Origin: Methanolinea sp.
GTDB taxonomy: Archaea > Halobacteriota > Methanomicrobia > Methanomicrobiales > Methanospirillaceae
Direction of reading: 5' to 3'
DNA: 64,000 nucleotides
Assembly (NCBI GenBank): GCA_030019395.1
Contig: JASEES010000005.1
Location: forward strand, 1 to 64,000
This document shows, piece after piece, positions 1 through 64,000 of the stretch. The notes under the pieces are model-generated. The model was not told the origin of the DNA. It saw nothing but the letters and a program-made list of their open reading frames with translations, and did no database searches. Position numbers and translations under genes: made by a program. Positions within the stretch are counted from its first letter, which is position 1. Every line of letters begins with the position of its first letter.

Positions 1-12
1 CTCTTCCGATCT
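1..12. other. Residual Illumina adapter at contig end
   Basis: The first 12 bases, CTCTTCCGATCT, are identical to the 3' end of the standard Illumina TruSeq adapter, and their complement AGATCGGAAGAG is the universal adapter start. They interrupt an otherwise open reading frame on the minus strand. This is seen directly; that it is untrimmed adapter is an inference, but a 12-base exact match at the very edge is hard to explain otherwise. Genomic sequence should be taken to begin at base 13. Confidence 0.9.
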
Positions 13-391
13 CGTAGGCGCTGCAGATGGCGTGGATCTCGGCCGGAGGGATGCAGGGGGCACTCTCTTCCCGGAACATTGCGCACTCTGCGAGCCGGAT
101 CACACCCTCTTCCGGGAAGCCCTCGATGTAGCGGGTTTCGAAAGCACGTCCAAAGAGGATAACGGAGACAGTCCCGAGCGTCGCCACAAGGTCAGCGGCA
201 TTGTCCCTTTTCATGGAGTTGCCATCGGCAATGCGACGGGCCTCTTCCCCGAGGAGGGAAAAGAGCCGCTGACTGTCGGGCGATCCTCCGGGCCGTGCTG
301 CCGTCCTGCCCAGTTCAAGAACAAGCCGGGTGAGAACGTGGGAGGCAAGTGCCCACCGCGTGGAGGGCGGAATTTCGCGCAGGTGTGTCAT
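13..391 (-). CDS. Hypothetical protein, 3' truncated by contig end
   Basis: An open frame runs from an ATG at 391 to the edge, encoding about 126 residues that begin MTHLREIPPSTRW. A GGGAG ribosome-binding sequence sits 7 bases before the ATG, which fixes the start. The protein looks soluble and mostly helical, with no transmembrane segment and no catalytic motif that I recognise. The C-terminus is missing because the contig ends and the last 12 bases are adapter. It is transcribed divergently from the cation/proton antiporter gene. I cannot name its family. Confidence 0.7.
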
Positions 392-630
392 CGTCCTCTC
401 CCGGGGCATTTATGAATCTCCATTCCTCTCATTGTCTTACAATGGCCGGTGGGGAATAAAGCATTTCCCGTGTAGGGAACATGGGAACACCGGAAGAGGT
501 CACAGTCTCAAGTCTCATTCCCCCCCACTGCCGGAGCATCATATTATTTTCCCGCGGAGCGAGATATCCGGTATTCTGAAACTGCCTGTGCAGCAACGGA
601 CACCATCTGCACCGGTCCCGGGAGGGCATG

Positions 631-2613
631 ATGGATCTCTCAATCCTCACCGATATCCTCATCATATTCGGGCTTTCCCTCATCGTCGGCCTCGTATTCA
701 ACCGTCTCCGGATCCCTCCGATGATCGGGTACATCGTAGCCGGGGTCATCGCGGGGCCATCCCTCCTCTCCCTTGTCCAGAGCCCCGCACAGGTCGATAT
801 CCTTGCGGAGATCGGGATCATCCTCCTGCTCTTTTCAATCGGACTCGAGTTCTCCTTCCGGCAGTTGTGGGAGATCAGGAGCCTCGTCCTTTCCGGCGGG
901 TGCATCCAGGTCGCCCTCGCCACGGTCCTTGCGACGGCTGTTGCCCTCGCCATCGGTCGTCCCTGGAACGAGGCAGTCCTCCTCGGTTTTGTCGTCTCCC
1001 TCTCGAGTACTGCCGTCGTCCTCAAGATCCTGCACGACCGGGGTGAACTGGATTCCCTGCATGGAAAGCTGACGCTGGGCATCCTCATCTTTCAGGACCT
1101 CGTCGCCATCCCGATGCTCATGGCAGTCCCGTTCCTCGCCGGGGTGGCAGGCGGCACCGGAGATCCGCTCCTTGTCGTCATCCTCAAGGATTTCATCTTC
1201 GTTGCAATCCTTGTTGCAACCGCGAAGTGGGTCATGCCGGCAGTCCTGTTCCAGATCGCGAGGACCAGAAACAACGAGCTCTTCCTGCTTTTCGTCGTCT
1301 GCATCTGCTTCGGGATTGCTGCCCTTGCCTCCTTTGCAGGCCTTTCCCTTGCAATGGGGGCACTCCTTGCGGGCCTGCTCATCTCGCAGTCCGAGTTCAG
1401 CCACCAGGCGATCAGCAGGATAGTCCCGTTTCGCGACATCTTCACCGCGTTCTTCTTTGTCTCCATCGGGATGCTCCTCGATGTCGGCTTCATTCTCGAC
1501 CGCCCCGGACTCATCATCGTGTTCCTCATCGTCGTCCTTGCAATCAAGTTCATTGCAGGCTCGCTGGCCCCGTTCGTGCTCGGGTACCAGCTCCGGACCA
1601 TCATCCTGACGGGCATCGCGCTCATGCAGGTCGGGGAATTCTCCTTCATCATCACGAAGAGTGCGCTCGACATCGGGCTCCTCTCGCGGGATGCCTACCA
1701 GGTCTTCCTCGTGGTCGCCCTGATCTCCATGGCAGCAACCCCCTTCCTCATCTTATCCGGACAGCCCCTTGCATCGTTTGTCTGTTCCAGCAGGTTCTTC
1801 CAGAAGGTCCTGCCGGGGCGGTGCCAGTGGGTTGCAACGGAAAAGAAGGTCGCAAGATCCGGGCACCTCGTGATCATCGGGTACGGGGTCAACGGCAGGA
1901 ACCTGGCACGGGCAGCCCGCATCGGCGGAATCCCCCACGTCATCATCGACATGAACCCGGATTCCGTCCGGCAGGCACGAAAAGAGGGAGAAGCAATCAT
2001 CTACGGTGATGCGACAACGGAGGGTGTCCTCGACCATGCCGGCATCCGGCAGGCCCGGACGGCCGTTGTTGCCATCAACGACCCTGTTGCAACGAGAAGG
2101 ATCGTCGGGCTCTGCCGTGAAATGAACCCCGGGATCTTCCTCGTTGTCCGGACCCGGTACATCGTTGAAGTCCCTGTACTCCGGGAGATCGGCGCCGACG
2201 AGGTAATCCCCGAGGAGTTCGAGACCTCGATCGCGATCTTTTCGCGGGTCATGGCAGATTTCGGGATACCGGACGAGACCATATCGCGCCTCGTCCACGA
2301 GATCCGTTCCGAGAGCTACCAGTTCCTCCGGAACCCTGCTTCTCCGCCCCCGGCACAGGCACTCGAGATACCCGGTATGGAGGTCAGGATCATCCGCGTT
2401 GCAGAAGGTGCACCCATCGCGGGCAGGACCCTTGGAGAAGTTCTTTTGAAAAAGAGGTACGGCGTAACTGTTCTTGGAGTGAGGCGGGATGGGGCAATCA
2501 TCCCTCATCCGGATGGCACCTGCGAGATCAGGGCAGGGGACGAGGTAACCATCACCGGGACGAAGGATAAGATTGCAGGTGCAATTTTTCTCTTTTCTCC
2601 CGCGAGTGACTGA
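631..2613 (+). CDS. Kef-type cation:proton antiporter with C-terminal RCK/TrkA domains
   Basis: About 660 residues. The N-terminal ~390 residues form the CPA2 Na+/H+ exchanger fold with roughly a dozen hydrophobic segments, including the family's GYIVAGVIAGP-like stretch near the N-terminus. A TrkA-N (RCK) domain follows at about 410-530 with a Rossmann nucleotide-binding start (VIIGYGVNGRNLA), then a TrkA-C domain at about 575-655. This is the KefB/KefC architecture: potassium or sodium exchanged for protons under nucleotide control. Two ATGs lie at 628 and 631. A GGAGG at 621-625 is only 2 bases from the first and 5 from the second, so 631 is preferred. A second antiporter of different architecture follows 89 bases downstream on the same strand. 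Substrate cannot be settled from sequence. Confidence 0.9.
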   Translation: MDLSILTDILIIFGLSLIVGLVFNRLRIPPMIGYIVAGVIAGPSLLSLVQSPAQVDILAEIGIILLLFSIGLEFSFRQLWEIRSLVLSGGCIQVALATVLATAVALAIGRPWNEAVLLGFVVSLSSTAVVLKILHDRGELDSLHGKLTLGILIFQDLVAIPMLMAVPFLAGVAGGTGDPLLVVILKDFIFVAILVATAKWVMPAVLFQIARTRNNELFLLFVVCICFGIAALASFAGLSLAMGALLAGLLISQSEFSHQAISRIVPFRDIFTAFFFVSIGMLLDVGFILDRPGLIIVFLIVVLAIKFIAGSLAPFVLGYQLRTIILTGIALMQVGEFSFIITKSALDIGLLSRDAYQVFLVVALISMAATPFLILSGQPLASFVCSSRFFQKVLPGRCQWVATEKKVARSGHLVIIGYGVNGRNLARAARIGGIPHVIIDMNPDSVRQARKEGEAIIYGDATTEGVLDHAGIRQARTAVVAINDPVATRRIVGLCREMNPGIFLVVRTRYIVEVPVLREIGADEVIPEEFETSIAIFSRVMADFGIPDETISRLVHEIRSESYQFLRNPASPPPAQALEIPGMEVRIIRVAEGAPIAGRTLGEVLLKKRYGVTVLGVRRDGAIIPHPDGTCEIRAGDEVTITGTKDKIAGAIFLFSPASD

Positions 2614-2702
2614 CCAGGATCATACGCGGACCATCACCTGTCTCTCACCTCGGCATCCCCTGCAGGAAGTGTTTTTCCCGGAAGAACGCTTACCTGATAG
2701 GG

Positions 2703-3896
2703 ATGGAAGGGATCGTTGCCACGCCCGAGTTCCAGGTGAGCCTCCTCCTCTTTGCAGCACTGGGAGGTTACCTCCTTGCATCGCGGATCAACCAGTCCGC
2801 GGTTGTGGGGATCATCCTGGTCGGGCTCCTGATTGGACCGAGTGTCCTGGACCTCGTCACGTATAACGAGTTCGTCAGGGGCCTTGCCCACCTCGGGGCT
2901 GTCGTCCTCCTCTTCGTCATCGGGTTTGAGTTCAAGCTCAAGGACATCGTCCGGCCTGCCTATGCCTTCATCGCACTGATAGGTGTCATCATCCCATGGC
3001 TGGGAGGGTATGCAACCGCGTTATGGGCGGGGATGGAATTTCAAACGGCACTCTTCGTGGGGACTGCACTGACTGCCACGAGTATTGCAATCACGGCAAA
3101 CGTTCTCCAGGAGATGAACAAGCTCCAGACCGACGCCGCACGGGCGATCATCGGGGCGGCGGTCATCGACGATGTCCTCAGCCTGATTGCCCTTGCGATC
3201 ACGGGCGACGTGGTGGCGGGGGCATTCCACCCTTCCGTTATCTTATTCATCCTCCTCAAGGTTGTCATATTCCTCCTCGTGGCAGGGGCTGTCGGGATAT
3301 TCATCGTGAGCAGGTTTTTGGTCAGGCTGGACAACACCCCCTTCGTGGCCCGCTACCCTGAATTCATCTTCATCTTCGCGATGACCTTTGCCTTCCTCTA
3401 TGCCATGATCGCAGAGCTCGTGGGCCTTTCTGCCATCGTCGGCGCCTTCATCGCCGGGATATCATTCGAGAGACTGACACTGCGCAAGAGCCTCGATGTC
3501 AAGGAGGGTGCCGAGTTCCTCAAGATAATCTTCGCTGCGATATTTTTCGTCTCCCTCGGCGTCGTTGCCGATTTCAAGACCCTGACGCCCGATATTTTAC
3601 CTTTCCTTGTCGTCCTGACAATCGTGGCCATCGTGACGAAGGTCGTCGGGTGTGCAATTCCTGCCCGGATCGCCGGGATATGCAGAAAAGATTCGCTCAT
3701 CATCGGGTTTGGCATGGCCCCCCGGGGGGAGGTGGCGATGATCGTCGCCCTGATTGGTCTTGAACAGGGGTATATCGGGCAGGCGGTCTTCGTGGCAATC
3801 ATCGTGATGAGCCTGCTGACAACGTTAATTACACCGATAATTTACCGGAACTGGTTCTTCAAAGACGAGAACTGCGGCCAGGTCCAGCAGATTTAG
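2703..3896 (+). CDS. NapA-type Na+/H+ antiporter (CPA2), no RCK domain
   Basis: 397 residues, almost entirely the CPA2 exchanger membrane domain with 11-13 hydrophobic segments. The core shows the typical ALTATSIAITANVL and AAVIDDVL stretches; the paired aspartates of the latter (about residues 155-156) are the ion-binding pair of electrogenic NapA-like exchangers. There is no C-terminal TrkA domain, unlike the gene just upstream. It probably exchanges Na+ (or K+) for H+ at the cytoplasmic membrane. The start ATG at 2703 has only a weak GG-rich ribosome site. It lies 89 bases after the Kef-type gene and may be co-transcribed. Confidence 0.9.
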   Translation: MEGIVATPEFQVSLLLFAALGGYLLASRINQSAVVGIILVGLLIGPSVLDLVTYNEFVRGLAHLGAVVLLFVIGFEFKLKDIVRPAYAFIALIGVIIPWLGGYATALWAGMEFQTALFVGTALTATSIAITANVLQEMNKLQTDAARAIIGAAVIDDVLSLIALAITGDVVAGAFHPSVILFILLKVVIFLLVAGAVGIFIVSRFLVRLDNTPFVARYPEFIFIFAMTFAFLYAMIAELVGLSAIVGAFIAGISFERLTLRKSLDVKEGAEFLKIIFAAIFFVSLGVVADFKTLTPDILPFLVVLTIVAIVTKVVGCAIPARIAGICRKDSLIIGFGMAPRGEVAMIVALIGLEQGYIGQAVFVAIIVMSLLTTLITPIIYRNWFFKDENCGQVQQI

Positions 3897-3910
3897 GAAA
3901 ATTCCCGTCC

Positions 3911-3928
3911 ATTTTTATCAGCTTTTTG
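3911..3928 (+). terminator. T-rich terminator after the antiporter gene
   Basis: Two T5 runs (3912-3916 and 3923-3927) lie 16-31 bases after the antiporter stop codon, in the gap before a convergent gene. Archaeal RNA polymerase terminates at such T-tracts without requiring a hairpin. No strong stem is visible. Confidence 0.45.
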
Positions 3929-4033
3929 CGAGGGATTCCTCACCAAAAGAAAAACGTCCTGCCCCTCCCCTCATACCAGCGGGAAGAGCGACCTTTTCAT
4001 TTCATGGGCCGGGCATGTGATTGGCCCCCTGTT

Positions 4034-4372
4034 TCATAAGAGCTTCGTCTCTTCGGTGGGCCGTGGAACTTTCACTACGAGGACACGGAAGACCGCGTTG
4101 CTCTCGTTGATCCACCGGTGGGGAATCCTTGCCGGGCTCTCCACGAGAGTCCCTTCCCCGGCGGTCTCCCTCTCATCACCGATCTCGACAGTCCCCTTCC
4201 CCTGCAGGACATAGAAGAAAACATCGACGGGCGTAATGTGCCGCTTGAGGGATTCTCCCGGCCGGAGCGTGATGACCACTGCGACTGCGTGCTCCGTGTC
4301 ATACACCTTTCGTGCATCAACGTGGTGGGGGTTGGGCTGTGGCGTGACGTCGTCTAACCTCGTAATCTTCAT
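4034..4372 (-). CDS. Single-domain cupin protein
   Basis: 112 residues beginning MKITRLDDV. The cupin core is clear: VKRHITPVDVFFYVLQGKGTVEIG-type strands, a conserved glycine-rich turn, and IPHRWIN as the second metal-ligand motif. Such small cupins bind a metal or small ligand; the substrate cannot be predicted. A longer in-frame upstream extension exists, but a GGAG ribosome site just before the ATG at 4372 and a TATA box 36-45 bases upstream fix this start. It is divergent from the NapH-like gene, whose downstream neighbour is another cupin, suggesting a related function. Confidence 0.82.
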   Translation of the reverse strand: MKITRLDDVTPQPNPHHVDARKVYDTEHAVAVVITLRPGESLKRHITPVDVFFYVLQGKGTVEIGDERETAGEGTLVESPARIPHRWINESNAVFRVLVVKVPRPTEETKLL

Positions 4373-4407
4373 GAAGGCTTCTCCTTTTCGAGGAATGAAC
4401 CCCCCCG

Positions 4408-4417
4408 CTTTATAAAG
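4408..4417 (-). promoter_or_regulatory. TATA box of the cupin gene
   Basis: CTTTATAAAG, a perfect palindrome, lies 36-45 bases upstream of the cupin start at 4372, placing the transcript start about 13 bases before the ATG. Because it is symmetric it could also serve the divergent gene at 4531, though that distance is long. Confidence 0.6.
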
Positions 4418-4484
4418 TTTGCTGGTTACCACACTTTCTTGGGGGAGAGGAACCAACACATCCGGGCTCAATCCCGGTCTACCA

Positions 4485-4498
4485 CCACATTGATGTGG
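4485..4498. promoter_or_regulatory. Palindrome upstream of the NapH-like gene (operator candidate)
   Basis: CCACATTGATGTGG has 6-base arms around a 2-base centre and lies 33-46 bases upstream of the NapH-like start, between the divergent cupin and ferredoxin genes. The loop is too small for a good RNA hairpin, so a DNA-binding site is more likely. A second inverted repeat (CCGGG, 6 bases, CCCGG) is at 4462-4477. The binding protein is unknown. Confidence 0.4.
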
Positions 4499-4530
4499 GG
4501 GGCTGATAGATTGACATACCGGGTGAAAAC

Positions 4531-5328
4531 ATGCCGGGACCAGGTCCCAATACAATCCAGATGGTGGGAATTGCCTACGGAATCCTCTTCGTGATCGCCG
4601 GTGCCTTCCTCTGGCGATCGGGAAGATTTTCCCGGACTGTCAGGTATGCATTGCTCCTCGTGACCATTCTCCTTGGGTTTGCGATATTTTCTCCCATGCT
4701 TCCGTACATGTTCGGTGAACTTGTCGCACGTGCAGATTCGCGGGTGGGTGCCACACTCCTTGGCGCAACCCTCGGGATGGTCCTCTTTTTCCTCCTGACG
4801 TTCCTCTTCGGGAGACATTTCTGTGGCTACCTCTGCCCTGTCGGGGCCGTCCAGGAGGTCGCATACGTCGTGCCGGTACCAAAGGTCCGGCTTCCCTGGA
4901 AGATACTTCCCGTGATTGTCAGGGCAGTTGTATTCCTGCTCATCATCGGTGCCGGGCTTGTTTATTCCATCTCCATCCTCTCTTACGTGGGGATAAGGCA
5001 GTTCTTTACTCTCACCCTCTCTGCCGGTTTCCTCGTTTTTTCGTGCCTGCTCATCATCTCGGTCTTCTTCTACCGCCCGTTCTGCCGGTTCATCTGTCCC
5101 CTCGGCGCCATTTTCCATGTCTTTGCAATACCTTCCCGCTGGAAGATACGCCGGACCGATGCCTGCATCGAGTGCGGGAAGTGCGAGAATGCCTGCCCGA
5201 CGAGCGAGGCAGGACGGGAGGACACCAAGGGTGAGTGTTACCTCTGCGGGCGGTGCATGGACACGTGCCCTGTCAAAGGCGCACTGATATATGCGGGAAA
5301 GACGAGTAAGGAAGGTACGGAGAAGTGA
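4531..5328 (+). CDS. NapH/CcoG-like membrane 4Fe-4S protein
   Basis: 265 residues with about five membrane segments. Two CxxxCP motifs at the membrane boundary (C98/C102 and C185/C189) are the signature of NapH/NosR/CcoG-type quinol or electron-transfer proteins. A C-terminal ferredoxin domain carries two complete 4Fe-4S motifs (C212, C215, C218, C222 and C236, C239, C242, C246). It probably passes electrons across or along the membrane to a soluble partner. The start has a GGGTG ribosome site. The next gene, a cupin, overlaps by 4 bases (GTGA) and a small zinc-ribbon protein follows, so the three form one operon. The electron donor and acceptor are not identifiable. Confidence 0.88.
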   Translation: MPGPGPNTIQMVGIAYGILFVIAGAFLWRSGRFSRTVRYALLLVTILLGFAIFSPMLPYMFGELVARADSRVGATLLGATLGMVLFFLLTFLFGRHFCGYLCPVGAVQEVAYVVPVPKVRLPWKILPVIVRAVVFLLIIGAGLVYSISILSYVGIRQFFTLTLSAGFLVFSCLLIISVFFYRPFCRFICPLGAIFHVFAIPSRWKIRRTDACIECGKCENACPTSEAGREDTKGECYLCGRCMDTCPVKGALIYAGKTSKEGTEK

Positions 5329-5684
5329 CTGAATCAATGGCAAGAGAGAGCAGGAAAGACCTGCGGGGGCAGGTGTTTGCCTTAAAGGACCTCGTCGAGT
5401 ACCAGCCGGGGACGGTTGCGAGCAGAATGATCATCAACAACAAGGCCGGGAGCATCACGGTCTTTTCCTTTGACAAGGACGAGGGACTCTCGGAGCATAC
5501 GGCACCCTACGATGCCGTGGTCACCATCCTCGACGGGGAGGCGGAAGTCTGGGTCGGTGGCGAGACCCATGCCATGAAGGAGGGCCAGACCATCATCTTT
5601 CCTGCAAACGTGCCCCACGCCCTTTCTGCAACGACGCGTTTCAAGATGGCACTGACGATGATCCGGGGATCCGAGGATGAGTGA
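5325..5684 (+). CDS. Cupin-domain protein
   Basis: 119 residues. A single cupin barrel with the two sequence motifs around residues 53-75 and 88-103 (EHTAPYDAVVTILDGEAEV, and the FPANVPHAL stretch with its histidine). The GTG start at 5325 overlaps the stop of the NapH-like gene by 4 bases and is preceded by GGAG; an in-frame ATG 12 bases later has no ribosome site, so GTG is chosen. Close relatives of this type are often annotated as cupin proteins of unknown ligand. Its 3' end overlaps the next gene by 8 bases. Confidence 0.85.
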   Translation: MTESMARESRKDLRGQVFALKDLVEYQPGTVASRMIINNKAGSITVFSFDKDEGLSEHTAPYDAVVTILDGEAEVWVGGETHAMKEGQTIIFPANVPHALSATTRFKMALTMIRGSEDE

Positions 5685-5979
5685 AGGGGGTGAGGGGAAG
5701 TACTGCACCATCTGTGGTGGTATTCCCCCCGAAGAGATCAAGATCAGGAAGATCCTGATCGATGGGAAGGAGACGGGAATCGACAAGCTGGATTTCATCC
5801 TTGAGGAGGTTTTTCGGCTGAACTGTCCTACGGACCAGGAGATCGTGGCGGAGATCCTCAGGAGGGTCAGGGTTTTTAATTATGTCCCGACCAGGGTAAC
5901 AGAAAAGTACGGGGAAGCCCTTCTCGAGGAGTACAGGCGCTTCGTGCGGGACCGTGAAATACCCGGACAGATAACCTGA
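5677..5979 (+). CDS. Small zinc-ribbon-like protein of unknown function
   Basis: 100 residues with one N-terminal CTICGG motif (C10 and C13), an acidic charged helical middle and no other cysteine pair; a single further cysteine is near residue 50. I do not recognise an enzymatic motif. Similar short proteins occur beside cupins in Methanomicrobiales as far as I recall, sometimes with misleading transcription-factor names. The ATG at 5677 overlaps the cupin gene by 8 bases, so it is the last gene of the NapH-like operon, followed by a strong T-tract. Confidence 0.75.
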   Translation: MSEGGEGKYCTICGGIPPEEIKIRKILIDGKETGIDKLDFILEEVFRLNCPTDQEIVAEILRRVRVFNYVPTRVTEKYGEALLEEYRRFVRDREIPGQIT

Positions 5980-5986
5980 AATTCTC

Positions 5987-6002
5987 TTTTTTTGTTTTTT
6001 TT
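5987..6002 (+). terminator. T-tract terminator of the NapH-like operon
   Basis: Sixteen bases with 15 T and one G begin 8 bases after the stop codon at 5979. This is a textbook archaeal oligo-T terminator on the plus strand. Confidence 0.75.
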
Positions 6003-6109
6003 GTCTGGAGGGTTTTGATCAAGTTTTTTTCATTGGTGAAAGTCGGTTATTCATTTTATACCCCGGCGGGAATCTCCCGGTATCCATGGGAAGACAGAAC
6101 CTTTCTCTC

Positions 6110-6119
6110 TTTAATAAAA
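6110..6119 (+). promoter_or_regulatory. TATA box of the siroheme reductase-like gene
   Basis: TTTAATAAAA is an AT-rich TATA-like element in otherwise GC-rich sequence. Transcription would start near 6137, between it and the proposed ATG at 6174, which argues against the longer upstream reading frame. Confidence 0.5.
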
Positions 6120-6173
6120 CCCGGTGTGTTCCATGCAGGAAGTATTTATGGTGGGATGCCGTTATTCCTCCTC

Positions 6174-6857
6174 ATGACAGAAGAACTGCCCGGCGCTATC
6201 CTGCAGCGGGATGGCAAATCATACGCAATCGTTCCCCGGACCCCCTCGGGTATCGTGACACCCGAAGAGCTCGAGCGAATAGCCAGGGTAGCAAGGAAAT
6301 ACCGTATCCCGGTTATCAAGATGACATCGGGCCAGCGGATGGTCCTTGTCGGTCTCAACAAGGATGATATCCCATCGGTATGGAGAGACCTGGGAATGGA
6401 CGTAGGGCAGGCCACGGCGCCCTGCGTTCACTATGTGCAGGCCTGTCCGGGAACCGAGACCTGCAGGTTCGGGGTGCAGGATTCCCTTGGCCTTGGGCTT
6501 GCAATCGAGAAGATGTACAAGGATCTCTCCCTGCCTGCAAAGGTCAAGATCGGGGTCTCAGGGTGTCCCCGGTGTTGTGGCGAGAGCCATGTCCGGGACA
6601 TCGGGATATTCGGGACACCGAAGGGGTGGACAATCGTTTTTGGGGGAAACAGTGCCACGAGACCAAGGATAGGGGATGTCGTTGCAAAGGACCTCTCCGC
6701 GGAGGATGCCATCGACCTCTCCCGGAGGCTTCTTGAGTATTACCGTGACCATGGAAAACCACGGGAAAGAACCGCCCGGTTCGTGGAAAGAATTGGATTC
6801 GAGGCAATCCGGAGGGATGTGCTCGCCTACACCCCGTACATCCCGATGGGGAAGTGA
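6174..6857 (+). CDS. Small nitrite/sulfite reductase-like siroheme 4Fe-4S protein
   Basis: 227 residues from ATG 6174. An N-terminal ferredoxin-like half-domain of the nitrite/sulfite reductase family is followed by the complete siroheme-[4Fe-4S] ligand set C91-x5-C97 and C131-x3-C135 (CPGTETC and CPRCC). The short length fits the small Dsr-like proteins of methanogens rather than full assimilatory sulfite or nitrite reductases. Physiological substrate (sulfite, nitrite or other) is not known for this class. The frame stays open 53 codons upstream, but that extension is not protein-like and a TATA box sits within it; ATG 6156 is an alternative start. A flavodoxin gene follows and could supply electrons. 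Confidence 0.85.
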   Translation: MTEELPGAILQRDGKSYAIVPRTPSGIVTPEELERIARVARKYRIPVIKMTSGQRMVLVGLNKDDIPSVWRDLGMDVGQATAPCVHYVQACPGTETCRFGVQDSLGLGLAIEKMYKDLSLPAKVKIGVSGCPRCCGESHVRDIGIFGTPKGWTIVFGGNSATRPRIGDVVAKDLSAEDAIDLSRRLLEYYRDHGKPRERTARFVERIGFEAIRRDVLAYTPYIPMGK

Positions 6858-7022
6858 TGGACCGGTCCTGCATAGTACACCCCCCCATCATTTTCATCCG
6901 GCCCGTTTTGCCATAACAAATGACCACGATGATGTTTTGGTTCGTATGCCCGCAGGAAGCATATTTCGCCCCTCTCAACGGTTATCCTCGCCAATTGGAG
7001 CAAAATGATGTGGGGAAAGAAG

Positions 7023-7030
7023 TATATAAA
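7023..7030 (+). promoter_or_regulatory. TATA box of the flavodoxin gene
   Basis: TATATAAA is a near-consensus archaeal TATA box 58-65 bases before the flavodoxin ATG. Transcription would begin near 7052, giving a leader of about 36 bases that contains an AAAGGAGA ribosome site at 7074-7081. Confidence 0.75.
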
Positions 7031-7087
7031 ATCTTAAATCAGGGTGTAACTCAATAAACCAGCAGGTTCTTTTAAAGGAGAGATACC

Positions 7088-7573
7088 ATGAACACATGTT
7101 TCATTTACCATTCGTACTCGGGTATTACGAGAAAGCTTGTCGAAAAGGTGCGGGCAGCCTGCGGGGGAGATGCAATCGAGGTCACACCACGCCAGAGATA
7201 CAATGCCCTGACCGCGTATACACTGGGGTGCATGAGGGCCCGGAACGGGCAATGCGATCCTATCGATCCGGAGATCATCGATGTTTCAGGGTATGATCTC
7301 ATCGTCATCGGGACCCCGGTATGGGCATTTCGGGCAACTCCCGCCGTGAATGCAGCGATTGCTTCATTGAGAGGCGCCGAAGGGAAGAAAGCCGTGCTCT
7401 TTGCAACCTGCGGGGGAACACCCGGTGAGACAATTCCCCGGTTGAGAGACGCACTTGCCGGGAAGGGAGCAGAGGTTATCGGAGAGATGGTCTTTACAAA
7501 GAAAGATACAGGGGATCCGGAGAAGATTGATGCCCTGATCAGGATGGTCATGGATGCAGCAGGGACATCCTGA
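7088..7573 (+). CDS. Flavodoxin family protein
   Basis: 161 residues. The N-terminal FMN phosphate-binding loop (HSYSGITR, about residues 8-15), the YDLIVIGTPVWAF strand-turn and the later LFATCGGTPGET stretch define a flavodoxin fold. It would carry electrons by FMN, perhaps for the siroheme protein directly upstream or for a flavin-dependent reaction; the partner is inferred only from adjacency. Strong AAAGGAGA ribosome site and a good TATA box. It lacks extra domains and is of normal flavodoxin length. Confidence 0.88.
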   Translation: MNTCFIYHSYSGITRKLVEKVRAACGGDAIEVTPRQRYNALTAYTLGCMRARNGQCDPIDPEIIDVSGYDLIVIGTPVWAFRATPAVNAAIASLRGAEGKKAVLFATCGGTPGETIPRLRDALAGKGAEVIGEMVFTKKDTGDPEKIDALIRMVMDAAGTS

Positions 7574-7620
7574 AATGGCGAGGGATAAAAATTTTCAAAA
7601 TCTTGAGAAAAGGGGATTCT

Positions 7621-7815
7621 TCAGCCCTGTCCCGGTGTGAGCACCGTGAAGAGCTTCTTGCACCGGGAACACCTCCCGTCCCGCGATTCCTTGTAGAAGG
7701 CCTTGGGCATGTTGAAGACGATCGAATTTTCCTTGGAACAGCTGGGGCACGTGAAGCGGATGACGTATCCGGACCGTGTCCCAATGACGGTCTCTCTGAC
7801 TGAACTCTTTGCCAT
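7621..7815 (-). CDS. Small zinc-ribbon protein
   Basis: 64 residues with CPSC and CSRC pairs (about residues 23-26 and 50-53), a two-knuckle zinc ribbon. The frame extends upstream, but a GGAGGTAAAT ribosome sequence immediately before ATG 7815 fixes the start. The rest is a short beta-rich segment starting MAKSSVRETVIG. Probably a nucleic-acid or protein-binding zinc ribbon; no specific function can be given. It is convergent with the flavodoxin gene, with T-rich sequence between them. Confidence 0.75.
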   Translation of the reverse strand: MAKSSVRETVIGTRSGYVIRFTCPSCSKENSIVFNMPKAFYKESRDGRCSRCKKLFTVLTPGQG

Positions 7816-8152
7816 ATTTACCTCCGGGAAAAATCCCTGACCACTTGCGTATTCTTCAGTCTGTCCCCGCAGGAGAGCAAACCTGCAGGCATTCCCCAGG
7901 ACGGGTCCCATGCACGCGAAGAAAGAGACGGGCAGGATCGCGTTTCAAACGGGGAACTTATAATATATGGGACGTCCGGGGTTATGAGACCTTGCATCAT
8001 CGCGCATTTCTGCACGAACAGGACAATGAGGACAGGCAGGACCCTTCACCCATTCTCCATTCCCGGGAAAAGAGCAGAGACTGATTCGGAAGAAGGGGGC
8101 GGGTAAAAACGGCGTGGAACTGGTGTTAGACGAATCAACGAAAAATTGGGAT

Positions 8153-8320
8153 TTAGAGCCGTGGCCGCCGGTGGTTCGGGAGGCACTCCCTGCAGTAGAC
8201 AGGCCTGCCCTCGGTCGGCTTGAACGGTACTTCGCACTCTTTACCACAGTCTGAACAGACTACCTTTGTCATCTCGCGGGGGCCGAAGTTCCTCGGTCCG
8301 CCAAAATTTGATCTATACAT
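8153..8320 (-). CDS. CxxC-x17-CxxC zinc-binding protein
   Basis: 55 residues beginning MYRSNFGG. It contains CSDC, exactly 17 residues, then CREC, matching the CxxC-x17-CxxC domain found in small archaeal and bacterial proteins, with a basic C-terminus (NHRRPRL). Function of the family is not established; nucleic-acid binding is plausible. No ribosome site precedes ATG 8320, but a TATA-like TATAATA on the minus strand lies about 35 bases upstream, so the transcript has a very short leader. A longer upstream frame is not protein-like. Confidence 0.78.
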   Translation of the reverse strand: MYRSNFGGPRNFGPREMTKVVCSDCGKECEVPFKPTEGRPVYCRECLPNHRRPRL

Positions 8321-8602
8321 GGTTTTACTCAAACAGTTCCGAAAAACTGTATTATACCATTGAGCCTGCCAGCTGATAAAGGAGTGCATCGGGCTCTTTC
8401 CCGCACTTCCACGCGGAACCTGTCGTTCCAGCTTTTTTAAACTTTTCATTTCGATATCGGAGAGTTTTTGGAAGAGATCACGGGGAGGGGGCGGATGGGA
8501 TGACACCTGCTCATCCCGGGGTGAGCGCACCGGGAGTGCGGGCAGGAGCCATCTTTATTGCCCACCACCCCCCTCGTGAAAATGGGAGACGAGACGGAGC
8601 AC

Positions 8603-8995
8603 ATGTCAACGCACCGCTTCTTCATCGACCATCCCATAAGGGCCAAGAAGGTCAAGCTCGCAACCGGGTGTTGCTGTGAGCTGTGCGGAAGCTCCCTGCC
8701 CCTGGAAGGCCTCGAGATACATACCTTCTCTCTTGGCATGCAGAGTGTTCCCCCGCAGCCCGCGGTTCTCGAGGAACACCTCCTTGTCCTGTGTGCCCGG
8801 TGTCACGCGGACATCCACGAGTTCTCCCTGCCTGTTTCCGAGCAGGAATGGCTCGTCCGGATGAGGGACGGTCACAAAAAGGAGGAGATATGTGCAATTC
8901 TTGGCTATGTGCCGCGCAGGTATACGCCGCCGGAAAGCGACATCGAGGAGGCGTACCGGGAGGCCTGCTCCTCCCGGTTCCGGTTCGGTGTCTAG
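8603..8995 (+). CDS. HNH-like zinc-binding protein
   Basis: About 130 residues. A treble-clef pattern of cysteines and histidines is visible: CELC at residues 25-28, H40, then CARCHADIH at 64-72. This resembles HNH nuclease folds, but the catalytic set is not certain and it may be a structural zinc module only. ATG 8603 is chosen because GGAG lies 3 bases before it; in-frame ATGs at 8558 and 8582 have no ribosome site. It stands alone, with no intron, intein or restriction partner nearby, so a homing-nuclease role is not supported. Confidence 0.7.
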   Translation: MSTHRFFIDHPIRAKKVKLATGCCCELCGSSLPLEGLEIHTFSLGMQSVPPQPAVLEEHLLVLCARCHADIHEFSLPVSEQEWLVRMRDGHKKEEICAILGYVPRRYTPPESDIEEAYREACSSRFRFGV

Positions 8996-9000
8996 GCGTT

Positions 9001-9555
9001 TTACGATTTTCCCGGAAATTCGATTGTCTCGAGGAGCGAGAGGGTTTCCTGCGCCCAATCAACCTGGGCGATGCAGGTCATGATCTCGTTCCGGGCAGCT
9101 GACCGGAGGAACGGTTTTTCCACGGCAGTATCCGGCAGCGCTGCAATCCTGTTTTCCCGCATCTCTATCTCGGCAATAGAGTCCTCGCGACGCTTGCGGA
9201 ACGCACGGACCTTTTCCTTCAGGAGATCGGGCGGGGTGTGATACCCAAAGAGACACTTGAGGAGGACCTCGGAATCATTTTCTTCGGGTGACTGCAACCA
9301 CCGCTGCATTTCCTTCTTTCCCTTCCCGGTGATTGTATACACGTCCTTTTTCTGTCCCCGATCTCCCGGTGGGTGCAACTTTGTCACCAGTCCCTCTTCT
9401 TCGAGGGTACGGAGCGATGAAGAGACTGTCTTTGGGCCTATTTTCCAGGAGGGGCAGAAGAAATCCCTTATCCATTTCCTGATCTCGTTCCCGGTCATGG
9501 GTCGGGTACCCAGGACTCCGAGGACGATGAACCGTGCATGTGCGTTCTTTGGCAT
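9001..9555 (-). CDS. PadR family transcriptional regulator
   Basis: 184 residues. The N-terminal winged helix has the PadR hallmarks: FIVLGVLGTRPMTGNEIRKWI, followed by a SSSLRTLEEEGLV recognition-helix region and a VYTITGKGKKE wing. A C-terminal helical dimerisation domain (about 100-184) is present. It would bind DNA as a dimer, probably repressing itself and neighbours. Start ATG 9555 is preceded by GGGTG 7 bases upstream; the frame continues further upstream but is not protein-like. The next upstream minus-strand gene is the macrodomain protein 97 bases away. Ligand and targets are unknown. Confidence 0.85.
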   Translation of the reverse strand: MPKNAHARFIVLGVLGTRPMTGNEIRKWIRDFFCPSWKIGPKTVSSSLRTLEEEGLVTKLHPPGDRGQKKDVYTITGKGKKEMQRWLQSPEENDSEVLLKCLFGYHTPPDLLKEKVRAFRKRREDSIAEIEMRENRIAALPDTAVEKPFLRSAARNEIMTCIAQVDWAQETLSLLETIEFPGKS

Positions 9556-9652
9556 CTGTATCACCCGTCTGCCCTCTTTCCTTCGACATCCAATGGGATA
9601 AAGGGAGGGGGTCATAGACGAATTGTTCCCCCTGTCTCGTGGCCCGAAGGTT

Positions 9653-10540
9653 TTACCGGTGGGAAAACCTCTGCCGGGTTTCGTCGAGAATGCGATCCAG
9701 GATAGCGGGAGGAACCTCGATGTCTCCCCTTTTCCCGAGGACCGCAACCCAGCTGTTGAGGCCGGCAGTGACACTGTCTGCACCCCACCTGTCCCCGCAC
9801 CTCTCCATGATTGTCCCTGCAAGGCGATCTTTATCGACGAACCGCACGCCCCAGACCTCTTCGATTGTCCCGAGCTGCGCCCTGACCTGCGCAAGGAGCA
9901 ATTCCTGCTCCGTTCCCCGCGTCTTAGGAATATTTCTGCCCAAGCCTGTTGCCGGGGAATACTCACCTGCCAGATCACGGACAGCGTCCGTGTAGAGATC
10001 GAAAGCCCGCTTTCCGTGGCACACGAAAATGACCTTCTCTATGGAGTCCGACCGGGAGAGGAACGACAGGACAGCCCGGACCGCGATGACGGTTGCCCGG
10101 GGAAGGGGAAAACCGTAGGCACCCGTGCTGATTGCAGGGAAAGCAATCGTTTTGATACCGTTTGCCTCCGCGAGTTCAAGGGACCGTGTGTAGCAGGATG
10201 CGAGCAGGTCGTCTTCACCATGCCCCCCTCCCCGCCAGACGGGACCGACGGCATGGATGACGAAGCGTGCAGGCAGGTTGTATCCCGCCGTGATCTTTGC
10301 ATCCCCTGTCTGGCATCCCCCCAGCCGCCGGCACTCCCCGAGGAGACCGGGGCCTGCCACCCTGTGGATTGCCCCGTCGACACCACCGCCTCCCAGAAGA
10401 GTCTCGTTTGCGGCATTGACGATGGCATCGACGTACTGCTCCGTGATGTCGCCCTCCACAACGGTGACCCTTTCACGAAGAGGTCTCTGCATGTGTGGGG
10501 AATTGGACCTCTTCCACATATCTTTTTCGGGCCGGTGCAT
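9653..10540 (-). CDS. Macrodomain protein with C-terminal extension
   Basis: 295 residues from ATG 10540, chosen because GGAG lies 8 bases upstream. Residues about 24-190 form a macrodomain: [28 protein letters not shown] and the [13 protein letters not shown] substrate loop are intact. The family binds or hydrolyses ADP-ribose and O-acetyl-ADP-ribose. A further ~100 residues after the macrodomain (about 195-295) are not part of the usual fold and I do not recognise them. The start codon lies only 54 bases from that of the divergent Mg2+ ATPase, with a palindrome between. An overlapping plus-strand frame across this gene is a shadow. Confidence 0.85.
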
Positions 10541-10561
10541 AGATACATCTCCTTTGAAAGC

Positions 10562-10575
10562 ACGAGACATCTCGT
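10562..10575. promoter_or_regulatory. Palindrome between macrodomain gene and Mg2+ ATPase gene
   Basis: ACGAGA, CA, TCTCGT is a perfect 6-base inverted repeat centred in the 54-base gap between two divergent start codons. A protein bound here would block both promoters. The neighbouring PadR regulator is an obvious but unproven candidate. Confidence 0.45.
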
Positions 10576-10594
10576 AAGGGAAGGGAGAGGTGCA

Positions 10595-13186
10595 GTGGAG
10601 GGAAAGCCCGGGCTTTTGGCAGGAGACCTTCATGGCCAGGATCTCGTGGCCCTGACGGAAGAGGAAGTACTATCCGTACTGGCTACATCCAAGAACGGGC
10701 TTCCCCTGCATGAGGTGGCCCGGAGGCAGTCGCAATACGGCCCAAACGACATTTCCCGGGTGCACAAACGTTCCGTTATCCTCCGGTTCCTCGACCACTT
10801 CCGGAATGTCCTCGTCCTCATCCTCCTTTTTGCCGCGGTTATCTCGTTCTTCGTCGGGGACTATCCTTCGGGCACGATCATCGTTGCAATCGTCATTGCA
10901 AGTGTCGTGCTTGATTTCTACCAGGAGTACAGGGCAGGGAACGCAGCCGAACTCCTCCGGCAGAAAATCCTCACCCATGCGACCGTAGTCCGGGAAGGAG
11001 CTGAACACGAGGTCCCGCTGACGGATCTTGTTCCCGGAGACATCATCCGCCTTTCTGCCGGGGACATCGTCCCGGCCGATGCCCGTCTCCTCTCCGGGCG
11101 CGACCTGTTCATCAACGAGTCCTCCCTGACGGGGGAACCGTTCCCCGTGGAGAAACGTGCAGGCCCTGTTCCCACAGGGACACCCCTGACAGAAGCAAAA
11201 AACTACGTATTCCTCGGAACTTCGGTTGTCAGCGGGACGGCGGTTGCGGTCGTAACGCTGACGGGCATGGCGACCGAGTTTGGAAGGATAGCCCGGACGC
11301 TGGTGGCACGGCCCCCCGAGACCGGGTTCGAGAAGGGACTTTCCCAGTTTTCCTACCTCATGTCCCGTTTCATCTTCATTCTGGTCATTTTTGTCTTCCT
11401 CATCAATGCCCTGTTCCGCCACGGTGCCCTTGAATCCCTCCTTTTTGCAGTTGCTCTCGCCGTCGGAATGACCCCGGAACTCCTGCCGATGATCCTCTCC
11501 CTCAACCTCTCCAAGGGAGCCATTGCCATGGCAGAGAAGAAGGTGATCGTCCGGCATCTCGAGTCGATCCAGAACCTGGGGAGCATGGATGTCCTGTGCA
11601 CCGACAAGACCGGCACACTCACCGAGAACCGGATCTCCCTTATCGAGTACCTGGACCCGGATGGCGCCCCGAGCGAAAAAGTCCTCTACTATACGTTCCT
11701 GAACAGCTATTTCCATACCGGCGTCCAAAATCCCCTCGACGAGGCGATCATCTCATTCCGCCCGCTCGACGCCGGGCAGTTCCGGAAGGTCGATGAGATC
11801 CCGTTTGACTTCGTCCGCCGCCGCCTCTCCCTTGTGGTCGATGATGGGAACGAGAGGCTCCTTATTACGAAGGGTGCACCCGAAGAAGTCCTCTCGATCT
11901 GTACATCGATCGAACGCGGTGAAAAGACAGATGCCCTCTCTCCCGGCGATCGGGAATCTGTCATTGCCCTCTACCATGAGAAGAGCAGGAAAGGTTTCCG
12001 GACCCTTGCGGTCTGTACCAGGAAGCTTCCCAGAGACAGTGCGGTCTTTTCCCCCGAAGACGAGCGGGAAATGACCCTCCTTGGTCTCGTCACGTTCCTT
12101 GACCCGCCCAAGGAGAGTGCGGGGGAATCGGTCCGGGCCCTTGCTGAATCGGGGATCGATCTCAAGATTCTCACCGGCGACAACGAACTGGTCACGCGGA
12201 GGGTTGCCTCGCTCATCGGTCTCGAGGTCAGGGGCGTCCTCACCGGCAGGGAGATCGACCAGATGGACAGGGAGGCGCTCTCCCGCGTCGTCGAGGAGGT
12301 CACGCTCTTCTGCCGCCTCACGCCGGTCCAGAAGAACCGCGTCCAGAATGCGTTACGGAAGAACGGTCACGTTGTAGGGTTCATGGGCGACGGGATTAAT
12401 GATGCCCCTGCCATCCGGGAGGCAGACGTCGGGATATCAGTCCGGAACGCGGTGGACATCGCGAGGGAATCCGCCGACATCATCCTGCTCGAAAACGATC
12501 TCCGGGTCCTGCATGACGGTGTCCGGGAAGGGAGAAAGACCTTTGCAAATACCCTGAAATACATCCTGATGGGGACAAGTTCCAATTTCGGGAACATGTT
12601 CAGCGTGGCCGGGGCATCCCTGTTTCTCACCTTCCTTCCCATGCTCCCGATCCAGATCCTCCTCAACAACCTCCTGTATGACCTCTCGGAATCGACGATA
12701 CCCACCGATAACGTCGATGAAGACCAGGTAAGGTCACCGAAGAGGTGGGACATGGAGTTCATCAAGAGGTTCATCCTCGTCTTCGGCCCGATCAGTTCTC
12801 TCTTCGACTTCCTCACGTTTTTCATCCTGCTGTCCTATTTTGCCGCGGATGCACCCTTTTTCCAGACTGCGTGGTTCATCGAATCGATCTGCACCCAGAC
12901 ACTCGTCATCTTCCTCATACGCACGAGAATGGTCCCCTTCTTCCGGAGCAGGCCAAGCAGACTCCTCCTTGCGAGCACTCTCTCCATCGTGGCCGCTGCC
13001 TGTCTCCTCCCCTTCTCGGTCCTTGGGGAAGTATTCGGGTTCGTGCACCTCCCCCCCGCGTTCTACCTTGTCCTTGCCGGGCTCATCTCTGCGTATTTCT
13101 TCCTCGTGGAGGTTGCAAAGAAGTGGTTCTTTGGGAAGTACTCGTTCCTCATCGAACAGGGAAAGGGAAATGCACTGGTTGCATGA
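10595..13186 (+). CDS. mgtA: Magnesium-translocating P-type ATPase (P-type IIIB)
   Basis: 863 residues from GTG 10595, supported by GGGAG 7 bases upstream; GTG 10646 is an alternative. All P-type ATPase landmarks are present: TGEPFPVEK actuator loop, DKTGTLTEN with phosphorylated Asp at residue 337, and GDGINDAPA hinge. The [20 protein letters not shown] segment before the phosphorylation site and the [15 protein letters not shown] segment in the C-terminal membrane half are specific to MgtA/MgtB Mg2+ importers. It pumps Mg2+ into the cell at ATP cost. The frame stays open 324 codons upstream, but that part is antisense to the macrodomain gene and is rejected. No leader riboswitch is possible in the 54-base gap. 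Confidence 0.92.
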
Positions 13187-13286
13187 CCCGGCATCACTGC
13201 CCGGGCATTTCTTTCATTCTCCTTCATCACGATGAAGACCCCCGACGTGTAACATAGAGGAAGAAAGAGGGAGGCAATACCCTGCC

Positions 13287-14234
13287 ATGAGAGTCCCGTC
13301 TCCGAGGCCCTTCCTGAAGTGGGCCGGAGGGAAGACACAGCTGCTCCCTGCCCTGGTCAGGATGGTCCCGCGGAAGGTACGCGAGGGAAAAGTTCCCGTG
13401 TACGTGGAACCCTTTGTCGGAGGCGGGGCAGTCTATTTCCATTTCAACAGCCGTTTCCGTTTCAGGGAGTGCCATATCTTCGACGTCAACGAAGAGATAT
13501 TCCTTGCCTACACGGTCGTCAGGGATCGCGTGGACGAGCTGATCGAGGTCCTGCAGGAACTCGCCGGGGAGTATCTCTCCCGGGACGGCGCGGGCCGGCG
13601 GGAGTATTACCGGGAGGTGCGGGATGCATTCAACAACCGGAGGATAACAATTGCCCGCGGGCAGTTTCATCCGTCATGGGTCGAGAGGGCAGCCCAGCTC
13701 ATCTTTCTGAACAGGACGTGCTATAACGGGTTGTTCCGGGTCAATTCGCGGGGGGAGTTCAACGTCCCGTACGGGAGGTACAGGAACCCCCTGATCGTGA
13801 ACGAACCTCTCCTCCGTCAGGATTCGCTCCTCCTCCGGAACACGTCGGTGCACCTCGGTGACTTTTCCCGGTCTTTCCCATTCATGTCGGAGGAAACGTT
13901 CGCCTATTTTGATCCCCCCTACCGCCCGATCAGCAGGACAGCGCGATTCACGGCATACTCGCAGGATGGGTTCTCTGACGCGGAGCAGGAGAGACTCGCC
14001 CGGTTTTTTGCAGCCTGCGATGCGAAAGGCGCACTGCTGATGCTCTCCAATTCCGATCCCCGGAATACCGATCCCTGTGACGATTTTTTTGACCGGCTGT
14101 ACGGCGATTTCTCTATCACCCGCGTGCCCGCCCGGCGGGCGATCAACTCGGATGGTGCAGGGAGAGGCAGCATATCGGAGGTTGTGGTGACCAACTACCC
14201 AATCGGTCGTTCAGGGACCCTTTCCCTGGAGTGA
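13287..14234 (+). CDS. D12-class DNA adenine N6-methyltransferase (Dam-like)
   Basis: 315 residues. The SAM-binding motif FLKWAGGK is at residues 9-16 and the catalytic DPPY at 209-212, in the order typical of D12-class (alpha) enzymes that methylate adenine, often in GATC. Middle motifs FVGGGAVYFHF and NRTCYNGLFRVN are also intact. No restriction endonuclease gene is adjacent on either side, so it is an orphan methylase here, perhaps acting in regulation or protecting against incoming enzymes. Target sequence is inferred only from the family. Start ATG 13287 follows a GGAGG at 13269-13273 at long spacing. Confidence 0.9.
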   Translation: MRVPSPRPFLKWAGGKTQLLPALVRMVPRKVREGKVPVYVEPFVGGGAVYFHFNSRFRFRECHIFDVNEEIFLAYTVVRDRVDELIEVLQELAGEYLSRDGAGRREYYREVRDAFNNRRITIARGQFHPSWVERAAQLIFLNRTCYNGLFRVNSRGEFNVPYGRYRNPLIVNEPLLRQDSLLLRNTSVHLGDFSRSFPFMSEETFAYFDPPYRPISRTARFTAYSQDGFSDAEQERLARFFAACDAKGALLMLSNSDPRNTDPCDDFFDRLYGDFSITRVPARRAINSDGAGRGSISEVVVTNYPIGRSGTLSLE

Positions 14235-14287
14235 CAATTGAAAACACGTCGTCTCGTAAATCCACAGGAAAAGGAGGGACCTGGATC

Positions 14288-16183
14288 TCACCCCTTTACA
14301 CCGCTTCGTTCCCGGGTAGGTCGTCGGAACTTCCCTTCCGGGACGAATATCTCGAAGCGGGCACCCTTTCCGGGAACACCGGTCTCCCGGATGGAAAGCC
14401 CCGTGATGGCGAGGATCTCCCGGGACAGGAAAAGGCCAAGACCGGTATGTTTTCCAAAACCCTTCCTGAAGAGATATTTTTTGTCCTCCTCCGGAATTCC
14501 CACGCCGTTGTCTTCGACGGCGATAACAAGACCCCCCTGTTCTTCTCCCGCAGAGACCCTGATCCGGGAGAGGGAAGGACCGCCGTAACGGAAAGAATTT
14601 TCGAACAGGTTGAAAATGACCTTCTCGAAGAGGGGATCCGCATAGACCTCGGTATCATCCACCTCAAGGAGGATATCGACACCCGATGGCGGAAACCCTT
14701 CCCGGATTCTCGCGGCAATGTCTGCCACGTTCTGCCATGATGGTTCCCTGACGCCGATCTCCTGGTAATCCCGGGTGAAGGTGATCTGTTCCTCTGCGGT
14801 GTCAAGGACCTTTTTCATCTTGTCGAGGAATTCCCTGATGGTTGTTAGTTCTTTTTCGTCCCTGGCGAGTTCGATGTACCATTTCAGGGCCGAGACCTGG
14901 TTGAGGAGATCGTGGCGGGTGATGCTGGAGAGGAGGTGGAGTTTCCGGTTTGCAAGGGCGAGGGCATCCTCTGCCATCTTCCTTTCCGTGATGTCGTTGA
15001 CAAAGAGGAGGATGCCGGAGACATTTCCCTCGAGGTCAAGGAGCGGCACCTTGTGTGTCTCGACCCACCGGGTTCCCCCGTTCCGTGTCTGCATCTGCTC
15101 GATAATGCCAAGCTTGGGTTTTTTGGTCGAGATGACTTCCAAATCATCCCTGTAATACTTTTCGGCCAGCTCCGGGAAGAGGTCGTACGCACTTTTTCCC
15201 TCGATCTCTTCCCGGGGAAGACCTATTGAAGCCGCCGCTGCGGGGTTGACGTGGATGAACCGGTTCTCCGTGTCCTTGTACCAGATCATGGCCGGGGCGT
15301 TGTCAAAGATGGTTTGCAGTTCTGTCGTCAATGCGAGCAGTGCAGCCTGGTTGCGCCTGCGCTCCGTGATATCACGCACGACCGAGAGGACAACCTCCCT
15401 GTTCCGGATTATCACGCGGTGGGCATGGATCTCGACCGGGACGGTGCCCCCGTCTTTTCTCCGGTGTTCCGTCTCGAAAATCGCGTACCCTTTTTCGAGG
15501 ATCTCCCTGCCGATCACGTCGAGGGGCCTGCTGTGTCCTCCCCGAACGAGGTCAAGCGGTGTCATCGCAAGGAACTCTTCCCTGCTGTACCCGAGCATTT
15601 TGCAGGCCACTGCATTCACTTCCATAAAACGACCCGGGAGACCGTCTTCGCGGAGTTCGTGGATATGGATGGCATCGTTTGCCGACTCGAAAATCTCCCG
15701 GAACTTTGCCTCGCTCTCTTCCAGTGCCGCCTCTTTCTCCAGCCTCTCCCTGACCTCGCGGAGTGCCCGGTCCCTCATCTCGCGGTACGCACGGACCTGC
15801 TGGATGAGTTCGGTCACGTCGTCGATGAATACCAGTGCATAGGTTTTATTCCCCTCCGGAACGGAATGGACTGTCGTCCTCTGGAAACGGAGCCCTCCTC
15901 CCGGCAGGGGTGCAGGGATGAAATGGGGGTGGAACTGTGTCGAGAAGAAAGCAGCAGCACCGCCCTCGAAGACCTGGCCAATGCGGAGAGCGTACTTCCT
16001 GTCCGAAAGGTGGGGGTAGAGGTTGCGGAGATCACGGCCGAGTACTTTCTCCCGGGGAATGCCTGTCCATTCCTCAATCGTCCTGTTCCAGCAGATGACC
16101 GTGTAATCGGATTCCAGAATGATGATGCCGGCGGGCAGGATGTCAAGGTTCTCGCACTGGGAGAGGAAGGAGCTCATCGTCAT
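14288..16183 (-). CDS. PAS-domain sensor histidine kinase (soluble)
   Basis: 631 residues, no membrane segments. Three PAS domains (about 10-130, 165-285, 290-410) precede a dimerisation/phosphoacceptor helix with SSITRHDLLNQ (His near 428) and a GHKL ATPase domain with N box (FNLFENSFRYGG), G1 (DNGVGIP) and G2 (TGLGLFLSR). It should autophosphorylate on His in response to an intracellular signal. Its ATG overlaps the CheC stop by 4 bases, so it is translationally coupled to CheC and the receiver gene before it, its probable partners. The TRHD phosphoacceptor type is common in methanogens. Confidence 0.9.
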   Translation of the reverse strand: MTMSSFLSQCENLDILPAGIIILESDYTVICWNRTIEEWTGIPREKVLGRDLRNLYPHLSDRKYALRIGQVFEGGAAAFFSTQFHPHFIPAPLPGGGLRFQRTTVHSVPEGNKTYALVFIDDVTELIQQVRAYREMRDRALREVRERLEKEAALEESEAKFREIFESANDAIHIHELREDGLPGRFMEVNAVACKMLGYSREEFLAMTPLDLVRGGHSRPLDVIGREILEKGYAIFETEHRRKDGGTVPVEIHAHRVIIRNREVVLSVVRDITERRRNQAALLALTTELQTIFDNAPAMIWYKDTENRFIHVNPAAAASIGLPREEIEGKSAYDLFPELAEKYYRDDLEVISTKKPKLGIIEQMQTRNGGTRWVETHKVPLLDLEGNVSGILLFVNDITERKMAEDALALANRKLHLLSSITRHDLLNQVSALKWYIELARDEKELTTIREFLDKMKKVLDTAEEQITFTRDYQEIGVREPSWQNVADIAARIREGFPPSGVDILLEVDDTEVYADPLFEKVIFNLFENSFRYGGPSLSRIRVSAGEEQGGLVIAVEDNGVGIPEEDKKYLFRKGFGKHTGLGLFLSREILAITGLSIRETGVPGKGARFEIFVPEGKFRRPTRERSGVKG

Positions 16184-16788
16184 GAATGGCTGCCCATTAC
16201 CGCGGTTATCTTTTCAAGCAGGGTATCAAGGGCACCTATTTCGAATATCATCAGGATGTTGCCGACTACCCGGAGGTCTTCGAGTATGAACTGCGACACG
16301 GCGAGGATGACCCAGTCGTAGTCAGGAGACCCCTCTCTGCCGAGAATATCCCCGATTCCGCCCTCCCTGTATTCCGGCATCGAGTAGATCAGGCGCTCCC
16401 CGAGGACGTTTGTAATGGAGCCCATTACGGCATTGTTCACGATATTGCCAACCTCGTTCAAAGTCTCGATCCGGAGCGCGTCGAGGTCGGGTTCCTCGAT
16501 CTTCTCCCCCGTGAGGGCCATGATCAGGATTGCGGCACTCTTTTCGGGAAAGACAAGCATGCTCATGCCCGAAAAAGACCCCGAGAACCTGAGTGTGACG
16601 GCAGAGAGGTGGGCGCTGTCCAGGAGCCGCTGCTCACGTGTCAGATCGGAATACCGCAACACCCGGACTTCCGGAACCTGGAGCCGTATGTGCGTCCCGG
16701 TCATGTCGTTGAGGAGCCCGGCGGCACGCCCGACACCGATGTTGATCAACTCGCGGATCGCGTCAATGGACTCTTCTCCGGCATTCAT
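16180..16788 (-). CDS. cheC: CheC-like phosphatase
   Basis: 202 residues. Both CheC active-site signatures are recognisable: DAIRELIN near residues 9-16 with a conserved proline 23 later, and ETLNEVGN near 108-115 with a proline about 22 later. CheC proteins dephosphorylate phospho-receivers such as CheY. Here the gene is sandwiched, with 4-base overlaps on both sides, between a stand-alone receiver and a histidine kinase, not next to other chemotaxis genes. It therefore probably resets that receiver. The first site's D/S-xxx-E-xx-N form is complete; the second has Glu in place of the usual Ser at its first position. Confidence 0.88.
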   Translation of the reverse strand: MNAGEESIDAIRELINIGVGRAAGLLNDMTGTHIRLQVPEVRVLRYSDLTREQRLLDSAHLSAVTLRFSGSFSGMSMLVFPEKSAAILIMALTGEKIEEPDLDALRIETLNEVGNIVNNAVMGSITNVLGERLIYSMPEYREGGIGDILGREGSPDYDWVILAVSQFILEDLRVVGNILMIFEIGALDTLLEKITAVMGSHS

Positions 16789-17156
16789 GACTTTTTTGCG
16801 CTCCCGATCGCTCTCCCGACGGCAGGGATGAGAACACCCTTGTCTACCGGCTTGTTGAGGACATCGAAAGCCCCGAGCTCGAGGCAGATGTCCCGGGTGG
16901 TCTTCTGGATATCGGAGGTGAAGACAAGGACGGGGGTGCCAAGACCTTCTTCCCGGACCATCCTTAAAAAAGTGTACCCGTCGATCCCGGGCATCAGGAG
17001 GTCGCAGATGACGAGGTCGGGGGACTCCCCGAGGGCCACCGTGAAACCCTCGCGTCCGTCTCCCGCAGTCAGGACCTGGTACCCCGCTTCCTCGAGGACA
17101 GAAGAAATGAGTTTCCTCTGGAACCGCGAGTCGTCGATGACGAGAATTTTTGCCAT
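16785..17156 (-). CDS. Stand-alone response regulator (CheY-like)
   Basis: 123 residues, a receiver domain only. Acidic pair D8/D9, phosphoacceptor D52, T80 and K102 are all in place. No output domain, so it acts by protein contact like CheY. A GGAG ribosome site precedes ATG 17156. Its stop overlaps the CheC start by 4 bases and CheC in turn overlaps the kinase gene, so kinase, receiver and phosphatase are made together. The output target is unknown; the ABC exporter and partner-switching genes lie upstream on the same strand. Confidence 0.9.
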   Translation of the reverse strand: MAKILVIDDSRFQRKLISSVLEEAGYQVLTAGDGREGFTVALGESPDLVICDLLMPGIDGYTFLRMVREEGLGTPVLVFTSDIQKTTRDICLELGAFDVLNKPVDKGVLIPAVGRAIGSAKKS

Positions 17157-17248
17157 TCCGGCTCTCCCATCCTGAAAATGAGTTTCCCCATTCCCCGTTC
17201 GACCTCTTTCCTGATAAATTTCGCCCTTCCTCTCCCGCTCCCCGCCCC

Positions 17249-18010
17249 TCATTCATTGAACGTGTGATAGAGCCTGTTTGCCAGGGACTGGAAGATCCCG
17301 ATGGCAATGCAGAGGGCGGCGATGTCAATTGCGGGATGGAAAAGAGTGGCCTTTCCAAACCCCGCCTGGACGAGGTCGTTTCCGTACGTCAGGGGAGAGA
17401 GGTATGCGATGATCTGGCCGGGGAAAGGGACCTGCCCCATGGGGACAAAGACCCCCGAGACGAAGATGAGCGGGAGGCGCACGAGGTTGAGCATGGACAT
17501 GATGTCGCCCGGGCTCTCGGTCGGGTAGGCTGCAAAGAGGGTGCCCATCGTTGCAAAGCAAAAAGAGAGGAGGAGGATCCCGGCTGCGAGGGCCGGAAGG
17601 TCTGGCAGGGATGTCTGGAAGAGGACCATGCCTGCGGCGAGGGGAACGAGCGCGATGCAGCAGGCGTACAGGAAACCGCTCATGCTCTCGCCGAGCACGA
17701 CCATGTGCAGCGAGATGGGGGCAGAGAGGAGGCGTTCGAATGTCTTTGTCCTCCTCTCGAGGGGGATGGAAACGGGTTCGATGGAGGACGAGGAGAAGAG
17801 GATCGTGATCGCGATCAGCCCCGGGACCATGGTCGCCGGGTCTGCCGGCCGGCCGAGTGCGAAGGCAAGGAACATGAAGAGGGGAAAGAGCATTCCTGAA
17901 ACGATGATGTTGGGCTTCGCGTAGTAGATGAGGATATCTTTGCGTGCAATCGCCCATGCAGCGGAAAACCCCGTGCAGACCCCGGTGCAGTACTCTGACA
18001 CGCTCCTCAA
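17249..18010 (-). CDS. ABC-2 type transporter permease
   Basis: 253 residues with six hydrophobic segments of the ABC-2 exporter fold and the central ERRTKTFERLLSAPIS cytoplasmic region typical of DrrB/NodJ-like permeases. It uses a TTG start at 18010 that overlaps the stop of the ATPase gene by 4 bases (TTGA), with GGTGG just upstream, so it is co-translated with that ATPase. The pair would export a lipid, drug or polysaccharide; substrate cannot be predicted. Confidence 0.88.
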   Translation of the reverse strand: MRSVSEYCTGVCTGFSAAWAIARKDILIYYAKPNIIVSGMLFPLFMFLAFALGRPADPATMVPGLIAITILFSSSSIEPVSIPLERRTKTFERLLSAPISLHMVVLGESMSGFLYACCIALVPLAAGMVLFQTSLPDLPALAAGILLLSFCFATMGTLFAAYPTESPGDIMSMLNLVRLPLIFVSGVFVPMGQVPFPGQIIAYLSPLTYGNDLVQAGFGKATLFHPAIDIAALCIAIGIFQSLANRLYHTFNE

Positions 18011-18957
18011 GGCCCACCGCCCCCTCCCTCTCCGTCCAGGCCCGTCAGCCGGATGAACACGTCTTCGAGGCTGGGTCCCAGAGTGTTGATGCTGATGATG
18101 CGGAGCCCCGACCTCCTGGCGTAGTCCGTGACACCCACGATGACCGCCGGCGGGTCACCGGTGATCAGCCGGATCTTGTCGCCCATCTTCCGGACACCGG
18201 TGACCTGATCGATCCCGGCAAGATCCTCAGCCCTGACTGCGCCCGGGGGGTCGAAGGCAACCTCGATCGACTGGACACTCTGGATCGTCTTCTTGAGCCG
18301 TTCCGGCGTGTCGATGGCAGCAATCCGGCCCCTGTTGATGATTGCCACCCTGTCGCAGAGGATGTTTGCCTCCTCGATGTTGTGTGTCGTGAGAAATATG
18401 GTCACCCCTTCCCCTGCAAGACGCCTGATGACGTCCCGGATGATCAGGTTGCTCTGTACATCCAGCCCGGAGGTTGGCTCGTCGAGGAAGAGGAGGCGCG
18501 GGTTGTTGATGAGGCCCATGGCGATCGTGAGCCGCCGTTTCATACCCTTGGAAAACCCCTTTGTTTTGTCGTCTTTCCGGCCGGAAAGACCGAAGACCGA
18601 AAGGAGGTCCAGCGCCCGGCTCTCGCGTTCCCTTTTCCCCACGTTGTAGAGCCTCGCGGTGAACATGAGGTTTTCCCAGGCAGAGAGGTCGGTGTAGATG
18701 TTGGAGGTCTCGTGCACGATGCCAATCTCCCTGCGTGCAGGGATCTTTTCCTGCACGACGTCCCGGCCAAAGATGCGCCCGGAACCCCCCGTTGGCTCGG
18801 TCATGCCGGTCAGGATGCGGATCGTCGTCGTTTTTCCCGCCCCGTTCGGCCCGAGGAACCCAAACGTCTCGCCCTCCTCGACGGAAAAACTGATGCCTGC
18901 AAGTGCCTGGATGGTGCCAAACCTCTTTTCGAGGGAGATTGCTTCTATTGCATGCAT
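18007..18957 (-). CDS. ABC transporter ATP-binding protein (DrrA-like)
   Basis: 316 residues. Walker A GPNGAGKT at 36-43, a signature motif in the diverged form FSKGMKRR near 134, Walker B LLFLDEPT near 154-161 and the switch His in TTHNIEE. A C-terminal ~100-residue extension (DUF4162-like) is typical of DrrA-type exporters. It energises the ABC-2 permease encoded by the overlapping next gene. No ribosome site is visible before ATG 18957; it lies 184 bases after the RsbW-like gene on the same strand, so it may have its own promoter or be expressed from the upstream module. Confidence 0.9.
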   Translation of the reverse strand: MHAIEAISLEKRFGTIQALAGISFSVEEGETFGFLGPNGAGKTTTIRILTGMTEPTGGSGRIFGRDVVQEKIPARREIGIVHETSNIYTDLSAWENLMFTARLYNVGKRERESRALDLLSVFGLSGRKDDKTKGFSKGMKRRLTIAMGLINNPRLLFLDEPTSGLDVQSNLIIRDVIRRLAGEGVTIFLTTHNIEEANILCDRVAIINRGRIAAIDTPERLKKTIQSVQSIEVAFDPPGAVRAEDLAGIDQVTGVRKMGDKIRLITGDPPAVIVGVTDYARRSGLRIISINTLGPSLEDVFIRLTGLDGEGGGGGP

Positions 18958-19141
18958 GGGACGTCACAGGAGGGAAGGTCAGCCTGGAAAGCTCCCCGGA
19001 GGATAGTGGGGGATATGGAACCCTTCCGACGTGAAGGTTTCTCTCCTCGTGGAACGGCAGGAGGATCAAAATCCAATCAGCCTTCTCCCTGCCCGGCAGA
19101 AACGGGGATTTTTTCCTGTGCCCGCCCGGACCGTCCCGTTC

Positions 19142-19555
19142 TCAATCCCGGCGTTTCCGGAATGTGAGGATGTTTTCCCCGTCCCGGAACTCGTAGGAGA
19201 CCTCGTCCATCAGCGTCCGGATGAGGTGTATGCCGAGGCCCCCGACCTCTCTCTCCCCGAGGGGCGCAGAGATATCGGGCTCCGGCACGAGGAGGGGGTT
19301 GAACGGGACCCCCCTGTCCCGGAGCTCGATGGTGACGTGGTCGGGCCCGGGCATGACGCCGAGGACGAGATCTCCTTCTCCGCCGGGGTAGGCATGGGTC
19401 ATGACGTTGACAACCGCTTCCTCAACGGCAAGTTCCAGATCGAGGAGGAGCCGTTCCCGGATTCCGGCCTCTCCGAGGACCTGCCGGAGGAAACCAAAAA
19501 CCTCCCCGAGGTTCCGGCGGTCCGCCCGGAGTGTGAGGTGGGACCAGCCGGTCAT
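19142..19555 (-). CDS. RsbW/SpoIIAB-like anti-sigma-type serine kinase
   Basis: 137 residues forming a single GHKL ATPase domain of the HATPase_c_2 type. N box ELAVEEAVVN (about 41-50), G1 box DRGVPFNP (80-87) and G2 box GGLGIHLI (105-112) are intact. In bacteria such proteins phosphorylate a STAS antagonist and hold a sigma factor. Its start overlaps the SpoIIE-type phosphatase stop by 4 bases, and a STAS gene is next upstream, giving the complete partner-switching trio. Archaea have no sigma-70 factors, so its sequestered target must be something else; this is inference. Confidence 0.88.
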   Translation of the reverse strand: MTGWSHLTLRADRRNLGEVFGFLRQVLGEAGIRERLLLDLELAVEEAVVNVMTHAYPGGEGDLVLGVMPGPDHVTIELRDRGVPFNPLLVPEPDISAPLGEREVGGLGIHLIRTLMDEVSYEFRDGENILTFRKRRD

Positions 19556-20940
19556 GGCAATCCGACCTTCAGGACGAGGAGTGTGATATCATCGAACTGG
19601 GGCATGCCGCGGGCGTGCCGGGCGACACTTTCCATGACAACGTCGAGGATATCCCGGGCCGTCCGTTCCCGCGAAGCCACGACCACGTCTGCAAGCCGCC
19701 CGGTTCCGAACTCCTCGTCCTGCGCATTGACGGCCTCGGTGACCCCGTCGGTATAGAAGACGAGAATATCGCCCGGGGAGAGGGTTACGTGCGCGTCCGT
19801 GTATTCGGCATCCCCGATGGCGCCGAGTGCCGGCCCCGTGATGCCGAGATCCGACCGCGTCCCGTCCGCCCTGACGAGGAGGGGAGGGTTGTGGCCTGCA
19901 TTGACATACCTGACGGTTCGCGATGCAGGGTCGACCACGCCGTAGCAGAGGGTGACAAACATCCCGTAACGGGCGTCGGCAGAGATCATCCTGTTCGCAT
20001 CGCTAATGCACTGCAGGGGGGATCTGTGCCACATCGCGTTCGCCCGCGTCACCGTCCGGGAAAGCGCCATGAAGAGGGCGGCAGGGACTCCCTTGCCCGA
20101 TACGTCAGCGATGATGAGACCGAAAGGTTCTCCGGGGCCCCGGGCGATGACGTCATAGAAGTCACCCCCGACCTCCTTTGCGGGAATGCTCCGGGCAGCA
20201 AGGTCAAACCCCTCTATCGGGGGGATCGATTCGGGGAGAAAACTCTCCTGGATCTGGCGTGCGACTGCCAGTTCCGCGTTCTTTCTCTCGAGTTCGGCGT
20301 GGTACGTGTCCCTTTCACCCTTCGTTTTCTGCTCGGCTGCAAGGTTGGAAATGATAAACGCGAAGATGAACATGCCGCCGGCGTTGGCAAGAACCATGGG
20401 GATGCCGATCTGGGCGACGAGGCTCTCTGCCATGGAACGGGGTTCTGCCATGGAGAGCACGAGGCCATTGTGGAGGACTTCCATTCCCCCTGCAAAGAGG
20501 ACTGCCTTTCCCACGCCAATAAACTTCCTGCCAGAGGAGAGCCAGAGGAGACCGCCAAGGAGGCCTGCAATCACCGTCGCGAGGCAGCAGGGGACAACAG
20601 TAAATCCTCCCATGCCGGACCTGTAGAGGGCTCCCACGAGGCCCGCACCCAGCCCGGCGACGGGCCCGCCGAGGAGACCCGCGACCATGGGTCCGAGGTC
20701 CCGCACGTTGACGGGGGCGCCCATGATCTCGATGGTCCCCCATGTTCCGTAAATCGAGAGGGCCCCGAACACGAGGACGAGGAACGCCTGGTGCTTCCAC
20801 GTCAGTTTCCCTGCCACCACGTCCCGGAATGTGGGTGTCCGCGAGAGGAGGTACGCGATGACGGAAAGGACGCAGACGAGCTGGAAGAGGACGTGGATTA
20901 TTTCTGCATATTCAGTGAGCAACCCGGTAGGGACATCCAT
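19552..20940 (-). CDS. Membrane SpoIIE-type PP2C serine phosphatase with 5TM-LYT sensor
   Basis: 462 residues. The first ~205 form six or so membrane segments with the GPMVAGLLGGPVAGLGAGL repeat of the 5TMR-LYT (LytS/YhcK) sensor domain. A short coiled coil (about 208-232) leads into a SpoIIE/RsbU PP2C domain: KEVGGDFYDV, ADVSGKGVPAALFM, YTDGVTEA and FDDITLLVL supply all metal-binding aspartates. It should dephosphorylate the STAS protein encoded 24 bases upstream in response to a membrane or extracellular signal. It overlaps the RsbW-like gene by 4 bases. Confidence 0.92.
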   Translation of the reverse strand: MDVPTGLLTEYAEIIHVLFQLVCVLSVIAYLLSRTPTFRDVVAGKLTWKHQAFLVLVFGALSIYGTWGTIEIMGAPVNVRDLGPMVAGLLGGPVAGLGAGLVGALYRSGMGGFTVVPCCLATVIAGLLGGLLWLSSGRKFIGVGKAVLFAGGMEVLHNGLVLSMAEPRSMAESLVAQIGIPMVLANAGGMFIFAFIISNLAAEQKTKGERDTYHAELERKNAELAVARQIQESFLPESIPPIEGFDLAARSIPAKEVGGDFYDVIARGPGEPFGLIIADVSGKGVPAALFMALSRTVTRANAMWHRSPLQCISDANRMISADARYGMFVTLCYGVVDPASRTVRYVNAGHNPPLLVRADGTRSDLGITGPALGAIGDAEYTDAHVTLSPGDILVFYTDGVTEAVNAQDEEFGTGRLADVVVASRERTARDILDVVMESVARHARGMPQFDDITLLVLKVGLP

Positions 20941-20964
20941 TCCTGTGTACCTGCACGCTTCCGT

Positions 20965-21318
20965 TCAGGAGAAGAAGCTCCCGACGGCCTGCTCCTCCTG
21001 CTCGAATATGGTAAAGATACGGTTGAACCCGGTCATCGCGATCACGTCACGGACCTGCGGCTGGAGGCAGGCGAGCCGGAGATCGCCCCCCGCCTGCCGT
21101 GCCTGTTTCAACCCGGCGAGGAGGACACGGAGGCCCGAGCTGCTGATGTACGAGAGGCCAGATGCGTTGACGACGATTTTCGTCCGGCCAGACCGGACCA
21201 GTGACTGGATTGCGTTCTCTCCCTCCGGACTTGAGTTGGCATCCATCCGCCCGGAAAAAAGGATGATATCGACATCACGGTCCTGTTTCGTCGAGACCTG
21301 GAAGGGAGCACTTACCAT
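20965..21318 (-). CDS. STAS-domain anti-sigma-factor antagonist-like protein
   Basis: 117 residues, one STAS domain. The conserved GLSYISSSGLRVLL stretch (about 54-67) contains the serine phosphorylated in SpoIIAA/RsbV proteins. It is the first gene of the same-strand run that continues with the phosphatase and the RsbW-like kinase. Upstream of ATG 21318 there is no ribosome site, but AATAAT at about 21335-21340 on the minus strand could be a TATA box giving an almost leaderless mRNA. It should switch between phosphorylated and free forms under the opposing action of its two neighbours. Confidence 0.9.
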   Translation of the reverse strand: MVSAPFQVSTKQDRDVDIILFSGRMDANSSPEGENAIQSLVRSGRTKIVVNASGLSYISSSGLRVLLAGLKQARQAGGDLRLACLQPQVRDVIAMTGFNRIFTIFEQEEQAVGSFFS

Positions 21319-21653
21319 AGGAGTATTGGTACTCGCAGTGTGACATTATTCTTCCCCTCATTATTCAGGCCTTGGAGACTTTCCCCTCGTGAATCGAAGC
21401 CTGCTCTCTCCCATTTTCAGCCGGGCATCCCACCCTTGGTTTGAGTCCCGGCCGGACTTCTGCATGTCCGGTGATTTGACGCAGGGGATGGAACGATGTC
21501 ATCCATCACTCCTAAAAGAAGTCATAATGCCTGACTTTTTCCGGCGTTATTTTATTTACAAGACCGTCCGGGAATCTATCCCGGTGCCGGAATCCGATAA
21601 ATAAACCGTGTTGTTATTACTCCGGAACGCAGTACTATCCCTGGTAGTTCCCG
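21319..21653. other. Intergenic region between STAS and MBL-fusion genes
   Basis: This 335-base stretch separates two divergent genes. It holds a likely TATA-like AATAAATAA-type sequence near 21597-21605 for the plus-strand gene and the AT-rich element for the STAS gene. A 25-codon frame (21527-21604) has no ribosome site and no family resemblance; I do not call it. No tRNA or structured RNA is seen. Confidence 0.5.
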
Positions 21654-23390
21654 ATGCGACCTGCACCACCCCTGCGTCCTGCCCGGTGGCAGCCCCTGCC
21701 CGGGACAGAGGGAATGCGCATTTTCCCTTTTTTTGGAAAGCCGGACTGCACCAGTTCAAACCTGTGCCTCATCGATACCGGTAGCGAGTTTATCGTGATC
21801 GATACAGGGACAAACGAGCGGCAACTCGAAGATGTCGTCCGACTCGTCAGGGAAGTGCCGGGCGGATCTCTTCGCCCCGTCATCCTCTTTATCACGCACT
21901 GCCACATCGATCACTGCTACCCGCTCCTCGCCGGGTCACTGCTCGACCGTCTCCCCCTCTTCGTTGCTGCCCAGGAAGTGGGGGCAGCAGCAATCGCAAC
22001 CGGAGACGTGCAGTTGACCCTCGGGGAGATGTTCAGGAAGCAATTGAAGCCTCACGCCGTCCAGATTCCCCTCCTGTGCACGGCTGACCGGGAGCGGGGA
22101 GGAGAGAAGATCCTTTCCGTCCCCGGCCTTGGCTCCGTACGCCTTCTGACAGACGTGCCCGCCGCCACGGGGCCTCTCCACACCGTATCCCAGCAGGTCA
22201 TTCTTCCCCCGGGGACGTGCCTTTCGGTTTATTCAACCCCGGGACACACGCCGGACAGCATCTGCGTACGCATCGGCAGTGTCCTCTTCTGCGGAGATAT
22301 CCTCTTTGCAACGACACCCGGCGTTGCGGGTATCAGGGGTTTTTCCCGCGACGACCTTCTCTCGACGATCCGGACACTCCAGGCAATCGTTGACGCGGGA
22401 GAAATCACCGTCTGGTACCCCGGCCACGGCGATCCGCTCGGGAACCCTGCCATGGCAAGGGCCCTGCACAATCTCGAAAGGGAGGTCCTCTCCCTGCGGG
22501 AAATCCACACGTTTGACCTTTCCCGTCTCGAGGAGTCCCGGGACCATGCCCTCGATATCCTCGACGAGGCAGAGAGGCTCTTTGCCATCATCGGGGGGCG
22601 GCTCCTCGCACTCTCTTTCATCCTCGAGTCCCTCGGCGAGGAAGCAGAGGCAGAAAAGTTCCGGGAAGTCATGGACATTACCGCGACCGACACGGTGCTC
22701 TGCGATTTCCAGCAGTTCTGTGCCGATGTCCGTGCAGGGAAGAGGGTCGAAGTCCAGCTCATCCCCAAGGCCGTCCAGGTGCTGCAGAAACTCCGAAGAT
22801 CCCTCTCCTGCGAGGAAGTCTCCGGTGTCGTTGACCACTCCATCATCTGGAGGGCCGAGAGGCTCCTTGATGAATTTCTCGCAACGGCCCGCGACATTCC
22901 CCGCGATCCGACACCTGACCAGGTGGATCTTGTGTCCCTCCTTGAATCTCTCGTTACTACCGCGCACTGCCCCCCCGTCCCGGACGAGGAATTCATCGCT
23001 GCCGCGGAGGACGCGGAAGCGTTCCGGAAAGCCCTCGTTGCCCGGCTTGCATTCCTCCCTCCGGTTCCTGCTCTCTCCCTCGCCCTCGACCGGAAAAAAA
23101 CCGACATTCCCCCGGTTGCCAGCGACAGGTTCCGGCTCTCCGACAGCCTGATGGCCCTTCTCGAGGACCTCGAGGCAGCAGGGTGCCGGGATGCACGCCT
23201 CGGCGCCCGCCAGCGAGGGTCCGCGGTAGAACTTGTCATCGAGGCAGGTTGCCCGGGTAAAAAAGAAATATTGTCCCCCCGCCTTACCCGGAGACACGAA
23301 CGGAGGTTTCACCTCTGCGGCGGAGAGTTCTCGGCAGCCCGTGAGGGGGATCGGATCACCTGCACGGTATCGTTTGTCGCAGCGCGGTAA
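21654..23390 (+). CDS. Metallo-beta-lactamase-fold protein with C-terminal kinase-like region
   Basis: 578 residues. Residues about 20-265 are an MBL-fold hydrolase: THCHIDH (H82, H84, D86, H87), a GHTPDS histidine, FCGDILF aspartate and YPGHGD histidine complete a two-metal site. Residues about 285-578 are unusual. Helical segments around 300-410 resemble a dimerisation/phosphotransfer bundle, and the last ~110 residues resemble a GHKL ATPase that has lost its DxGxG motif, ending with a GGEFSAAREGDRITCTVSF strand pair like that closing kinase domains. This second part is an inference from pattern only. ATG 21714 is an alternative start. Divergent from the partner-switching genes. Confidence 0.82.
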   Translation: MRPAPPLRPARWQPLPGTEGMRIFPFFGKPDCTSSNLCLIDTGSEFIVIDTGTNERQLEDVVRLVREVPGGSLRPVILFITHCHIDHCYPLLAGSLLDRLPLFVAAQEVGAAAIATGDVQLTLGEMFRKQLKPHAVQIPLLCTADRERGGEKILSVPGLGSVRLLTDVPAATGPLHTVSQQVILPPGTCLSVYSTPGHTPDSICVRIGSVLFCGDILFATTPGVAGIRGFSRDDLLSTIRTLQAIVDAGEITVWYPGHGDPLGNPAMARALHNLEREVLSLREIHTFDLSRLEESRDHALDILDEAERLFAIIGGRLLALSFILESLGEEAEAEKFREVMDITATDTVLCDFQQFCADVRAGKRVEVQLIPKAVQVLQKLRRSLSCEEVSGVVDHSIIWRAERLLDEFLATARDIPRDPTPDQVDLVSLLESLVTTAHCPPVPDEEFIAAAEDAEAFRKALVARLAFLPPVPALSLALDRKKTDIPPVASDRFRLSDSLMALLEDLEAAGCRDARLGARQRGSAVELVIEAGCPGKKEILSPRLTRRHERRFHLCGGEFSAAREGDRITCTVSFVAAR

Positions 23391-23438
23391 GGCGGCGAAT
23401 ACCAAACTTTTATTGCCTGATATATGCCAGACTCGTCC

Positions 23439-23816
23439 ATGGCAGAAAGACCACTCGGTGTCACTATCATCGGTATCCTCTGGATCATCGGGGGAATTCT
23501 TGCACTCCTCGTCGGATTAGGAATCGCCGTTCTGGGTGGCGCTATCGCGGGCCCCCTCGGAGCTGCTTTCGGACTGGTTATCGGTTTTGGATCCGTGATT
23601 ATCGGGCTCATCTTTATCATCCTTGGCATCGGCTGCTTCAAGGGATGGGGATGGGTCTGGACGATTGGTGTCATCATCACGATCATCTACCTTATCCTTG
23701 GAATCATTGACCTTGTCCAGTCAGGAGCCAGTGCTCTGATCAGGATCATCATCTCCATCATCATCCTGTGGTACCTCTTTAAGGACAACGTCAAGAAGTA
23801 CTTTGGCAAAACCTGA
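23439..23816 (+). CDS. Small multi-pass membrane protein
   Basis: About 125 residues with four hydrophobic segments (roughly 8-30, 35-58, 65-85 and 92-112), rich in Ile and Gly, and a basic C-terminus. No catalytic motif. ATG 23439 is favoured because CTTTTATT at 23404-23411 would act as TATA box and start transcription almost at this codon; an in-frame ATG at 23424 is the alternative. Function unknown. Confidence 0.72.
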   Translation: MAERPLGVTIIGILWIIGGILALLVGLGIAVLGGAIAGPLGAAFGLVIGFGSVIIGLIFIILGIGCFKGWGWVWTIGVIITIIYLILGIIDLVQSGASALIRIIISIIILWYLFKDNVKKYFGKT

Positions 23817-24055
23817 ACTGCGACGGAGAGCAGGGAAAAGTCCCAATTTTTCCCGCATCGCACCCGTGACAGGAGTAACGGGGTGCGTCACGCAGTGGAA
23901 CCGTCAGTAAAGGGGACTATTGCCTTTTTCCCTCTAAAATCCCTTCTCCCGGTACAGTAATCCTCCCATGACTCCCGGCACGGCGGCAGGTATTAATAGC
24001 GGGAACGGGCACTCTCTCTTCATCCAACGCCTCCTCCCCTTCCCCGGAGTTCTCC

Positions 24056-24937
24056 GTGATCGACATTCTCTGTGTGGATGATGACCCCGATTTCCTCGAG
24101 ATAACGAAGCGCATGGTGGAAAGATCCGGCGCGATCTCGATAGATACTGCAAGTTCTGCAGAAAATGCCCTCGCAATGATGGAGCGCCGTGCGTACGATG
24201 TCATCGTCTCGGACTACCAGATGCCCCGTACTGACGGTATCGAGTTCCTGAAAACGCTCCGAAAATCAGGGAATACAACGCCATTCATCATTTTTACCGG
24301 CAGGGGTCGCGAGGAGATCGTCATCCGGGCCTACGACAGCGGGGCGGACTTTTACGTCCAGAAAGGGGGAGACCTGAAGGCACAGTTCCGCGAGCTGGAG
24401 CACAAGATCGTGCAGGCGGTGCGGATCCACGAGGCAGAGTCTGCATTCCGCGAGAGCGAGGAGCGGTACCGATCTGTTGTGGAGAACGCAAGCGAGGGGA
24501 TCGTGGTCGTGCAGGACGAACGTATCCTGTATGCCAACCCGCGGGCCCTGGAAATGGTAGAGGCCACTCCCGACGAGGTGACAGGAAAGAACTTCGCCCT
24601 CTTCGTTCACCCCGATGATATCCCGCTCGTGACCGGGAGGTACTACAAGCGCCAGAAAGGAGTACCGATTCCCAAGACCTATGACTTCAGGATAGTCGGG
24701 AAAGGGGGACTTGTCACGTGGGTCCAGGCATCGGCAGTCCTGATACCATGGAACCGCCGGCCCGCAACCCTCGCTCTCCTGGCAGACATCACGGAGAGGA
24801 GGGAGCGCGAGAATGGTGTCCGTCAGCGAAACGTCGACCTCGAAAAGACTGTGGAAGACCAGGCTGCCCGGCTGGAAAAGTCAGAAAACGAGAAGAAAGA
24901 CCTCCTCAGGAGACTTGCCGGGGATGATGCCGGCTGA
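24056..24937 (+). CDS. Receiver-PAS protein with coiled-coil tail
   Basis: 293 residues from GTG 24056, preceded by GGAG at good spacing. A receiver domain (1-120) has the acidic DDD near residues 8-10, phosphoacceptor Asp in VSDYQMP near 56, and a Lys in the QKGGD stretch. A PAS domain follows (about 132-250), then a charged coiled coil to the end. There is no kinase or DNA-binding domain, so it probably relays a signal by protein contact, perhaps with the larger hybrid kinase encoded next, whose receiver has the same SDYQMP and FTGRG features. Confidence 0.85.
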   Translation: MIDILCVDDDPDFLEITKRMVERSGAISIDTASSAENALAMMERRAYDVIVSDYQMPRTDGIEFLKTLRKSGNTTPFIIFTGRGREEIVIRAYDSGADFYVQKGGDLKAQFRELEHKIVQAVRIHEAESAFRESEERYRSVVENASEGIVVVQDERILYANPRALEMVEATPDEVTGKNFALFVHPDDIPLVTGRYYKRQKGVPIPKTYDFRIVGKGGLVTWVQASAVLIPWNRRPATLALLADITERRERENGVRQRNVDLEKTVEDQAARLEKSENEKKDLLRRLAGDDAG

Positions 24938-25108
24938 CAGGAACGATCCATTCTTCCACCAGTACGGGTGACCTTTATTCCTGCCAGTTCATCCCTCCGT
25001 TCCAGGCATTGCACCCGCCGGTGTTTCACGAGAGATGAGTTTTTCTCCTGTAGATTCCATCCTTCTTCATCCATTTCCCTTCGTGAATGAAAACCGGGAT
25101 CAGGAGCA

Positions 25109-28100
25109 ATGACAAACCCGTACCGCATCCTGTACGTCGACGATGAACCGGCACTGCTCGATATAGTCCGGCTCTACCTCGAGAGGAAGAAGAGGTTCAT
25201 CGTGGACACGGCAACGTCTGCAGGCGAGGCGCTGAAAATGATGCAGGGGAACCCGCCCTACGATGCCATCGTCAGCGATTACCAGATGCCCGTCATGGAT
25301 GGGATCGGGTTCCTCAGGGTTCTCCGCAAGCAAGGGGATGATACGCCCTTTATCATATTCACCGGGAAGGGCAGGGAGGACATTGTCATCCAGGCCCTGA
25401 ACGAGGGTGCCGACTTTTACCTCCAGAAAGGAGGTGACCCCGCATCCCAGTTCGCCGAGCTTGCCCACGTCATCCAGAAGGTTGTCCGCCAGAAGAGAAT
25501 CGAGTCAAGCATCCGCGACATGGAACGACGCGAGGCAGACATCCTCAATTTCCTGCCTGATGCAACGGTAGCAATCGATCTCCGGGGTACGGTGATCGCA
25601 TGGAACCGTGCAATGGAGAAGATGACAGGGATTCCTGCTGACCAGATGCTCGGCAAAGGGGACCACGAGTATGCCCTCCCGTTTTACCACGAACGGCGCC
25701 CGATCCTCGTCGACCTCGTCCTTCAATCCGATCCCGGAACCGAGGCCAGGTACCCGTACATCAGGAAGGAGGGAGAGACCCTCATCTCGGAGATTTTCAT
25801 ACCCTCTTTTAATGACGGAAAGGGTGCCCACCTCTGGTTCCTCGCGTCGCCTCTTTACAATTCGCGGGGAGAGGTCGTCGGGGCGATCGAGTCCATCCGG
25901 GACGTGAGCGAATGGAAGGACATGGAAAAGGAGATGGAGGAGAGGGGGAGGTTCCTCTCCACGCTGGTCGCAAACCTCCCGGGCTTTGTTTACCGGTGCA
26001 GGAATGACCGGAACTGGACGATGGAATACATAAGCGACGGGTGCCGGGACGTGACAGGGTATGAACCGTCCGATTTCATCGGGAATGCGACACTTGCCTT
26101 CAATGATATCATCCACCCCGACTACCGGAACGTCCTGTGGAACCTCTGGCAGGAAATCCTCGCAGATCGGCGGGTATTCGAATACGAGTACCCCATTACC
26201 ACCCGCCATGGCGAGACCCGCTGGGTGTGGGAACGGGGGAGGGGTATCTATTCGGAGGATGGCACTCTTCTTTACCTTGAAGGGTTCATCACGGACATCA
26301 CGGCCCGGAAGAACGTCGAAGACGAACTCCGGAAGAGCCGGGAGCAGCTCGCCCTTGCCATCGAGGGGTCGGGGGCCGGTCTCTGGGACTGGAAGGTCCA
26401 GACAGGGGAACTCTCCTGTAACGAGAGGTGGGCTGAAATTTTGGGGTATACACGGGATGAACTCGAACCTCTCAGCATCGAGATCTGGACCCGCCTTGTG
26501 CATCCCGATGACCTGGAGGTTTCCAATTCCCTGCTCCAGAAGCATTTTGCCCACGAGACCTCCTCCTACGAGTGCGAAGCGCGGATGCGGCACAAGGATG
26601 GGCACTGGGTCTGGATCCTTGATCGGGGAAAGGTGACGGAGTGGGACGGGGAGGGAAGACCGGTGCGCATGACGGGAACCCACCTCGATATTACCGAGCG
26701 GAAACGTATCGAGGAGGAGCTCCGGGAGAGCAGGGAAATTCTCCACAATTTCATCGGGAACCTCCCGGTTGGTTTGTACCGGAACACTCCCGGTGCCCGG
26801 GGCGAGTACATCATGGCAAACCCCTATATTGCCCGGCTGCACGGGTTCGAGACCCTCGATGAATTATTCACGCATCCTGCAGCAGACCTGTACGAAGATC
26901 CCTCCGAACGCCTTGCGTTCTCCGACGAACTGGTGCGGGCCGGTTCCGTGTTCGGCAGGGAGCTCCAGTTCAGGAGAAAGAACGGGGAGCGGTTCTGGGG
27001 GCGTGTCTCGGCAGTCGCGGTACGCGATGAAAAGGGCAATGTCAAGTACTTTGATGGAGTTATCGAGGACATCACGGAGCAAAAAAAGGCCGAGAAAGCG
27101 TTCGGGGAGAGCGAAAAGAAATACCGGGATCTCCTCGAAAAACTCCCCGAACAGGTCATCGTGCACAGGGGAGGCCTCATCCTGTACGCAAACCCCGCAA
27201 CCTTCAGGACACTGGGATACAAGCCCGAAGAGGTTATCAACCGCCATGTCCTCGAGTTCATCCCCCCGGAATACCACCCCCGGGTCGTCGAGACCCTTCG
27301 AAAGAGGGATGCCGGGCAGGAAACGGAGTATTACGAGATCGAGATCCTTGGAAAAGATGGAATCCGGAGGACCATGAGAGTCAGCGGGAATCCTATCACT
27401 TTCGATGGCGAGCCGGCAACCCTCATTGTCCTCTTTGACATCACCGAAAGGAAACGTGCAGAACAGGCGCTCCAGCAGGCAAACAGGAAGATAGCCCTAT
27501 TAAACAGCGTCACGAGGCACGATATCAGTAACCATCTCCTTGTGCTCACCGGTCTTCTTGAACTCCTGCAGGACACCATGGAGCCATCGGAAAGGGCGGA
27601 CCTCCTCGAAAAAGTACGCAGGGCGGCTGTCAGGATATCTGCAGCGATCCAGTTCACGAAAGATTATGAAAAGATCGGGGGCAGCGATCCCCAGTGGCAG
27701 GATATCCACGATCTCGTCGAGACAGCGAAGGCAGATTTTGTCTCTCCGGCGCTCACGATTGAAAACCAGATACCCCGCGGCCTTCTCGTATTTTCCGATT
27801 CCATGTTGGCAAAAGTCATAACGAACCTCATTGACAATTCAGTCCGACACGGGGGGAATGTAACATCTATCCGGTTCTCGACCGCTGGGGAGGGGGAAAA
27901 CCTCCTCATTGCCTACGAGGATGATGGCGCCGGCATCCCGGATGGAGAGAAAGAAATGATTTTTGAGAGGGGATACGGGAAGAACACGGGATGGGGACTT
28001 TTCCTGTCACGCGAGATCCTTGCCATCACCGGGATGAGCATCAGGGAGGACGGCGTGCCGGGGGAGGGGGCGCGGTTTCTTCTCACCGTGCCCGGGGGAT

Positions 28101-28144
28101 CGTGGAAGTATGTCACCCGGCCCGCCGCAGGGAAGGAACACTGA
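25109..28144 (+). CDS. Hybrid receiver-multi-PAS histidine kinase
   Basis: 1011 residues, soluble. An N-terminal receiver (about 5-125; phosphoacceptor Asp in VSDYQMP) is followed by five PAS/PAC domains (about 145-265, 285-410, 415-540, 545-660, 665-785). Then come a phosphoacceptor helix with SVTRHDISNH (His near 804) and a GHKL domain with NLIDNSVRHGG, DDGAGIP and WGLFLSREIL boxes. The receiver at the N-terminus suggests it is itself controlled by another kinase. The kinase core is of the same TRHD class as the one at 14288-16183. Five PAS domains give it several possible ligands or cofactors, none identifiable. Confidence 0.9.
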   Translation: MTNPYRILYVDDEPALLDIVRLYLERKKRFIVDTATSAGEALKMMQGNPPYDAIVSDYQMPVMDGIGFLRVLRKQGDDTPFIIFTGKGREDIVIQALNEGADFYLQKGGDPASQFAELAHVIQKVVRQKRIESSIRDMERREADILNFLPDATVAIDLRGTVIAWNRAMEKMTGIPADQMLGKGDHEYALPFYHERRPILVDLVLQSDPGTEARYPYIRKEGETLISEIFIPSFNDGKGAHLWFLASPLYNSRGEVVGAIESIRDVSEWKDMEKEMEERGRFLSTLVANLPGFVYRCRNDRNWTMEYISDGCRDVTGYEPSDFIGNATLAFNDIIHPDYRNVLWNLWQEILADRRVFEYEYPITTRHGETRWVWERGRGIYSEDGTLLYLEGFITDITARKNVEDELRKSREQLALAIEGSGAGLWDWKVQTGELSCNERWAEILGYTRDELEPLSIEIWTRLVHPDDLEVSNSLLQKHFAHETSSYECEARMRHKDGHWVWILDRGKVTEWDGEGRPVRMTGTHLDITERKRIEEELRESREILHNFIGNLPVGLYRNTPGARGEYIMANPYIARLHGFETLDELFTHPAADLYEDPSERLAFSDELVRAGSVFGRELQFRRKNGERFWGRVSAVAVRDEKGNVKYFDGVIEDITEQKKAEKAFGESEKKYRDLLEKLPEQVIVHRGGLILYANPATFRTLGYKPEEVINRHVLEFIPPEYHPRVVETLRKRDAGQETEYYEIEILGKDGIRRTMRVSGNPITFDGEPATLIVLFDITERKRAEQALQQANRKIALLNSVTRHDISNHLLVLTGLLELLQDTMEPSERADLLEKVRRAAVRISAAIQFTKDYEKIGGSDPQWQDIHDLVETAKADFVSPALTIENQIPRGLLVFSDSMLAKVITNLIDNSVRHGGNVTSIRFSTAGEGENLLIAYEDDGAGIPDGEKEMIFERGYGKNTGWGLFLSREILAITGMSIREDGVPGEGARFLLTVPGGSWKYVTRPAAGKEH

Positions 28145-28465
28145 ATTTTTGACGAGAATCGTATCCATGGTTTTCATTTTGTGTCCCTGTGTCCGTTAAA
28201 AACCTGTAATTCTATTGAATATGCAACCAGGAATGCAGGATTGAAAAACGAACCTGCCTGAATGAACTCCTTTCATTCCCCTATCCAGCCTGTGATACAC
28301 ATTACCAGCTGCGGAGGTTCACCAGAGACGTTTGCATGATACACCAAGATATGCGGGAAATGGATTCACCCGGGGAAGGAATCTGAGAAGGAGAGCGATG
28401 ATACTGGAATCAACCGGAAGAAAACCCCCGGACATGTTCCCCGGGACTCTATTTCCTCCCTCCCG
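28145..28465. other. Intergenic region, no gene seen
   Basis: A 321-base gap between convergent genes. It begins with a T5 run two bases after the kinase stop, a possible terminator, and is more AT-rich than its neighbours. I see no reading frame with protein-like composition, tRNA or convincing repeat. Confidence 0.5.
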
Positions 28466-29092
28466 TCAGATCTTCAGGATCGGTCCGAGTGCCAGGGAGA
28501 GGTAGGATATCCCGAACAGGACGAGGAATGCCCCGCACCCCCGGAGGACCCATGCATACACACGCTCATCGAATATTCTCTTCCCCCTGTGGATGCTTGC
28601 CGAGACGATGGTGTACCACCCGAAATCTGCCGACCAGTGGCCGGCAAGGAAGGCGAGAGCAAAGAGGAAAGCCTGCCGGGCAGCCGCGAGTACGAGGGCA
28701 CTCCCGACGGAGAACCACCAGAGCCAGAAGTAGGGGTTCGAGACACTCGTGACCGCCCCGGCGAGGTAAGGGTTTGCCACCACGCTGCCGGACCCCCCTT
28801 CCGGCACCCCCGATCCGGCACCGCGGATCGTCAGTATCCCGAAGACGACGAGTGCAGTTCCCCCGATGGCCCCGATCAGGCCCGAGTACTCGGACACTGC
28901 CGTGACCGCGCTCACTCCCAGGATGATCGCAGAGAAGATGACAGCCTCAATGAGGGCGTGCCCGGCGGAGACCCGGGCCCCGGTCTTCCAGCCGCCGGTC
29001 ACGGACGTATTGATGGTTGCAACAAGGGTCGGTCCGGGAACGAGTGCCCCGGTCAGCCCGATGACGAGCCCGAGGAGGTATGTCTGGAGCAT
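28466..29092 (-). CDS. LysE family translocator
   Basis: 208 residues with six hydrophobic segments. The N-terminal LVIGLTGALVPGPTLVATI stretch with the conserved PGP is the LysE/RhtB family signature, and SNPYFWLWWFSVG in the middle is also typical of archaeal members. It would export an amino acid or similar small solute. No strong ribosome site. It is the only transporter within the sensory-gene island, flanked by kinase genes. Confidence 0.87.
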   Translation of the reverse strand: MLQTYLLGLVIGLTGALVPGPTLVATINTSVTGGWKTGARVSAGHALIEAVIFSAIILGVSAVTAVSEYSGLIGAIGGTALVVFGILTIRGAGSGVPEGGSGSVVANPYLAGAVTSVSNPYFWLWWFSVGSALVLAAARQAFLFALAFLAGHWSADFGWYTIVSASIHRGKRIFDERVYAWVLRGCGAFLVLFGISYLSLALGPILKI

Positions 29093-29199
29093 CTTCTCAC
29101 GGCCTGATTATCCATGGTATTGTTCTCCTTCGCAGGTATCGTACCTTTCGATGAAGAGAATGGAAGAGGGGAAGAAAAAGGGCTTTGCCCGGTGGGACT

Positions 29200-31317
29200 T
29201 TAAAATTTTTCCGGGAACCTGATGTGGAATGTTGCCCCCGGTGCATTCTCGATCTCCATCGTTCCTCCTATCTGACGGACGAGGATTGAGATCAGCTGGA
29301 GCCCGAGGGTCTGTGCATTTTCGATATCGAGACCGGGAGGAAGACCCGGGCCATCGTCACTGACGTGGAGAGCAAAGAAATGATCATCCCCATGGATAAA
29401 CCTGACAGTTATCTTTCCGGTCTCTCTCCCGATGAATGCGTATTTGAGGGAGTTCGTGAGCAGTTCGTTGATGATCAGGCCGCAGGGGATCGCTGTGTCG
29501 AGGGTGATATTCACGTTCTGGATATCCATGTCAATTGTCACATCTGTGTTGAACATGGAGGAATTTTTCAGGTCCAGGACGAGGCTCTCGATGTATTCAC
29601 GGGCGTTGATGAATCCCAGGTACCGGGACTGGTAAAGTTTCTCGTGAACAAGTGCCATCGTCCGCACCCTCCCCTGGCACTCTTCGAGCATTGCAACCGA
29701 TTTCGGATCAGGTATATACTGGGCCTGGAGTTGCAGGAACCCGGAGATTACCTGCATGTTATTCTTGACCCGGTGGTGAACTTCCTTGATAATGACCTCT
29801 TTCTCCTGCAGGGATGCCTCGAGTTTCTCCTCATAACGTCGTCGATCCGTGATGTCCAGATGGATCCCTACCCAGGACACGATTCTGCCCCGGTCATCCC
29901 TGAGCGGGGCTCCCCGGGAGAGAACGAAGTGTTCCCTGCCCTGCCTGTCAACAATCCGGTACTCATAATCCCAGAAGTATCCGCCTTTTACGCACTGTTG
30001 CCAGTCAACCAGTGCCTGCTCGCGGATGTCGGCAGGTAGCCGGGTCATCCAGTTTTCTGTTTTGCATTCCTCCAGTGTTATTCCGACCAGTTCAAGGAAG
30101 GAGCGTGATGCGTAGGAGAGAATTCCCTTTTCGTCTGTGACCCAGACACCGAAGGGAATCATCTCGCCAATCATGTGGTATTTTCTCTCGCTCTCATAGA
30201 GGGACTTTTCCGCCCGTTTTCTCTCTGAAATGTCGCGGATAATGCTGATGACAGAGGGAGAACGGTAATACTCGATGGCCTTGCTACTCATCTCAACAGG
30301 GACAGGGGCAGCGTCTTTTCCCGTGAGTGAGAATTCGCGGACGACCTTTCCTTTCCGGCGCAGGTTTTCAATCCAGGAACGACCATTCTCCGGGGTGATC
30401 GCAATACCGAGGTCGGAAAGGGTCATCCCTTTCAGCTCGTCTTCCGAATATCCTGTCATCTCACAGGCAATCCTGTTGGCCTCGAAGATTCTTCCATCAA
30501 AGTCATGGATGAGAATTGCATCGCCAGCATTGTCAAAGAGCGTTCGATAGTGGATTTCCTGAAAAAGGAGTTCTTCTTTGGCCTTTTTCTTATCCGTAAC
30601 ATCAATGACGGAAAAAATGGCATTTCCATCAGGGGCAAGAGAGGCTGTGAGGAGGGCCCAGACCCCCGTTCCATCCTTTTTCTGGAGGAGAACTTCGCTG
30701 TCTACGACTTTTCCCTCCTGCTGCAGTTGTTCCAGGAGGAGAAGGCCGTGCCGTTCATCGGAAAAGAGTTCTTTTACAGCGGTTCCTTCCAGTTCTTCCG
30801 GGGAATATCCAAGAAGATTTGCGACCGGAGCGTTGGAAACAACAATCGTATCTGTCTTTTTGTCCACGGTAAACAGTGCGGCCTGGGAATTCTGAAAAAT
30901 TGACTGGAATATCTTTCTCTTCTCGATCTCGTCCGAGTATGCAGAGATAACGACCCCGAGGGTGACGATGATATAAAACCACGCAATGCTTGCGGCGTAG
31001 TACGCAATGTCAAAGGGAGTGTAATAATAGACCAGACCGAGATAGATCCATCCCAGCAGCAGGGCAAAATAAACAACGACCCGGGGCCTGATTGAGGCGA
31101 CGAGGAATACGGGCAGGATATAAAAATAGGGGTATATCAAGGATATGCCCGTTTTCAGGGAGTAGATGGTCACAAGGAAAGTCACAATCGTGATAAAAGC
31201 CGCAATGAGAATGCGGAAAAGTTCCATTGCAGGGATTTCTTTCCGGGATAGCGTGTCCAGGGAATCCAGAATCCCCTTAAGCCCTGCCATATTCTTTCTC
31301 GAGGGCTGTGAGTTCAT
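29200..31317 (-). CDS. Membrane PAS sensor histidine kinase (HisKA_2 type)
   Basis: 705 residues from ATG 31317, supported by GAGGGG 7 bases upstream. About four membrane segments lie within residues 30-140, with very short loops. Three PAS domains follow (about 150-265, 270-390, 395-520), then the phosphoacceptor KEVHHRVKNNMQ of HisKA_2 kinases and a GHKL domain with NELLTNSLKYAF, DDGPGLPPG and a TLGLQLI G2 box. It senses membrane or intracellular cues. It is divergent from a receiver-PAS gene 105 bases away, which is a likely partner. Confidence 0.9.
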   Translation of the reverse strand: MNSQPSRKNMAGLKGILDSLDTLSRKEIPAMELFRILIAAFITIVTFLVTIYSLKTGISLIYPYFYILPVFLVASIRPRVVVYFALLLGWIYLGLVYYYTPFDIAYYAASIAWFYIIVTLGVVISAYSDEIEKRKIFQSIFQNSQAALFTVDKKTDTIVVSNAPVANLLGYSPEELEGTAVKELFSDERHGLLLLEQLQQEGKVVDSEVLLQKKDGTGVWALLTASLAPDGNAIFSVIDVTDKKKAKEELLFQEIHYRTLFDNAGDAILIHDFDGRIFEANRIACEMTGYSEDELKGMTLSDLGIAITPENGRSWIENLRRKGKVVREFSLTGKDAAPVPVEMSSKAIEYYRSPSVISIIRDISERKRAEKSLYESERKYHMIGEMIPFGVWVTDEKGILSYASRSFLELVGITLEECKTENWMTRLPADIREQALVDWQQCVKGGYFWDYEYRIVDRQGREHFVLSRGAPLRDDRGRIVSWVGIHLDITDRRRYEEKLEASLQEKEVIIKEVHHRVKNNMQVISGFLQLQAQYIPDPKSVAMLEECQGRVRTMALVHEKLYQSRYLGFINAREYIESLVLDLKNSSMFNTDVTIDMDIQNVNITLDTAIPCGLIINELLTNSLKYAFIGRETGKITVRFIHGDDHFFALHVSDDGPGLPPGLDIENAQTLGLQLISILVRQIGGTMEIENAPGATFHIRFPEKF

Positions 31318-31380
31318 AAAATTACCCCTCATTGTTCCCGTTCGGATCGGAGAGGGCGATGTTGTCCGCCGATGCGCAAT

Positions 31381-31389
31381 GTATATTAT
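31381..31389 (+). promoter_or_regulatory. TATA box of receiver-PAS gene
   Basis: GTATATTAT is a good archaeal TATA element 34-42 bases before ATG 31423. The transcript would start near 31412, leaving a leader of about 11 bases. Confidence 0.6.
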
Positions 31390-31422
31390 TCTCCTCACCA
31401 GTGAGTTAGAAAAAGGCAAGGC

Positions 31423-32193
31423 ATGATACAGAAGAAGGTGATGATCGTCGAGGACGAGGGGGTTGTCGCCCTTTCCCTCAAGGCCACGCTCTCAAAGATG
31501 GGGTACACCGTCACGGGAATTGCAATCACCGGAAAGGAAGCCCTGAAGATGGCAGTCGAGACCCAGCCCGATGTCATCCTCATGGATATTCGCCTCAAAG
31601 GGGACATGGATGGTATCGAGACGACTGCCAGGATCCACGAGATTACTGATATCCCTGTCATCTACCTGACGGCCTATACCGATGCGGAGACTCTCCAGAG
31701 GGCCCTGAAAACCGATATGTCCAGTTACCTCGTTAAACCTTATAATCCCCGCGAACTCTACTCGAACATCGAGTTTGCGATTTACAAGCACCGGCTGAAG
31801 GAAAAGATTGGAAGTTCCCGCGAAAAACTGGAACTGTTTCTCTCGCGGAGTGCCGAGTGCGGTATTATAATTGATCTCAGAAAAAAGGTTGTCTATGCAA
31901 ATGCAGCCGCCGAGGCCTATACAGGATATAGTATTGAGGAACTGATGGGAAAGGACATATTTTTTATTCTCACCATCTCTCCTGCACGAAGGGAGGAGAC
32001 CAGTGACGAGACACTCCACCGGCTCCTTTCCATGGATGCTATCCATTACATTCCCTTCCAGGCCCTCATCTCGATGAAAGGTGGCAGGGTTCGTCCCGTG
32101 GTGATCAGGGCCGGAATCGTCAGGGAAGACGACGGGCAGGTTCGCAATTTTGTTCTCCTGATGAAGGAATCAAAAACACCATCGCTCGATTAG
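31423..32193 (+). CDS. Receiver-PAS protein
   Basis: 256 residues. The receiver (about 4-122) has the VEDE acidic cluster, phosphoacceptor Asp in LMDIRLKG, Thr in YLTAYTD and Lys in LVKPYNPREL. A PAS domain occupies about 135-250. There is no output domain beyond PAS. The YNPREL/LMDI type of receiver is shared with the genes at 32309 and 38990, and in methanogens this type normally pairs with HisKA_2 kinases such as the divergent gene upstream. A run of eight T follows the stop. Confidence 0.87.
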   Translation: MIQKKVMIVEDEGVVALSLKATLSKMGYTVTGIAITGKEALKMAVETQPDVILMDIRLKGDMDGIETTARIHEITDIPVIYLTAYTDAETLQRALKTDMSSYLVKPYNPRELYSNIEFAIYKHRLKEKIGSSREKLELFLSRSAECGIIIDLRKKVVYANAAAEAYTGYSIEELMGKDIFFILTISPARREETSDETLHRLLSMDAIHYIPFQALISMKGGRVRPVVIRAGIVREDDGQVRNFVLLMKESKTPSLD

Positions 32194-32199
32194 TGCCCA

Positions 32200-32207
32200 T
32201 TTTTTTT
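32200..32207 (+). terminator. T8 terminator
   Basis: Eight consecutive T begin 7 bases after the stop codon at 32193, a typical archaeal terminator on the plus strand. Confidence 0.65.
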
Positions 32208-32308
32208 AAATATCCCGTTTGTCTTTGGAAAGATCCAAAAACCCGAAATAGATGATGGATCATTGATGCCCCGGAATTGGAGTTGGCTTTTTATGGCTTC
32301 TCCTGTCA

Positions 32309-34144
32309 TCACTCGCCGGGTTTGCAGGGATATGAAAAGTATTTTTTCTTTTTGGGATTTTCATCATCCTGCATCTGCCATTCCCTGTTTTCAGACACCT
32401 TGTCAAGGATTGCCATTATCTCGCGACATTTTTGGGATATTTTCTCGTTATTTCTGCATTCCCCCGAAAGATCAGCGATGGAAAGGACTGCATCCCTGAC
32501 AGTATGACAGAGCGTCATGTTTTCCAGGAAAATTCTTTCCATCTGGCGGAGAACGGCCTGCTGGACCTCTTCAAGTTTTTTCTTCTCGGTAATATCCCTC
32601 CCAACCGAGAGATACTCGCGGACGGTGCCTCGGGAGTCGAAGAATGCCCGGGTACTCCACTGGACCCAGCGGGGGTCCTCATCCCTGCCCATGAGCCTGA
32701 CCTCGACGGTGCCTACCGGGTTCTTTTCTGAAAGGGCTCCAAGGTGCTTCTCAAAGAGACCCTGGTCGTCGGTGGAGAAAGGAAGCCGGAAAATATATCC
32801 AAGGGTATCCTCCCGGGTCTTTCCAAAGAAGTCGAGGAATGCCGAATTTGCAAAGATGACGGTCCAATCGGGGAGAAAACGCCAGATGAGGTCGGTCTGA
32901 TCCTGAACGACAGCCCGGAACCTCTGCTCACTTTCCCGCAAGGTCTCCTCTGCCCTTATGCGTTCTGATATGTCGATGATGACCCCGATGATACCCGCAA
33001 TATTCCCCCGGGTGTCCGTGAACGTTGTCTTCCGCACGAGCACGTCCCGGATCGTCCGGTCTGCATGCAGGAACTTTGTCTGGTAAACCTGCAGTCCCTG
33101 ATGCTCGAGGAGAAAGCTGTCTCTTTCCCGCATGAACGCAGCGATTTCAGGGGAAAAGATCTCCGCGTCAGTCCTGCCTACGATGTGGGATCTCGGGACA
33201 CCGAGGTATTTTTCGAATGCTGTATTGCAGCCCATGTAAGAACCCGAGAGATCCTTGTAGTAAAGCGGGCTTGGGATGGCATCGATGAGTTGTTCAAGGA
33301 AGCGGACCTGGTGATCGAGGGAGAATGTCCGGGCCCGGACTTTTTTTTCAAGCTCAGCATTCAAGGTCCGGAGACTTTCCTCCGCCGCTTTCAGGTCGGA
33401 TATATCATAAATTGCACCCTGGAGAGATGGCAGTGCATCTCTCCTTCCCGGGACAACATGGAAGATTTCATGGACCCATTTAATCGTCCCGTTCTTTGTC
33501 ACTATCCGGTAATCCCGCTTGGTAGGCACCCCCGCCATCCGCCCCACGTTCGCGTTCTGGATTTGGATGGAATCCTTGTCTGTAGGGTATACGATCTCAT
33601 CCCACGATGGTGTCCCACCCAGGAGTTCATCGGCAGTATATCCTGTTATCGCTTCAACAGCGCCATGCAAGAACTCGAAACGGAGATCGGAACGTCTCTG
33701 GTAGGCGATACCGACAAAATTTTCCAGGAATCCCCTGAATTTTTCCTCGCTCTCGCGTAAGCGGGTTTGGAGCGCGTGGGTATAGAGTGCAATCTCTATT
33801 GCAGACCGTATTTCCCGCCCGTTATATGGCTTGACAATGTACGCCGATGGGATCGTGGTCTTTGCCTTCTCGACCAAGTCTGCATCGGTAAACGCTGTCA
33901 GGTAGATGATTGGTACATCATGGGTCTGCCTGATTGTACCGGCAGCCTCTATACCGGTAAGTTTTCCCGAGAGGTGAATATCCATCAGGATGAGGTCTGG
34001 CGGATCTTCATGGATGAAATTGATCGCGGCTTCTCCTGAATCGACAATTGCAGCGACGTGGTATCCCATCTCCACGAGGAGCTGCGCGATGTCCTCTGCA
34101 ACGATGTGTTCGTCTTCCACGATGAGTATCCGTGCAGGGGTCAT
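32309..34144 (-). CDS. Receiver with three PAS domains, no kinase domain
   Basis: 611 residues. Receiver at about 4-122 (VEDE, LMDIHLSG phosphoacceptor, YLTAFTD, IVKPYNGREI). Three PAS domains at about 135-255, 285-400 and 410-530. The last ~80 residues are a charged helical tail with several Cys and a GE-ending basic stretch; they contain no H box, N box or G boxes. The protein therefore cannot be a kinase by itself and must signal by protein contact, or the tail is a degenerate dimerisation helix. ATG 34144 is the first codon of the receiver and has only a weak ribosome site. Confidence 0.85.
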   Translation of the reverse strand: MTPARILIVEDEHIVAEDIAQLLVEMGYHVAAIVDSGEAAINFIHEDPPDLILMDIHLSGKLTGIEAAGTIRQTHDVPIIYLTAFTDADLVEKAKTTIPSAYIVKPYNGREIRSAIEIALYTHALQTRLRESEEKFRGFLENFVGIAYQRRSDLRFEFLHGAVEAITGYTADELLGGTPSWDEIVYPTDKDSIQIQNANVGRMAGVPTKRDYRIVTKNGTIKWVHEIFHVVPGRRDALPSLQGAIYDISDLKAAEESLRTLNAELEKKVRARTFSLDHQVRFLEQLIDAIPSPLYYKDLSGSYMGCNTAFEKYLGVPRSHIVGRTDAEIFSPEIAAFMRERDSFLLEHQGLQVYQTKFLHADRTIRDVLVRKTTFTDTRGNIAGIIGVIIDISERIRAEETLRESEQRFRAVVQDQTDLIWRFLPDWTVIFANSAFLDFFGKTREDTLGYIFRLPFSTDDQGLFEKHLGALSEKNPVGTVEVRLMGRDEDPRWVQWSTRAFFDSRGTVREYLSVGRDITEKKKLEEVQQAVLRQMERIFLENMTLCHTVRDAVLSIADLSGECRNNEKISQKCREIMAILDKVSENREWQMQDDENPKKKKYFSYPCKPGE

Positions 34145-34440
34145 GGACCTTAATGTATCCTCCTTCCCTTTGTTACTCCTCCGCCAGTTGTTACACCATC
34201 ATCCCGGTCAGGACGGATAAATATTACCGCCTTCTTCACAGGATGAATGGGAGAACGGAAGGGGATTTAGAAAGAGGATGACCCACAATAGTGCGAGATC
34301 AAGGACATTCATCAATGGGGAACATTTCCGGATTACATTCCTACCGAAACCATTCCAGAAATCGGCATCCCACATAGGCCATAGTGTGCGGAAAAAAGAT
34401 ACCCGTGCCCGTCCAAGGAGTCATCAGGGAGCCTTCCGAA
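34145..34440. other. Divergent intergenic region between sensory genes
   Basis: About 296 bases separating two divergent genes. GATAAATATTA near 34217-34227 is the most AT-rich piece and could be a TATA element on either strand, about 75 bases from the minus-strand start. No RNA gene or protein-like frame is visible. Confidence 0.45.
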
Positions 34441-36753
34441 ATGAACCCGATCCCCAAAGACGTTCTTTGTAACCATCGGGACGTTCTCCTGGAATCAGCA
34501 GGTATCGTGGCTGTCCTCCTCGTCCTTGCCATCATCAGCACTTACAATTACCTCGTGTTCCACAGCATCATCGAGATATTCACCATAGTCGTCTCATTCT
34601 CCATCTTTTTTCTCATCTGGAACGGCAGAAAGTACATTGACAACGGCTTTTTCATTATCCTGGGCGCAGGTTTTCTCTTCTCGGGAGGAATTGACATCGT
34701 CCATACCCTCGCATACAAGGGGATGGGGGTCTTTTCCTTTGGCGGAGCAGACCTGCCGACCCAGCTCTGGATTGCAGCACGTTACCTTCAGGCATCCTCC
34801 CTTCTCCTCGCCCCGTTCGCGATCGGGAGAAGGGTCCGGTTTTTGCCCACCCTTATTGCATTTGGAGCGGTCTTTTCGATCCTTCTCTGGTCTATTTTCG
34901 CGGGATTCTTCCCCCATTGTTACATCGAGGGCCAGGGTCTTACACCCTTCAAGGTCTCCAGCGAGTATGCCATATCGGGAATCCTGATACTCTCTGTCCT
35001 TCTCCTCATCCGGGCGAGGGACGCATTTGATCCTTCTGTATTCTCGTATCTTGTCCTGGCAAGTGCCTTCACCATTGCTGCCGAATTATCCTTCACAGCA
35101 TACGTGAGTGTCTATGGATTTGCGAACATGCTTGGCCACCTCCTCCGCCTTGTTGCAGTGTTCCTGTGGTACCGGGCCTTCCTCGTTGTCGGTGTGAACA
35201 GGCCGTATGACCTTCTCTGGCGCGAACTGACCAGGGAGAGGGACAGGGTTCGCGAGAGCGAGGAGAGGTTCCGCTCTCTCTTTGACCACATGCTCGAGGG
35301 TTTTGCTTATTGCAGGATGATCTACGATGAGTCAGGCAGGCCAAGCGACTGGGAATACCTGAAGGTTAATCCATCATTTGAAAAGCTGACGGGCTTATCA
35401 GACGTCGTTGGGAAAAAGGTCACCGACGTCATCCCCGATATTCGGGAAAAAAATCCCGAGCTGTTCGAGATATACGGGAGGGTCGCAGCGACGGGACAAC
35501 CGGCAGAAATCGAGCTGTTTTTTAAGCCACTTTCCATATGGTTGCACATCTCTGTTTTTTCTCCGGAAAAGGACCATTTCGTCGCGGTGTTTGAAAATAT
35601 CAGCCGGAGGAAAAATGCCGAGATTGCGCTCCGCGAGAGCGAGGCAAAGTTCAGGCACATTGCCGAAAACGCAAAGGACCTGATTTACCGGTACGAACTA
35701 TTCCCAGTGCGCCGTTTTTCCTACGTCTCCCCTTCAGCCACCTCCATTACCGGTTATACTCCCGGGGACCATTACGCAGACCCGGATCTCGGTCTGAAAA
35801 TAGTGCACGAGGATGACCGCCCCCTGCTCGCATCCGTCTTTTCAGATCCGGATGTGCTCTCCAGACCCCTTGTTCTCCGGTGGAGGAGAAAGGACGGGCA
35901 GGTCATCTGGACCGAGCAGCATAACCGTCCGGTGTACGACGGAGAGGGGAGGCTCATTGCCATCGAGGGCATTGCCCGGGATGTTACGGAGAGGAAGCAG
36001 ATGGAATCCGAGATTCTCTCCCTCAACAGGGAGCTCGAACAGAGGGTTGCGGAGAGGACCGAGGAACTCCGGAAAGCAAATGTTCTGCTCCGGGAGGAGG
36101 TCGCGCAGAGGAAAAAAGCGGAAGAGGACCTGAAAAAGAGACTGGATGAAAGGACGGTCCTCCTCCGTGAACTCTACCACAGGGTCAAGAACAACATGCA
36201 GGTCATCATCAGCCTCATGAACCTCCAGCTCCGGAAAATTGAGGATCCCGCGGTCAGGCATCTGATGGAGGAGACCCGGAACAGGGTCAGGGCAATGGCA
36301 CTCGTCCACGAGATGCTCTATAAATCCGAAAATCTCTCGGAGATCAACCTCGCCCGGTATATTCCCCTCCTGGCAAACCAGGTTTTTTCATCCCTTGAAA
36401 ATAAGAGTCAGAAAGTAAGAAAGATAGTCGAAGCAGAGGATATCATGGTCACCCTCGACAAGGCGATTCCCATCGGCCTTATCCTCAACGAGCTGATCAC
36501 CAATTCGCTCATGCACGCATTCCCGGAGGGACGGGCAGGGACACTCGGTATACGAGTCCAGAAAAAAGACCATACGGTTGCCATCCGGGTGAGTGACGAC
36601 GGGACAGGGATTCCGCAGGATGTCAACTGGAGAGAACCATCCACCCTCGGTCTGCGCATTGTCATGTCCCTTGTCGGGCAACTGAAGGGGACAATTGACC
36701 TTGATCGGCGCCAGGGAACAGCGTTCTCCATCGAATTCGGGATCGGGGAATGA
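34441..36753 (+). CDS. MASE3-like membrane sensor histidine kinase (HisKA_2 type)
   Basis: 770 residues from ATG 34441, chosen because GGGAG lies 9 bases upstream; the frame continues to a GTG at 34384 but that addition is not protein-like. Seven membrane segments (about 15-255) resemble the MASE3 sensor domain, with the FLFSGGIDIVHTLAYKGM stretch characteristic of it. Two PAS domains (about 275-395 and 400-525), a long coiled coil, then LYHRVKNNMQVIIS phosphoacceptor (HisKA_2), NELITNSLMHAF, DDGTGIP and TLGLRIVMSLVGQ boxes complete the kinase. It should sense a membrane-linked ligand. A related kinase starts 33 bases downstream on the same strand. Confidence 0.9.
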   Translation: MNPIPKDVLCNHRDVLLESAGIVAVLLVLAIISTYNYLVFHSIIEIFTIVVSFSIFFLIWNGRKYIDNGFFIILGAGFLFSGGIDIVHTLAYKGMGVFSFGGADLPTQLWIAARYLQASSLLLAPFAIGRRVRFLPTLIAFGAVFSILLWSIFAGFFPHCYIEGQGLTPFKVSSEYAISGILILSVLLLIRARDAFDPSVFSYLVLASAFTIAAELSFTAYVSVYGFANMLGHLLRLVAVFLWYRAFLVVGVNRPYDLLWRELTRERDRVRESEERFRSLFDHMLEGFAYCRMIYDESGRPSDWEYLKVNPSFEKLTGLSDVVGKKVTDVIPDIREKNPELFEIYGRVAATGQPAEIELFFKPLSIWLHISVFSPEKDHFVAVFENISRRKNAEIALRESEAKFRHIAENAKDLIYRYELFPVRRFSYVSPSATSITGYTPGDHYADPDLGLKIVHEDDRPLLASVFSDPDVLSRPLVLRWRRKDGQVIWTEQHNRPVYDGEGRLIAIEGIARDVTERKQMESEILSLNRELEQRVAERTEELRKANVLLREEVAQRKKAEEDLKKRLDERTVLLRELYHRVKNNMQVIISLMNLQLRKIEDPAVRHLMEETRNRVRAMALVHEMLYKSENLSEINLARYIPLLANQVFSSLENKSQKVRKIVEAEDIMVTLDKAIPIGLILNELITNSLMHAFPEGRAGTLGIRVQKKDHTVAIRVSDDGTGIPQDVNWREPSTLGLRIVMSLVGQLKGTIDLDRRQGTAFSIEFGIGE

Positions 36754-36785
36754 ACGTAACCCCTGGAGATCCACGGTAAAACCAG

Positions 36786-38993
36786 ATGCAGGAGATCGAA
36801 GAGAAAATGACAACTGTCCATGAAAGATCCCTGTGGAATCGCATACCGGGCCGGAATGCATGGAACGCAGCGATCATCCTTTTTTCGGGTGGAGCCATCG
36901 TCCTGACACTATACTGTTCCCTCCTCGGTATCACGACAGTCTTCATGCACATTTACTATATCCCGATCGTACTGCTCGCATACAGGTACCGGTGGTCCGG
37001 GATGGGAGGGATTGCTACCCTCGTCCTCGCTTACCTTGCAATAACGGGATTGTTTTTTCAGCATGAGACAATGGTCATCCTCACTGCTCTTGCCAGGTCG
37101 GTGGTCTTCATCGCAATCGGGGCAATCATTGCTGCACTCTCCGAGAGGATCCTGCAGGTCCAGAAAGAGACGGAAAAATCCAGGAATCTCAAGGAGAGTA
37201 TCATCCAGAATGCAAATGTCTGGCTGATGGTCCTTGACTCAGGCGGATACGTCCAGGAATGGAACACCGGTGCCGAAAGGATAAGCGGGTACACTGCACG
37301 GGAAGTCATTGGCCGGAACGATATATGGAAGAAGATCTATCCCGACCGGGAATACCGCAAAGCGATTACAGGAATCATCCGGGATATCATAGAAAAAAAC
37401 CGGTATTTCGAGAACCTTGAGACCACCATCACGTGCAGGGACGGATCGGAAAAAGTCATGCTCTGGAACACCCGCTCCCTCTTCGCGGGTGAAAAGGGAG
37501 AAAAAGAAGTATTCGTTGCAATCGGCACGGACATCACGGCCATCAAGCGTGCCGAGGAAGAAGTGCGGGAATCAAAGAAGTTCCTCGAGGAGATCCTCAA
37601 CACGATCAATGTCCGGGTCTTTTGGAAAGATCGGAACCTTGTCTACATGGGGTGCAACCGTTCATTTGCCCGCGATGCAGGGTATGACAGGCCGGAGGAT
37701 GTCATCGGGAAGGATGATTTCCAGATGCCCTGGAAAGACCTGGCCGAACGCTACAGGGCGGATGACCGCATCGTCATCGAGACCGGTTCTCCCAGAATGA
37801 TGTACGAAGAGCCGCTCACGACCCCTGCCGGAGAGACACTATCCCTCCTTACGTCAAAGGTCCCCCTCTCTGACCTGAAAGGGAATACGATCGGTGTCCT
37901 TGGAGTCTATGTCGATATATCAGACCTCAAAAAGGCAGAAAGGGCATTGAAAGAGAGCCTGAACAGGACGGAAGCGATATTGAAAGCCCTCCCGGACCTC
38001 CTGTTTGTCATATCGTCCGATGGGATTTTCCACGAATTCCACTGTGCCGACGAGGGGGTGCTCGTTCATTCCCCCGGCGAGTATGTCGGAAAAAGCATCT
38101 GGAGTTTCGGGTATCCCAAAGAATCCGGAGACGAATTCATCCGGCACGTGAAAACCGCAATAGAGACGGGAAAGATCCAGTATTTCAGTTACGATCTCAC
38201 GATCCGCGGGAAAAAGCGGTACTTCGAGGCCCGCATCGCCGCCCTTAACGAAGACAGGGCCCTCGTGATTGCCAGGGATATCACGGACCGCGTCGAGAGG
38301 GAGCGCATGCAGGAAAGGTTCACGAGCGAGCTCGAGGAGCAGGTCCGTCACAGGACAGAGTCCCTCGAGGCAGCTCTCCACGAGAAGGAACTCCTCCTCC
38401 GGGAGATCCACCACAGGGTCAAGAACAACCTCCAGGTCATCATCAGCCTTATCAACCTCCAGGTGCGCACCACGGAAAAGTCCGGGGCGACGGATATCCT
38501 GCTCGATACCCAGAACAGGATCAGGGCCATGGCCCTCGTTCACGAAAAGCTCTACCAGTCAGGTGACCTCTCCCGCATCAACATCGCATCATATCTCAGG
38601 TCACTTATAAGCCAGGTGTCGGCATACTATGGGACAAAAAAACAGAAAGTGACATTATCGATCGCTTGCGAAAGTCTCTCCATGGATATCAACCGGGCAA
38701 TCCCGCTCGGGCTGATCATCAACGAGCTTGCAAGCAACTCCCTGAAGCATGCGTTCCCCGGCGACAGGGAGGGGACCGTGACCATCCGGGTTGAGAGGAG
38801 AGATGATCGGATCGAATGCACCGTATCCGATGATGGTGTCGGACTCCCGCCGGGATTTACCATCGAGGAGAGTGGTTCCCTCGGGCTCCGCCTCGTGGCA
38901 ACCCTGGCAAAACAGTTGCACGGCGGGATCGAGAGGATACCAACGGAGAAGGGGACGATGTTCCGACTTGTCATTCCCGGAGGAGAAGAATGA
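36786..38993 (+). CDS. Membrane PAS sensor histidine kinase (HisKA_2 type)
   Basis: 735 residues. Four hydrophobic segments (about 25-125) form a small membrane anchor or sensor, followed by PAS domains at about 135-260, 265-390 and 395-510, then IHHRVKNNLQVIIS (HisKA_2 phosphoacceptor), NELASNSLKHAF, DDGVGLPPG and SLGLRLVATLAKQL. ATG 36807 is an alternative start with GGAG further upstream. The stop overlaps the start of the receiver gene that follows by 4 bases (ATGA), so kinase and receiver are translationally coupled and very likely a pair. Confidence 0.9.
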   Translation: MQEIEEKMTTVHERSLWNRIPGRNAWNAAIILFSGGAIVLTLYCSLLGITTVFMHIYYIPIVLLAYRYRWSGMGGIATLVLAYLAITGLFFQHETMVILTALARSVVFIAIGAIIAALSERILQVQKETEKSRNLKESIIQNANVWLMVLDSGGYVQEWNTGAERISGYTAREVIGRNDIWKKIYPDREYRKAITGIIRDIIEKNRYFENLETTITCRDGSEKVMLWNTRSLFAGEKGEKEVFVAIGTDITAIKRAEEEVRESKKFLEEILNTINVRVFWKDRNLVYMGCNRSFARDAGYDRPEDVIGKDDFQMPWKDLAERYRADDRIVIETGSPRMMYEEPLTTPAGETLSLLTSKVPLSDLKGNTIGVLGVYVDISDLKKAERALKESLNRTEAILKALPDLLFVISSDGIFHEFHCADEGVLVHSPGEYVGKSIWSFGYPKESGDEFIRHVKTAIETGKIQYFSYDLTIRGKKRYFEARIAALNEDRALVIARDITDRVERERMQERFTSELEEQVRHRTESLEAALHEKELLLREIHHRVKNNLQVIISLINLQVRTTEKSGATDILLDTQNRIRAMALVHEKLYQSGDLSRINIASYLRSLISQVSAYYGTKKQKVTLSIACESLSMDINRAIPLGLIINELASNSLKHAFPGDREGTVTIRVERRDDRIECTVSDDGVGLPPGFTIEESGSLGLRLVATLAKQLHGGIERIPTEKGTMFRLVIPGGEE

Positions 38994-39997
38994 GAGGTAT
39001 TCAGCACAGGGTGCGGATCCTCATTGTTGAAGACGAGCAGATCGTTGCAGAGGACCTCCGGCAGACCCTTGAAAACATGGGGTATTCCGTTGTCGGGGTT
39101 GTAAGCAGCGGGGAGGGTGCGGTGGAGACTGCCCGTAAGGAGATTCCGGACCTCATCCTCATGGACATTATGCTGTCCGGGAAGATGGATGGGATATCGG
39201 CGGCGCACCAGATACGGAGTGAACACGATATTCCCGTCATTTACGTTACTGCATACGCAGACTCCCAGCTCATCGAAAGGGCAAAGGTTACAGAGCCCTT
39301 TGGCTACATCGTCAAACCATTCAATGAGCGGGAAGTCCAGTCCAACATCGAGATTGCTCTCTTTAAGCACCGGCTCGAGAAGGAGATCAGGAAGAGAGAC
39401 GCGATCCTTCTTGCACTCGGTTTCGGTGTGGAATGGTTCCTGCGCCAGGTATACGAGGCCCATGGGGCCTTGCTGAGCGGATCACCCGTGACTTTCGGGT
39501 ACCATCTCGAACCGATCCTCGAGCATGTCGGAATCGCAATGGAGCTTGACCGCATCCCCGTATTCCGGTACGATGGAGGGGATACCCAACCTGTCCTGAC
39601 CCTCGTTGCGGAGTGGTACAGCCCCGGAAGATCCCCGCTTCGTCCCGGTGAAGGGGTACTGTCTGTTTCCCCTGCATCCTTTGGCCTCGACGAAAAACAG
39701 ACTGTTGTCAGGTCCGGGGAAACTGTGACCATCTCGTCGGTAAACCTGCCCCCCGGCTCAGAAGTGTTTCTCAAAACACATGGTATCCGGACAGTTGTTC
39801 TCCTGCCCGTCACCATCCATGACAGGACATGGGGGCTGGTCGCGTTCTGCGACAAGGGGGACCGGGACTTTTCGGGTGAAGAGATCGAGGCGATGCGTAT
39901 CATGGTCAATATTATCAGCGGGATGATCGGGCTCTCCCTTACCCCGGTTTCAGGTGTGCAGGACAGCAAAAACCGGCTGTTCTCGGAGGAGAAATAG
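38990..39997 (+). CDS. Receiver-GAF-like response regulator
   Basis: 335 residues. Receiver at about 7-125 (VEDE, LMDIMLSG phosphoacceptor, YVTAYAD, IVKPFNEREV). Residues about 150-315 look like a GAF domain: an EILEHVGIAMELDRIPVFRYDG-type start, central strands and a LLPVTIHDRTWGLVAFCDK core. GAF would bind a small ligand or chromophore. No DNA-binding motif. Its ATG overlaps the stop of the kinase gene by 4 bases, making that kinase its probable phosphodonor. Confidence 0.86.
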   Translation: MRGIQHRVRILIVEDEQIVAEDLRQTLENMGYSVVGVVSSGEGAVETARKEIPDLILMDIMLSGKMDGISAAHQIRSEHDIPVIYVTAYADSQLIERAKVTEPFGYIVKPFNEREVQSNIEIALFKHRLEKEIRKRDAILLALGFGVEWFLRQVYEAHGALLSGSPVTFGYHLEPILEHVGIAMELDRIPVFRYDGGDTQPVLTLVAEWYSPGRSPLRPGEGVLSVSPASFGLDEKQTVVRSGETVTISSVNLPPGSEVFLKTHGIRTVVLLPVTIHDRTWGLVAFCDKGDRDFSGEEIEAMRIMVNIISGMIGLSLTPVSGVQDSKNRLFSEEK

Positions 39998-40079
39998 AAT
40001 CTTTCGCAGGTCACGCGGGCATTTAACCCTTCGGGCGGGATCCTCTCCTGCAATTAAATCCTGCAAACGGTTTCTTGTA

Positions 40080-40697
40080 TTACTGCCCTTTCAGGAATTC
40101 CCTGTAGGCGGCCGGGATGTCTTCCCTCTCCTCGGCTATTGCCTTCTCCACCTCTGCAAGGTTTCCTGCTATCTGGCGGATCCGCGCCGCTTCGAGGAGG
40201 AGCCCTGCCCTGACCTCGTCTCCGTTTCCCTGGCATTTTGGGGTTTTTTCCGCGAGGTCTGCAAGGTTCTGCTGCACGATGAGCAGGGGTTCGCGTACCC
40301 GCATCACGATCTCGCTGATATATCCGATCAGGGCGGACCTGCGGTCCTCGGCAATTTTCCGGTCACGGATGTCGATGAAGCTCTCGATGAGGACATCCCG
40401 CTCTCCCACGCGGGCAATGGTCGCAGTCTTGAGGATCGGGATACGTGTGCCGTCCCTGCCAATGATGACCCTTTCGCTGTTGTCGATTACCTGCCCCAGA
40501 TCTGTGATGGGGCACTTCCCTCTCCCGGCAGGGCAGATGAACTGGTGACAGACCTGCCCGACGATCTCCTCCTTGTTCCGCCCGATGAGGGAGACGGCGA
40601 TGGGATTGATATCGAGTATGGTATGGCTCTTTGGATCGATGATCACGACGCCTGTCTGGATTTTCTCAAAAATTGCCTGCAGTTCCTCCCGGTCCAT
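40080..40697 (-). CDS. Single PAS-domain protein with helical tail
   Basis: 205 residues from ATG 40697. A PAS domain (about 5-120) includes a cysteine-containing segment CHQFICPAGRGKCPITD, seen in many archaeal PAS proteins and possibly binding a metal or redox cofactor. The remainder (125-205) is helical and charged, with no kinase or receiver motif. A GGGGA sequence upstream may be the ribosome site. It could pair with one of the neighbouring kinases as a sensor subunit; no partner is indicated. Confidence 0.8.
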   Translation of the reverse strand: MDREELQAIFEKIQTGVVIIDPKSHTILDINPIAVSLIGRNKEEIVGQVCHQFICPAGRGKCPITDLGQVIDNSERVIIGRDGTRIPILKTATIARVGERDVLIESFIDIRDRKIAEDRRSALIGYISEIVMRVREPLLIVQQNLADLAEKTPKCQGNGDEVRAGLLLEAARIRQIAGNLAEVEKAIAEEREDIPAAYREFLKGQ

Positions 40698-40892
40698 GCG
40701 GTGTCCCCGATACAGGGATGGGAACCGGAGAGGAGATAGGGTTTGCGATTGGCAGACCGGGAAGGCGGGCATTTCCGGTATGACTCAATCACCCGGAAAA
40801 ACAGTGCCGTGGATTTCCCGGAAGGGTGCAGGACGGAAAAGTGCAGGGGATTGTTTCCCGGGGAAAGACGGATGTCTTTTTGCCCTGACCCT

Positions 40893-42239
40893 TCAGTCGT
40901 TCCGCCGGGCTTTCTCTTCGCGTTTCAGGCGTCCTGAGGCATACTTTGCCAGCGGATAGACCCCGTCGCTCGACGGGTGGACTTCGGTGAAGCGGGAGAA
41001 GTCATGGACCGAGACCCCCTTCTTCATCAGGAACGCGCAGTAGGCAGCAATAGTCCCCCCGGCTGGCCCGGCAACCGAGATGCCCCCTATACGACCGTCC
41101 TGCCGGGAGACGATCAATTCTGCCATGCCGGTTCTCCCCCGCGGGGCCTCCCAGAACGTCCCCGGCCCGGCCGGCCCCGGGGAGGAGAAGGCGACTTCGT
41201 TATCTGCCGGCTCGCCGTCCACGAACGCATACTCGTGGGCGAGGGCAACGGACTGGGGAATTGCCGAGTAGTCCATGAGGACGTCCTCGCCGAGGATGGA
41301 TGACGCTGCAACGACGCCTTCCTGGCGGGCAACCGGTGTCAGGCAGGGCGACCCTGTCACATCCCCGCAGGCATACACGCCGGGGACACTGGTTGCCATC
41401 CGCCGGTCCACGATGATCCTCCCGTCGTCGCCCTTCCTGATGCCCGAGACCATCCGGGAGTTGGGGACAAGGCCGGTGGCAAGGAACACGGCATCGCAGG
41501 GGATCTCCTTCTCCCCTTCCCGGCATTGGAGGACCGCACTTCTGACGGCGGGGTCCCCGTCGATCCGGGTCACCGTGCAGTTCTCGTGGATCGCAATTCC
41601 CTCGAGATCTTTTTTTGCGGCCTCCCGCAGTGCCCGCGGAACCTCGCGGAGGAACGTGCTCCGGACCGCGATATCGACATCGGCCCCCCACTCGTGGAAG
41701 ATGAAGGCAAACTCCGCGGCCATGATTCCACCGCCGATGATCAGGAGACGGTCGGGGACGGCAAGCATCGAGGAGAGGGAATGGGCATGGAAAACACCCG
41801 GGTTTTGGACCCCCGGGATGGAAGGGATCCGGGGGAGGGAGCCGGTCGCGATGACGAGGGCCGACGTCTGGAGGGCTTTTCCACCGACAGAGAGGGAATT
41901 TCCCTCGACACTCCCTTCTCCCCGCACGATGGCAACCCCGCACCCCCTCGTCTCGGAATCCAGGATGGCAGTGATCTTTTCCTGGACCGATACCATCTGG
42001 GAGATCGTGCGGGGGAATGAGAACGAGGGGACACGGTCGAGGATACCAAGGGCATGGAGGTTCCGGGCAGTATGCAGGGTGCGGGCGACGTCGTTGAGGG
42101 CACAGACCACCATGCAGCCATAGTGGAGGCACTGGCCGCCGAGCCCGCCCTTCTCGACCAGGGTGACATCCTTTCCCGCGAGGCCGAGTTTCATTGCCGC
42201 AGTCCGGCCTGCGGGCCCGCCGCCAAGGACTCCTATCAT
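40893..42239 (-). CDS. FAD-dependent NAD(P)-disulfide oxidoreductase (dihydrolipoamide dehydrogenase-like)
   Basis: 448 residues. FAD-binding GGGPAG at 6-11, redox disulfide C37-x4-C42 (CLHYGC), central NAD(P) GGGIMAAEF motif and the second FAD motif YACGDVTG are all present, followed by a dimerisation domain. This is the class I pyridine nucleotide-disulfide oxidoreductase layout. The segment after C42 (MVVCAL) departs from the usual IPSK, and the C-terminal HPSSDGV replaces the typical HPTLSE, so the true substrate may not be lipoamide. The gene lies 11 bases after the unknown 42251-43219 gene on the same strand. Confidence 0.86.
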   Translation of the reverse strand: MIGVLGGGPAGRTAAMKLGLAGKDVTLVEKGGLGGQCLHYGCMVVCALNDVARTLHTARNLHALGILDRVPSFSFPRTISQMVSVQEKITAILDSETRGCGVAIVRGEGSVEGNSLSVGGKALQTSALVIATGSLPRIPSIPGVQNPGVFHAHSLSSMLAVPDRLLIIGGGIMAAEFAFIFHEWGADVDIAVRSTFLREVPRALREAAKKDLEGIAIHENCTVTRIDGDPAVRSAVLQCREGEKEIPCDAVFLATGLVPNSRMVSGIRKGDDGRIIVDRRMATSVPGVYACGDVTGSPCLTPVARQEGVVAASSILGEDVLMDYSAIPQSVALAHEYAFVDGEPADNEVAFSSPGPAGPGTFWEAPRGRTGMAELIVSRQDGRIGGISVAGPAGGTIAAYCAFLMKKGVSVHDFSRFTEVHPSSDGVYPLAKYASGRLKREEKARRND

Positions 42240-42250
42240 GCGTGGCGGCC

Positions 42251-43219
42251 CTAGAAGATCTCCACGCCCTCGTCCATCGGGGACGAGAGGACTTCGCCGG
42301 AGAACGCGTTGACTTCAACGATCTTCTTGCCGCGGACCTGCCAGATGGGGACGTAGACCTGCCGGACCGTGACCTCGATGTTCCGCCTGTCCGGTTTCAG
42401 CACCTTCTCCTCGTAGGAGATGGCATCCCCGCTCACCTGCTTGATCCGTATCCTCTGGGTCAGGTTCTCGGCCACTTCCGATGCAATCTTTTCCCGTGCC
42501 TCCTCCTGCGTGATGCGGGGAGAGACGACTTCCGCACCGGCCGGGACCGCGTCCTCGACGAGGGACTTTGCGTCCACCTCGAACTTCAGCCCGTTGATGG
42601 CATTGAGCCCGCCGTCCCCCTCGGCATCGAACGGGACGCGGTGTTCCTTGTATACCTGCTCCCCCGAACTCCTGTACGAATAGAACCAGAACGGCATGAA
42701 CTTCAGGGCCACCGTCCCCTGCATCTTTGCAATCTGCACGGCAGCATCCTTCTTCACCCGGATGGGCAGGTGCGGGATGATGACACCGGACGCCTCCTCC
42801 TCTCCTTCCCCGGTTCCGCGTTCTGCAGGCGATGGAACGGACGGGGCAGTCCCCCCCCTCTCCCCTGCACCGATGGCCAGGGAAAACGGACGTGACAGTA
42901 TCCCCGCGAGGGCAGCCTCGCCGTAGAGACGGACAAATTCATCCCGCCCCCAGACGGTGCACCCCTCTGCTCCGGCACCGGGATTGAGAGAAAAGAGCAG
43001 TTTCCTGTACGTGATCTCTTCCCCGCCGCTCATGAGCCGGAAGTTACCGTTCGCAAAATCAGCGATCTCATCCTCGTCATCGCTGCAGAGAACCATGATA
43101 TAGTCGTTATCCCGGCTGGCAAGGTCATAAGGGTCTTTCAGCGTGTCAACCTCGTATCCTGCGGCCTCGAGAATTGTCTTTATGGCATTCCTCGCCTTTT
43201 CCCGAACCTTTTCGTCCAT
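42251..43219 (-). CDS. Conserved hypothetical protein with two domains
   Basis: 322 residues. Residues 1-125 look like a small alpha/beta domain starting with a charged helix (KARNAIKTILEAAGYEVDTLKDP), reminiscent of restriction-endonuclease-like folds, but I cannot identify a catalytic set. A Pro/Gly/Glu-rich linker (about 118-145) joins a C-terminal beta-rich domain (150-322) that repeats VYVPIWQVRGKKIVEVNAFSGEV-like strands. No signal peptide or membrane segment. It is upstream of the flavoprotein gene with an 11-base gap, so they may be co-expressed. Function unknown. Confidence 0.75.
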   Translation of the reverse strand: MDEKVREKARNAIKTILEAAGYEVDTLKDPYDLASRDNDYIMVLCSDDEDEIADFANGNFRLMSGGEEITYRKLLFSLNPGAGAEGCTVWGRDEFVRLYGEAALAGILSRPFSLAIGAGERGGTAPSVPSPAERGTGEGEEEASGVIIPHLPIRVKKDAAVQIAKMQGTVALKFMPFWFYSYRSSGEQVYKEHRVPFDAEGDGGLNAINGLKFEVDAKSLVEDAVPAGAEVVSPRITQEEAREKIASEVAENLTQRIRIKQVSGDAISYEEKVLKPDRRNIEVTVRQVYVPIWQVRGKKIVEVNAFSGEVLSSPMDEGVEIF

Positions 43220-43239
43220 TAAACATACATTTCCCCCAT

Positions 43240-43249
43240 CTTATAGAAC
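43240..43249. promoter_or_regulatory. Shared TATA region of divergent genes
   Basis: CTTATAGAAC lies 21-30 bases before the minus-strand ATG 43219 and 34-43 bases before the plus-strand ATG 43283. The near-symmetric TTATAGAA core could direct an almost leaderless minus transcript and a plus transcript with about 11 bases of leader. Confidence 0.45.
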
Positions 43250-43282
43250 AATTTTTCTATTCCGGGGACGAGATCGTAGCAA

Positions 43283-44029
43283 ATGCATCTTCCCCTCAAG
43301 TTCGTGCATACCCGGATCGAGGAGTATGCCATGCAGGTGACATATGACCCCCGGGAAGGAGGGGGGCTCGTGGTATACAATCTCTCGTTCGTCCAAAACG
43401 GGGACCTCGATGCCGCAATCACCGTGATGAGGGATACGTTCAGGGCAGGGCTCTGCGTGAGCGGGCTTGTCCGGTTTGTCGGGGAAGGCGGAACTGCCGG
43501 AGAGACAAAGGTCCCGGCGGGACACACCGGAATCATCACGATATGCAGTTCCACCCTCGATGGTATCCTCCTCCGCAGGGGTATCCCGTCAAACCCCATC
43601 GGGGGCGGGGTTGTCGAGATAGAGGGGCGCATTCCCCGCCGGTTCATCCACCTCATCCTGTACGAGCACACAACGATCGACCCGCTCCAGGCTCTCCTTT
43701 CCCAGGAGATAACATCCGTTACCGGGATGATGCGCCGGGGAAGCGGAAACATCCTTGCCAACATCAGGCAGTGTCACATGGAGGCCGAAGGGCAGATCGG
43801 GGAGGTCATCGATGATCTTGCAGGGAGCAGTTTTTCACCCATCCTGGACGTTGGTCTGCCGAATACACCCGCACTCGGCGTCACTGTCGACCCCCAGTAC
43901 ATGGGCATCGTTGCACTGGGCGGGACGAACCCGATGGCTGCCATCAAGGAGAGGGGAATTGCGGTGACCACCCATGCCATCAAGGGACTGGTGGACGTCC
44001 GCGACCTGGAAGAGATACTGGATTACTGA
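43283..44029 (+). CDS. DUF128 (NrpR-type effector) domain protein without DNA-binding domain
   Basis: 248 residues consisting of a single DUF128 domain: VKFV-like start, GLCVSGLVRFVGEGG, PAGHTGIITICSSTLDGILLRRGIPSNPIGGGVVEI, and the later GVTVDPQYMGIVALGGTNPMAA motif. In NrpR, the euryarchaeal nitrogen regulator, this domain binds 2-oxoglutarate and is attached to a winged helix. Here no helix-turn-helix precedes it, so it cannot bind DNA by itself; it may bind a metabolite and act on a partner regulator. It converges on the trmB gene with a 7-base overlap of the two 3' ends. Confidence 0.85.
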   Translation: MHLPLKFVHTRIEEYAMQVTYDPREGGGLVVYNLSFVQNGDLDAAITVMRDTFRAGLCVSGLVRFVGEGGTAGETKVPAGHTGIITICSSTLDGILLRRGIPSNPIGGGVVEIEGRIPRRFIHLILYEHTTIDPLQALLSQEITSVTGMMRRGSGNILANIRQCHMEAEGQIGEVIDDLAGSSFSPILDVGLPNTPALGVTVDPQYMGIVALGGTNPMAAIKERGIAVTTHAIKGLVDVRDLEEILDY

Positions 44030-44796
44030 CCGATCTTTTTCACAAGCGAGGAGACGAGGTCGCGGTATGACAGGAAGAACCTGATGAAGCCCCTCGATTC
44101 CGAAAAGAGTGCAGTCCCCTCCTCGGTGCCGGTCACTATGACGACCATGGCCCGTTCCTCGTCGATGAGGAAAAATCCTCCCGTAAACCGTGTGTCCACG
44201 TCGAGGACGTCTTTGGGCAGAGGAGGGAGGAGACTCACCTCGATTCCCCGGCAGGCGAACTTTTCCGGGTTCCTCGTCGTGACCTTCACGGGGAGGGATG
44301 CTGCCTTCTCGCAGAGCACGGAACAAATATCCTCCGGCAAATCACCAAAGAGAACAGCATCGATCGAGACGGTTGCGTTTCGCAGCAGGTCCGCAAGGCG
44401 CGCCCGGATATTCTCTATCCCGTAGATGCTCCAGATGTAGTCCTGGTCTGCAGGTGCTTTCTGGTTTCGTTCCCTCCAGATCTTGGCAAGCATCTTCTTT
44501 GCCCGTACTGCGTCCGCGGAGACTGCATCGAGGAGGTGGTCGATGGCAGCATCGGGTGGGACGGCCTCGAAACGGCGCGGTGTGGCAAGCGAGACAGAGA
44601 CCATGTTCTTCTGGATCAGTCTCCCGAGCACGGGGTAGACCGATGCGCGGGGGACACCGGCGACCTCGTGGATCCGTGTCGCGGTGGCGCCCGGTTCCTT
44701 CAGGAGACCGATGTATACCAGCGCCTCGTATTTCGTTAAGCCAAGGGACTTGAGTATCTCGGTGAGGGCAAGGTACGGGGACGGAGTCTCAGCCAT
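44023..44796 (-). CDS. TrmB family transcriptional regulator
   Basis: 257 residues. N-terminal winged helix (about 10-80): SLGLTKYEALVYIGLLKEPGATATRIHEVAGVPRASVYPVLGRLIQKNMV is the TrmB signature. The C-terminal part (about 110-250) is the PLD-like effector domain found in sugar-responsive TrmB proteins, though shorter. A 9-base-arm palindrome lies 32-53 bases upstream of its ATG, between it and the divergent surface-protein gene, and is a likely operator for it. A TTTAA element at 44823-44827 suggests a leaderless mRNA. It probably regulates itself and the divergent gene. Confidence 0.88.
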   Translation of the reverse strand: MAETPSPYLALTEILKSLGLTKYEALVYIGLLKEPGATATRIHEVAGVPRASVYPVLGRLIQKNMVSVSLATPRRFEAVPPDAAIDHLLDAVSADAVRAKKMLAKIWRERNQKAPADQDYIWSIYGIENIRARLADLLRNATVSIDAVLFGDLPEDICSVLCEKAASLPVKVTTRNPEKFACRGIEVSLLPPLPKDVLDVDTRFTGGFFLIDEERAMVVIVTGTEEGTALFSESRGFIRFFLSYRDLVSSLVKKIGQ

Positions 44797-44827
44797 TCCA
44801 TAGCATTATATAGGGCCGGCTCTTAAA

Positions 44828-44849
44828 TGTTGTTATAGCAATAACAACA
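44828..44849. promoter_or_regulatory. Operator-like inverted repeat between trmB and surface-protein gene
   Basis: TGTTGTTAT and ATAACAACA are perfect 9-base arms separated by AGCA. The site lies 32 bases from the TrmB start and 11 bases from the divergent ATG at 44861, overlapping the likely start point of the plus-strand transcript (TATA-like TTATATAG at 44810-44817). Size and symmetry fit a dimeric winged-helix regulator; TrmB is the adjacent candidate. Confidence 0.7.
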
Positions 44850-44860
44850 CGTGATATCCC

Positions 44861-46138
44861 ATGAATCTGCGGCGTATTGTATTTCTGGCCGTTTTAATCA
44901 GTCTGTTGTGTGTCCCGGCCCTCGCGGGAGTCAAGTACCTCGCGGGAGAGCCGGACCTCTCTGCAGCAATTCAGGGCAGAAACGAGTTTTCCCCCGGAGA
45001 GGACGTCACACTCCGGGTAACAATCGAGAACCGGGGACTGGTGGATATGAAGTTCGTCCAGTCAGGGATCATCGAGAGGGAGGATCTCCCCAACACGGCA
45101 AAGCTCGTGAAAGCGACACTCGAGGCCGGAGACTCGCCGTTCATCATCAAGGCCGACCCACAGGTCGTCGGGGACATCCCGGGCGGGAAGTCTGCCACTG
45201 TCTCCTTCGCGGCAAAGATCCCTTCAGACGCTCCTTCAGGGAACTATACCCTCCCCCTGCATGTCCGGTACTCCTACCTGAAGACTGCGGAGCAGTATGG
45301 GCAGGATGCCATCTCCTACACCTACCGCGACGTTGAAGAGACGATCCCGCTCATGGTCCGGGTGCAGCCGAGGGCAATGCTCGAGGTGATTGCAATGAGT
45401 GGCGAGGCTCTCAACGCGGGAACGGAGGGGTACCTCTCCCTCTCGGTACGGAATAAGGGCTACGAGGATGCACGGGACACCGTGGTTTACCTCTCCCGTA
45501 ACGGCAACAGCCCCATCGTCCCGACAGACAGCAACATCTACATCGGTGAATTCCCCGCGGGAAGCACCCGCGATGTCAGGTTCCGCGTGTCTGTATCGCG
45601 GCAGGCAAGCGAAGGCTCTTATCCTGTCGACATATTCTGCAAGTACACAAATAACGAGGGAGATACGGTAACCTCTGACACGGTTACCGTCGGCGTCCCG
45701 GTCAGCGGGAAGATATCGTTTGCTGTTGTCTCTCCCCCGGCCGAGGCCAGGGCCGGGGGAAAAACCGTGATAAAGGTTGTCTACGAGAACACCGGTTCGG
45801 CAACGGCCCGGGACGCCCAGGCCCGAATCAGTGCCGTGGATCCTTTTTCGAGCAACGATGACTCGGCCTACCTTGGCGACATCGCGCCGGGTGAGAGGGC
45901 GGTCGCCCTGTACGAGGTCAACGTGGACGCAGGGGCAGTCCTCAAGGAATACGGACTCGACTCGGAGATAAGGTACCGGGATGCCCTCGATAACAGCGTG
46001 ATCTCGGACACGATGAAGGTCCGCGTAAAGGTTGTCAGTCCGGGGATCTCTCCGCTCGCAATTGCCGGGATATTCGTGCTCGTCGCGCTTGCAGCCGGTG
46101 CGGTCTATTATATACGGAAAAACCAAAAGAAAGGGTGA
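44861..46138 (+). CDS. Secreted, membrane-anchored surface protein with CARDB/COG1361-type domains
   Basis: 425 residues. A signal peptide (about 1-22, cut after ALA) leads to repeated Ig-like beta-sandwich segments of the COG1361/NEW3-CARDB type (about 30-170, 175-285 and 290-390), each opening with a V.IENRG or V.NKG/VYENTG strand. A single C-terminal membrane helix (about 397-417) with a KNQKKG tail anchors it outside the cell. Such proteins are common archaeal S-layer-associated adhesins or scaffolds. It is the divergent neighbour of trmB and shares the palindrome. The glucose-6-phosphate isomerase gene starts on its stop codon. Confidence 0.87.
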   Translation: MNLRRIVFLAVLISLLCVPALAGVKYLAGEPDLSAAIQGRNEFSPGEDVTLRVTIENRGLVDMKFVQSGIIEREDLPNTAKLVKATLEAGDSPFIIKADPQVVGDIPGGKSATVSFAAKIPSDAPSGNYTLPLHVRYSYLKTAEQYGQDAISYTYRDVEETIPLMVRVQPRAMLEVIAMSGEALNAGTEGYLSLSVRNKGYEDARDTVVYLSRNGNSPIVPTDSNIYIGEFPAGSTRDVRFRVSVSRQASEGSYPVDIFCKYTNNEGDTVTSDTVTVGVPVSGKISFAVVSPPAEARAGGKTVIKVVYENTGSATARDAQARISAVDPFSSNDDSAYLGDIAPGERAVALYEVNVDAGAVLKEYGLDSEIRYRDALDNSVISDTMKVRVKVVSPGISPLAIAGIFVLVALAAGAVYYIRKNQKKG

Positions 46139-46833
46139 TGGAAGACTGGAAGAAGTATGCAGGGTCCCCGGTGACCCGGAGCGTGGAGGATCTCAGACCC
46201 GTCCTCCGGAACCCCGCCTGTGACCTGGACGGCCCTGCCTACCTGATGTTCCGGGACATCGCACGGTCACCCGTCGACAGGGCATGGCTCTCGGAGAGAC
46301 ACCTGCGCTATGACGTAACCTGCATCCCTCCCCGGGATCTCTGCGGCGAGTTCGTCAAGACAAAGGGGCACTATCACCCGGACAACCCGTCCGGTATGGG
46401 GTATCCGGAGGTCTACCAGGTCCTCTCGGGGAGGGCCCATTTTCTCCTCCAGCGCCGCGATCTCGGGAGGATCGTCCTCGTTCCGGCAGGGGAGGGCGAG
46501 ACAGTCCTTGTTCCGCCTGGGTACGGGCATGTCACCATCAACCCGGGAGAAGGCGACCTCGTGATGGCAAATATCGTCTCTTCCTGTTTTGAGAGCGACT
46601 ACCGGTTCTACGAGGAGAATCGCGGAGCCGCGTACTACGAGCTCGTCTCGGGGGAACTCGAGAAGAACCCACGCTATCCTTCCGTTCCCCCGGCAGAGAC
46701 GCGGCAACCGTACGAAATAACCCCCGGGCCATGGCGTGACGGCTCCCTCTACGGATACGTGGAGAGAAGGGACGAGATACTCTGTGCCCTCGTCTATCCC
46801 GAGAGGTACATGCACACCCTTTCCATCCTATAG
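46138..46833 (+). CDS. pgiA: Glucose-6-phosphate isomerase, archaeal cupin type
   Basis: 231 residues. The cupin metal ligands H78, H80, E91 and H131 fall in TKGHYHP, GYPEVYQ and GYGH, the exact pattern of the archaeal cupin-type isomerase (cPGI) that interconverts glucose-6-phosphate and fructose-6-phosphate. ATG 46138 shares one base with the upstream stop; a GTG at 46135 is the alternative. Length matches the longer cPGI class. It overlaps the convergent NAD synthetase gene by 6 bases at the 3' end. It may be under the same operator as the surface-protein gene, consistent with a TrmB-controlled sugar response, but that is inference. Confidence 0.9.
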   Translation: MEDWKKYAGSPVTRSVEDLRPVLRNPACDLDGPAYLMFRDIARSPVDRAWLSERHLRYDVTCIPPRDLCGEFVKTKGHYHPDNPSGMGYPEVYQVLSGRAHFLLQRRDLGRIVLVPAGEGETVLVPPGYGHVTINPGEGDLVMANIVSSCFESDYRFYEENRGAAYYELVSGELEKNPRYPSVPPAETRQPYEITPGPWRDGSLYGYVERRDEILCALVYPERYMHTLSIL

Positions 46834-47568
46834 GAGGCTTGGGGCAGGGCGGCGCTTGTGCTCGCTTGCCCTGACCATGGAGAGGACCCGGTCTTCGACG
46901 GGGTTTTGGCTGGTCCATCCGTTTTGTTCGAGTGATTTTAATGCGGCATCGATCTCGGGATAGCTCAGTCCAATCTCGGCCTCGTCGCTCTGGCCCTTCC
47001 ACAGCCCTGCAGACGGCACCTTGCGGAGCACGCGTTCCGGGATGTTTTCCATCGTTGCTGCCAGTTCGTAGACCTCTGTCTTGTAGAGGTGGAGGATGGG
47101 CTGGACGTCCGCCGCGTTGTCCCCCCACTTCGTGCAATACCCGATCATGTACTCGGTCCTGTTCGATGTCCCACAGACGAGCATCCCCAGCCGGTTGGCA
47201 TGGTAATAGAGAATTGCCATCCGGGTGCGGGCCATCAGGTTTCCAAGGAGCGTCCGGTCATCCTGAAACCCCGGAACCGACCGGTACGCAGAAAGGACGG
47301 GCTCGATGCTTATCGTCCGGAAATCCATGGAAAGCCTCTGGCACACCTCCCCGGCATCGGAGATATCGGAAGGTTCCGAAACGCCGCTGGGCATGATGAG
47401 ACCGAGTACCCGCTCCGGCCCGACTGCCCTGCAGCACATGGTTGCGGCAACGGCTGAATCGATCCCGCCCGAGACCCCGATGACATAACCCCTGCTCCCG
47501 CTCTTCCAGTAAACATACCTGAGGAGCTGTTCGATCCTCCCGAGTGCACACCCTGCTTCCTCGTCCAT
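46828..47568 (-). CDS. nadE: NH3-dependent NAD+ synthetase
   Basis: 246 residues from ATG 47568. The PP-loop SGGIDS is at 33-38, with the downstream GTSNRTEYMIGYCTKWGDNAADVQPI stretch that binds deamido-NAD and ATP in NadE. There is no glutaminase domain, so ammonia is the nitrogen donor, as is usual in archaea. It forms NAD+ from nicotinate adenine dinucleotide. The frame is open further upstream but runs into the potassium channel gene and is not protein-like. It lies 5 bases after that gene on the same strand. The C-terminus overlaps the convergent pgiA gene by 6 bases. Confidence 0.92.
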   Translation of the reverse strand: MDEEAGCALGRIEQLLRYVYWKSGSRGYVIGVSGGIDSAVAATMCCRAVGPERVLGLIMPSGVSEPSDISDAGEVCQRLSMDFRTISIEPVLSAYRSVPGFQDDRTLLGNLMARTRMAILYYHANRLGMLVCGTSNRTEYMIGYCTKWGDNAADVQPILHLYKTEVYELAATMENIPERVLRKVPSAGLWKGQSDEAEIGLSYPEIDAALKSLEQNGWTSQNPVEDRVLSMVRASEHKRRPAPSLL

Positions 47569-47573
47569 TCGCC

Positions 47574-49298
47574 TCACAGGAGATCTCTCTGGGTGACCCT
47601 GATGAACTTTCGCAGCCCCCGGGGAAAACCCATTACGAGCAGTATGTCGCCTGCATGGACGGAGGTCTCCCCATCGGGGTAGATAATGGACTTTTCTTTT
47701 CCCTGGATCCCAAGAATGCGGACGGCACAACTCTTCTCGATCGAGGAGACCGTTGCGGGTATCCCGGTGGAGTACCGCCCCCGGACAATGACCTGCCCGT
47801 TCGGGAGCGAGAGGATGATGTACACGGTGTCCGCGAGGAGGACACCGGCGACGATCTGGCCGCCGATGCTCGGGAGGAGGGCGACGTAATCGGCACCTGC
47901 CCGTGCCAGCTTATCCACGGACGCAGCATCGTTTGCGCGGGCGAGGATCCGGGTCCGGGGGTTTAGGTTCCGGACCATGAGAGTGGTGAGGATGTTGCGG
48001 GAGTCATCGTTTAAGGCAACGATGCAGAAGTCCGCGTCCCGGATCCTCGCCTCGAGAAGGGTATCCTCGTCCTCGGCATTTCCGACCACGATATTGACGG
48101 GGTAGGGTTTCTGGTCAACCACCACGCACTCCATCCCAAGGGCCGTCAGTTCGCGGTATGCCGATCGCCCCACGTCGCCAAACCCGGTAACCACACCGAG
48201 AAATCTGGTCTCGCCGGGTGGGAGGAAGAGATCGGCAACCAGTTTCTCGACAGAGCTCATCCATGTCAGGAGGAAGAGCATTGTCGAGGTGTCTAGCACC
48301 TCGTCGGGACCGGGGAAAAAGGAAAACTGGCCCCTGCGCGAGATGAGAAGGCATTCCGCGCCGAACCGCGGGGAGAGTTCCAGTTCACCCAGCCGGTGCC
48401 CTGCTGCCGGAGATCCCGCAAGAACCGGGATGTTGATGATGCGGAGGGGGTCTCCCGCCCGGGGTGTCACCCGGATGCCGTTTTCATCGACAACGGTCTC
48501 TTCAACCAGCGTATCGACATGCGAGGTGAGTGCCACGTGCCGGGCGAGGATCTGGCCGGTCACGTGCTTGGGTGAAAGCACGCTATCCGCCCCCGCGTAC
48601 CGCAGGTAACGCTCAAAAGAGAGCTTGTCAACGACCGCGATGATCCGTGCTTTTGTCATTGCCCTCATCCCGATGATGATGCTTGCCGTGGTCTGCTCCT
48701 CCTCGCATACCACAACATGCCGGGCCTTTTCCACCCATGCACCTTCCCATGTTTCATTGTCGTGGTAACTGCCCCAGATCACGTAAACGCGCTTTCCAAA
48801 GAGGTCCGAGAGCATAAAGGCTGTCTCCTTCTGGTCCACGATGATCACGACCGGGAGCTCCGAGATGAGCAGGCTTTCGACGAGCGCCTTCGTGATGGGG
48901 TTATGACCGACGATGACGACGTGTCCCGAGATTTCATGGGAGATACGCTGCGGGGGCGAGGGCTGGAGGTGGGACCCGATGGTGGGGATGAGGAGGAGGG
49001 GGATGACCATGAAGATCTGGATGATCCCCGAGACCATCATGAGGATCACGATCAGGACAGTGTACTGGTTTGTGAAGGGGAGGAGATCCCCGTAGCCTAC
49101 CGTCGTGATCGTCTCGAGAACAAAGAGGAGTGATGCCGGCCACGTGATGGGTTTTCCCTCGAGCAGGGGGTAGGCATAGTGGAAGAGCAGGGTGTATAAA
49201 GCGATCTGGGCCCCGAAAATGAGGAAGTAGATGATGGCTTTCACCCTCCGGGACCCGTGGAGGAGCCTCCACAGGGTTACTTTCCGGTCACGCACCAT
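47574..49298 (-). CDS. Two-RCK potassium channel
   Basis: 574 residues. Two membrane segments (about 18-42 and 78-105) flank a pore with TTVGYGD selectivity filter (about 65-71), the hallmark of potassium channels. Two TrkA-N/RCK units follow (about 125-245 and 360-480), each with a Rossmann VIVGHNP or VVTGFGDVG start, plus TrkA-C domains (about 265-345 and 490-570). This resembles MthK-like or Kch-like channels with tandem RCK domains in one chain, gated by Ca2+, nucleotides or voltage. Its ATG lies 11 bases inside the 3' end of the NcsA gene. Confidence 0.92.
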   Translation of the reverse strand: MVRDRKVTLWRLLHGSRRVKAIIYFLIFGAQIALYTLLFHYAYPLLEGKPITWPASLLFVLETITTVGYGDLLPFTNQYTVLIVILMMVSGIIQIFMVIPLLLIPTIGSHLQPSPPQRISHEISGHVVIVGHNPITKALVESLLISELPVVIIVDQKETAFMLSDLFGKRVYVIWGSYHDNETWEGAWVEKARHVVVCEEEQTTASIIIGMRAMTKARIIAVVDKLSFERYLRYAGADSVLSPKHVTGQILARHVALTSHVDTLVEETVVDENGIRVTPRAGDPLRIINIPVLAGSPAAGHRLGELELSPRFGAECLLISRRGQFSFFPGPDEVLDTSTMLFLLTWMSSVEKLVADLFLPPGETRFLGVVTGFGDVGRSAYRELTALGMECVVVDQKPYPVNIVVGNAEDEDTLLEARIRDADFCIVALNDDSRNILTTLMVRNLNPRTRILARANDAASVDKLARAGADYVALLPSIGGQIVAGVLLADTVYIILSLPNGQVIVRGRYSTGIPATVSSIEKSCAVRILGIQGKEKSIIYPDGETSVHAGDILLVMGFPRGLRKFIRVTQRDLL

Positions 49299-50181
49299 GG
49301 CTCACCTCGTCGAGTATCCCGCAGCTCCGGCAGGTCGTCCCGCAGGGCTCCCCGCACCGGGAACACACATGCAGCTCCCCCGTCCGGCCTGCACCGAGTT
49401 CTGCCAGTTCCCTGCCGAGGTTCACGAGGGCGAACCGGGCAGACGGGTGGTTCCACGCATATGCATTGAGCATCTGCCGCACCTCTGCACGCATCGCGTT
49501 CTGCGAATAGGGGCATCGCCCCGTGTCCACCGTTCCGCACCGGAGGAAGGAGTAGAGTGCAACCTCGCGTTCCGGGATTGAAAGGAAAGGCTTGATCCGC
49601 GGGACCATTCCGGGTACGGGGTGCGTTCCCCTGAGAAGACGTGCGGTATCCCCCCGCAGCACGTTCATGAGGACAGTCTGGGCCTCGTCGTCGAGGTTGA
49701 AGCCAAAGGCAAGTTTCGTTGCCCCCGCGTCCCTTGCAGCGGCATTGAGCAGGTGCCTCCGGAGAACACCGCAGTACGTGCAGGAGAGTGCACCGCCCTT
49801 CCTCTCCACGATCTCGTCGACCGTTATCCCGTAAGCCTCCCGGAACGAAACGGTCATGTGCGGGATATCCAGTTCACGGGCCCTGGCCCCGGCACGGGAC
49901 GGGTCCCGGTACCCAGGGATCCCCTCGTCCACCGTGATGGCAACGAGCGATACGTCTTTCCGGCGCGAGAGGAGCGAATGGAGGAAAAAGAGGAGTGCTC
50001 CCGAGTCCTTTCCGCCCGAGAACGCCACGGCGATCGTATCACCCCGCGAGACCCACCTGTTTTCCCGGATTGTTCTCTTTGCCTTTGCCTCGAAGTCCGC
50101 AAAGAAGTGTTCCCGGCAGAGGTGGAGACCTGAATAACGCTGAAATAGAACAGCAGGACGCCTGCATTTGTCGCAGCGCAT
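49288..50181 (-). CDS. ncsA: tRNA 2-thiolation protein NcsA/Ctu1 (TIGR00269)
   Basis: 297 residues from ATG 50181. N-terminal zinc finger (C3, C6, C22, H25), PP-loop SGGKDS at 55-60, CTYC pair at 134-137 used in thiolation, and a C-terminal zinc finger ending CSRCGEP and CRSCGIL. This is the Ctu1/NcsA ATP-dependent enzyme that makes 2-thiouridine at tRNA wobble position 34, with sulfur supplied by a ubiquitin-like protein. A TATA element on the minus strand about 22 bases upstream (ATGATAAAGG) predicts a nearly leaderless mRNA. Divergent from the rio2 gene, 53 bases away. Confidence 0.9.
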   Translation of the reverse strand: MRCDKCRRPAVLFQRYSGLHLCREHFFADFEAKAKRTIRENRWVSRGDTIAVAFSGGKDSGALLFFLHSLLSRRKDVSLVAITVDEGIPGYRDPSRAGARARELDIPHMTVSFREAYGITVDEIVERKGGALSCTYCGVLRRHLLNAAARDAGATKLAFGFNLDDEAQTVLMNVLRGDTARLLRGTHPVPGMVPRIKPFLSIPEREVALYSFLRCGTVDTGRCPYSQNAMRAEVRQMLNAYAWNHPSARFALVNLGRELAELGAGRTGELHVCSRCGEPCGTTCRSCGILDEVSHGA

Positions 50182-50197
50182 AGAGGTTATCAGATCA

Positions 50198-50222
50198 ACC
50201 TTTATCATCAGCATAGATAAAT
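50198..50222. promoter_or_regulatory. Divergent promoter region of ncsA and rio2
   Basis: The 53-base gap between two ATGs holds CCTTTATCATC and ATAGATAAAT. The first, read on the minus strand, sits about 22 bases before ncsA; the same element or the second would serve rio2 on the plus strand. Both mRNAs would be almost leaderless, fitting the absence of a ribosome site at either gene. Confidence 0.5.
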
Positions 50223-50234
50223 TGTGTAGCAGAC

Positions 50235-51092
50235 ATGGCCATTTCTGCCGAGACGATACGGCAGCTCCATCCCTACGAGACCCGGATTCTGCACACCCTG
50301 GAACGGCTGATGGGTTCCCATTCATGGGTTCCCCTCGACCTCATCAGGAAAAGGGCGGGCTTTTCCGAATCGGAGACGCTGTTCCGCCTGGGCACCCTCA
50401 TGGAGAAGGGGATGGTCCGGTATGACGTGGTGCCTTACGAAGGGTACAGCCTGACATTCCTGGGTGCCGATACCCTCGCGCTCCTTTCCCTGTCCCGCCA
50501 GGATACCCTCTCTGCACTCGGCCCCCTCGTCGGGGAGGGCAAGGAATCGGTCGTATACGAGGGGCTGGGCCTTGGCCGCGTGGCAGTCAAGTGCCACCAC
50601 GTGGGTCAGCGGTCGTTCCAGTCGGTGCGGCTCTCGCGGGAGTACATTGCTGAAAAGACGCACTGCCCATGGATCTTTGCATCGAGGGCATCCGCAGAGA
50701 GGGAATACGAGGCTCTCAAAAGGCTGCATCCCGGAGCCAGGGTCCCTCTGCCCGTTGGCCGGAACCGCAACGTCATCGTGATGGAGTTCATCGAAGGGAC
50801 GACGCTCAACCGGACGAGACCGGCAGACCCTGCCGGCGTCCTGGCTGCCATCCTCGAGCAGGTCGCGATCGCGTACTCGCTCGGCGTGATCCATGCCGAC
50901 CTTTCCGAGTTCAACGTGATGCTCGACAGGAAGGGAGTCGTCCTCATCGACTGGCCCCAGTGGGTCACGCCCGACCACCCCAATGCCGGGCAGATACTTG
51001 CCCGTGACGTGGAGAATATTCTCCGTTACTTTAACCGCAAGTTCGGTATCGTGGCAGACAGCACCGAGGAGATCGCGAGGGTGACGGGATGA
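50235..51092 (+). CDS. rio2: RIO2 serine/threonine protein kinase
   Basis: 285 residues. The N-terminal winged helix (about 1-85) is specific to Rio2. The kinase core has a GKESVVY glycine loop (102-108), catalytic Lys near 119, HADLSEFN active-site loop with D222, and IDWPQ with D239. RIO2 acts in late small-ribosomal-subunit maturation. It overlaps the DUF460 gene by 4 bases, forming a rio2-DUF460-thiL operon. No ribosome site; a nearly leaderless mRNA is likely. Confidence 0.92.
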   Translation: MAISAETIRQLHPYETRILHTLERLMGSHSWVPLDLIRKRAGFSESETLFRLGTLMEKGMVRYDVVPYEGYSLTFLGADTLALLSLSRQDTLSALGPLVGEGKESVVYEGLGLGRVAVKCHHVGQRSFQSVRLSREYIAEKTHCPWIFASRASAEREYEALKRLHPGARVPLPVGRNRNVIVMEFIEGTTLNRTRPADPAGVLAAILEQVAIAYSLGVIHADLSEFNVMLDRKGVVLIDWPQWVTPDHPNAGQILARDVENILRYFNRKFGIVADSTEEIARVTG

Positions 51093-53044
51093 AGGTCTTT
51101 GGAATCGACGTGATCACGGGATCGGTGCGGTCGCGGTCACGGCGGCCACGGTATGCCCTTGTGATCCTCTCCGGGACAAAGATAACAGAGGAGACGGAGG
51201 TCACGGGATTCCGCCTCCTCCGGAGGCTTGCAGAGGAAAAGCCCGATATCCTTGCCGTCGACAGCCTGCAGGAAGTCGCGCAGGACACGCACGATCTCTA
51301 CGCGTTCCTCCAGATGCTCCCCCCCTCCGTCCGGCTCGTCCAGGTGACGGGGGGCGAGAAGAAGGAGACGCTCGGGAAGGTCGCCAGCCGCTACAATATC
51401 AGCTTCAACAGGTTCGACCCGTTCGACGAGGCCCGGACGATCGCCCGGGTTGCATCACTCGGAGCCGGGTCGGAAGTCATTGCGTTTGAGAACGAGAGCG
51501 AGATCGTTGTCAGCAGGCACAGGTCCCCGGGCAAGGGCGGGTGGAGCCAGAACCGGTACTGCAGGAAGATCCACGGGGCTGTCCTCCAGAAAGCCAGGGA
51601 GATCGAGATGGCACTCCTCGCTGCGGGCGTGAAATACGAGAAGAGGGAGACCAGGGCATTTGGAGGCTGCAGCAGGGTCTCTTTCTCGGTCCAGGCACAA
51701 AGAGAGGAGATCCCGGTCTCGGCGTACCGCGGTGCAGACGTCCAGGTCAGGATCCACGGCAAAAGGCTCGACCGGATCCGGTTCCGCCCCCTCACCGGGA
51801 AGCCGCGGTACCTCATCGTGGGGATCGATCCGGGCACGACCACGGCTGTGGCAGCGCTCGATCTCGACGGGAACCTCATGCACATGGAGAGTTCCCGCCA
51901 GTTGTCCATGGCCGGGGTGATCGAGACCCTGTACCGGGTCGGAAAACCCCTCATTATTGCCTCTGACGTCCACGAGATGCCCTATTCCGTGGAGAAGATC
52001 CGGCGTGCCTTCAACGGCGTCGCCTACACGCCGAAGGCTGACATGAGCGTCGAGGCCAAGCATGCACTCACGCAGGACTATGATCCCCGGAACGACCACG
52101 AGAGGGATGCCCTTGCCGCGGCCATCGACGCGTACCGGGCGTACAGGAACAAGTTCCAGAACCTTGTCAGGAGGATCCCGCCGGGCTATGACATCGACGA
52201 GGTGAGGGCCGGCATCGTCCGGGGACAGTCCCTCGAACAGGTCATCGGGGAGATGACCGAGAAGGCAACCCCCGCCGGGGAGGAAGAGGCGCCTGACGTC
52301 AGGATCGATGCTGCACGGGACGAGAAGGTACGCGTCCTCGACGGGACGATAAAGAGGCTCCGGGCACTCGTTGCCGAGCTCCAGGAGGAGATCCACAGGA
52401 AGGACGAGCGGATCGCAAGGCTTGAGACCCGCTTAAAGAAGGTGAGGTCCCGCCAGGACCAGCGGATACGGTCTGATGCCGAGATCACGAAGAGGGATGT
52501 CATCATCGCGAACCTGCGAAAACGTCTCCGCAGCGAGGAGAAAACGACAAAGCAGCTCCGCAAGAGGATCATGAAGATGCGGGAGTTCGACGAGGCACTC
52601 CTCTCGGGAGAGACAGTCCCCCTGAAGATCCTCTCTGCCCTCACGAAGGAAGGGGTCAGGGCACTCTCCGCGGAGATGGGAATCCGCGAGGGAGATGTCC
52701 TCTACATCAACAGGATAGAGGGTTTCGGGAAGGTGGCCCTCCGGGAACTGGCAGAAGCCCGGATCGGGGCGCTCCTCGTCGATGAAAACCAGAACGAGTC
52801 TGCATTCCACGAGATCGAGGAATTTTTCCGGGAGTCCGGGATAGCCGTCCTCTCGACACGCGCCGTTCGCGCCGTCGTGAAAGGGAACCGGGGGGCTGCG
52901 GACCCGGCCGAGTTCCGGTCGGCGATGCGCGAGTGGAAGGAGTCGCAGGAGAGGTACGAACGGGAGAAGAAGGGACAGCTCGTCCTGCAGATATTCGAGG
53001 AATACCGGACGGAGCGGGGCAGGGAGATGAGGAAAGTTGGATGA
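51089..53044 (+). CDS. COG2433/DUF460 RNase H-like protein with coiled coil
   Basis: 651 residues. An N-terminal alpha/beta domain (about 1-220), an RNase H-like segment beginning IVGIDPGTTTAVAALDLDGNL (about 246-370), then a long charged coiled coil (about 405-500) and a C-terminal domain (500-640). The order matches the archaeal COG2433/DUF460 family, whose role is unknown but which is thought to act on nucleic acid. It overlaps rio2 by 4 bases and thiL by 8 bases. Length is normal for the family. Confidence 0.85.
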   Translation: MKVFGIDVITGSVRSRSRRPRYALVILSGTKITEETEVTGFRLLRRLAEEKPDILAVDSLQEVAQDTHDLYAFLQMLPPSVRLVQVTGGEKKETLGKVASRYNISFNRFDPFDEARTIARVASLGAGSEVIAFENESEIVVSRHRSPGKGGWSQNRYCRKIHGAVLQKAREIEMALLAAGVKYEKRETRAFGGCSRVSFSVQAQREEIPVSAYRGADVQVRIHGKRLDRIRFRPLTGKPRYLIVGIDPGTTTAVAALDLDGNLMHMESSRQLSMAGVIETLYRVGKPLIIASDVHEMPYSVEKIRRAFNGVAYTPKADMSVEAKHALTQDYDPRNDHERDALAAAIDAYRAYRNKFQNLVRRIPPGYDIDEVRAGIVRGQSLEQVIGEMTEKATPAGEEEAPDVRIDAARDEKVRVLDGTIKRLRALVAELQEEIHRKDERIARLETRLKKVRSRQDQRIRSDAEITKRDVIIANLRKRLRSEEKTTKQLRKRIMKMREFDEALLSGETVPLKILSALTKEGVRALSAEMGIREGDVLYINRIEGFGKVALRELAEARIGALLVDENQNESAFHEIEEFFRESGIAVLSTRAVRAVVKGNRGAADPAEFRSAMREWKESQERYEREKKGQLVLQIFEEYRTERGREMRKVG

Positions 53045-53894
53045 ACGCGCGTTAAAACGTGTTGTTGCCTCGGTGGTCGGGAAGGATGCGGTCCTCGACG
53101 ACTGCGCAGTCCTTGCCCTCGGGGACACGTTCCTGGTCGCGACGACCGATATGCTCCACGAGAGCACGGATTTCCCGGAATGGATGACGGACAGGGAGAT
53201 CGGGTGGATGAGTGCTGCAGTCACGCTCTCTGACATCGCAGCAATGGGTGCCCGCCCTTCCCTCGTCCTCCTCGCCGCCGGGCTCGACTCCCCTTCCCGC
53301 CTCGAAGAGATCCTCACCGGGGCCCGGGATTGCTGCTGCACCTGCGGTGCGACGCTCGCGGGGGGCGATCTCGACGCTCACAGGGAACTGACGCTCGTCA
53401 GCTCGGGCATCGGGTTTGCAGATCGTCCTGTCCGGAGGTCAGGTGCCCGGCCCGGTGACCTGGTGGGAATCGTCGGGATTCCCGGGCGGGCACAGGCGGC
53501 GCTCGAGGGGTACAGCAGGTTCCGGGAATACCTGAGCACCCCGAAGCCCCGGATCGGGGAAGGTCTCGCCCTTGCCGCTGCAGGCGCCTCGTCCATGATG
53601 GATATAAGTGACGGGCTGCTTGCCTCCCTCGAAGACATGCGGCAGGCGAGCGGGCTAGGATATGCAATCGAGTCGGAAAAGATACCCGGGGTACCGGGAG
53701 TCCCGGACGATGTTGCGCTCCGGTTCGCACTCCTTGGCGGAGGGGACTATGGACTCCTCTTCACCATCCCGCCGGGAAAGAGTATCCCCGACATGCCCGA
53801 GATTTTTGTCATCGGGCGCGTCATTGAAAAATCCCAAATCATCGTTGACGGCAGGCCCGTGGAAGGGACAGGGTACCAGCACCACTGGGACTAA
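53037..53894 (+). CDS. thiL: Thiamine-monophosphate kinase
   Basis: 285 residues from TTG 53037. ThiL phosphorylates thiamine monophosphate to thiamine diphosphate with ATP. DDCA near residues 21-24, TTDMLHESTDFP, and AAVTLSDIAAMGARP (the Mg-ATP site) are present in family order, with MMDISDGL in the C-terminal half. It belongs to the AIR synthase/HypE superfamily. The TTG start, overlapping the DUF460 stop by 8 bases with a GAGG sequence before it, is the only reasonable codon in frame. It ends 2 bases before the convergent TPR lipoprotein gene. Confidence 0.9.
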   Translation: MDERALKRVVASVVGKDAVLDDCAVLALGDTFLVATTDMLHESTDFPEWMTDREIGWMSAAVTLSDIAAMGARPSLVLLAAGLDSPSRLEEILTGARDCCCTCGATLAGGDLDAHRELTLVSSGIGFADRPVRRSGARPGDLVGIVGIPGRAQAALEGYSRFREYLSTPKPRIGEGLALAAAGASSMMDISDGLLASLEDMRQASGLGYAIESEKIPGVPGVPDDVALRFALLGGGDYGLLFTIPPGKSIPDMPEIFVIGRVIEKSQIIVDGRPVEGTGYQHHWD

Positions 53895-53896
53895 AT

Positions 53897-55879
53897 TCAG
53901 ATCCCGTCCGGGACGTAGGACGGCCACATGATCCGGATGGCTTCGAACTTCCCGTATTGTGCGTCCATGTTCTTCGGATCCAGTTCAAGGGCACGATCGA
54001 AGGACTTGATCGCGTCCTGGATCCTGCCGGTTTTCACGAGGGCATATCCCCTGTTGGACCAGGTCAGGGAGTTGGCAGGGTCTTTCTTCAGGAGCTTGTC
54101 GTAAACGGCAAGGGCCTTTTCATACTGGCCGGACCTGTAGTATGCGACACCGAGGAAGATGAGGGATTCATCGGCATCAGGCATTGTTTTCTGGAGAACA
54201 TCGAAGGTCCTGATCGCTCCAAGGTAGTCACCGGAAGCGATCTGGATCTTGCCCCTTGCCACGAGCGCTTCGTAATTGGAAGGATCTTTTTCGAGGATTC
54301 GGGAAAGGGCGAGCTGGGCCTCACCCATGCGGTTCAGGATGACGAGTGCGGTGGCTTTCCGGAGGAGGAGCGTTGTATTCCATGAATCTGTCTTCAGCTG
54401 ACGGTCCGTTATCCAGACTGCCTCCTCCCCCCTCCCGAGGGCCCTGAGCGCATAGACCTTGTACTGCCAGGCTGTCATGCTCTCCGGGTCGAGTTCGAGG
54501 ACCCGGTCGAGGGCCGACAAGGCCTCTTCATTGTTCTTTGCCATATAGAGGGCTATTCCCTTGTTCAGCCAGATGTCCGATGCATTCGGGTTGAGCGTGA
54601 GGGCCTTGTCGAAGTAGGGGATGGCTTTCTGGAACTCTCCCTTCTGGAGGAGAGCCATGCCCCCTGTTGACCATGCTAACGAATCCTTGGGATTCAGTCT
54701 TGTTGCCCTGTTGGCATCATCAAGGGCCTCGGTGAACCGGCCGAGCCTGTAATCGGCAAGGGCCCTATACGACCAGGCAGTGGCAAGGTCAGGCTGAAGG
54801 GTGGTAGCACGATCGAGATCACCGAGTGCGTCTTCTCCTTTTCCAAGGTTGAGGAGTGCAAAACCCCTGTTGGTATATGCGGCAGGGTTCCCGGGATCGA
54901 TTGCGATTGCCTGGGAGTATGCAGAGACGGCATCCCCGAACATCCCCAGGGAATTGTAGGAAAAGCCCCTGTTGTTCCATGCAACTGCATTGTTTGGTTC
55001 AAGACTGATTGCAGTGCCGGATGCATCGAGCGATTCGTTGAAGCGACCGAGGTTATTCAGGAGGAAGCTTTTGTGGACCCAGTACGTGGCATTGCCGGGT
55101 TCCAGGACCAGTATCCTGTCGATGGTGGACAGTGCCTCCTCCGTCCGCCCCAGTGCGGCAAGCACCTGGGCTTTTTTCGAGAGCACGGAGGTGCTGTCGG
55201 GGTCGATCCCGAGAGCCTGGTCATACGACGAGAGGGCCTCCCCGTTTCTCCCGAACCGGGAGAGGAGGTCTCCCCGGGCAACAGCGGCACTTGCAAGAGC
55301 GGGATCCATTGCAAGCGCCTGGTCGTAGGCACGGAGGGCTTCGCCCCACAACTGGAGTGCGACGAGGGTGTCACCGAGGTTCTTTGCTGCCGGTGCGTAG
55401 GATTCGTTTGTCCGGAGGGCTACAAGGAAAAACCTCCGGGCTTCAGGATATTTTCCCATGCGGGAATAGGCAATTCCGATACCGTTCCATGCGGTCGTCA
55501 TATTAATATCGAGGGCGATCGCCCTGTCGTACGCCCGGGCTGCATCGTAGTTTTGGTCCATCGCGAGCAGGACATCGCCGAGGGCCACCCACCGGGGGGC
55601 AGAAGACGGGTCGAGTGCGAGTGACCGGTTCAATGACTCGAAAGCTTCGTTTTCCCTGCCCATGCGGTGCAGGGCTTTTCCGCGGCCTTCCCAGGCTTCA
55701 ACATTTTCCCCGTTGATCGCGATTGCCCTGTCGAACAGCACAAGCGACTGCTCGAGGTTCCCCTGCTCCAGGAGCCTGGCCCCCTCCCTGGCGAGATCGG
55801 CATCCGGGTAAGAGACGCAAGCCGCAAGAAAAGGGACGAGGACGACCAGGACGGCGAGCAGCCAGGGAACTTTCTGCAT
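53897..55879 (-). CDS. TPR-repeat lipoprotein
   Basis: 660 residues. Signal peptide with a lipobox-like LAAC (Cys21) suggests lipid anchoring on the outer face of the membrane. The rest (about 30-645) is a near-continuous run of some 17-18 tetratricopeptide repeats with the AxxxYDxALxLDPxN pattern, for example YDQALAMDPALASA and FDRALELDPKN. TPR proteins scaffold protein complexes. There is no enzymatic domain. It faces the thiL gene tail to tail with a 2-base gap, and begins a group of four surface/secreted-protein genes. Confidence 0.88.
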   Translation of the reverse strand: MQKVPWLLAVLVVLVPFLAACVSYPDADLAREGARLLEQGNLEQSLVLFDRAIAINGENVEAWEGRGKALHRMGRENEAFESLNRSLALDPSSAPRWVALGDVLLAMDQNYDAARAYDRAIALDINMTTAWNGIGIAYSRMGKYPEARRFFLVALRTNESYAPAAKNLGDTLVALQLWGEALRAYDQALAMDPALASAAVARGDLLSRFGRNGEALSSYDQALGIDPDSTSVLSKKAQVLAALGRTEEALSTIDRILVLEPGNATYWVHKSFLLNNLGRFNESLDASGTAISLEPNNAVAWNNRGFSYNSLGMFGDAVSAYSQAIAIDPGNPAAYTNRGFALLNLGKGEDALGDLDRATTLQPDLATAWSYRALADYRLGRFTEALDDANRATRLNPKDSLAWSTGGMALLQKGEFQKAIPYFDKALTLNPNASDIWLNKGIALYMAKNNEEALSALDRVLELDPESMTAWQYKVYALRALGRGEEAVWITDRQLKTDSWNTTLLLRKATALVILNRMGEAQLALSRILEKDPSNYEALVARGKIQIASGDYLGAIRTFDVLQKTMPDADESLIFLGVAYYRSGQYEKALAVYDKLLKKDPANSLTWSNRGYALVKTGRIQDAIKSFDRALELDPKNMDAQYGKFEAIRIMWPSYVPDGI

Positions 55880-56008
55880 CCATACACCATCGACTGCGCA
55901 CCACTTAATGCATGCGGAAACACAGGGTTTGAGGGGTTATCCGGAGAGTTGGATCGTGGGAAAGGCGAAGAAAAAGAGAGATGGATGGATCAGGGAATCT
56001 CACCCGAT

Positions 56009-56794
56009 TCAATACCGGCGTACGCCTGACCCGTAGCTCATCGTCTTTTCGAAGGACTGGATGGTGCCTGAAGCGGTCGTCTTCTCGGATCCCATGATAT
56101 CCATGGACTTGTTCAGGGAGTCTCCCCGTGCACTCTGCAGGTGCATGCGGTAATATGCAGATGCCGTTCCCTGGCCCGCAAGGCTGATACTGTAGTCCAT
56201 GGCGACCGGGACATCAGCTTTTGCTGCAACGTGCCTCTCGCTCGCAATCGTCGTCATGGAGACTGATGTCCCGGAGAATGAACTTCCCATCTCGACGATG
56301 TTGCAGTATGCAGGGATCGTGTCACCTGAAGACGCTCCAAACGGACACAGGATCCTGTCCGACGCCGGAGAACCCATGCTGGCACCGTCGAGGGCAAGGC
56401 TCTCGCTCGAGATAACGCTGCCGTACGCATCATTGAAACTGACGAAATCCAGCTGCCTCACTGACTTGAAATTATTCTGGTTCACAACCTGGTTGCCCGT
56501 GTCGAGGTCTGCCACCTTGTTGTATTCGACGTACCCGTTGTTCGCGTTCGTGGACTCGGAATACGACATGGTGGCCTGGCGCTCTGATGCGCTCAGGTAC
56601 GTGTTGTCATCGAGAGCCCCGCTCGACTGCTGCCAGACGATGGAGGCTTCGTTCGAGAAAGTACCATACACGACAACGGAGGTCTCCGTGTGGATGGACT
56701 GCGTCTCGAACGTCGCGTTCATGGGGTCGTCTGCACTCGCATATCCCAGCAGGAAAAATGCCAGGAGAAGAACGAAGAGTCCTTTTTTTTCCAT
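56009..56794 (-). CDS. Secreted protein, family A long form
   Basis: 261 residues. Signal peptide (about 1-21, cut after ASA) and no C-terminal anchor. It is about half identical, by eye, to the protein at 58342-59124 along most of its length: shared LCPFGASS, YCNIVEMGSSFSGTSVSMTTIA, ARGDSLNKSMDI, SEKTTASGTI and a C-terminal SGVRRY. Two cysteines (LCPFG and YCNIV) are conserved and may pair. I do not recognise a database family; it looks like an extracellular beta-rich protein. Ribosome site AAGGTGT precedes ATG 56794. Confidence 0.8.
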   Translation of the reverse strand: MEKKGLFVLLLAFFLLGYASADDPMNATFETQSIHTETSVVVYGTFSNEASIVWQQSSGALDDNTYLSASERQATMSYSESTNANNGYVEYNKVADLDTGNQVVNQNNFKSVRQLDFVSFNDAYGSVISSESLALDGASMGSPASDRILCPFGASSGDTIPAYCNIVEMGSSFSGTSVSMTTIASERHVAAKADVPVAMDYSISLAGQGTASAYYRMHLQSARGDSLNKSMDIMGSEKTTASGTIQSFEKTMSYGSGVRRY

Positions 56795-56903
56795 GGATAA
56801 ACACCTTGTTTCTCTGTATCGCGGAAATTGTTAAAGATTATTGACATCTACTCCGATATTAACTTCTAAGTTTTTCATAGGGTGGGAAAAGGTATATTGT
56901 CGT

Positions 56904-57254
56904 TCAGGACCTGCCTGAACTCCAGTGGTATTCGATAAAATATTTCATGATCGTTCCCGATGCAGTGGTCTGCTGGGAGAAGGAGACCGATTTCGATGCT
57001 CCCTGCATCGTTCCCCGCATGAACGATGTGGCAGTCCCGATACCGGCGATGTCTGCGCTGTAACTCGTTGTCACCGGTTTGAGAACACCCGAACCGACAA
57101 AGCGGTCCCCTGCAATCGTTGTCATGGAAACAGATTTCCCGGAAAACGAACTGCCTGCTTCAAAAACATTGCAAAAATTACCTGCGTATGCTGCCGAAAC
57201 GGTACTGACCGCGAGCAGGAGCAACAGCAATGCACCAGTTACTATGTATTTCAT
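56904..57254 (-). CDS. Secreted protein, half-length relative of family A
   Basis: 116 residues with its own signal peptide (about 1-22). From residue 27 on it matches the C-terminal half of the two long proteins nearby: FCNVFEAGSSFSGKSVSMTTIAGDRFV, then a SADIAGIGTATSFMRGTMQ stretch and TTASGTIMKYF, but the final SGVRRY is replaced by SSGRS. It keeps only one of the two conserved cysteines. A strong GGAGGAGGG ribosome site precedes ATG 57254, so this is an intact gene, not a decayed copy. Function unknown. Confidence 0.78.
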   Translation of the reverse strand: MKYIVTGALLLLLLAVSTVSAAYAGNFCNVFEAGSSFSGKSVSMTTIAGDRFVGSGVLKPVTTSYSADIAGIGTATSFMRGTMQGASKSVSFSQQTTASGTIMKYFIEYHWSSGRS

Positions 57255-57374
57255 TATCCCTCCTCCTTACATCACGTATGTGTATTTTTTGACTAGTATT
57301 TCCTTCACACTGCATTTAAATTTTTTCCACTTCCTGGTTGGATAATGAGCTCACATCACAATATTAACGTGGTG

Positions 57375-57390
57375 CCCGAATGATTTCGGG
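57375..57390. repeat. Hairpin-forming inverted repeat
   Basis: CCCGAA, TGAT, TTCGGG is a perfect 6-base stem with a 4-base loop, 51-66 bases downstream of the repeat-protein gene on the minus strand and upstream of the half-length gene. It could be part of a terminator or an RNA-processing site. Confidence 0.4.
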
Positions 57391-57409
57391 ATATTACACC
57401 TGAGATAAC

Positions 57410-57436
57410 AAAGAAGGAAAAAGAAAATTTAACCTT
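57410..57436 (-). terminator. T-rich terminator of the repeat-protein gene
   Basis: On the minus strand the sequence just after the stop of the repeat-protein gene is rich in T runs (TTTTAATC... TTTTCTTTTTCCTTCTTTG in short pieces), typical of archaeal termination. Confidence 0.4.
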
Positions 57437-57440
57437 TTAA

Positions 57441-57878
57441 TCAGGGAAAGCGAAAGGCGTCATCGAGCGTCTTTGCAGAGGAAGGTTTCCAGACAGGAAG
57501 TGTGAAGACATCCTCAAAAGTTTTTCCCGAGGACGGCATAATGGTTGGAGCCTTGAACACGTCATCGAAGGAGCTTCCCGAGGACGGTGTAATGGTCGGA
57601 GCCTTGAACACGTCATCGAATGTTTTTCCCGAGGATGGTGTAATGGTCGGAGCCTTGAACACGTCATCGAAGGAGCTTCCCGAGGACGGTGTAATGGTCG
57701 GAGCCTTGAACACGTCATCGAATGTTTTTCCCGAGGACGGTGTAATATTTGGTGCCGTGAACACATCGTCATATGTTTCTCCGGACGAGGGAGTCAGGTT
57801 CTCTAATAAGGCTGAAACGCTGTAGCCCGTCAGAACGACCAGACTGATGAAAAGTACAAGAAATGCAATTTTTCTCAT
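57441..57878 (-). CDS. Secreted 17-residue tandem-repeat protein
   Basis: 145 residues from ATG 57878, supported by AGAGGT before it and a TATA box (CTATAATAG) about 45 bases upstream. Signal peptide about 1-24. Nearly all the rest consists of seven repeats of a 17-residue unit with consensus ITPSSGKTFDDVFKAPT; successive units alternate KTFDD and SSFDD. The unit is rich in Ser, Pro, Asp and Phe and has no cysteines. I know of no family. Such a repeat suggests a structural, adhesive or scaffolding role, possibly binding the secreted proteins encoded on either side. Confidence 0.78.
   Translation of the reverse strand: MRKIAFLVLFISLVVLTGYSVSALLENLTPSSGETYDDVFTAPNITPSSGKTFDDVFKAPTITPSSGSSFDDVFKAPTITPSSGKTFDDVFKAPTITPSSGSSFDDVFKAPTIMPSSGKTFEDVFTLPVWKPSSAKTLDDAFRFP
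57526..57780. repeat. 51-bp tandem repeat inside the repeat-protein gene
   Basis: Five nearly identical 51-bp units start at 57526, 57577, 57628, 57679 and 57730, each opening CCCGAGGA. The units at 57577-57627 and 57679-57729 are identical, and units alternate in their last ten bases, giving a 102-bp higher-order period. Because 51 is divisible by 3 the frame is kept. Further diverged units lie on both sides. This is recent duplication within a coding sequence, not CRISPR. Confidence 0.9.
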
Positions 57879-57918
57879 GGTGAACCTCTTGTTTTTATTT
57901 CTGCATTTTGTCATGCGT

Positions 57919-57927
57919 CTATTATAG
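57919..57927 (-). promoter_or_regulatory. TATA box of the repeat-protein gene
   Basis: Read on the minus strand this is CTATAATAG, about 41-49 bases before ATG 57878. Transcription would start near 57898, leaving a leader of about 20 bases with the AGAGGT ribosome site. Confidence 0.6.
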
Positions 57928-58281
57928 TCTTTCCCCCTGACAGTCATGCAGCCGTGTCCCTGTATGAGTGGTTCTGGTAATACCTTTCAGGAACCGGTTT
58001 AAGCGTGAGGGAGGAAAAGCGGGAGTATGCCTCACTCTCTGTCTGTTTTGATGACCTTGAAATCAATTTCTCTAAAGAGTAATCACCTTTCAGCTCTCAA
58101 TTTTCAGTTTTTGGTTCCTGCAAGCAGCACGAGCAGGATTCCAAAAGCACGGAGCAATAATTCAGGTGTTCATAAAAGATCCACAAGCCGGGTGTATTCT
58201 CTTCTTTTGAAGAGTTCTTACCGTGTTTTCCAGAATTATCCGGATATTCCGGGGAAGAGACAGATGGAAAAGAACAGAAAG

Positions 58282-58313
58282 ATAAAAAAAATGGGAGGGG
58301 AGTTTTTCTCCCC
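58282..58313 (-). terminator. Hairpin plus T-tract terminator
   Basis: On the minus strand, GGGGAG and CTCCCC arms (58297-58302 and 58308-58313) with a 5-base A loop are followed by an eight-base T run (58283-58290), about 29-59 bases after the stop of the secreted-protein gene. Both elements of a strong terminator are present, fitting a highly expressed gene. Confidence 0.7.
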
Positions 58314-58341
58314 CCTTTTTCAGGTCGCTCTACTGAAGATT

Positions 58342-59124
58342 TCAGTAGCGGCGGACACCGGACTGGTAGTTGATCGCCTTGCTGAAGCTGGTGATCATAC
58401 CAGATGCGGTGGTCTTCTCGGAAGCGACGATGTCGAGCGACTTGTTAGCGGAGTCGTCTCCACGGGCCTCCTGGAAGTGTGCACGGTAGTAGGCGGCTGC
58501 AGTGCCCTGTCCGCTCAGGCCGACGCTGTAGTCAACGACGACCGGGACATCAGCGGACTTGGCGACGTGCCTCTCGTCAGCGACCGTTGTCATGGAGACT
58601 GCGGTGCCGGAGAAGGTGCTGCCGACCTCGATGATGTTACAGAATGCCGGGAAGTCAGCTGAGGATGCACCGAACGGGCACAGGAACTTGTCAGCCGTGG
58701 TGGTGTTCATTCCTGCACCGTCGAGCGTGAGCGACTCGGCAGTTGCTACCTGGCCGTATGCATCGTCATAGGACACGTAGTCGAGCTGCTTGGTGGTCTT
58801 GTAGTTGTAGGTGTTGACTACCTTGTTTGCAGTGTCAAGAGCATTTCCAGCGTTGAACTCGGCATACCCGTTGTTGCCCTGGACGGACTGGGTGTATGCC
58901 ATCGTGTACTGGACCTCACCATCGTCGAGGGATGCTCCAGTGATATCCTGGTCGCTCATTGTCCACACGATGCTCTCTGCGTTGGTGAGTGCGCCAGAGA
59001 CGACCACTGCAGTGCTCGTGGTGACTCCCTGAGTCTCGTATGTCTGGTTGACCGGTCTGTCTGCCATTGCCATGCCTACGGCGAGGAAGGCAAGGGCAAG
59101 GACCGCAATTGCGAATTTCTTCAT
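58342..59124 (-). CDS. Secreted protein, family A long form
   Basis: 260 residues. Signal peptide about 1-22 (AMA cut), no anchor. Shares with the 56009 gene the motifs LCPFGASSADF, FCNIIEVGSTFSGTAVSMTTVADERHV, ARGDDSANKSLDI, SEKTTASGMI and SGVRRY. A very strong GTAGGAGG ribosome site, a TATA box, a leader with a stem-loop (59146-59160) and a hairpin terminator suggest high expression. It is probably a major extracellular protein. I do not recognise a family; possible roles include cell sheath, matrix or fibre, none of which the sequence settles. Confidence 0.82.
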   Translation of the reverse strand: MKKFAIAVLALAFLAVGMAMADRPVNQTYETQGVTTSTAVVVSGALTNAESIVWTMSDQDITGASLDDGEVQYTMAYTQSVQGNNGYAEFNAGNALDTANKVVNTYNYKTTKQLDYVSYDDAYGQVATAESLTLDGAGMNTTTADKFLCPFGASSADFPAFCNIIEVGSTFSGTAVSMTTVADERHVAKSADVPVVVDYSVGLSGQGTAAAYYRAHFQEARGDDSANKSLDIVASEKTTASGMITSFSKAINYQSGVRRY

Positions 59125-59186
59125 TATGTTCCTCCTACATTTTATGCTGATACTCTCAGCATCAACCAGACATTTTGATCCCGGTT

Positions 59187-59194
59187 ACATAAGA
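59187..59194 (-). promoter_or_regulatory. TATA box of the secreted-protein gene
   Basis: Minus-strand CTTATGTA lies 63-70 bases before ATG 59124. The transcript would begin near 59163, with a leader of about 39 bases containing a small stem (GCTGA, 5-base loop, TCAGC) and the ribosome site. Confidence 0.5.
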
Positions 59195-59216
59195 ACTTTT
59201 CTCTCTTTTTCCCACC

Positions 59217-59261
59217 AATCGGGGTGTTTTTCAGAATAGGAAACACCTGATTTCCCCGATT
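59217..59261. repeat. Nested inverted repeat upstream of secreted-protein gene
   Basis: Outer arms AATCGGGG (59217-59224) and CCCCGATT (59254-59261) enclose an inner pair GGTGTTT (59223-59229) and AAACACC (59241-59247). It lies 23-74 bases beyond the TATA box of the secreted-protein gene and 134-178 bases after trmI. It could be a regulator-binding site or a terminator for trmI; no T-tract follows it. Confidence 0.45.
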
Positions 59262-59394
59262 CCTGATATTGCCCGCCGTACAGGGTCGCAGGAGTATCGT
59301 CCGTTCCCGGGGGACCGGGGGAAGGGAAACGATTGCCGCCATTATAACGGAGAAAAAGCAGGAATTGCATGGATTGGGGGACATTTCCATGACC

Positions 59395-60120
59395 TCACTT
59401 CCTTGCCACCGTGACGTATCCCGTGTGGCACACGCGGGTTGAGGGACGCGTCCCCCTCGGGCCCCTCGCGATCTCCCTCCCGATGCACTCGTGTGCCGTC
59501 ACTTCCGGAAAAAGTCCGCTCGCCGTATCCATGACGGTGAACAACTGCTCGAGGAACGGTGTATAACAGGCGAGGAATCCGCCCGGGACAAGGAGTGACC
59601 ACGCGTGGCGGATGATGTCAGGCGAGACGTGGAGGTCGAGGTGCACGACGTCGTAGGTGCCGGAAGCGTCGGCTACGTCACCGCAGACGACCTGCACGTT
59701 GGAGAGTTTCGCATCGGCAACGTTCTTTTCGGCCTGTCGGGCAAACTCGGGACGGATTTCGTACGTCACGACTTTCCCGGCAACTCCCCCGAAGTAAATG
59801 GCGGCGATCCCACTCCCGGTCCCGGCATCGAGGACGCGGTCATTCCTGTTCATCCCGGTGCAGGCGATGACAAGGCCGATGTCCTTCGGGAGCATGGGTG
59901 CCCCGCTCCTGCTCGCACGGGCAAAGAAGTCAGGAGCCCGGGGAACGAGGACGCGGAACTCCTCGCCGGTGTGCGTCCGCACAATGTCACCCGGGGATGC
60001 CGTGAGGAGTGCATCGAGGTCGAGGACGCCCCTGTCGGTGGAAAAGGAACCGGTCCCGGCCCGGACAAAGAACGTCCGCCCCCTGCCGGCAAGGAGGACG
60101 CGGTCGCCCGAATCAAACAT
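59395..60120 (-). CDS. trmI: tRNA (adenine-N1)-methyltransferase, TrmI
   Basis: 241 residues from ATG 60120. The N-terminal beta domain is followed by a SAM-binding fold: MLPKDIGLVIA, DAGTGSGIAAIYF, DLHVSPDII. This matches archaeal TrmI, which makes 1-methyladenosine at tRNA positions 57 and 58. Its start overlaps the NAC gene stop by 8 bases. The order PUA, NAC, TrmI on one strand is a known archaeal arrangement. No upstream ribosome site is obvious, consistent with translational coupling to NAC. Confidence 0.88.
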   Translation of the reverse strand: MFDSGDRVLLAGRGRTFFVRAGTGSFSTDRGVLDLDALLTASPGDIVRTHTGEEFRVLVPRAPDFFARASRSGAPMLPKDIGLVIACTGMNRNDRVLDAGTGSGIAAIYFGGVAGKVVTYEIRPEFARQAEKNVADAKLSNVQVVCGDVADASGTYDVVHLDLHVSPDIIRHAWSLLVPGGFLACYTPFLEQLFTVMDTASGLFPEVTAHECIGREIARGPRGTRPSTRVCHTGYVTVARK

Positions 60121-60457
60121 GTTCCGACAGCTGGATGATGGCGGCAGCGATGTCCCCGCCGGTACGGATGAGTGCATCCCGCGCCGCCTCGGGGCTGACA
60201 CCGGCCTGCTCGGCGACCATCCTGACGTCTTCGTCAGGGATTTGGGGTGCTGCCGGTTCAAAGTGCGGGTTGCCCGTGATCTGGTAGGTGGTTATGCCCT
60301 GCATGGTCATGACGGCAACTTCCGCAGAGTCAAAGACATAATCACCCCTGCCGGTGGAGATGACGATTTTCCGCACGTCCTCTATCGGCTCGACCTGCAT
60401 CCCCAGCTGTTTCATCATCTGCTTCATCTTTCTCGGGTTGATATTTCCCGGCATCAT
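60113..60457 (-). CDS. nac: Nascent polypeptide-associated complex protein
   Basis: 114 residues. MMPGNINPRKMKQMMKQLGMQ start, a NAC beta-barrel (about 25-65) and a C-terminal UBA domain (about 75-112, MVAEQAGVSPEAARDALIRTGGDIAAAI). It forms homodimers that bind emerging polypeptides on the ribosome. ATG 60457 is chosen because GGGTG lies 9 bases upstream; a GTG at 60469 is less likely. The reading frame of the upstream PUA gene crosses into this gene out of phase. Confidence 0.92.
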   Translation of the reverse strand: MMPGNINPRKMKQMMKQLGMQVEPIEDVRKIVISTGRGDYVFDSAEVAVMTMQGITTYQITGNPHFEPAAPQIPDEDVRMVAEQAGVSPEAARDALIRTGGDIAAAIIQLSEHV

Positions 60458-60950
60458 GCGTCTTTGCACCCTGGCGTACTTTTACCGCTACACCGTAATT
60501 AAACACCAGCATCTCTGCCCCCGAGAGGACCGCCGTGCCCGTGGCACAGAGCGCGTCATCGCCGGTGACAACCATGACCTCGTCGCCTGCCCGGATCTCC
60601 GGGTCTGCCGAGACGACATGCCTGCAGAAGACGTTCTTCCCGTCACGGGCAAAATCCGCAACATCGGGGAGTATGCCGACCCTGTATGCAGGGGGCGGGA
60701 TGACCTCCATGAGCCGGCGGGCACCGGCAATCCCGAGCGTCAGGCGCCCATCGGAGGCCCGGACTGTCGCAAGCCTCTGCCCCGACACCGGATCGAGGAC
60801 CTGGCGGACACGCCCCGTCCGGGAGTAAACAAACGTGCAGCCATCCGGAAAGAGGCCGCGTCCCGCTCCTCTCCCGAACTGGTAGTCAGCAATGACCCTG
60901 ACGCGGGCGAGCGAACTGCTCTCCGATGAGCTGGTTGACCCGTTCGACAA
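60342..60950 (-). CDS. PUA-domain RNA-binding protein (boundaries uncertain)
   Basis: The recognisable protein begins near residues LARVRVIADYQFG (about 60911) and runs through a PUA domain ending VAVKVRQG (about 60470), similar to PUA-containing archaeal proteins that sit before NAC. Two oddities: no ATG, GTG or TTG lies at the expected start, the nearest being TTG 60950 inside the RecJ-like gene; and the 3' end reads 116 bases into nac in a different frame before stopping at 60342. In the third frame a TGA overlaps the nac ATG exactly as expected for a normal gene, so a one-base error is possible. It binds RNA by family inference. Confidence 0.7.
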   Translation of the reverse strand: MSNGSTSSSESSSLARVRVIADYQFGRGAGRGLFPDGCTFVYSRTGRVRQVLDPVSGQRLATVRASDGRLTLGIAGARRLMEVIPPPAYRVGILPDVADFARDGKNVFCRHVVSADPEIRAGDEVMVVTGDDALCATGTAVLSGAEMLVFNYGVAVKVRQGAKTHDAGKYQPEKDEADDETAGDAGRADRGRAENRHLHRQG

Positions 60951-62283
60951 ACGTATCCTCCGATTCCCGTGGTATGTACGCTCCGGCGGCAATCCGGTGC
61001 CCTCCCCCCGCGCCTCCGACCTCGGCTGATGCGATCGTCAGTGCCTGCTGGAGGTCTATCCCGCGCGACACGACCCTCTCGGTGGTACGCATGGATACCT
61101 TCGTAAGGGACGTGTCCTCGGGCTGCACGACCATGACGAGGATGGGCTTGTCCATGTTCAGGCGGGAGAGCGCCATCCCCGCCCCGATCCCCACGATGGT
61201 GTCGGGGTACCGGTCACCGACGTGGATGTACTGGATATGGGAAAGTTCCCGGACGCCGGTATCGAGGATGTACTCGAGGAGCTCCCTGATAACGGCGCGG
61301 TGGTTGGAGAGCATGTGCTCGGCCTCCCGGAACGCCTCCCCCCGGTCCCCCCTGCAGATCGCGCCACCGACACGCGGCCTCGTCCACCTCCCGCACGCAT
61401 TGAGAAGTGTTGCAAACTCCTGGGCGTTCCGGAGCGGGGTCCGTTCCGCCTCCCCCGGGAAGAGGTAGCTCTCGCAGAACAGCCTGTCGGTCGACTCACC
61501 GCAGGCAATCAGCTGCTGGGCGAGGGAGCTTGTGACCAGCCTCTTTTCATCGGGGGAAAATTCCTCCCACACCCGCCACCGTTTCTCCGGGGTCTGGAGT
61601 TCAATTCCGAGGCGCTGGAGGAAGCGGAGGGCCCCGCTCGCGTTGTTGGAGATTCCCGGGATGTAGGGGTCGTCGTTGTAGGCGAGGCAGACGTGGAGCG
61701 GGCGGGTCGAGATGCCGTAGCAGTTTAAGTCCCGCGGGACGATCTCGATCCACCCTGCCTCTGCCCCTTCGATCGCGATCTCGCGGGCAGGCCCGGTAAG
61801 CCCGCAGTCTTCCCTCGCCATCATGTCCCCGACGTTGCCGACGACGGCAAGGCGCGAGAGGTCGGCGTTCCCGCTGTCCATCTCGCGGGCCACCATGTAC
61901 GCAACACCCGCCGCACTCATCTTGCCATGCCCGGAAAGCAGGCTGTTTGCCTGCAGGTAATCCCTCCCGCAGGGCTGGCTGACGTGGTGGTCGATGATCA
62001 CCACCTCCTCCCGGGATAGCCCGCGTTCCAAAAGGAGGTTCTGCTGGCCGGCACCCAGGTCGCAGAAGACCTTGAGGCTGTCGTCTTCGGGCACCTGCTT
62101 CATCGTCAGGGGTTCGAGCTGCCGCACGAAAACGGACTTGTGGGGGACCTCTGCACGCGATAATGCCTGGGCGAGGATGGATTCGCCCGCGATCCCGTCT
62201 GCATCGATGTGCGAGATGACAGTCACTTCGTGGTGCGAGAGGATCACCCTGGCGACCTCGCGTGCGTCATCCCGAAGGCTCAT
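60886..62283 (-). CDS. RecJ-like DHH-DHHA1 phosphoesterase
   Basis: 465 residues from ATG 62283. DHH-family motifs: SHIDADGIAG (residues about 23-32), a DLGAGQ motif, and DHHVSQ (about 93-98), with a C-terminal DHHA1 domain ending GGAGGGHRIAAGA. Archaeal RecJ-like proteins of this form are single-strand-specific nucleases or phosphodiesterases linked to the replisome or RNA turnover. ATG 62283 lacks a ribosome site and may be leaderless. The frame extends further upstream but is not protein-like. Its 3' end overlaps the PUA gene. Confidence 0.88.
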   Translation of the reverse strand: MSLRDDAREVARVILSHHEVTVISHIDADGIAGESILAQALSRAEVPHKSVFVRQLEPLTMKQVPEDDSLKVFCDLGAGQQNLLLERGLSREEVVIIDHHVSQPCGRDYLQANSLLSGHGKMSAAGVAYMVAREMDSGNADLSRLAVVGNVGDMMAREDCGLTGPAREIAIEGAEAGWIEIVPRDLNCYGISTRPLHVCLAYNDDPYIPGISNNASGALRFLQRLGIELQTPEKRWRVWEEFSPDEKRLVTSSLAQQLIACGESTDRLFCESYLFPGEAERTPLRNAQEFATLLNACGRWTRPRVGGAICRGDRGEAFREAEHMLSNHRAVIRELLEYILDTGVRELSHIQYIHVGDRYPDTIVGIGAGMALSRLNMDKPILVMVVQPEDTSLTKVSMRTTERVVSRGIDLQQALTIASAEVGGAGGGHRIAAGAYIPRESEDTFVERVNQLIGEQFARPRQGHC

Positions 62284-62493
62284 TGGAATAGTACTGCACG
62301 ATGGAGGAGAAAAGGGTGACCATCCCCCATGGGAGAATGTGCCCTTTGAGTCCGTCCTTTTCCCGGGCAGGAACACCCCCGGGGGCAGGCCCGCGCCCGC
62401 CTCCAGACTGCGGGGTATGGGGCAGAGACCTTCATTATCCCCGGAAGAGTTACCACTTACACGGGAATGCAGGGAAACGACAGGAGGGGCTGC

Positions 62494-63894
62494 ATGGTCC
62501 GGCCGGAATGCCGCGAGTTCATGGAGACGGGGATCGTGTCCCCGGAGAGGATGCGGGCAATCGATGCAAACGCCCGTGCACTCGGCGTCTCATCTCTCCA
62601 GCTGATGGAGGCTGCGGGGTATGCACTGGCCGGTTTTGTCAGGTCGCTGGGACGCGGCCCGTTCCTCTTTCTCTGCGGGAAGGGCAACAACGGGGGTGAC
62701 GGGCTTGTTGCCGCACGCCACCTCCAGGACGAAGACGTCACAGTCCTCTTCCTCGACGGGGAGGGCCGGAGCGCGGAGTGTGCATACCAGCTCCGGTCCC
62801 TTGCGCACTGCCCGGTCCGGTGCATCCCGGTCCGCTGCCCCGGGGACGCCACGGCAGAAAAGAGGATCTTTGAAGAGGCGGGGTGCATCGTGGACGCACT
62901 CCTCGGCACGGGGAGCCGGGGTGAGCCTAGGGAACCCGTCCGGACACTCGCCGGGCTCGCATCGCTCTCCCCTGCCGTGAAGGTATCTGCAGACGTCCCG
63001 ACGCCGGGATTTGTCCCGGACCGTATCCTTGCCTTCCACAGGCCGAAAGTGGAAGGATCCGTCGTGGCGTCCATTGGAATCCCCCTTGCGGCAGAGATTA
63101 CCGTCGGGCCGGGAGATCTCACACTCGTCAGGAAGAAAGATCCCTCTGCACACAAAGGGGCAGGGGGAGAGGTACTCGTCGTCGGTGGAGGGCCGTACCA
63201 GGGTGCACCGTACCTCGCGGGGCTTGGTGCCCTCCGGGCCGGTGCAGACATCGTGAGGATCGCCTCCCCCGTCTTCGAACCCGTTCCGGACCTCATCTAC
63301 GAGCGGCTCGAGGGAAAGGTGATTGCAGGGGAGCACCTCGAAAGGCTCCGGGAACTGGCGCGGACCGCCGATGTTGTTGTCATGGGAAACGGCCTTGGAG
63401 ACCGGAGCCACCATGTCATGGTCGATCTTGCGAAGGAGTGCCCAAAGGCTGTCGTGGACGCAGACGCCCTGCGGCGTCCACTTCCCCGCGCGGCCGACAC
63501 CATCTACACGCCCCATGCCGGCGAGTTCCGGAGGGCATTCTCCCGCGAACCCCCCGACGACATCATCGGGAGGGCAAGAGCCGTGAAGGAGGCAGCAGGG
63601 GAGGGCACTGTCCTTCTCAAGGGGCGGGTGGATATTATCTCCGACGGTGCAAGGGTCAGGTTCAACCGCACCGGATCCCCGATCATGACAGTCGGTGGGA
63701 CAGGTGACATCCTTGCGGGTGTTGCGGGCGCGCTCTTCTGCCAGCTGCCCGCGTTCGAGGCCGCCTGCATCGCGGCGTACGTGAACGGCAGGGCGGGAAT
63801 GGCTGTCGAAGAAGCAATCGGCGGCGGCATGCTCCCGACCGACCTCCTCGACCGCATCCCGCTCGAACTCTACAGGAAAGAGGAGACCGAATGA
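62494..63894 (+). CDS. nnr: Bifunctional NAD(P)HX epimerase/dehydratase (Nnr)
   Basis: 466 residues from ATG 62494, supported by GGAGG six bases upstream. The N-terminal YjeF epimerase domain (about 15-205) has GKGNNGGDGLVAARHL, and the C-terminal dehydratase domain (about 215-460) has GGTGDILAG. The enzyme repairs hydrated NADH and NADPH, using ADP or ATP in the dehydratase step. Two other in-frame ATGs (62467 and 62524) lack ribosome sites. The next gene, moaC, starts on its stop codon (ATGA). Confidence 0.9.
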   Translation: MVRPECREFMETGIVSPERMRAIDANARALGVSSLQLMEAAGYALAGFVRSLGRGPFLFLCGKGNNGGDGLVAARHLQDEDVTVLFLDGEGRSAECAYQLRSLAHCPVRCIPVRCPGDATAEKRIFEEAGCIVDALLGTGSRGEPREPVRTLAGLASLSPAVKVSADVPTPGFVPDRILAFHRPKVEGSVVASIGIPLAAEITVGPGDLTLVRKKDPSAHKGAGGEVLVVGGGPYQGAPYLAGLGALRAGADIVRIASPVFEPVPDLIYERLEGKVIAGEHLERLRELARTADVVVMGNGLGDRSHHVMVDLAKECPKAVVDADALRRPLPRAADTIYTPHAGEFRRAFSREPPDDIIGRARAVKEAAGEGTVLLKGRVDIISDGARVRFNRTGSPIMTVGGTGDILAGVAGALFCQLPAFEAACIAAYVNGRAGMAVEEAIGGGMLPTDLLDRIPLELYRKEETE

Positions 63895-64000
63895 GAGAAT
63901 TTTCGCATATCGAGGACGACCGTGCCCGGATGGTGGACATCAGCGGCAAGGGCGAGGTGTACCGCGAGGCCGTTGCCTCCGGGAGGATCGTCCTCCGGGA
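63891..64000 (+). CDS. moaC: Cyclic pyranopterin monophosphate synthase MoaC, 3' truncated by window end
   Basis: 36 codons visible. FSHIEDDRARMVDISGKGEVYREA is split here as FSHIEDDRARMVD then ISGKGEVYREA, the conserved N-terminus of MoaC, which converts the 3',8-cyclised GTP intermediate to precursor Z in molybdopterin synthesis. ATG 63891 overlaps the nnr stop by 4 bases. The rest lies beyond the window. Confidence 0.85.
   Translation, partial: MREFSHIEDDRARMVDISGKGEVYREAVASGRIVLR

Follow-up and report, generated by a model that had tools for sequence, protein, structure and literature searches.

An MBL-fold protein as the candidate output of a SpoII/Rsb-type phospho-switch in methanogenic archaea

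Archaea, to our knowledge, have no sigma factors, and for that reason the target of their 'anti-sigma' proteins has been a puzzle since 2009. The genes concerned form a trio, encoding a STAS antagonist (here V), a membrane phosphatase (P) and an RsbW-like kinase (W). The accessible text of Anderson et al. 2009 reports the trio in Methanoculleus, Methanocorpusculum and Methanospirillum, labels the Methanoculleus marisnigri and Methanocorpusculum labreanum genes as anti-anti-sigma, anti-sigma and serine phosphatase, states that the genome gives no means of determining the targets and finds the proteins nowhere outside the order Methanomicrobiales (PMC2686161). The accessible part of the M. marisnigri genome paper adds that such factors must serve a new function in archaea (PMC3035220). 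What, then, does the switch act on? We examined this question from a window of 64,000 nucleotides, the whole stretch of Methanolinea sp. DNA that was analysed, drawn from a genome assembly of 1.8 Mb in 50 contigs that is 96% complete. The trio itself is already known; what is new is a candidate target, a conserved neighbouring gene for a protein with the metallo-beta-lactamase (MBL) fold. No paper on a link between this protein and the trio was found in the open-access literature (without preprints), and the word 'lactamase' is absent from the accessible text of Anderson et al. 2009 (PMC2686161).

The presence of the trio at this place is real and far beyond chance. All three genes lie on the minus strand. 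V (117 aa; 20965..21318) matches PF01740 at 5.2e-20 and scores 90.2 bits against TIGR00377, over the cut-off of that model. P (462 aa; 19552..20940) joins a 5TM-5TMR_LYT sensor (PF07694, aa 36-199; 2.8e-40) to a SpoIIE/PP2C domain (PF07228, aa 272-459; 1.1e-52), and W (137 aa; 19142..19555) is an RsbW/SpoIIAB-like GHKL kinase (HATPase_c_2, PF13581; 1.5e-26) whose nearest solved relative is RsbW 6m36. A first-pass annotation of this DNA had described three adjacent genes on one strand with 24-base and 4-base spacings; adjacency, strand and the 24-bp gap between V and P hold, but the second spacing is a 4-bp overlap between P and W. STAS and stand-alone RsbW-like genes are each present once in the genome, and of its two SpoIIE-domain genes one is intact and the other frame-broken. 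The frame-broken gene, on contig C30 at 5532-5997 (locus L163), is split over two frames, which points either to a pseudogene or to an error of assembly; intact SpoIIE genes of about 640-650 aa are present in several genus-mates. PAS histidine kinases, receivers and a CheC-like protein surround the trio (window 14288-17165 and 24056-31419).

The catalytic residues are in place, as the first-pass annotation had read them. Ser60 of V (codon 21139..21141, minus strand) is equivalent, in an alignment to 1auz, to the phospho-serine of SpoIIAA, given as Ser58 in the accessible text of PMC8256260. W has E46, N50 and D80 together with the GGLG motif, and P has the metal-binding Asp residues D260, D263, D279, D398, D450 and D451. 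That annotation had named loss of these residues in related genomes as one sign against a working module; they are kept, which favours function. The V phospho-serine is present in 150 of 150 distinct STAS domains. E46, N50 and D80 of W are kept in 102 of 102 alignment rows, D260, D263 and D279 of P in 81 of 82 (the exception being a gap) and D398, D450 and D451 in 80 of 82 (again with gaps as the exceptions). The W and P rows include some near-duplicate genomes; the counts for the STAS tree, the V serine and the MBL ligands are of distinct sequences. We also considered loss of the phospho-serine in most relatives' STAS proteins and ruled it out: the column aligned with the SpoIIAA phosphosite is Ser in all of them, and it is the Ser-59-equivalent column that is Gly or Ala in many. 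With an antagonist serine, a GHKL kinase and a PP2C phosphatase, V, P and W would by their sequences count as a SpoII/Rsb-type partner-switching module.

A sigma factor is an improbable partner for this module, as the first-pass annotation had said of archaea in general. The Sigma70_r2 model gave no match in the window's genome and was positive in 10 control bacteria; Sigma70_r4 matched two frames of 142-143 aa, and this model is also positive in archaeal controls. The proteins reach none of the NCBIfam equivalog cut-offs, scoring 47.1 bits for RsbW (cut-off 145), 29.1 for SpoIIAB (135), 49.8 for SpoIIAA (114.75), 32.6 for SpoIIE (490.8) and 39.4 for the SiaA phosphatase (700). Judged by its sequences, the trio has neither the cognate sigma factor nor the equivalog-level scores expected of an anti-sigma system proper.

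Of 199 genomes of the order Methanomicrobiales, 139 carry SpoIIE, 119 a homologue of W and 118 a homologue of V. W and V occur together in 116 genomes, W without V in 3 and V without W in 2. From the 119 W-bearing genomes we drew 64 W-centred neighbourhoods (the window and 63 others), taking genus representatives first; the selection preceded any knowledge of the MBL link. An operon of P and W is seen at 46 of the 64 loci, and V, P and W share a strand at 29.

Unsupervised clustering of neighbouring genes across 65 stretches placed a family of about 580 aa, found at 28 loci, first after the trio itself. This is the MBL family (PF00753), and a profile search added one more locus. In the window its member is a protein of 578 aa (21654..23390, plus strand), an MBL-fold protein with a C-terminal extension and the predicted effector or partner of the switch; its gene is divergent from the trio across a 335-bp intergenic region between V and MBL (21319..21653). 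By recurrence count the family lies near W in 28 of 61 loci, and 28 of the 64 loci in the W-centred set have it no farther than 3 kb from W. A search for conserved neighbours across Methanomicrobiales, which the first-pass annotation had proposed as a check, thus finds MBL to be the most conserved neighbour outside the trio. Four other clusters (c7, c10, c28 and c37) were judged from their overlaps to be antisense frames over the trio, and the recurrent neighbours c8, c9, c11, c24, c33 and c50-52 are limited to few loci or single lineages.

That annotation had listed a transcription factor, an enzyme and the nearby ABC exporter or receiver as possible targets. The exporter, receiver and CheC-like genes lie directly downstream of the trio on the same strand, which is what recommends any of them as the target, but an ABC permease and a CheC-like protein occur near W in only 3 of 61 loci, namely the window and two close sisters. 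A receiver occurs near W in 7 of 61, and the matches outside the window and those two sisters are weak. Generic ABC ATPase matches, at 18 of 61 loci, are as frequent as expected of so huge a family. We therefore regard this set of targets as exceedingly unlikely. The enzyme option fits best, with the qualification that the enzyme would be the product of the divergent MBL gene (28/61 loci), which lies beyond the three genes that the annotation had described. Overall, its interpretation is partly supported.

MBL and W also occur together irrespective of distance. Across the 199 genomes, 94 have both, 2 have MBL only, 25 have W only and 78 have neither, so that W is present in 94 of 96 MBL-bearing genomes and in 25 of 103 that lack MBL (Fisher test 4e-30, a value that ignores relatedness). 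The two MBL-only genomes are fragmented assemblies in which V is still present. Joint absence of MBL and W recurs within genera (for example G029; G105, G129, G165, G190 and G198; G011, G164 and G184). Where both are present, they are at most 3 kb apart in 43 of the 94 genomes and at most 20 kb apart in 63, and they share a contig in 70; we estimate that random placement would put MBL within 3 kb of W in about 0.3% of cases per genome.

The association extends to the STAS gene itself. A contig search that used only the MBL family yielded 46 loci, some from genomes shared with the W-centred set, and a STAS gene lies within 240 bp at 37 of them. Of the nine MBL loci without a close STAS gene, two have one at a distance of 4.7-6.3 kb and four are truncated by the start of the contig. 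In four species (L213-L216) MBL and STAS are fused in a single frame of 694-696 aa, with STAS at the MBL C terminus; the four proteins are 73-87% identical to one another and keep the phospho-serine. In many Methanoregula relatives V and MBL lie on the same strand in overlapping frames and are divergent from P-W, and in the window it is MBL that is divergent, with V remaining beside P-W. A tree of 150 distinct STAS domains places MBL-linked STAS in at least three positions (the Methanoregula type, the window type and the MBL-only or fused type of Methanolinea), with weak deep forks over 116 columns. The linkage between MBL and STAS is thus kept through different arrangements and is therefore more than one inherited gene order.

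These observations bear on a further possibility from the first-pass list, that W sequesters a transcription factor encoded elsewhere and that shared ecology or inherited order produces the MBL linkage as a side effect. The families closest to W are anti-sigma kinases, and a distant gene would leave no trace in the neighbourhood. However, the window's genome encodes no Sigma70_r2 protein, and inherited order alone hardly explains fusion, adjacency in varied arrangements and joint loss within genera. We consider this explanation quite unlikely.

The association is also found beyond the order. Two genomes from a different family of the same phylum have MBL, V, P and W all together, which widens the distribution of the trio given by Anderson et al. 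2009. The MBL family occurs in addition on three bacterial MAG contigs (Omnitrophota, Spartobacteria and Geobacter); STAS adjoins it on the first two and not on the Geobacter contig. Besides the two genomes with all four genes together, a third carries, at L236:10967-14386, the SpoIIE phosphatase and the RsbW-like kinase as one frame of 1139 aa, with two STAS genes behind it and MBL in front.

What kind of protein is the candidate effector? The closest named relative of the source is a Methanolinea MAG, whose version of this protein is 85% identical, and this makes the host a methanogen of the Methanomicrobiales. An AlphaFold2 model from 34 sequences has a mean pLDDT of 87. The MBL-fold domain (aa 20-277; 21711..22484, plus strand) has its best VIA match in 7l0b (Z 19.9; rmsd 2.5 over 197 residues), with many other entries nearly tied. 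Seven metal ligands of the HxHxDH-H-D-H set (H82, H84, D86, H87, H198, D215 and H258) are present in all 87 of 87 distinct homologues. The fold is common to GloB, BLEG-1 and the ODP/flavo-di-iron proteins; what sets the archaeal family, with its invariant ligands, apart from those hydrolases and ODP is the C-terminal extension of about 300 residues and the STAS linkage.

A Pfam search with this extension gave no convincing match. Residues 289-413 are helical in the AlphaFold2 model, and none of 32 local families stands out in a profile comparison with aa 286-415. The remainder (aa 416-578; 22899..23387, plus strand) has a predicted order of strands and helices that is tentatively GHKL-like, and in the comparison with the 32 local families GHKL families rank 1, 2, 3 and 6. 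VIA fold matches cover the MBL domain, with the tail barely covered and no GHKL entry among them. The best tail match is a histidine-kinase core at E 7e-4 and 26% probability, and so we treat the resemblance to a degenerate GHKL domain as a lead only. The conserved N and G1 motifs are missing from the tail; if it is a GHKL domain, the absence of these usual kinase motifs would make it a pseudo-ATPase.

An MBL-fold protein could also stand upstream of the switch. MBL would then be a metal or redox sensor that sets the availability of V, and W would sequester a separate target. Adjacency and fusion are silent on direction, and a sensor role is possible for MBL-fold proteins: the model of the ODP family (PF19583; 'ODP family beta lactamase' in Pfam), which we take to be an oxygen-binding di-iron family, weakly matches 14 of the 34 members of the MBL alignment (best 0.0036), though it does not match the window protein at E 5, and the fold search also retrieves flavo-di-iron proteins, at Z 18.4 and level with many other entries. 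Flavo-di-iron proteins, however, have Glu at the second ligand position, where all 87 MBL homologues have His (H84), and P already carries a sensor domain of its own. An input role is on balance unlikely.

Other STAS fusions offer another possible output. STAS-DUF proteins of about 435 aa consist of STAS and a domain of about 310 aa of DUF type (for example L106:7663-8970 and relatives; alignments A2 and A4). Profile searches of Pfam and PDB matched the STAS part and nothing in the C-terminal domain, and the AlphaFold2 model is poor outside the STAS part (pLDDT 58). At 15 of the 64 W-centred loci STAS-DUF and W are no more than 500 bp apart; STAS-DUF is present in 89 of 199 genomes and keeps the phospho-serine in 30 of 30 proteins, as it might if this or another STAS fusion were the true output and the MBL link secondary. 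Against this, STAS-DUF is absent from three genomes that keep the trio and MBL, namely that of the window and those of two close sisters, G081 and G174, and we hold this option to be very unlikely.

RsbW-like domains, too, occur in fusions. In one genus such a domain forms the C terminus of an 800-aa protein with repeated glycine-rich segments (L121:6960-9374 and L140:8956-11364; a Pfam run on L121 gave a Cthe_2159 match). At L131:4573-6354 a MatE transporter is fused to an RsbW-like HATPase_c_2 domain beside a separate V-P-W set, and L122:1346-2827 joins an RsbW-like domain to a GNAT acetyltransferase domain, with similar long W-containing frames in other genomes. Three genes near the trio at L120:4851-8294, with relatives in L132 and L133, look from their N-terminal letters like a VWA protein, a PP2C and a protein kinase.

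We favour a phospho-switch of SpoII/Rsb type in which the MBL-fold protein, in place of a sigma factor, serves as the output, and give this reading a probability of about 55%. From the computed presence, conservation, co-occurrence, adjacency and fusion of the genes we infer phosphorylation, binding and MBL activity as follows. The 5TM-LYT domain of P would sense a membrane or extracellular signal. Its SpoIIE domain would dephosphorylate Ser60 of V, and W would re-phosphorylate it with ATP. In one phosphorylation state V would bind the MBL protein and change its activity; V would also bind W, as in the usual partner switch. In relatives a second STAS gene, beside or fused to MBL, may take the same role, and in many genomes STAS fused to another domain may do so. 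Should the tail of MBL be a degenerate GHKL domain, V would switch back and forth between two partners of the GHKL type. A more specific version, in which archaea would have retained the bacterial partner switch and put an enzyme in the place of the sigma factor, is possible but doubtful: V, once dephosphorylated, would part from the active kinase W and bind the degenerate GHKL domain on the metallo-hydrolase, and its alternation between GHKL partners would turn the metalloenzyme on or off, an enzyme that might sense redox state or hydrolyse a signal molecule.

Several observations count against MBL as the output. The family is absent from 25 of 119 W-bearing genomes; by our reading 9 of these have STAS-DUF, and the 16 of 119 with neither mean that MBL cannot be the sole output. 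MBL and the trio are far apart in some lineages: the distance is 11-20 kb in Methanoculleus-like genomes and 0.4-1.9 Mb in some genomes, and MBL is on a different contig from W in 24 of the 94 genomes with both. Being paralogues of the trio V, the STAS genes of the fused and MBL-only types link MBL to that V by extension, with the exception of the window's genome, in which there is a single STAS gene. Gene order gives no direction, and MBL could act on V.

If MBL is the output, a bacterial signalling module has been rewired to a metalloenzyme in methanogens. With a named candidate, natural fusions and co-occurrence in about 100 genomes, the puzzle of 2009 becomes a simple test of binding and phosphorylation.

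The proposed switch resembles known systems in its parts and departs from them in its output. With SpoIIAA/SpoIIAB/SpoIIE and RsbV/RsbW/RsbU of Bacillus the archaeal trio has in common the three domain families, the phospho-serine and the catalytic residues; unlike them it has no sigma factor, scores below every equivalog cut-off and carries another sensor domain on its phosphatase. SiaABCD, HsbA-HsbD and BgrV-BgrR, as described in the accessible text of PMC8457831, are likewise built around an antagonist whose state depends on a kinase and a phosphatase and which in turn governs an effector: SiaD is bound and activated by SiaC in its unphosphorylated form, and HsbD and BgrR are under the control of the STAS proteins HsbA and BgrV, respectively. 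In that account SiaC controls SiaD by direct binding, whereas V and MBL are connected here through adjacency and fusion, and the effector is a diguanylate cyclase, whereas the archaeal candidate is an MBL-fold protein (PMC8457831). SiaC, moreover, is DUF1987 and not a Pfam STAS protein, in contrast to the archaeal V. By analogy with these systems, the best reading of the archaeal sequences is that P and W would set the state of V and that V would act through MBL, as SiaC, HsbA and BgrV act on diguanylate cyclases.

Follow-up and report, generated by a model that had tools for sequence, protein, structure and literature searches.

The window analysed here is the whole stretch of 64,000 nucleotides, in which a group of four genes was followed up. 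All four are encoded on the minus strand and are ordered, in the direction of transcription, SH-A, REP, half-length SH and SH-B. The genes and sequence elements are:

59130..59136, minus strand: ribosome-binding site of SH-A, AGGAGGA (read directly)
58342..59124, minus strand: SH-A, 260 aa, assigned by homology as a full-length, cap-less sheath protein
58295..58316, minus strand: terminator-like hairpin downstream of SH-A, GGGGGGAG-loop-CTCCCC and then Ts (by pattern)
57441..57878, minus strand: REP, a repeat protein of 145 aa with seven 17-residue units
57313..57322, minus strand: TATA-box-like AATTTAAATG upstream of half-length SH (read directly)
57258..57266, minus strand: ribosome-binding site of half-length SH, GGAGGAGGG (read directly)
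56904..57254, minus strand: half-length SH, 116 aa, signal peptide and C-terminal half of the SH core
56009..56794, minus strand: SH-B, 261 aa, assigned by homology as a second full-length, cap-less SH, directly 3' of the half-length gene

The gene group reported in an earlier note (two proteins of 260 residues, a 116-residue relative and a repeat protein) was borne out with small corrections, the lengths being 260, 261 and 116 aa beside a repeat protein of 145 aa. Identity between SH-A and SH-B is 58%; the half-length protein can be aligned with only the C-terminal half of each. Four motifs had been described as common to the three proteins: GS[TS]FSG and TTASG are indeed present in all of them, but LCPFG and SGVRRY are found in SH-A and SH-B only, and the half-length protein ends in SGRS. 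A signal-peptide-like N-terminal segment and the lack of a C-terminal anchor, also described in that note, were seen by eye in each SH-type protein; SH-A and SH-B show no membrane anchor on inspection, and a helix at residues 4-15 of SH-A was predicted by AlphaFold2. The repeat protein lying among these genes, noticed there for its 17-residue repeat, consists of seven units, all of them exactly 17 residues long, and the hairpin terminator is present by pattern 3' of SH-A. Strong ribosome-binding sites were confirmed for SH-A and the half-length gene; those of SH-B and REP are weaker. The suggestion that at least one gene is highly expressed gains a little from codon bias, which is higher in SH-A (0.76) than in the other SH genes of the same genome (0.58-0.69), yet codon bias largely follows GC3 in this genome and is therefore a poor proxy for expression here.

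For family assignment, a profile of the window proteins was used, which matches a 377-residue, 40.5 kDa protein of genome G197 (E 1.5e-23). This protein has D43, T86, S144, N157, C271 and K363; the same marker residues and size were published for the sheath protein SH/MspA of Methanospirillum hungatei JF-1 (WP_011449234.1; PMC6242892, PMC10593813), and with marker residues and mass agreeing we infer that G197 is M. hungatei JF-1. Because of this agreement in six marker residues and mass, the window proteins were placed in the SH family, and SH-A and SH-B are, by homology, members of the archaeal sheath-protein family SH/MspA. The M. hungatei protein is a biochemically identified sheath subunit that was fitted by cryoET (PMC6242892, PMC10593813); it makes up the amyloid-like rings of the sheath, a protein tube that houses some methanogenic archaea, and homology to it supports the proposal of the earlier note that these proteins may build a sheath, fibre or matrix. 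Pfam, NCBIfam and PHROGs gave nothing above the curated cut-off for SH-A, SH-B, the half-length protein or REP, and a sequence search of the PDB gave no solved structure matching the window proteins. The note could not place the family because SH is missing from these three libraries. Its term 'unnamed' holds to the extent that no member matches the domain libraries; the literature does have the name SH/MspA, used in a survey across archaea in 2024 (PMC11576556), and the statement that no family could be assigned was overturned by the clear profile match.

In the genome search, full-length members match at E about 1e-150 and well over a hundred (>100) homologues were found in other genomes, so the similarity is far beyond chance and the family extends beyond this contig. 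SH members occur in 53 of the 232 genomes of the order and in 13 of 40 genera, all within one taxonomic family, and the window profile matches every Methanospirillum-like genome searched. Relatives with a name come from MAGs of Methanolinea and Methanoregulaceae, and the nearest of them shares 97% identity with SH-A. According to the 2024 survey, all Methanospirillum and Methanolinea are positive for SH/MspA and Methanoregula is without it; the Methanolinea and Methanoregulaceae proteins that it describes belong to the same family as the window SH and are likewise multi-copy and clustered (PMC11576556). The genome of the window (1.8 Mb, 50 contigs) carries six SH members. Besides the three described here, there is one at C47:71763, and C9 and C27 hold longer ones.

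The structure of SH-A was predicted with AlphaFold2 from 25 family sequences of the window and named loci (pLDDT 80.6, pTM 0.78). The model contains six long beta segments, each some 25 residues in length (33-57, 71-97, 108-138 with a break, 161-185, 196-220 and 228-254), and on this prediction SH-A is a six-arch, two-sheet SH core (two six-stranded sheets) without a cap domain. By homology and prediction, the mature part of SH-B is built likewise, and in both proteins a flexible loop in the middle bears the linker cysteine. Core homology, signal peptide and the six-arch, two-sheet architecture are shared with M. hungatei SH/MspA (WP_011449234.1, Mhun_2271), but the cap domain of the latter (roughly 110 residues) is missing from the window proteins: the alignment shows no insert after arch 1 in SH-A or SH-B. 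The cap domain is optional for SH membership (PMC11576556). The loop between arches 3 and 4 of SH-A (142-156) is of low confidence and holds Cys149, and Cys162 starts arch 4. This cysteine pair (C149/C162 in SH-A, C150/C164 in SH-B) lies at the places of C257 and C271 of M. hungatei SH, where Cys257 at the linker tip and Cys271 in sheet 1 were proposed to connect adjacent rings within a hoop (PMC10593813). One SH cysteine, C271, is given in the 2018 paper (PMC6242892); the genome sequence has two, as in the 2023 paper (PMC10593813). Of 118 full-length members, 115 retain the linker cysteine and 104 the sheet cysteine. Fold searches returned no meaningful match (query-normalised TM-scores below about 0.35), and matches to MACPF/complement and porin folds were dismissed as long-strand artefacts. 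An internal duplication of the SH core was unsupported when the N- and C-terminal halves were compared as profiles (probability 2.4%), and the half subunit is thus not shown to be an ancestral repeat unit.

The half-length protein was predicted to fold as exactly three arches, at 28-51, 62-84 and 89-112 (AlphaFold2; pLDDT 77.6, pTM 0.58). With three arches instead of six, it is classed as a half-length relative and not as a regular SH; profile mapping places the signal peptide directly before the C-terminal half of the core, with no linker loop. Compared with M. hungatei SH, only three arches are left and the linker cysteine is absent. A total of 22 distinct half-length genes were identified among the collected loci, in Methanolinea, Methanospirillum-like and other genera, and all of them encode C-terminal halves with a signal-peptide-like start. 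Genuine N-terminal-half genes were absent from these loci, the sole N-only frame (L035) being truncated with a matching C-terminal fragment downstream; a split subunit made of a C-half and a separate N-half was ruled out on this ground. Most half-length genes (17 of 22) have a full-length SH gene on their own strand less than 400 bases away: they lie directly 5' of the nearest one in 13 cases, directly 3' in three (Methanospirillum-like) and between two in one. The five exceptions comprise two genes at contig ends, two without an SH gene in the few kilobases fetched, and one (G154) that is in a cluster with REP in between. In eight sampled pairs of half-length genes from several lineages, dN/dS was 0.02-0.17, indicating strong purifying selection, and the genes are therefore maintained. 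Trees of the C-terminal half imply 6-8 changes of state and reject a single half-length clade (p-AU 0.0001), a result to be read with care, as branches are long and gene conversion with neighbouring genes is likely. The linker cysteine is found in none of the 22 half-length members and the sheet cysteine in seven, including the one in the window. Half-length SH is a conserved, selected gene class that adjoins full-length SH genes.

REP was searched for in the 232 genomes of the order, with the single sequence first and then with a profile of nine sequences. It was found in 16 genomes, all of them SH-positive, and nearly always as a single gene per genome. Eleven of 13 Methanolinea genomes carry REP (the two without it are 76% and 67% complete), and in eight of the 11 the gene is inside the SH cluster; wherever the Methanolinea contig is complete, the gene order is full-length SH, REP, half-length SH, full-length SH. 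REP is distant from SH genes in G126, G127, G146, G147, G148, G156 and G219, and in genomes of the order outside Methanolinea it stands apart from them. No REP match came from several of the genera that carry SH, the Methanospirillum-like genomes searched among them, so REP cannot be a general requirement for sheaths. Beyond the order, the search gave only weak matches, to the repeat part of larger proteins of one distant genus. Matches to ADK_lid, DUF1381 and FYDLN_acid were rejected: they are below cut-off, short and scattered, and that to FYDLN_acid is compositional. The consensus of the unit is xTPSSGK[ST][FY][DE]D[VA]FKxP, repeated at the DNA level as a 51-base tandem array. Of nine divergent REP sequences, five keep the 17-residue spacing exactly and the others mostly do, except for a 20-residue form in G219; the length of the period thus seems to be under constraint even as the sequence changes. 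An extended 17-residue unit would measure about 56 angstrom, twice the 28-angstrom spacing of subunits, which is arithmetic and not evidence. REP is a conserved secreted partner gene, limited within the order to SH-bearing genomes. Both the half-length member and the repeat protein, remarked on in the earlier note, proved to be conserved partners of SH genes, and this was the most valuable part of that note.

We consider it probable that this is the SH/MspA sheath locus of a Methanolinea-type methanogen, in which the half-length SH would modify assembly and REP would bind the sheath. Two other readings of the full-length proteins were weighed. SH-A and SH-B may form a different secreted matrix or an adhesive fibre on the same beta-arch core, a reading that draws on the absence from both of the cap domain, by which hoops are joined in M. 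hungatei; we regard it as unlikely, as cap-less SH is accepted in sheathed archaea, Methanolinea is among the listed SH-bearing genera (PMC11576556), and SH-A and SH-B retain both of the ring-linking cysteines. A viral source is conceivable in that viruses of Methanospirillum and Methanolinea carry SH-like proteins, for which a role in egress was proposed, that are cap-less SH cores with a signal peptide (PMC11576556). That SH-A, SH-B and the half-length protein are such virus-derived proteins and not host sheath genes is nevertheless extremely unlikely: ordinary chromosomal genes flank the locus, which is conserved across the genus, and a profile scan of viral contigs revealed no relative. 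The half-length class also differs in size from the published viral proteins (116-170 aa, signal peptide included, compared with 159-288 aa), and is chromosomal and located beside host SH genes.

For the half-length gene itself, decay of a truncated SH duplicate without a function of its own is very unlikely and largely refuted by the data on selection and recurrence. Duplication of SH clusters is known (PMC11576556), and in G145, G151, G144 and G150 the half-length sequence is close to neighbouring full-length C-halves (branch distance 0.36-0.6), as would follow from recent partial duplication or gene conversion; however, a decay product does not account for 22 distinct members that are always C-halves and carry a clean signal peptide joined on at one common site, nor for their low dN/dS, and rejection of a single clade indicates that the half form originated, or was kept, more than once. 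The main rival explanation is that the half-length protein fills a half-unit position in the ring (about 14 versus 28 angstrom) and so adjusts the circumference. Its three arches are exactly half of the strands of a full subunit in the AlphaFold2 models, and different SH proteins are thought to occur together in SH rings (PMC11576556). On the other hand, the first arch resembles arch 4 and not arch 1 in sequence, so insertion in mid-ring would need a non-native edge contact, and the linking cysteines are mostly lost in the class; we hold the ring-filling role to be possible, though doubtful.

The mechanism that we propose for a sheath locus is conditional on the analogy with M. hungatei. SH-A and SH-B would be secreted by the general secretion route and would polymerise by their edges, with arch 6 of each subunit contacting arch 1 of the following one, into giant beta-rings around the cell, with neighbouring rings joined through the linker and sheet cysteines. 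Within the SH-A/SH-B pair, SH-A is likely the major ring subunit. The half subunit may be a low-copy part that modifies assembly: its arch-6 edge could pair with a full subunit at arch 1, no edge that a full subunit exposes would match its arch-4 edge, and without a linker cysteine it could not donate an inter-ring disulfide. Since the arch-4 edge is unmatched and the linker is lacking, the half subunit should end a ring segment or mark the edge of a hoop, by geometric reasoning from the monomer models. The number of rings per hoop ranges from two to six without known cause (PMC10593813), and this leaves room for a hoop-edge part such as the half subunit. The 17-residue units of REP may bind the sheath lattice periodically, with REP acting as a linker or plug-attachment protein. 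Taken as a whole, the scheme in which a three-arch half subunit, repeatedly evolved from SH, ends rings or marks hoop boundaries and division sites, and in which Methanolinea REP is the missing linker or plug-attachment protein, is put forward tentatively and judged rather unlikely to be correct in all its parts.

Earlier work had already described the SH family with its amyloid-like architecture, and its occurrence in Methanolinea (PMC6242892, PMC10593813, PMC11576556). Methanothrix MspA (ABK14853.1) is likewise a secreted protein of a sheathed methanogen, but is structurally unrelated to Methanospirillum SH and was probably misassigned as the major sheath protein (PMC11576556). In the 2018 paper, M. 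hungatei homologues down to 111 aa are listed without further comment in the parts consulted (PMC6242892). The main text of the 2024 survey describes no conserved gene context, accessory protein or half-length class, and a search of that text gave no mention of half or truncated members (PMC11576556), whereas the cassette is here conserved in the genus. By comparison with this main text, the conserved cassette, the three-arch half class, in which the linking cysteines are mostly lost, and REP as a partner appear to be new. The conserved half subunit and REP are small, expressible candidates for controlling amyloid-like assembly and are directly testable; if the proposed roles are true, no accessory components of the archaeal amyloid-like sheath would have been identified before them.

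Three more paralogues of the archaeal sheath protein (SH) are encoded in the same genome (G000), beyond the window:

G000:C47:71763-72554, SH paralogue
G000:C9:6847-7758, SH paralogue with an insert separating arch 1 from arch 2
G000:C27:3988-4656, SH paralogue, likewise with an insert separating arch 1 from arch 2

The inserts of the C9 and C27 paralogues may each be a cap, the domain that follows arch 1 in M. hungatei SH. Within the window, a 660-aa protein with many TPR repeats and a lipoprotein-like signal (LAAC) is encoded directly downstream of the cap-less gene SH-B (53897-55879, (-)).

Two cysteines, C257 and C271, are present in M. hungatei SH according to the genome sequence (L056, G197:C1:2536912-2537535 region), in agreement with PMC10593813, whereas PMC6242892 gives a single cysteine. 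Another SH locus, L035 (G227:C91), appears to be a full-length gene split in two pieces: the N-terminal part is a frame at 2646-3326, and the C-terminal part survives as a fragment at 3158-3412.

Beyond the Methanomicrobiales, SH relatives were observed in family f10 of the phylum (G244, G282, G335, G416 and others); these are likely the members already described in published work for ANME-1 or Methanotrichales. The repeat part of REP, the 17-residue-repeat protein, weakly matched repeats in 413-683-aa open frames of G285, G352, G386 and G496, which form one genus in another family of the phylum; these repeat proteins are probably unrelated.

Two DUF3821 proteins are also encoded in G000:

G000:C8:36529-37155, DUF3821 protein
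G000:C13:23657-24223, DUF3821 protein

Since the S-layer protein of M. hungatei is of the DUF3821 type, an S-layer is probably also present in this organism.
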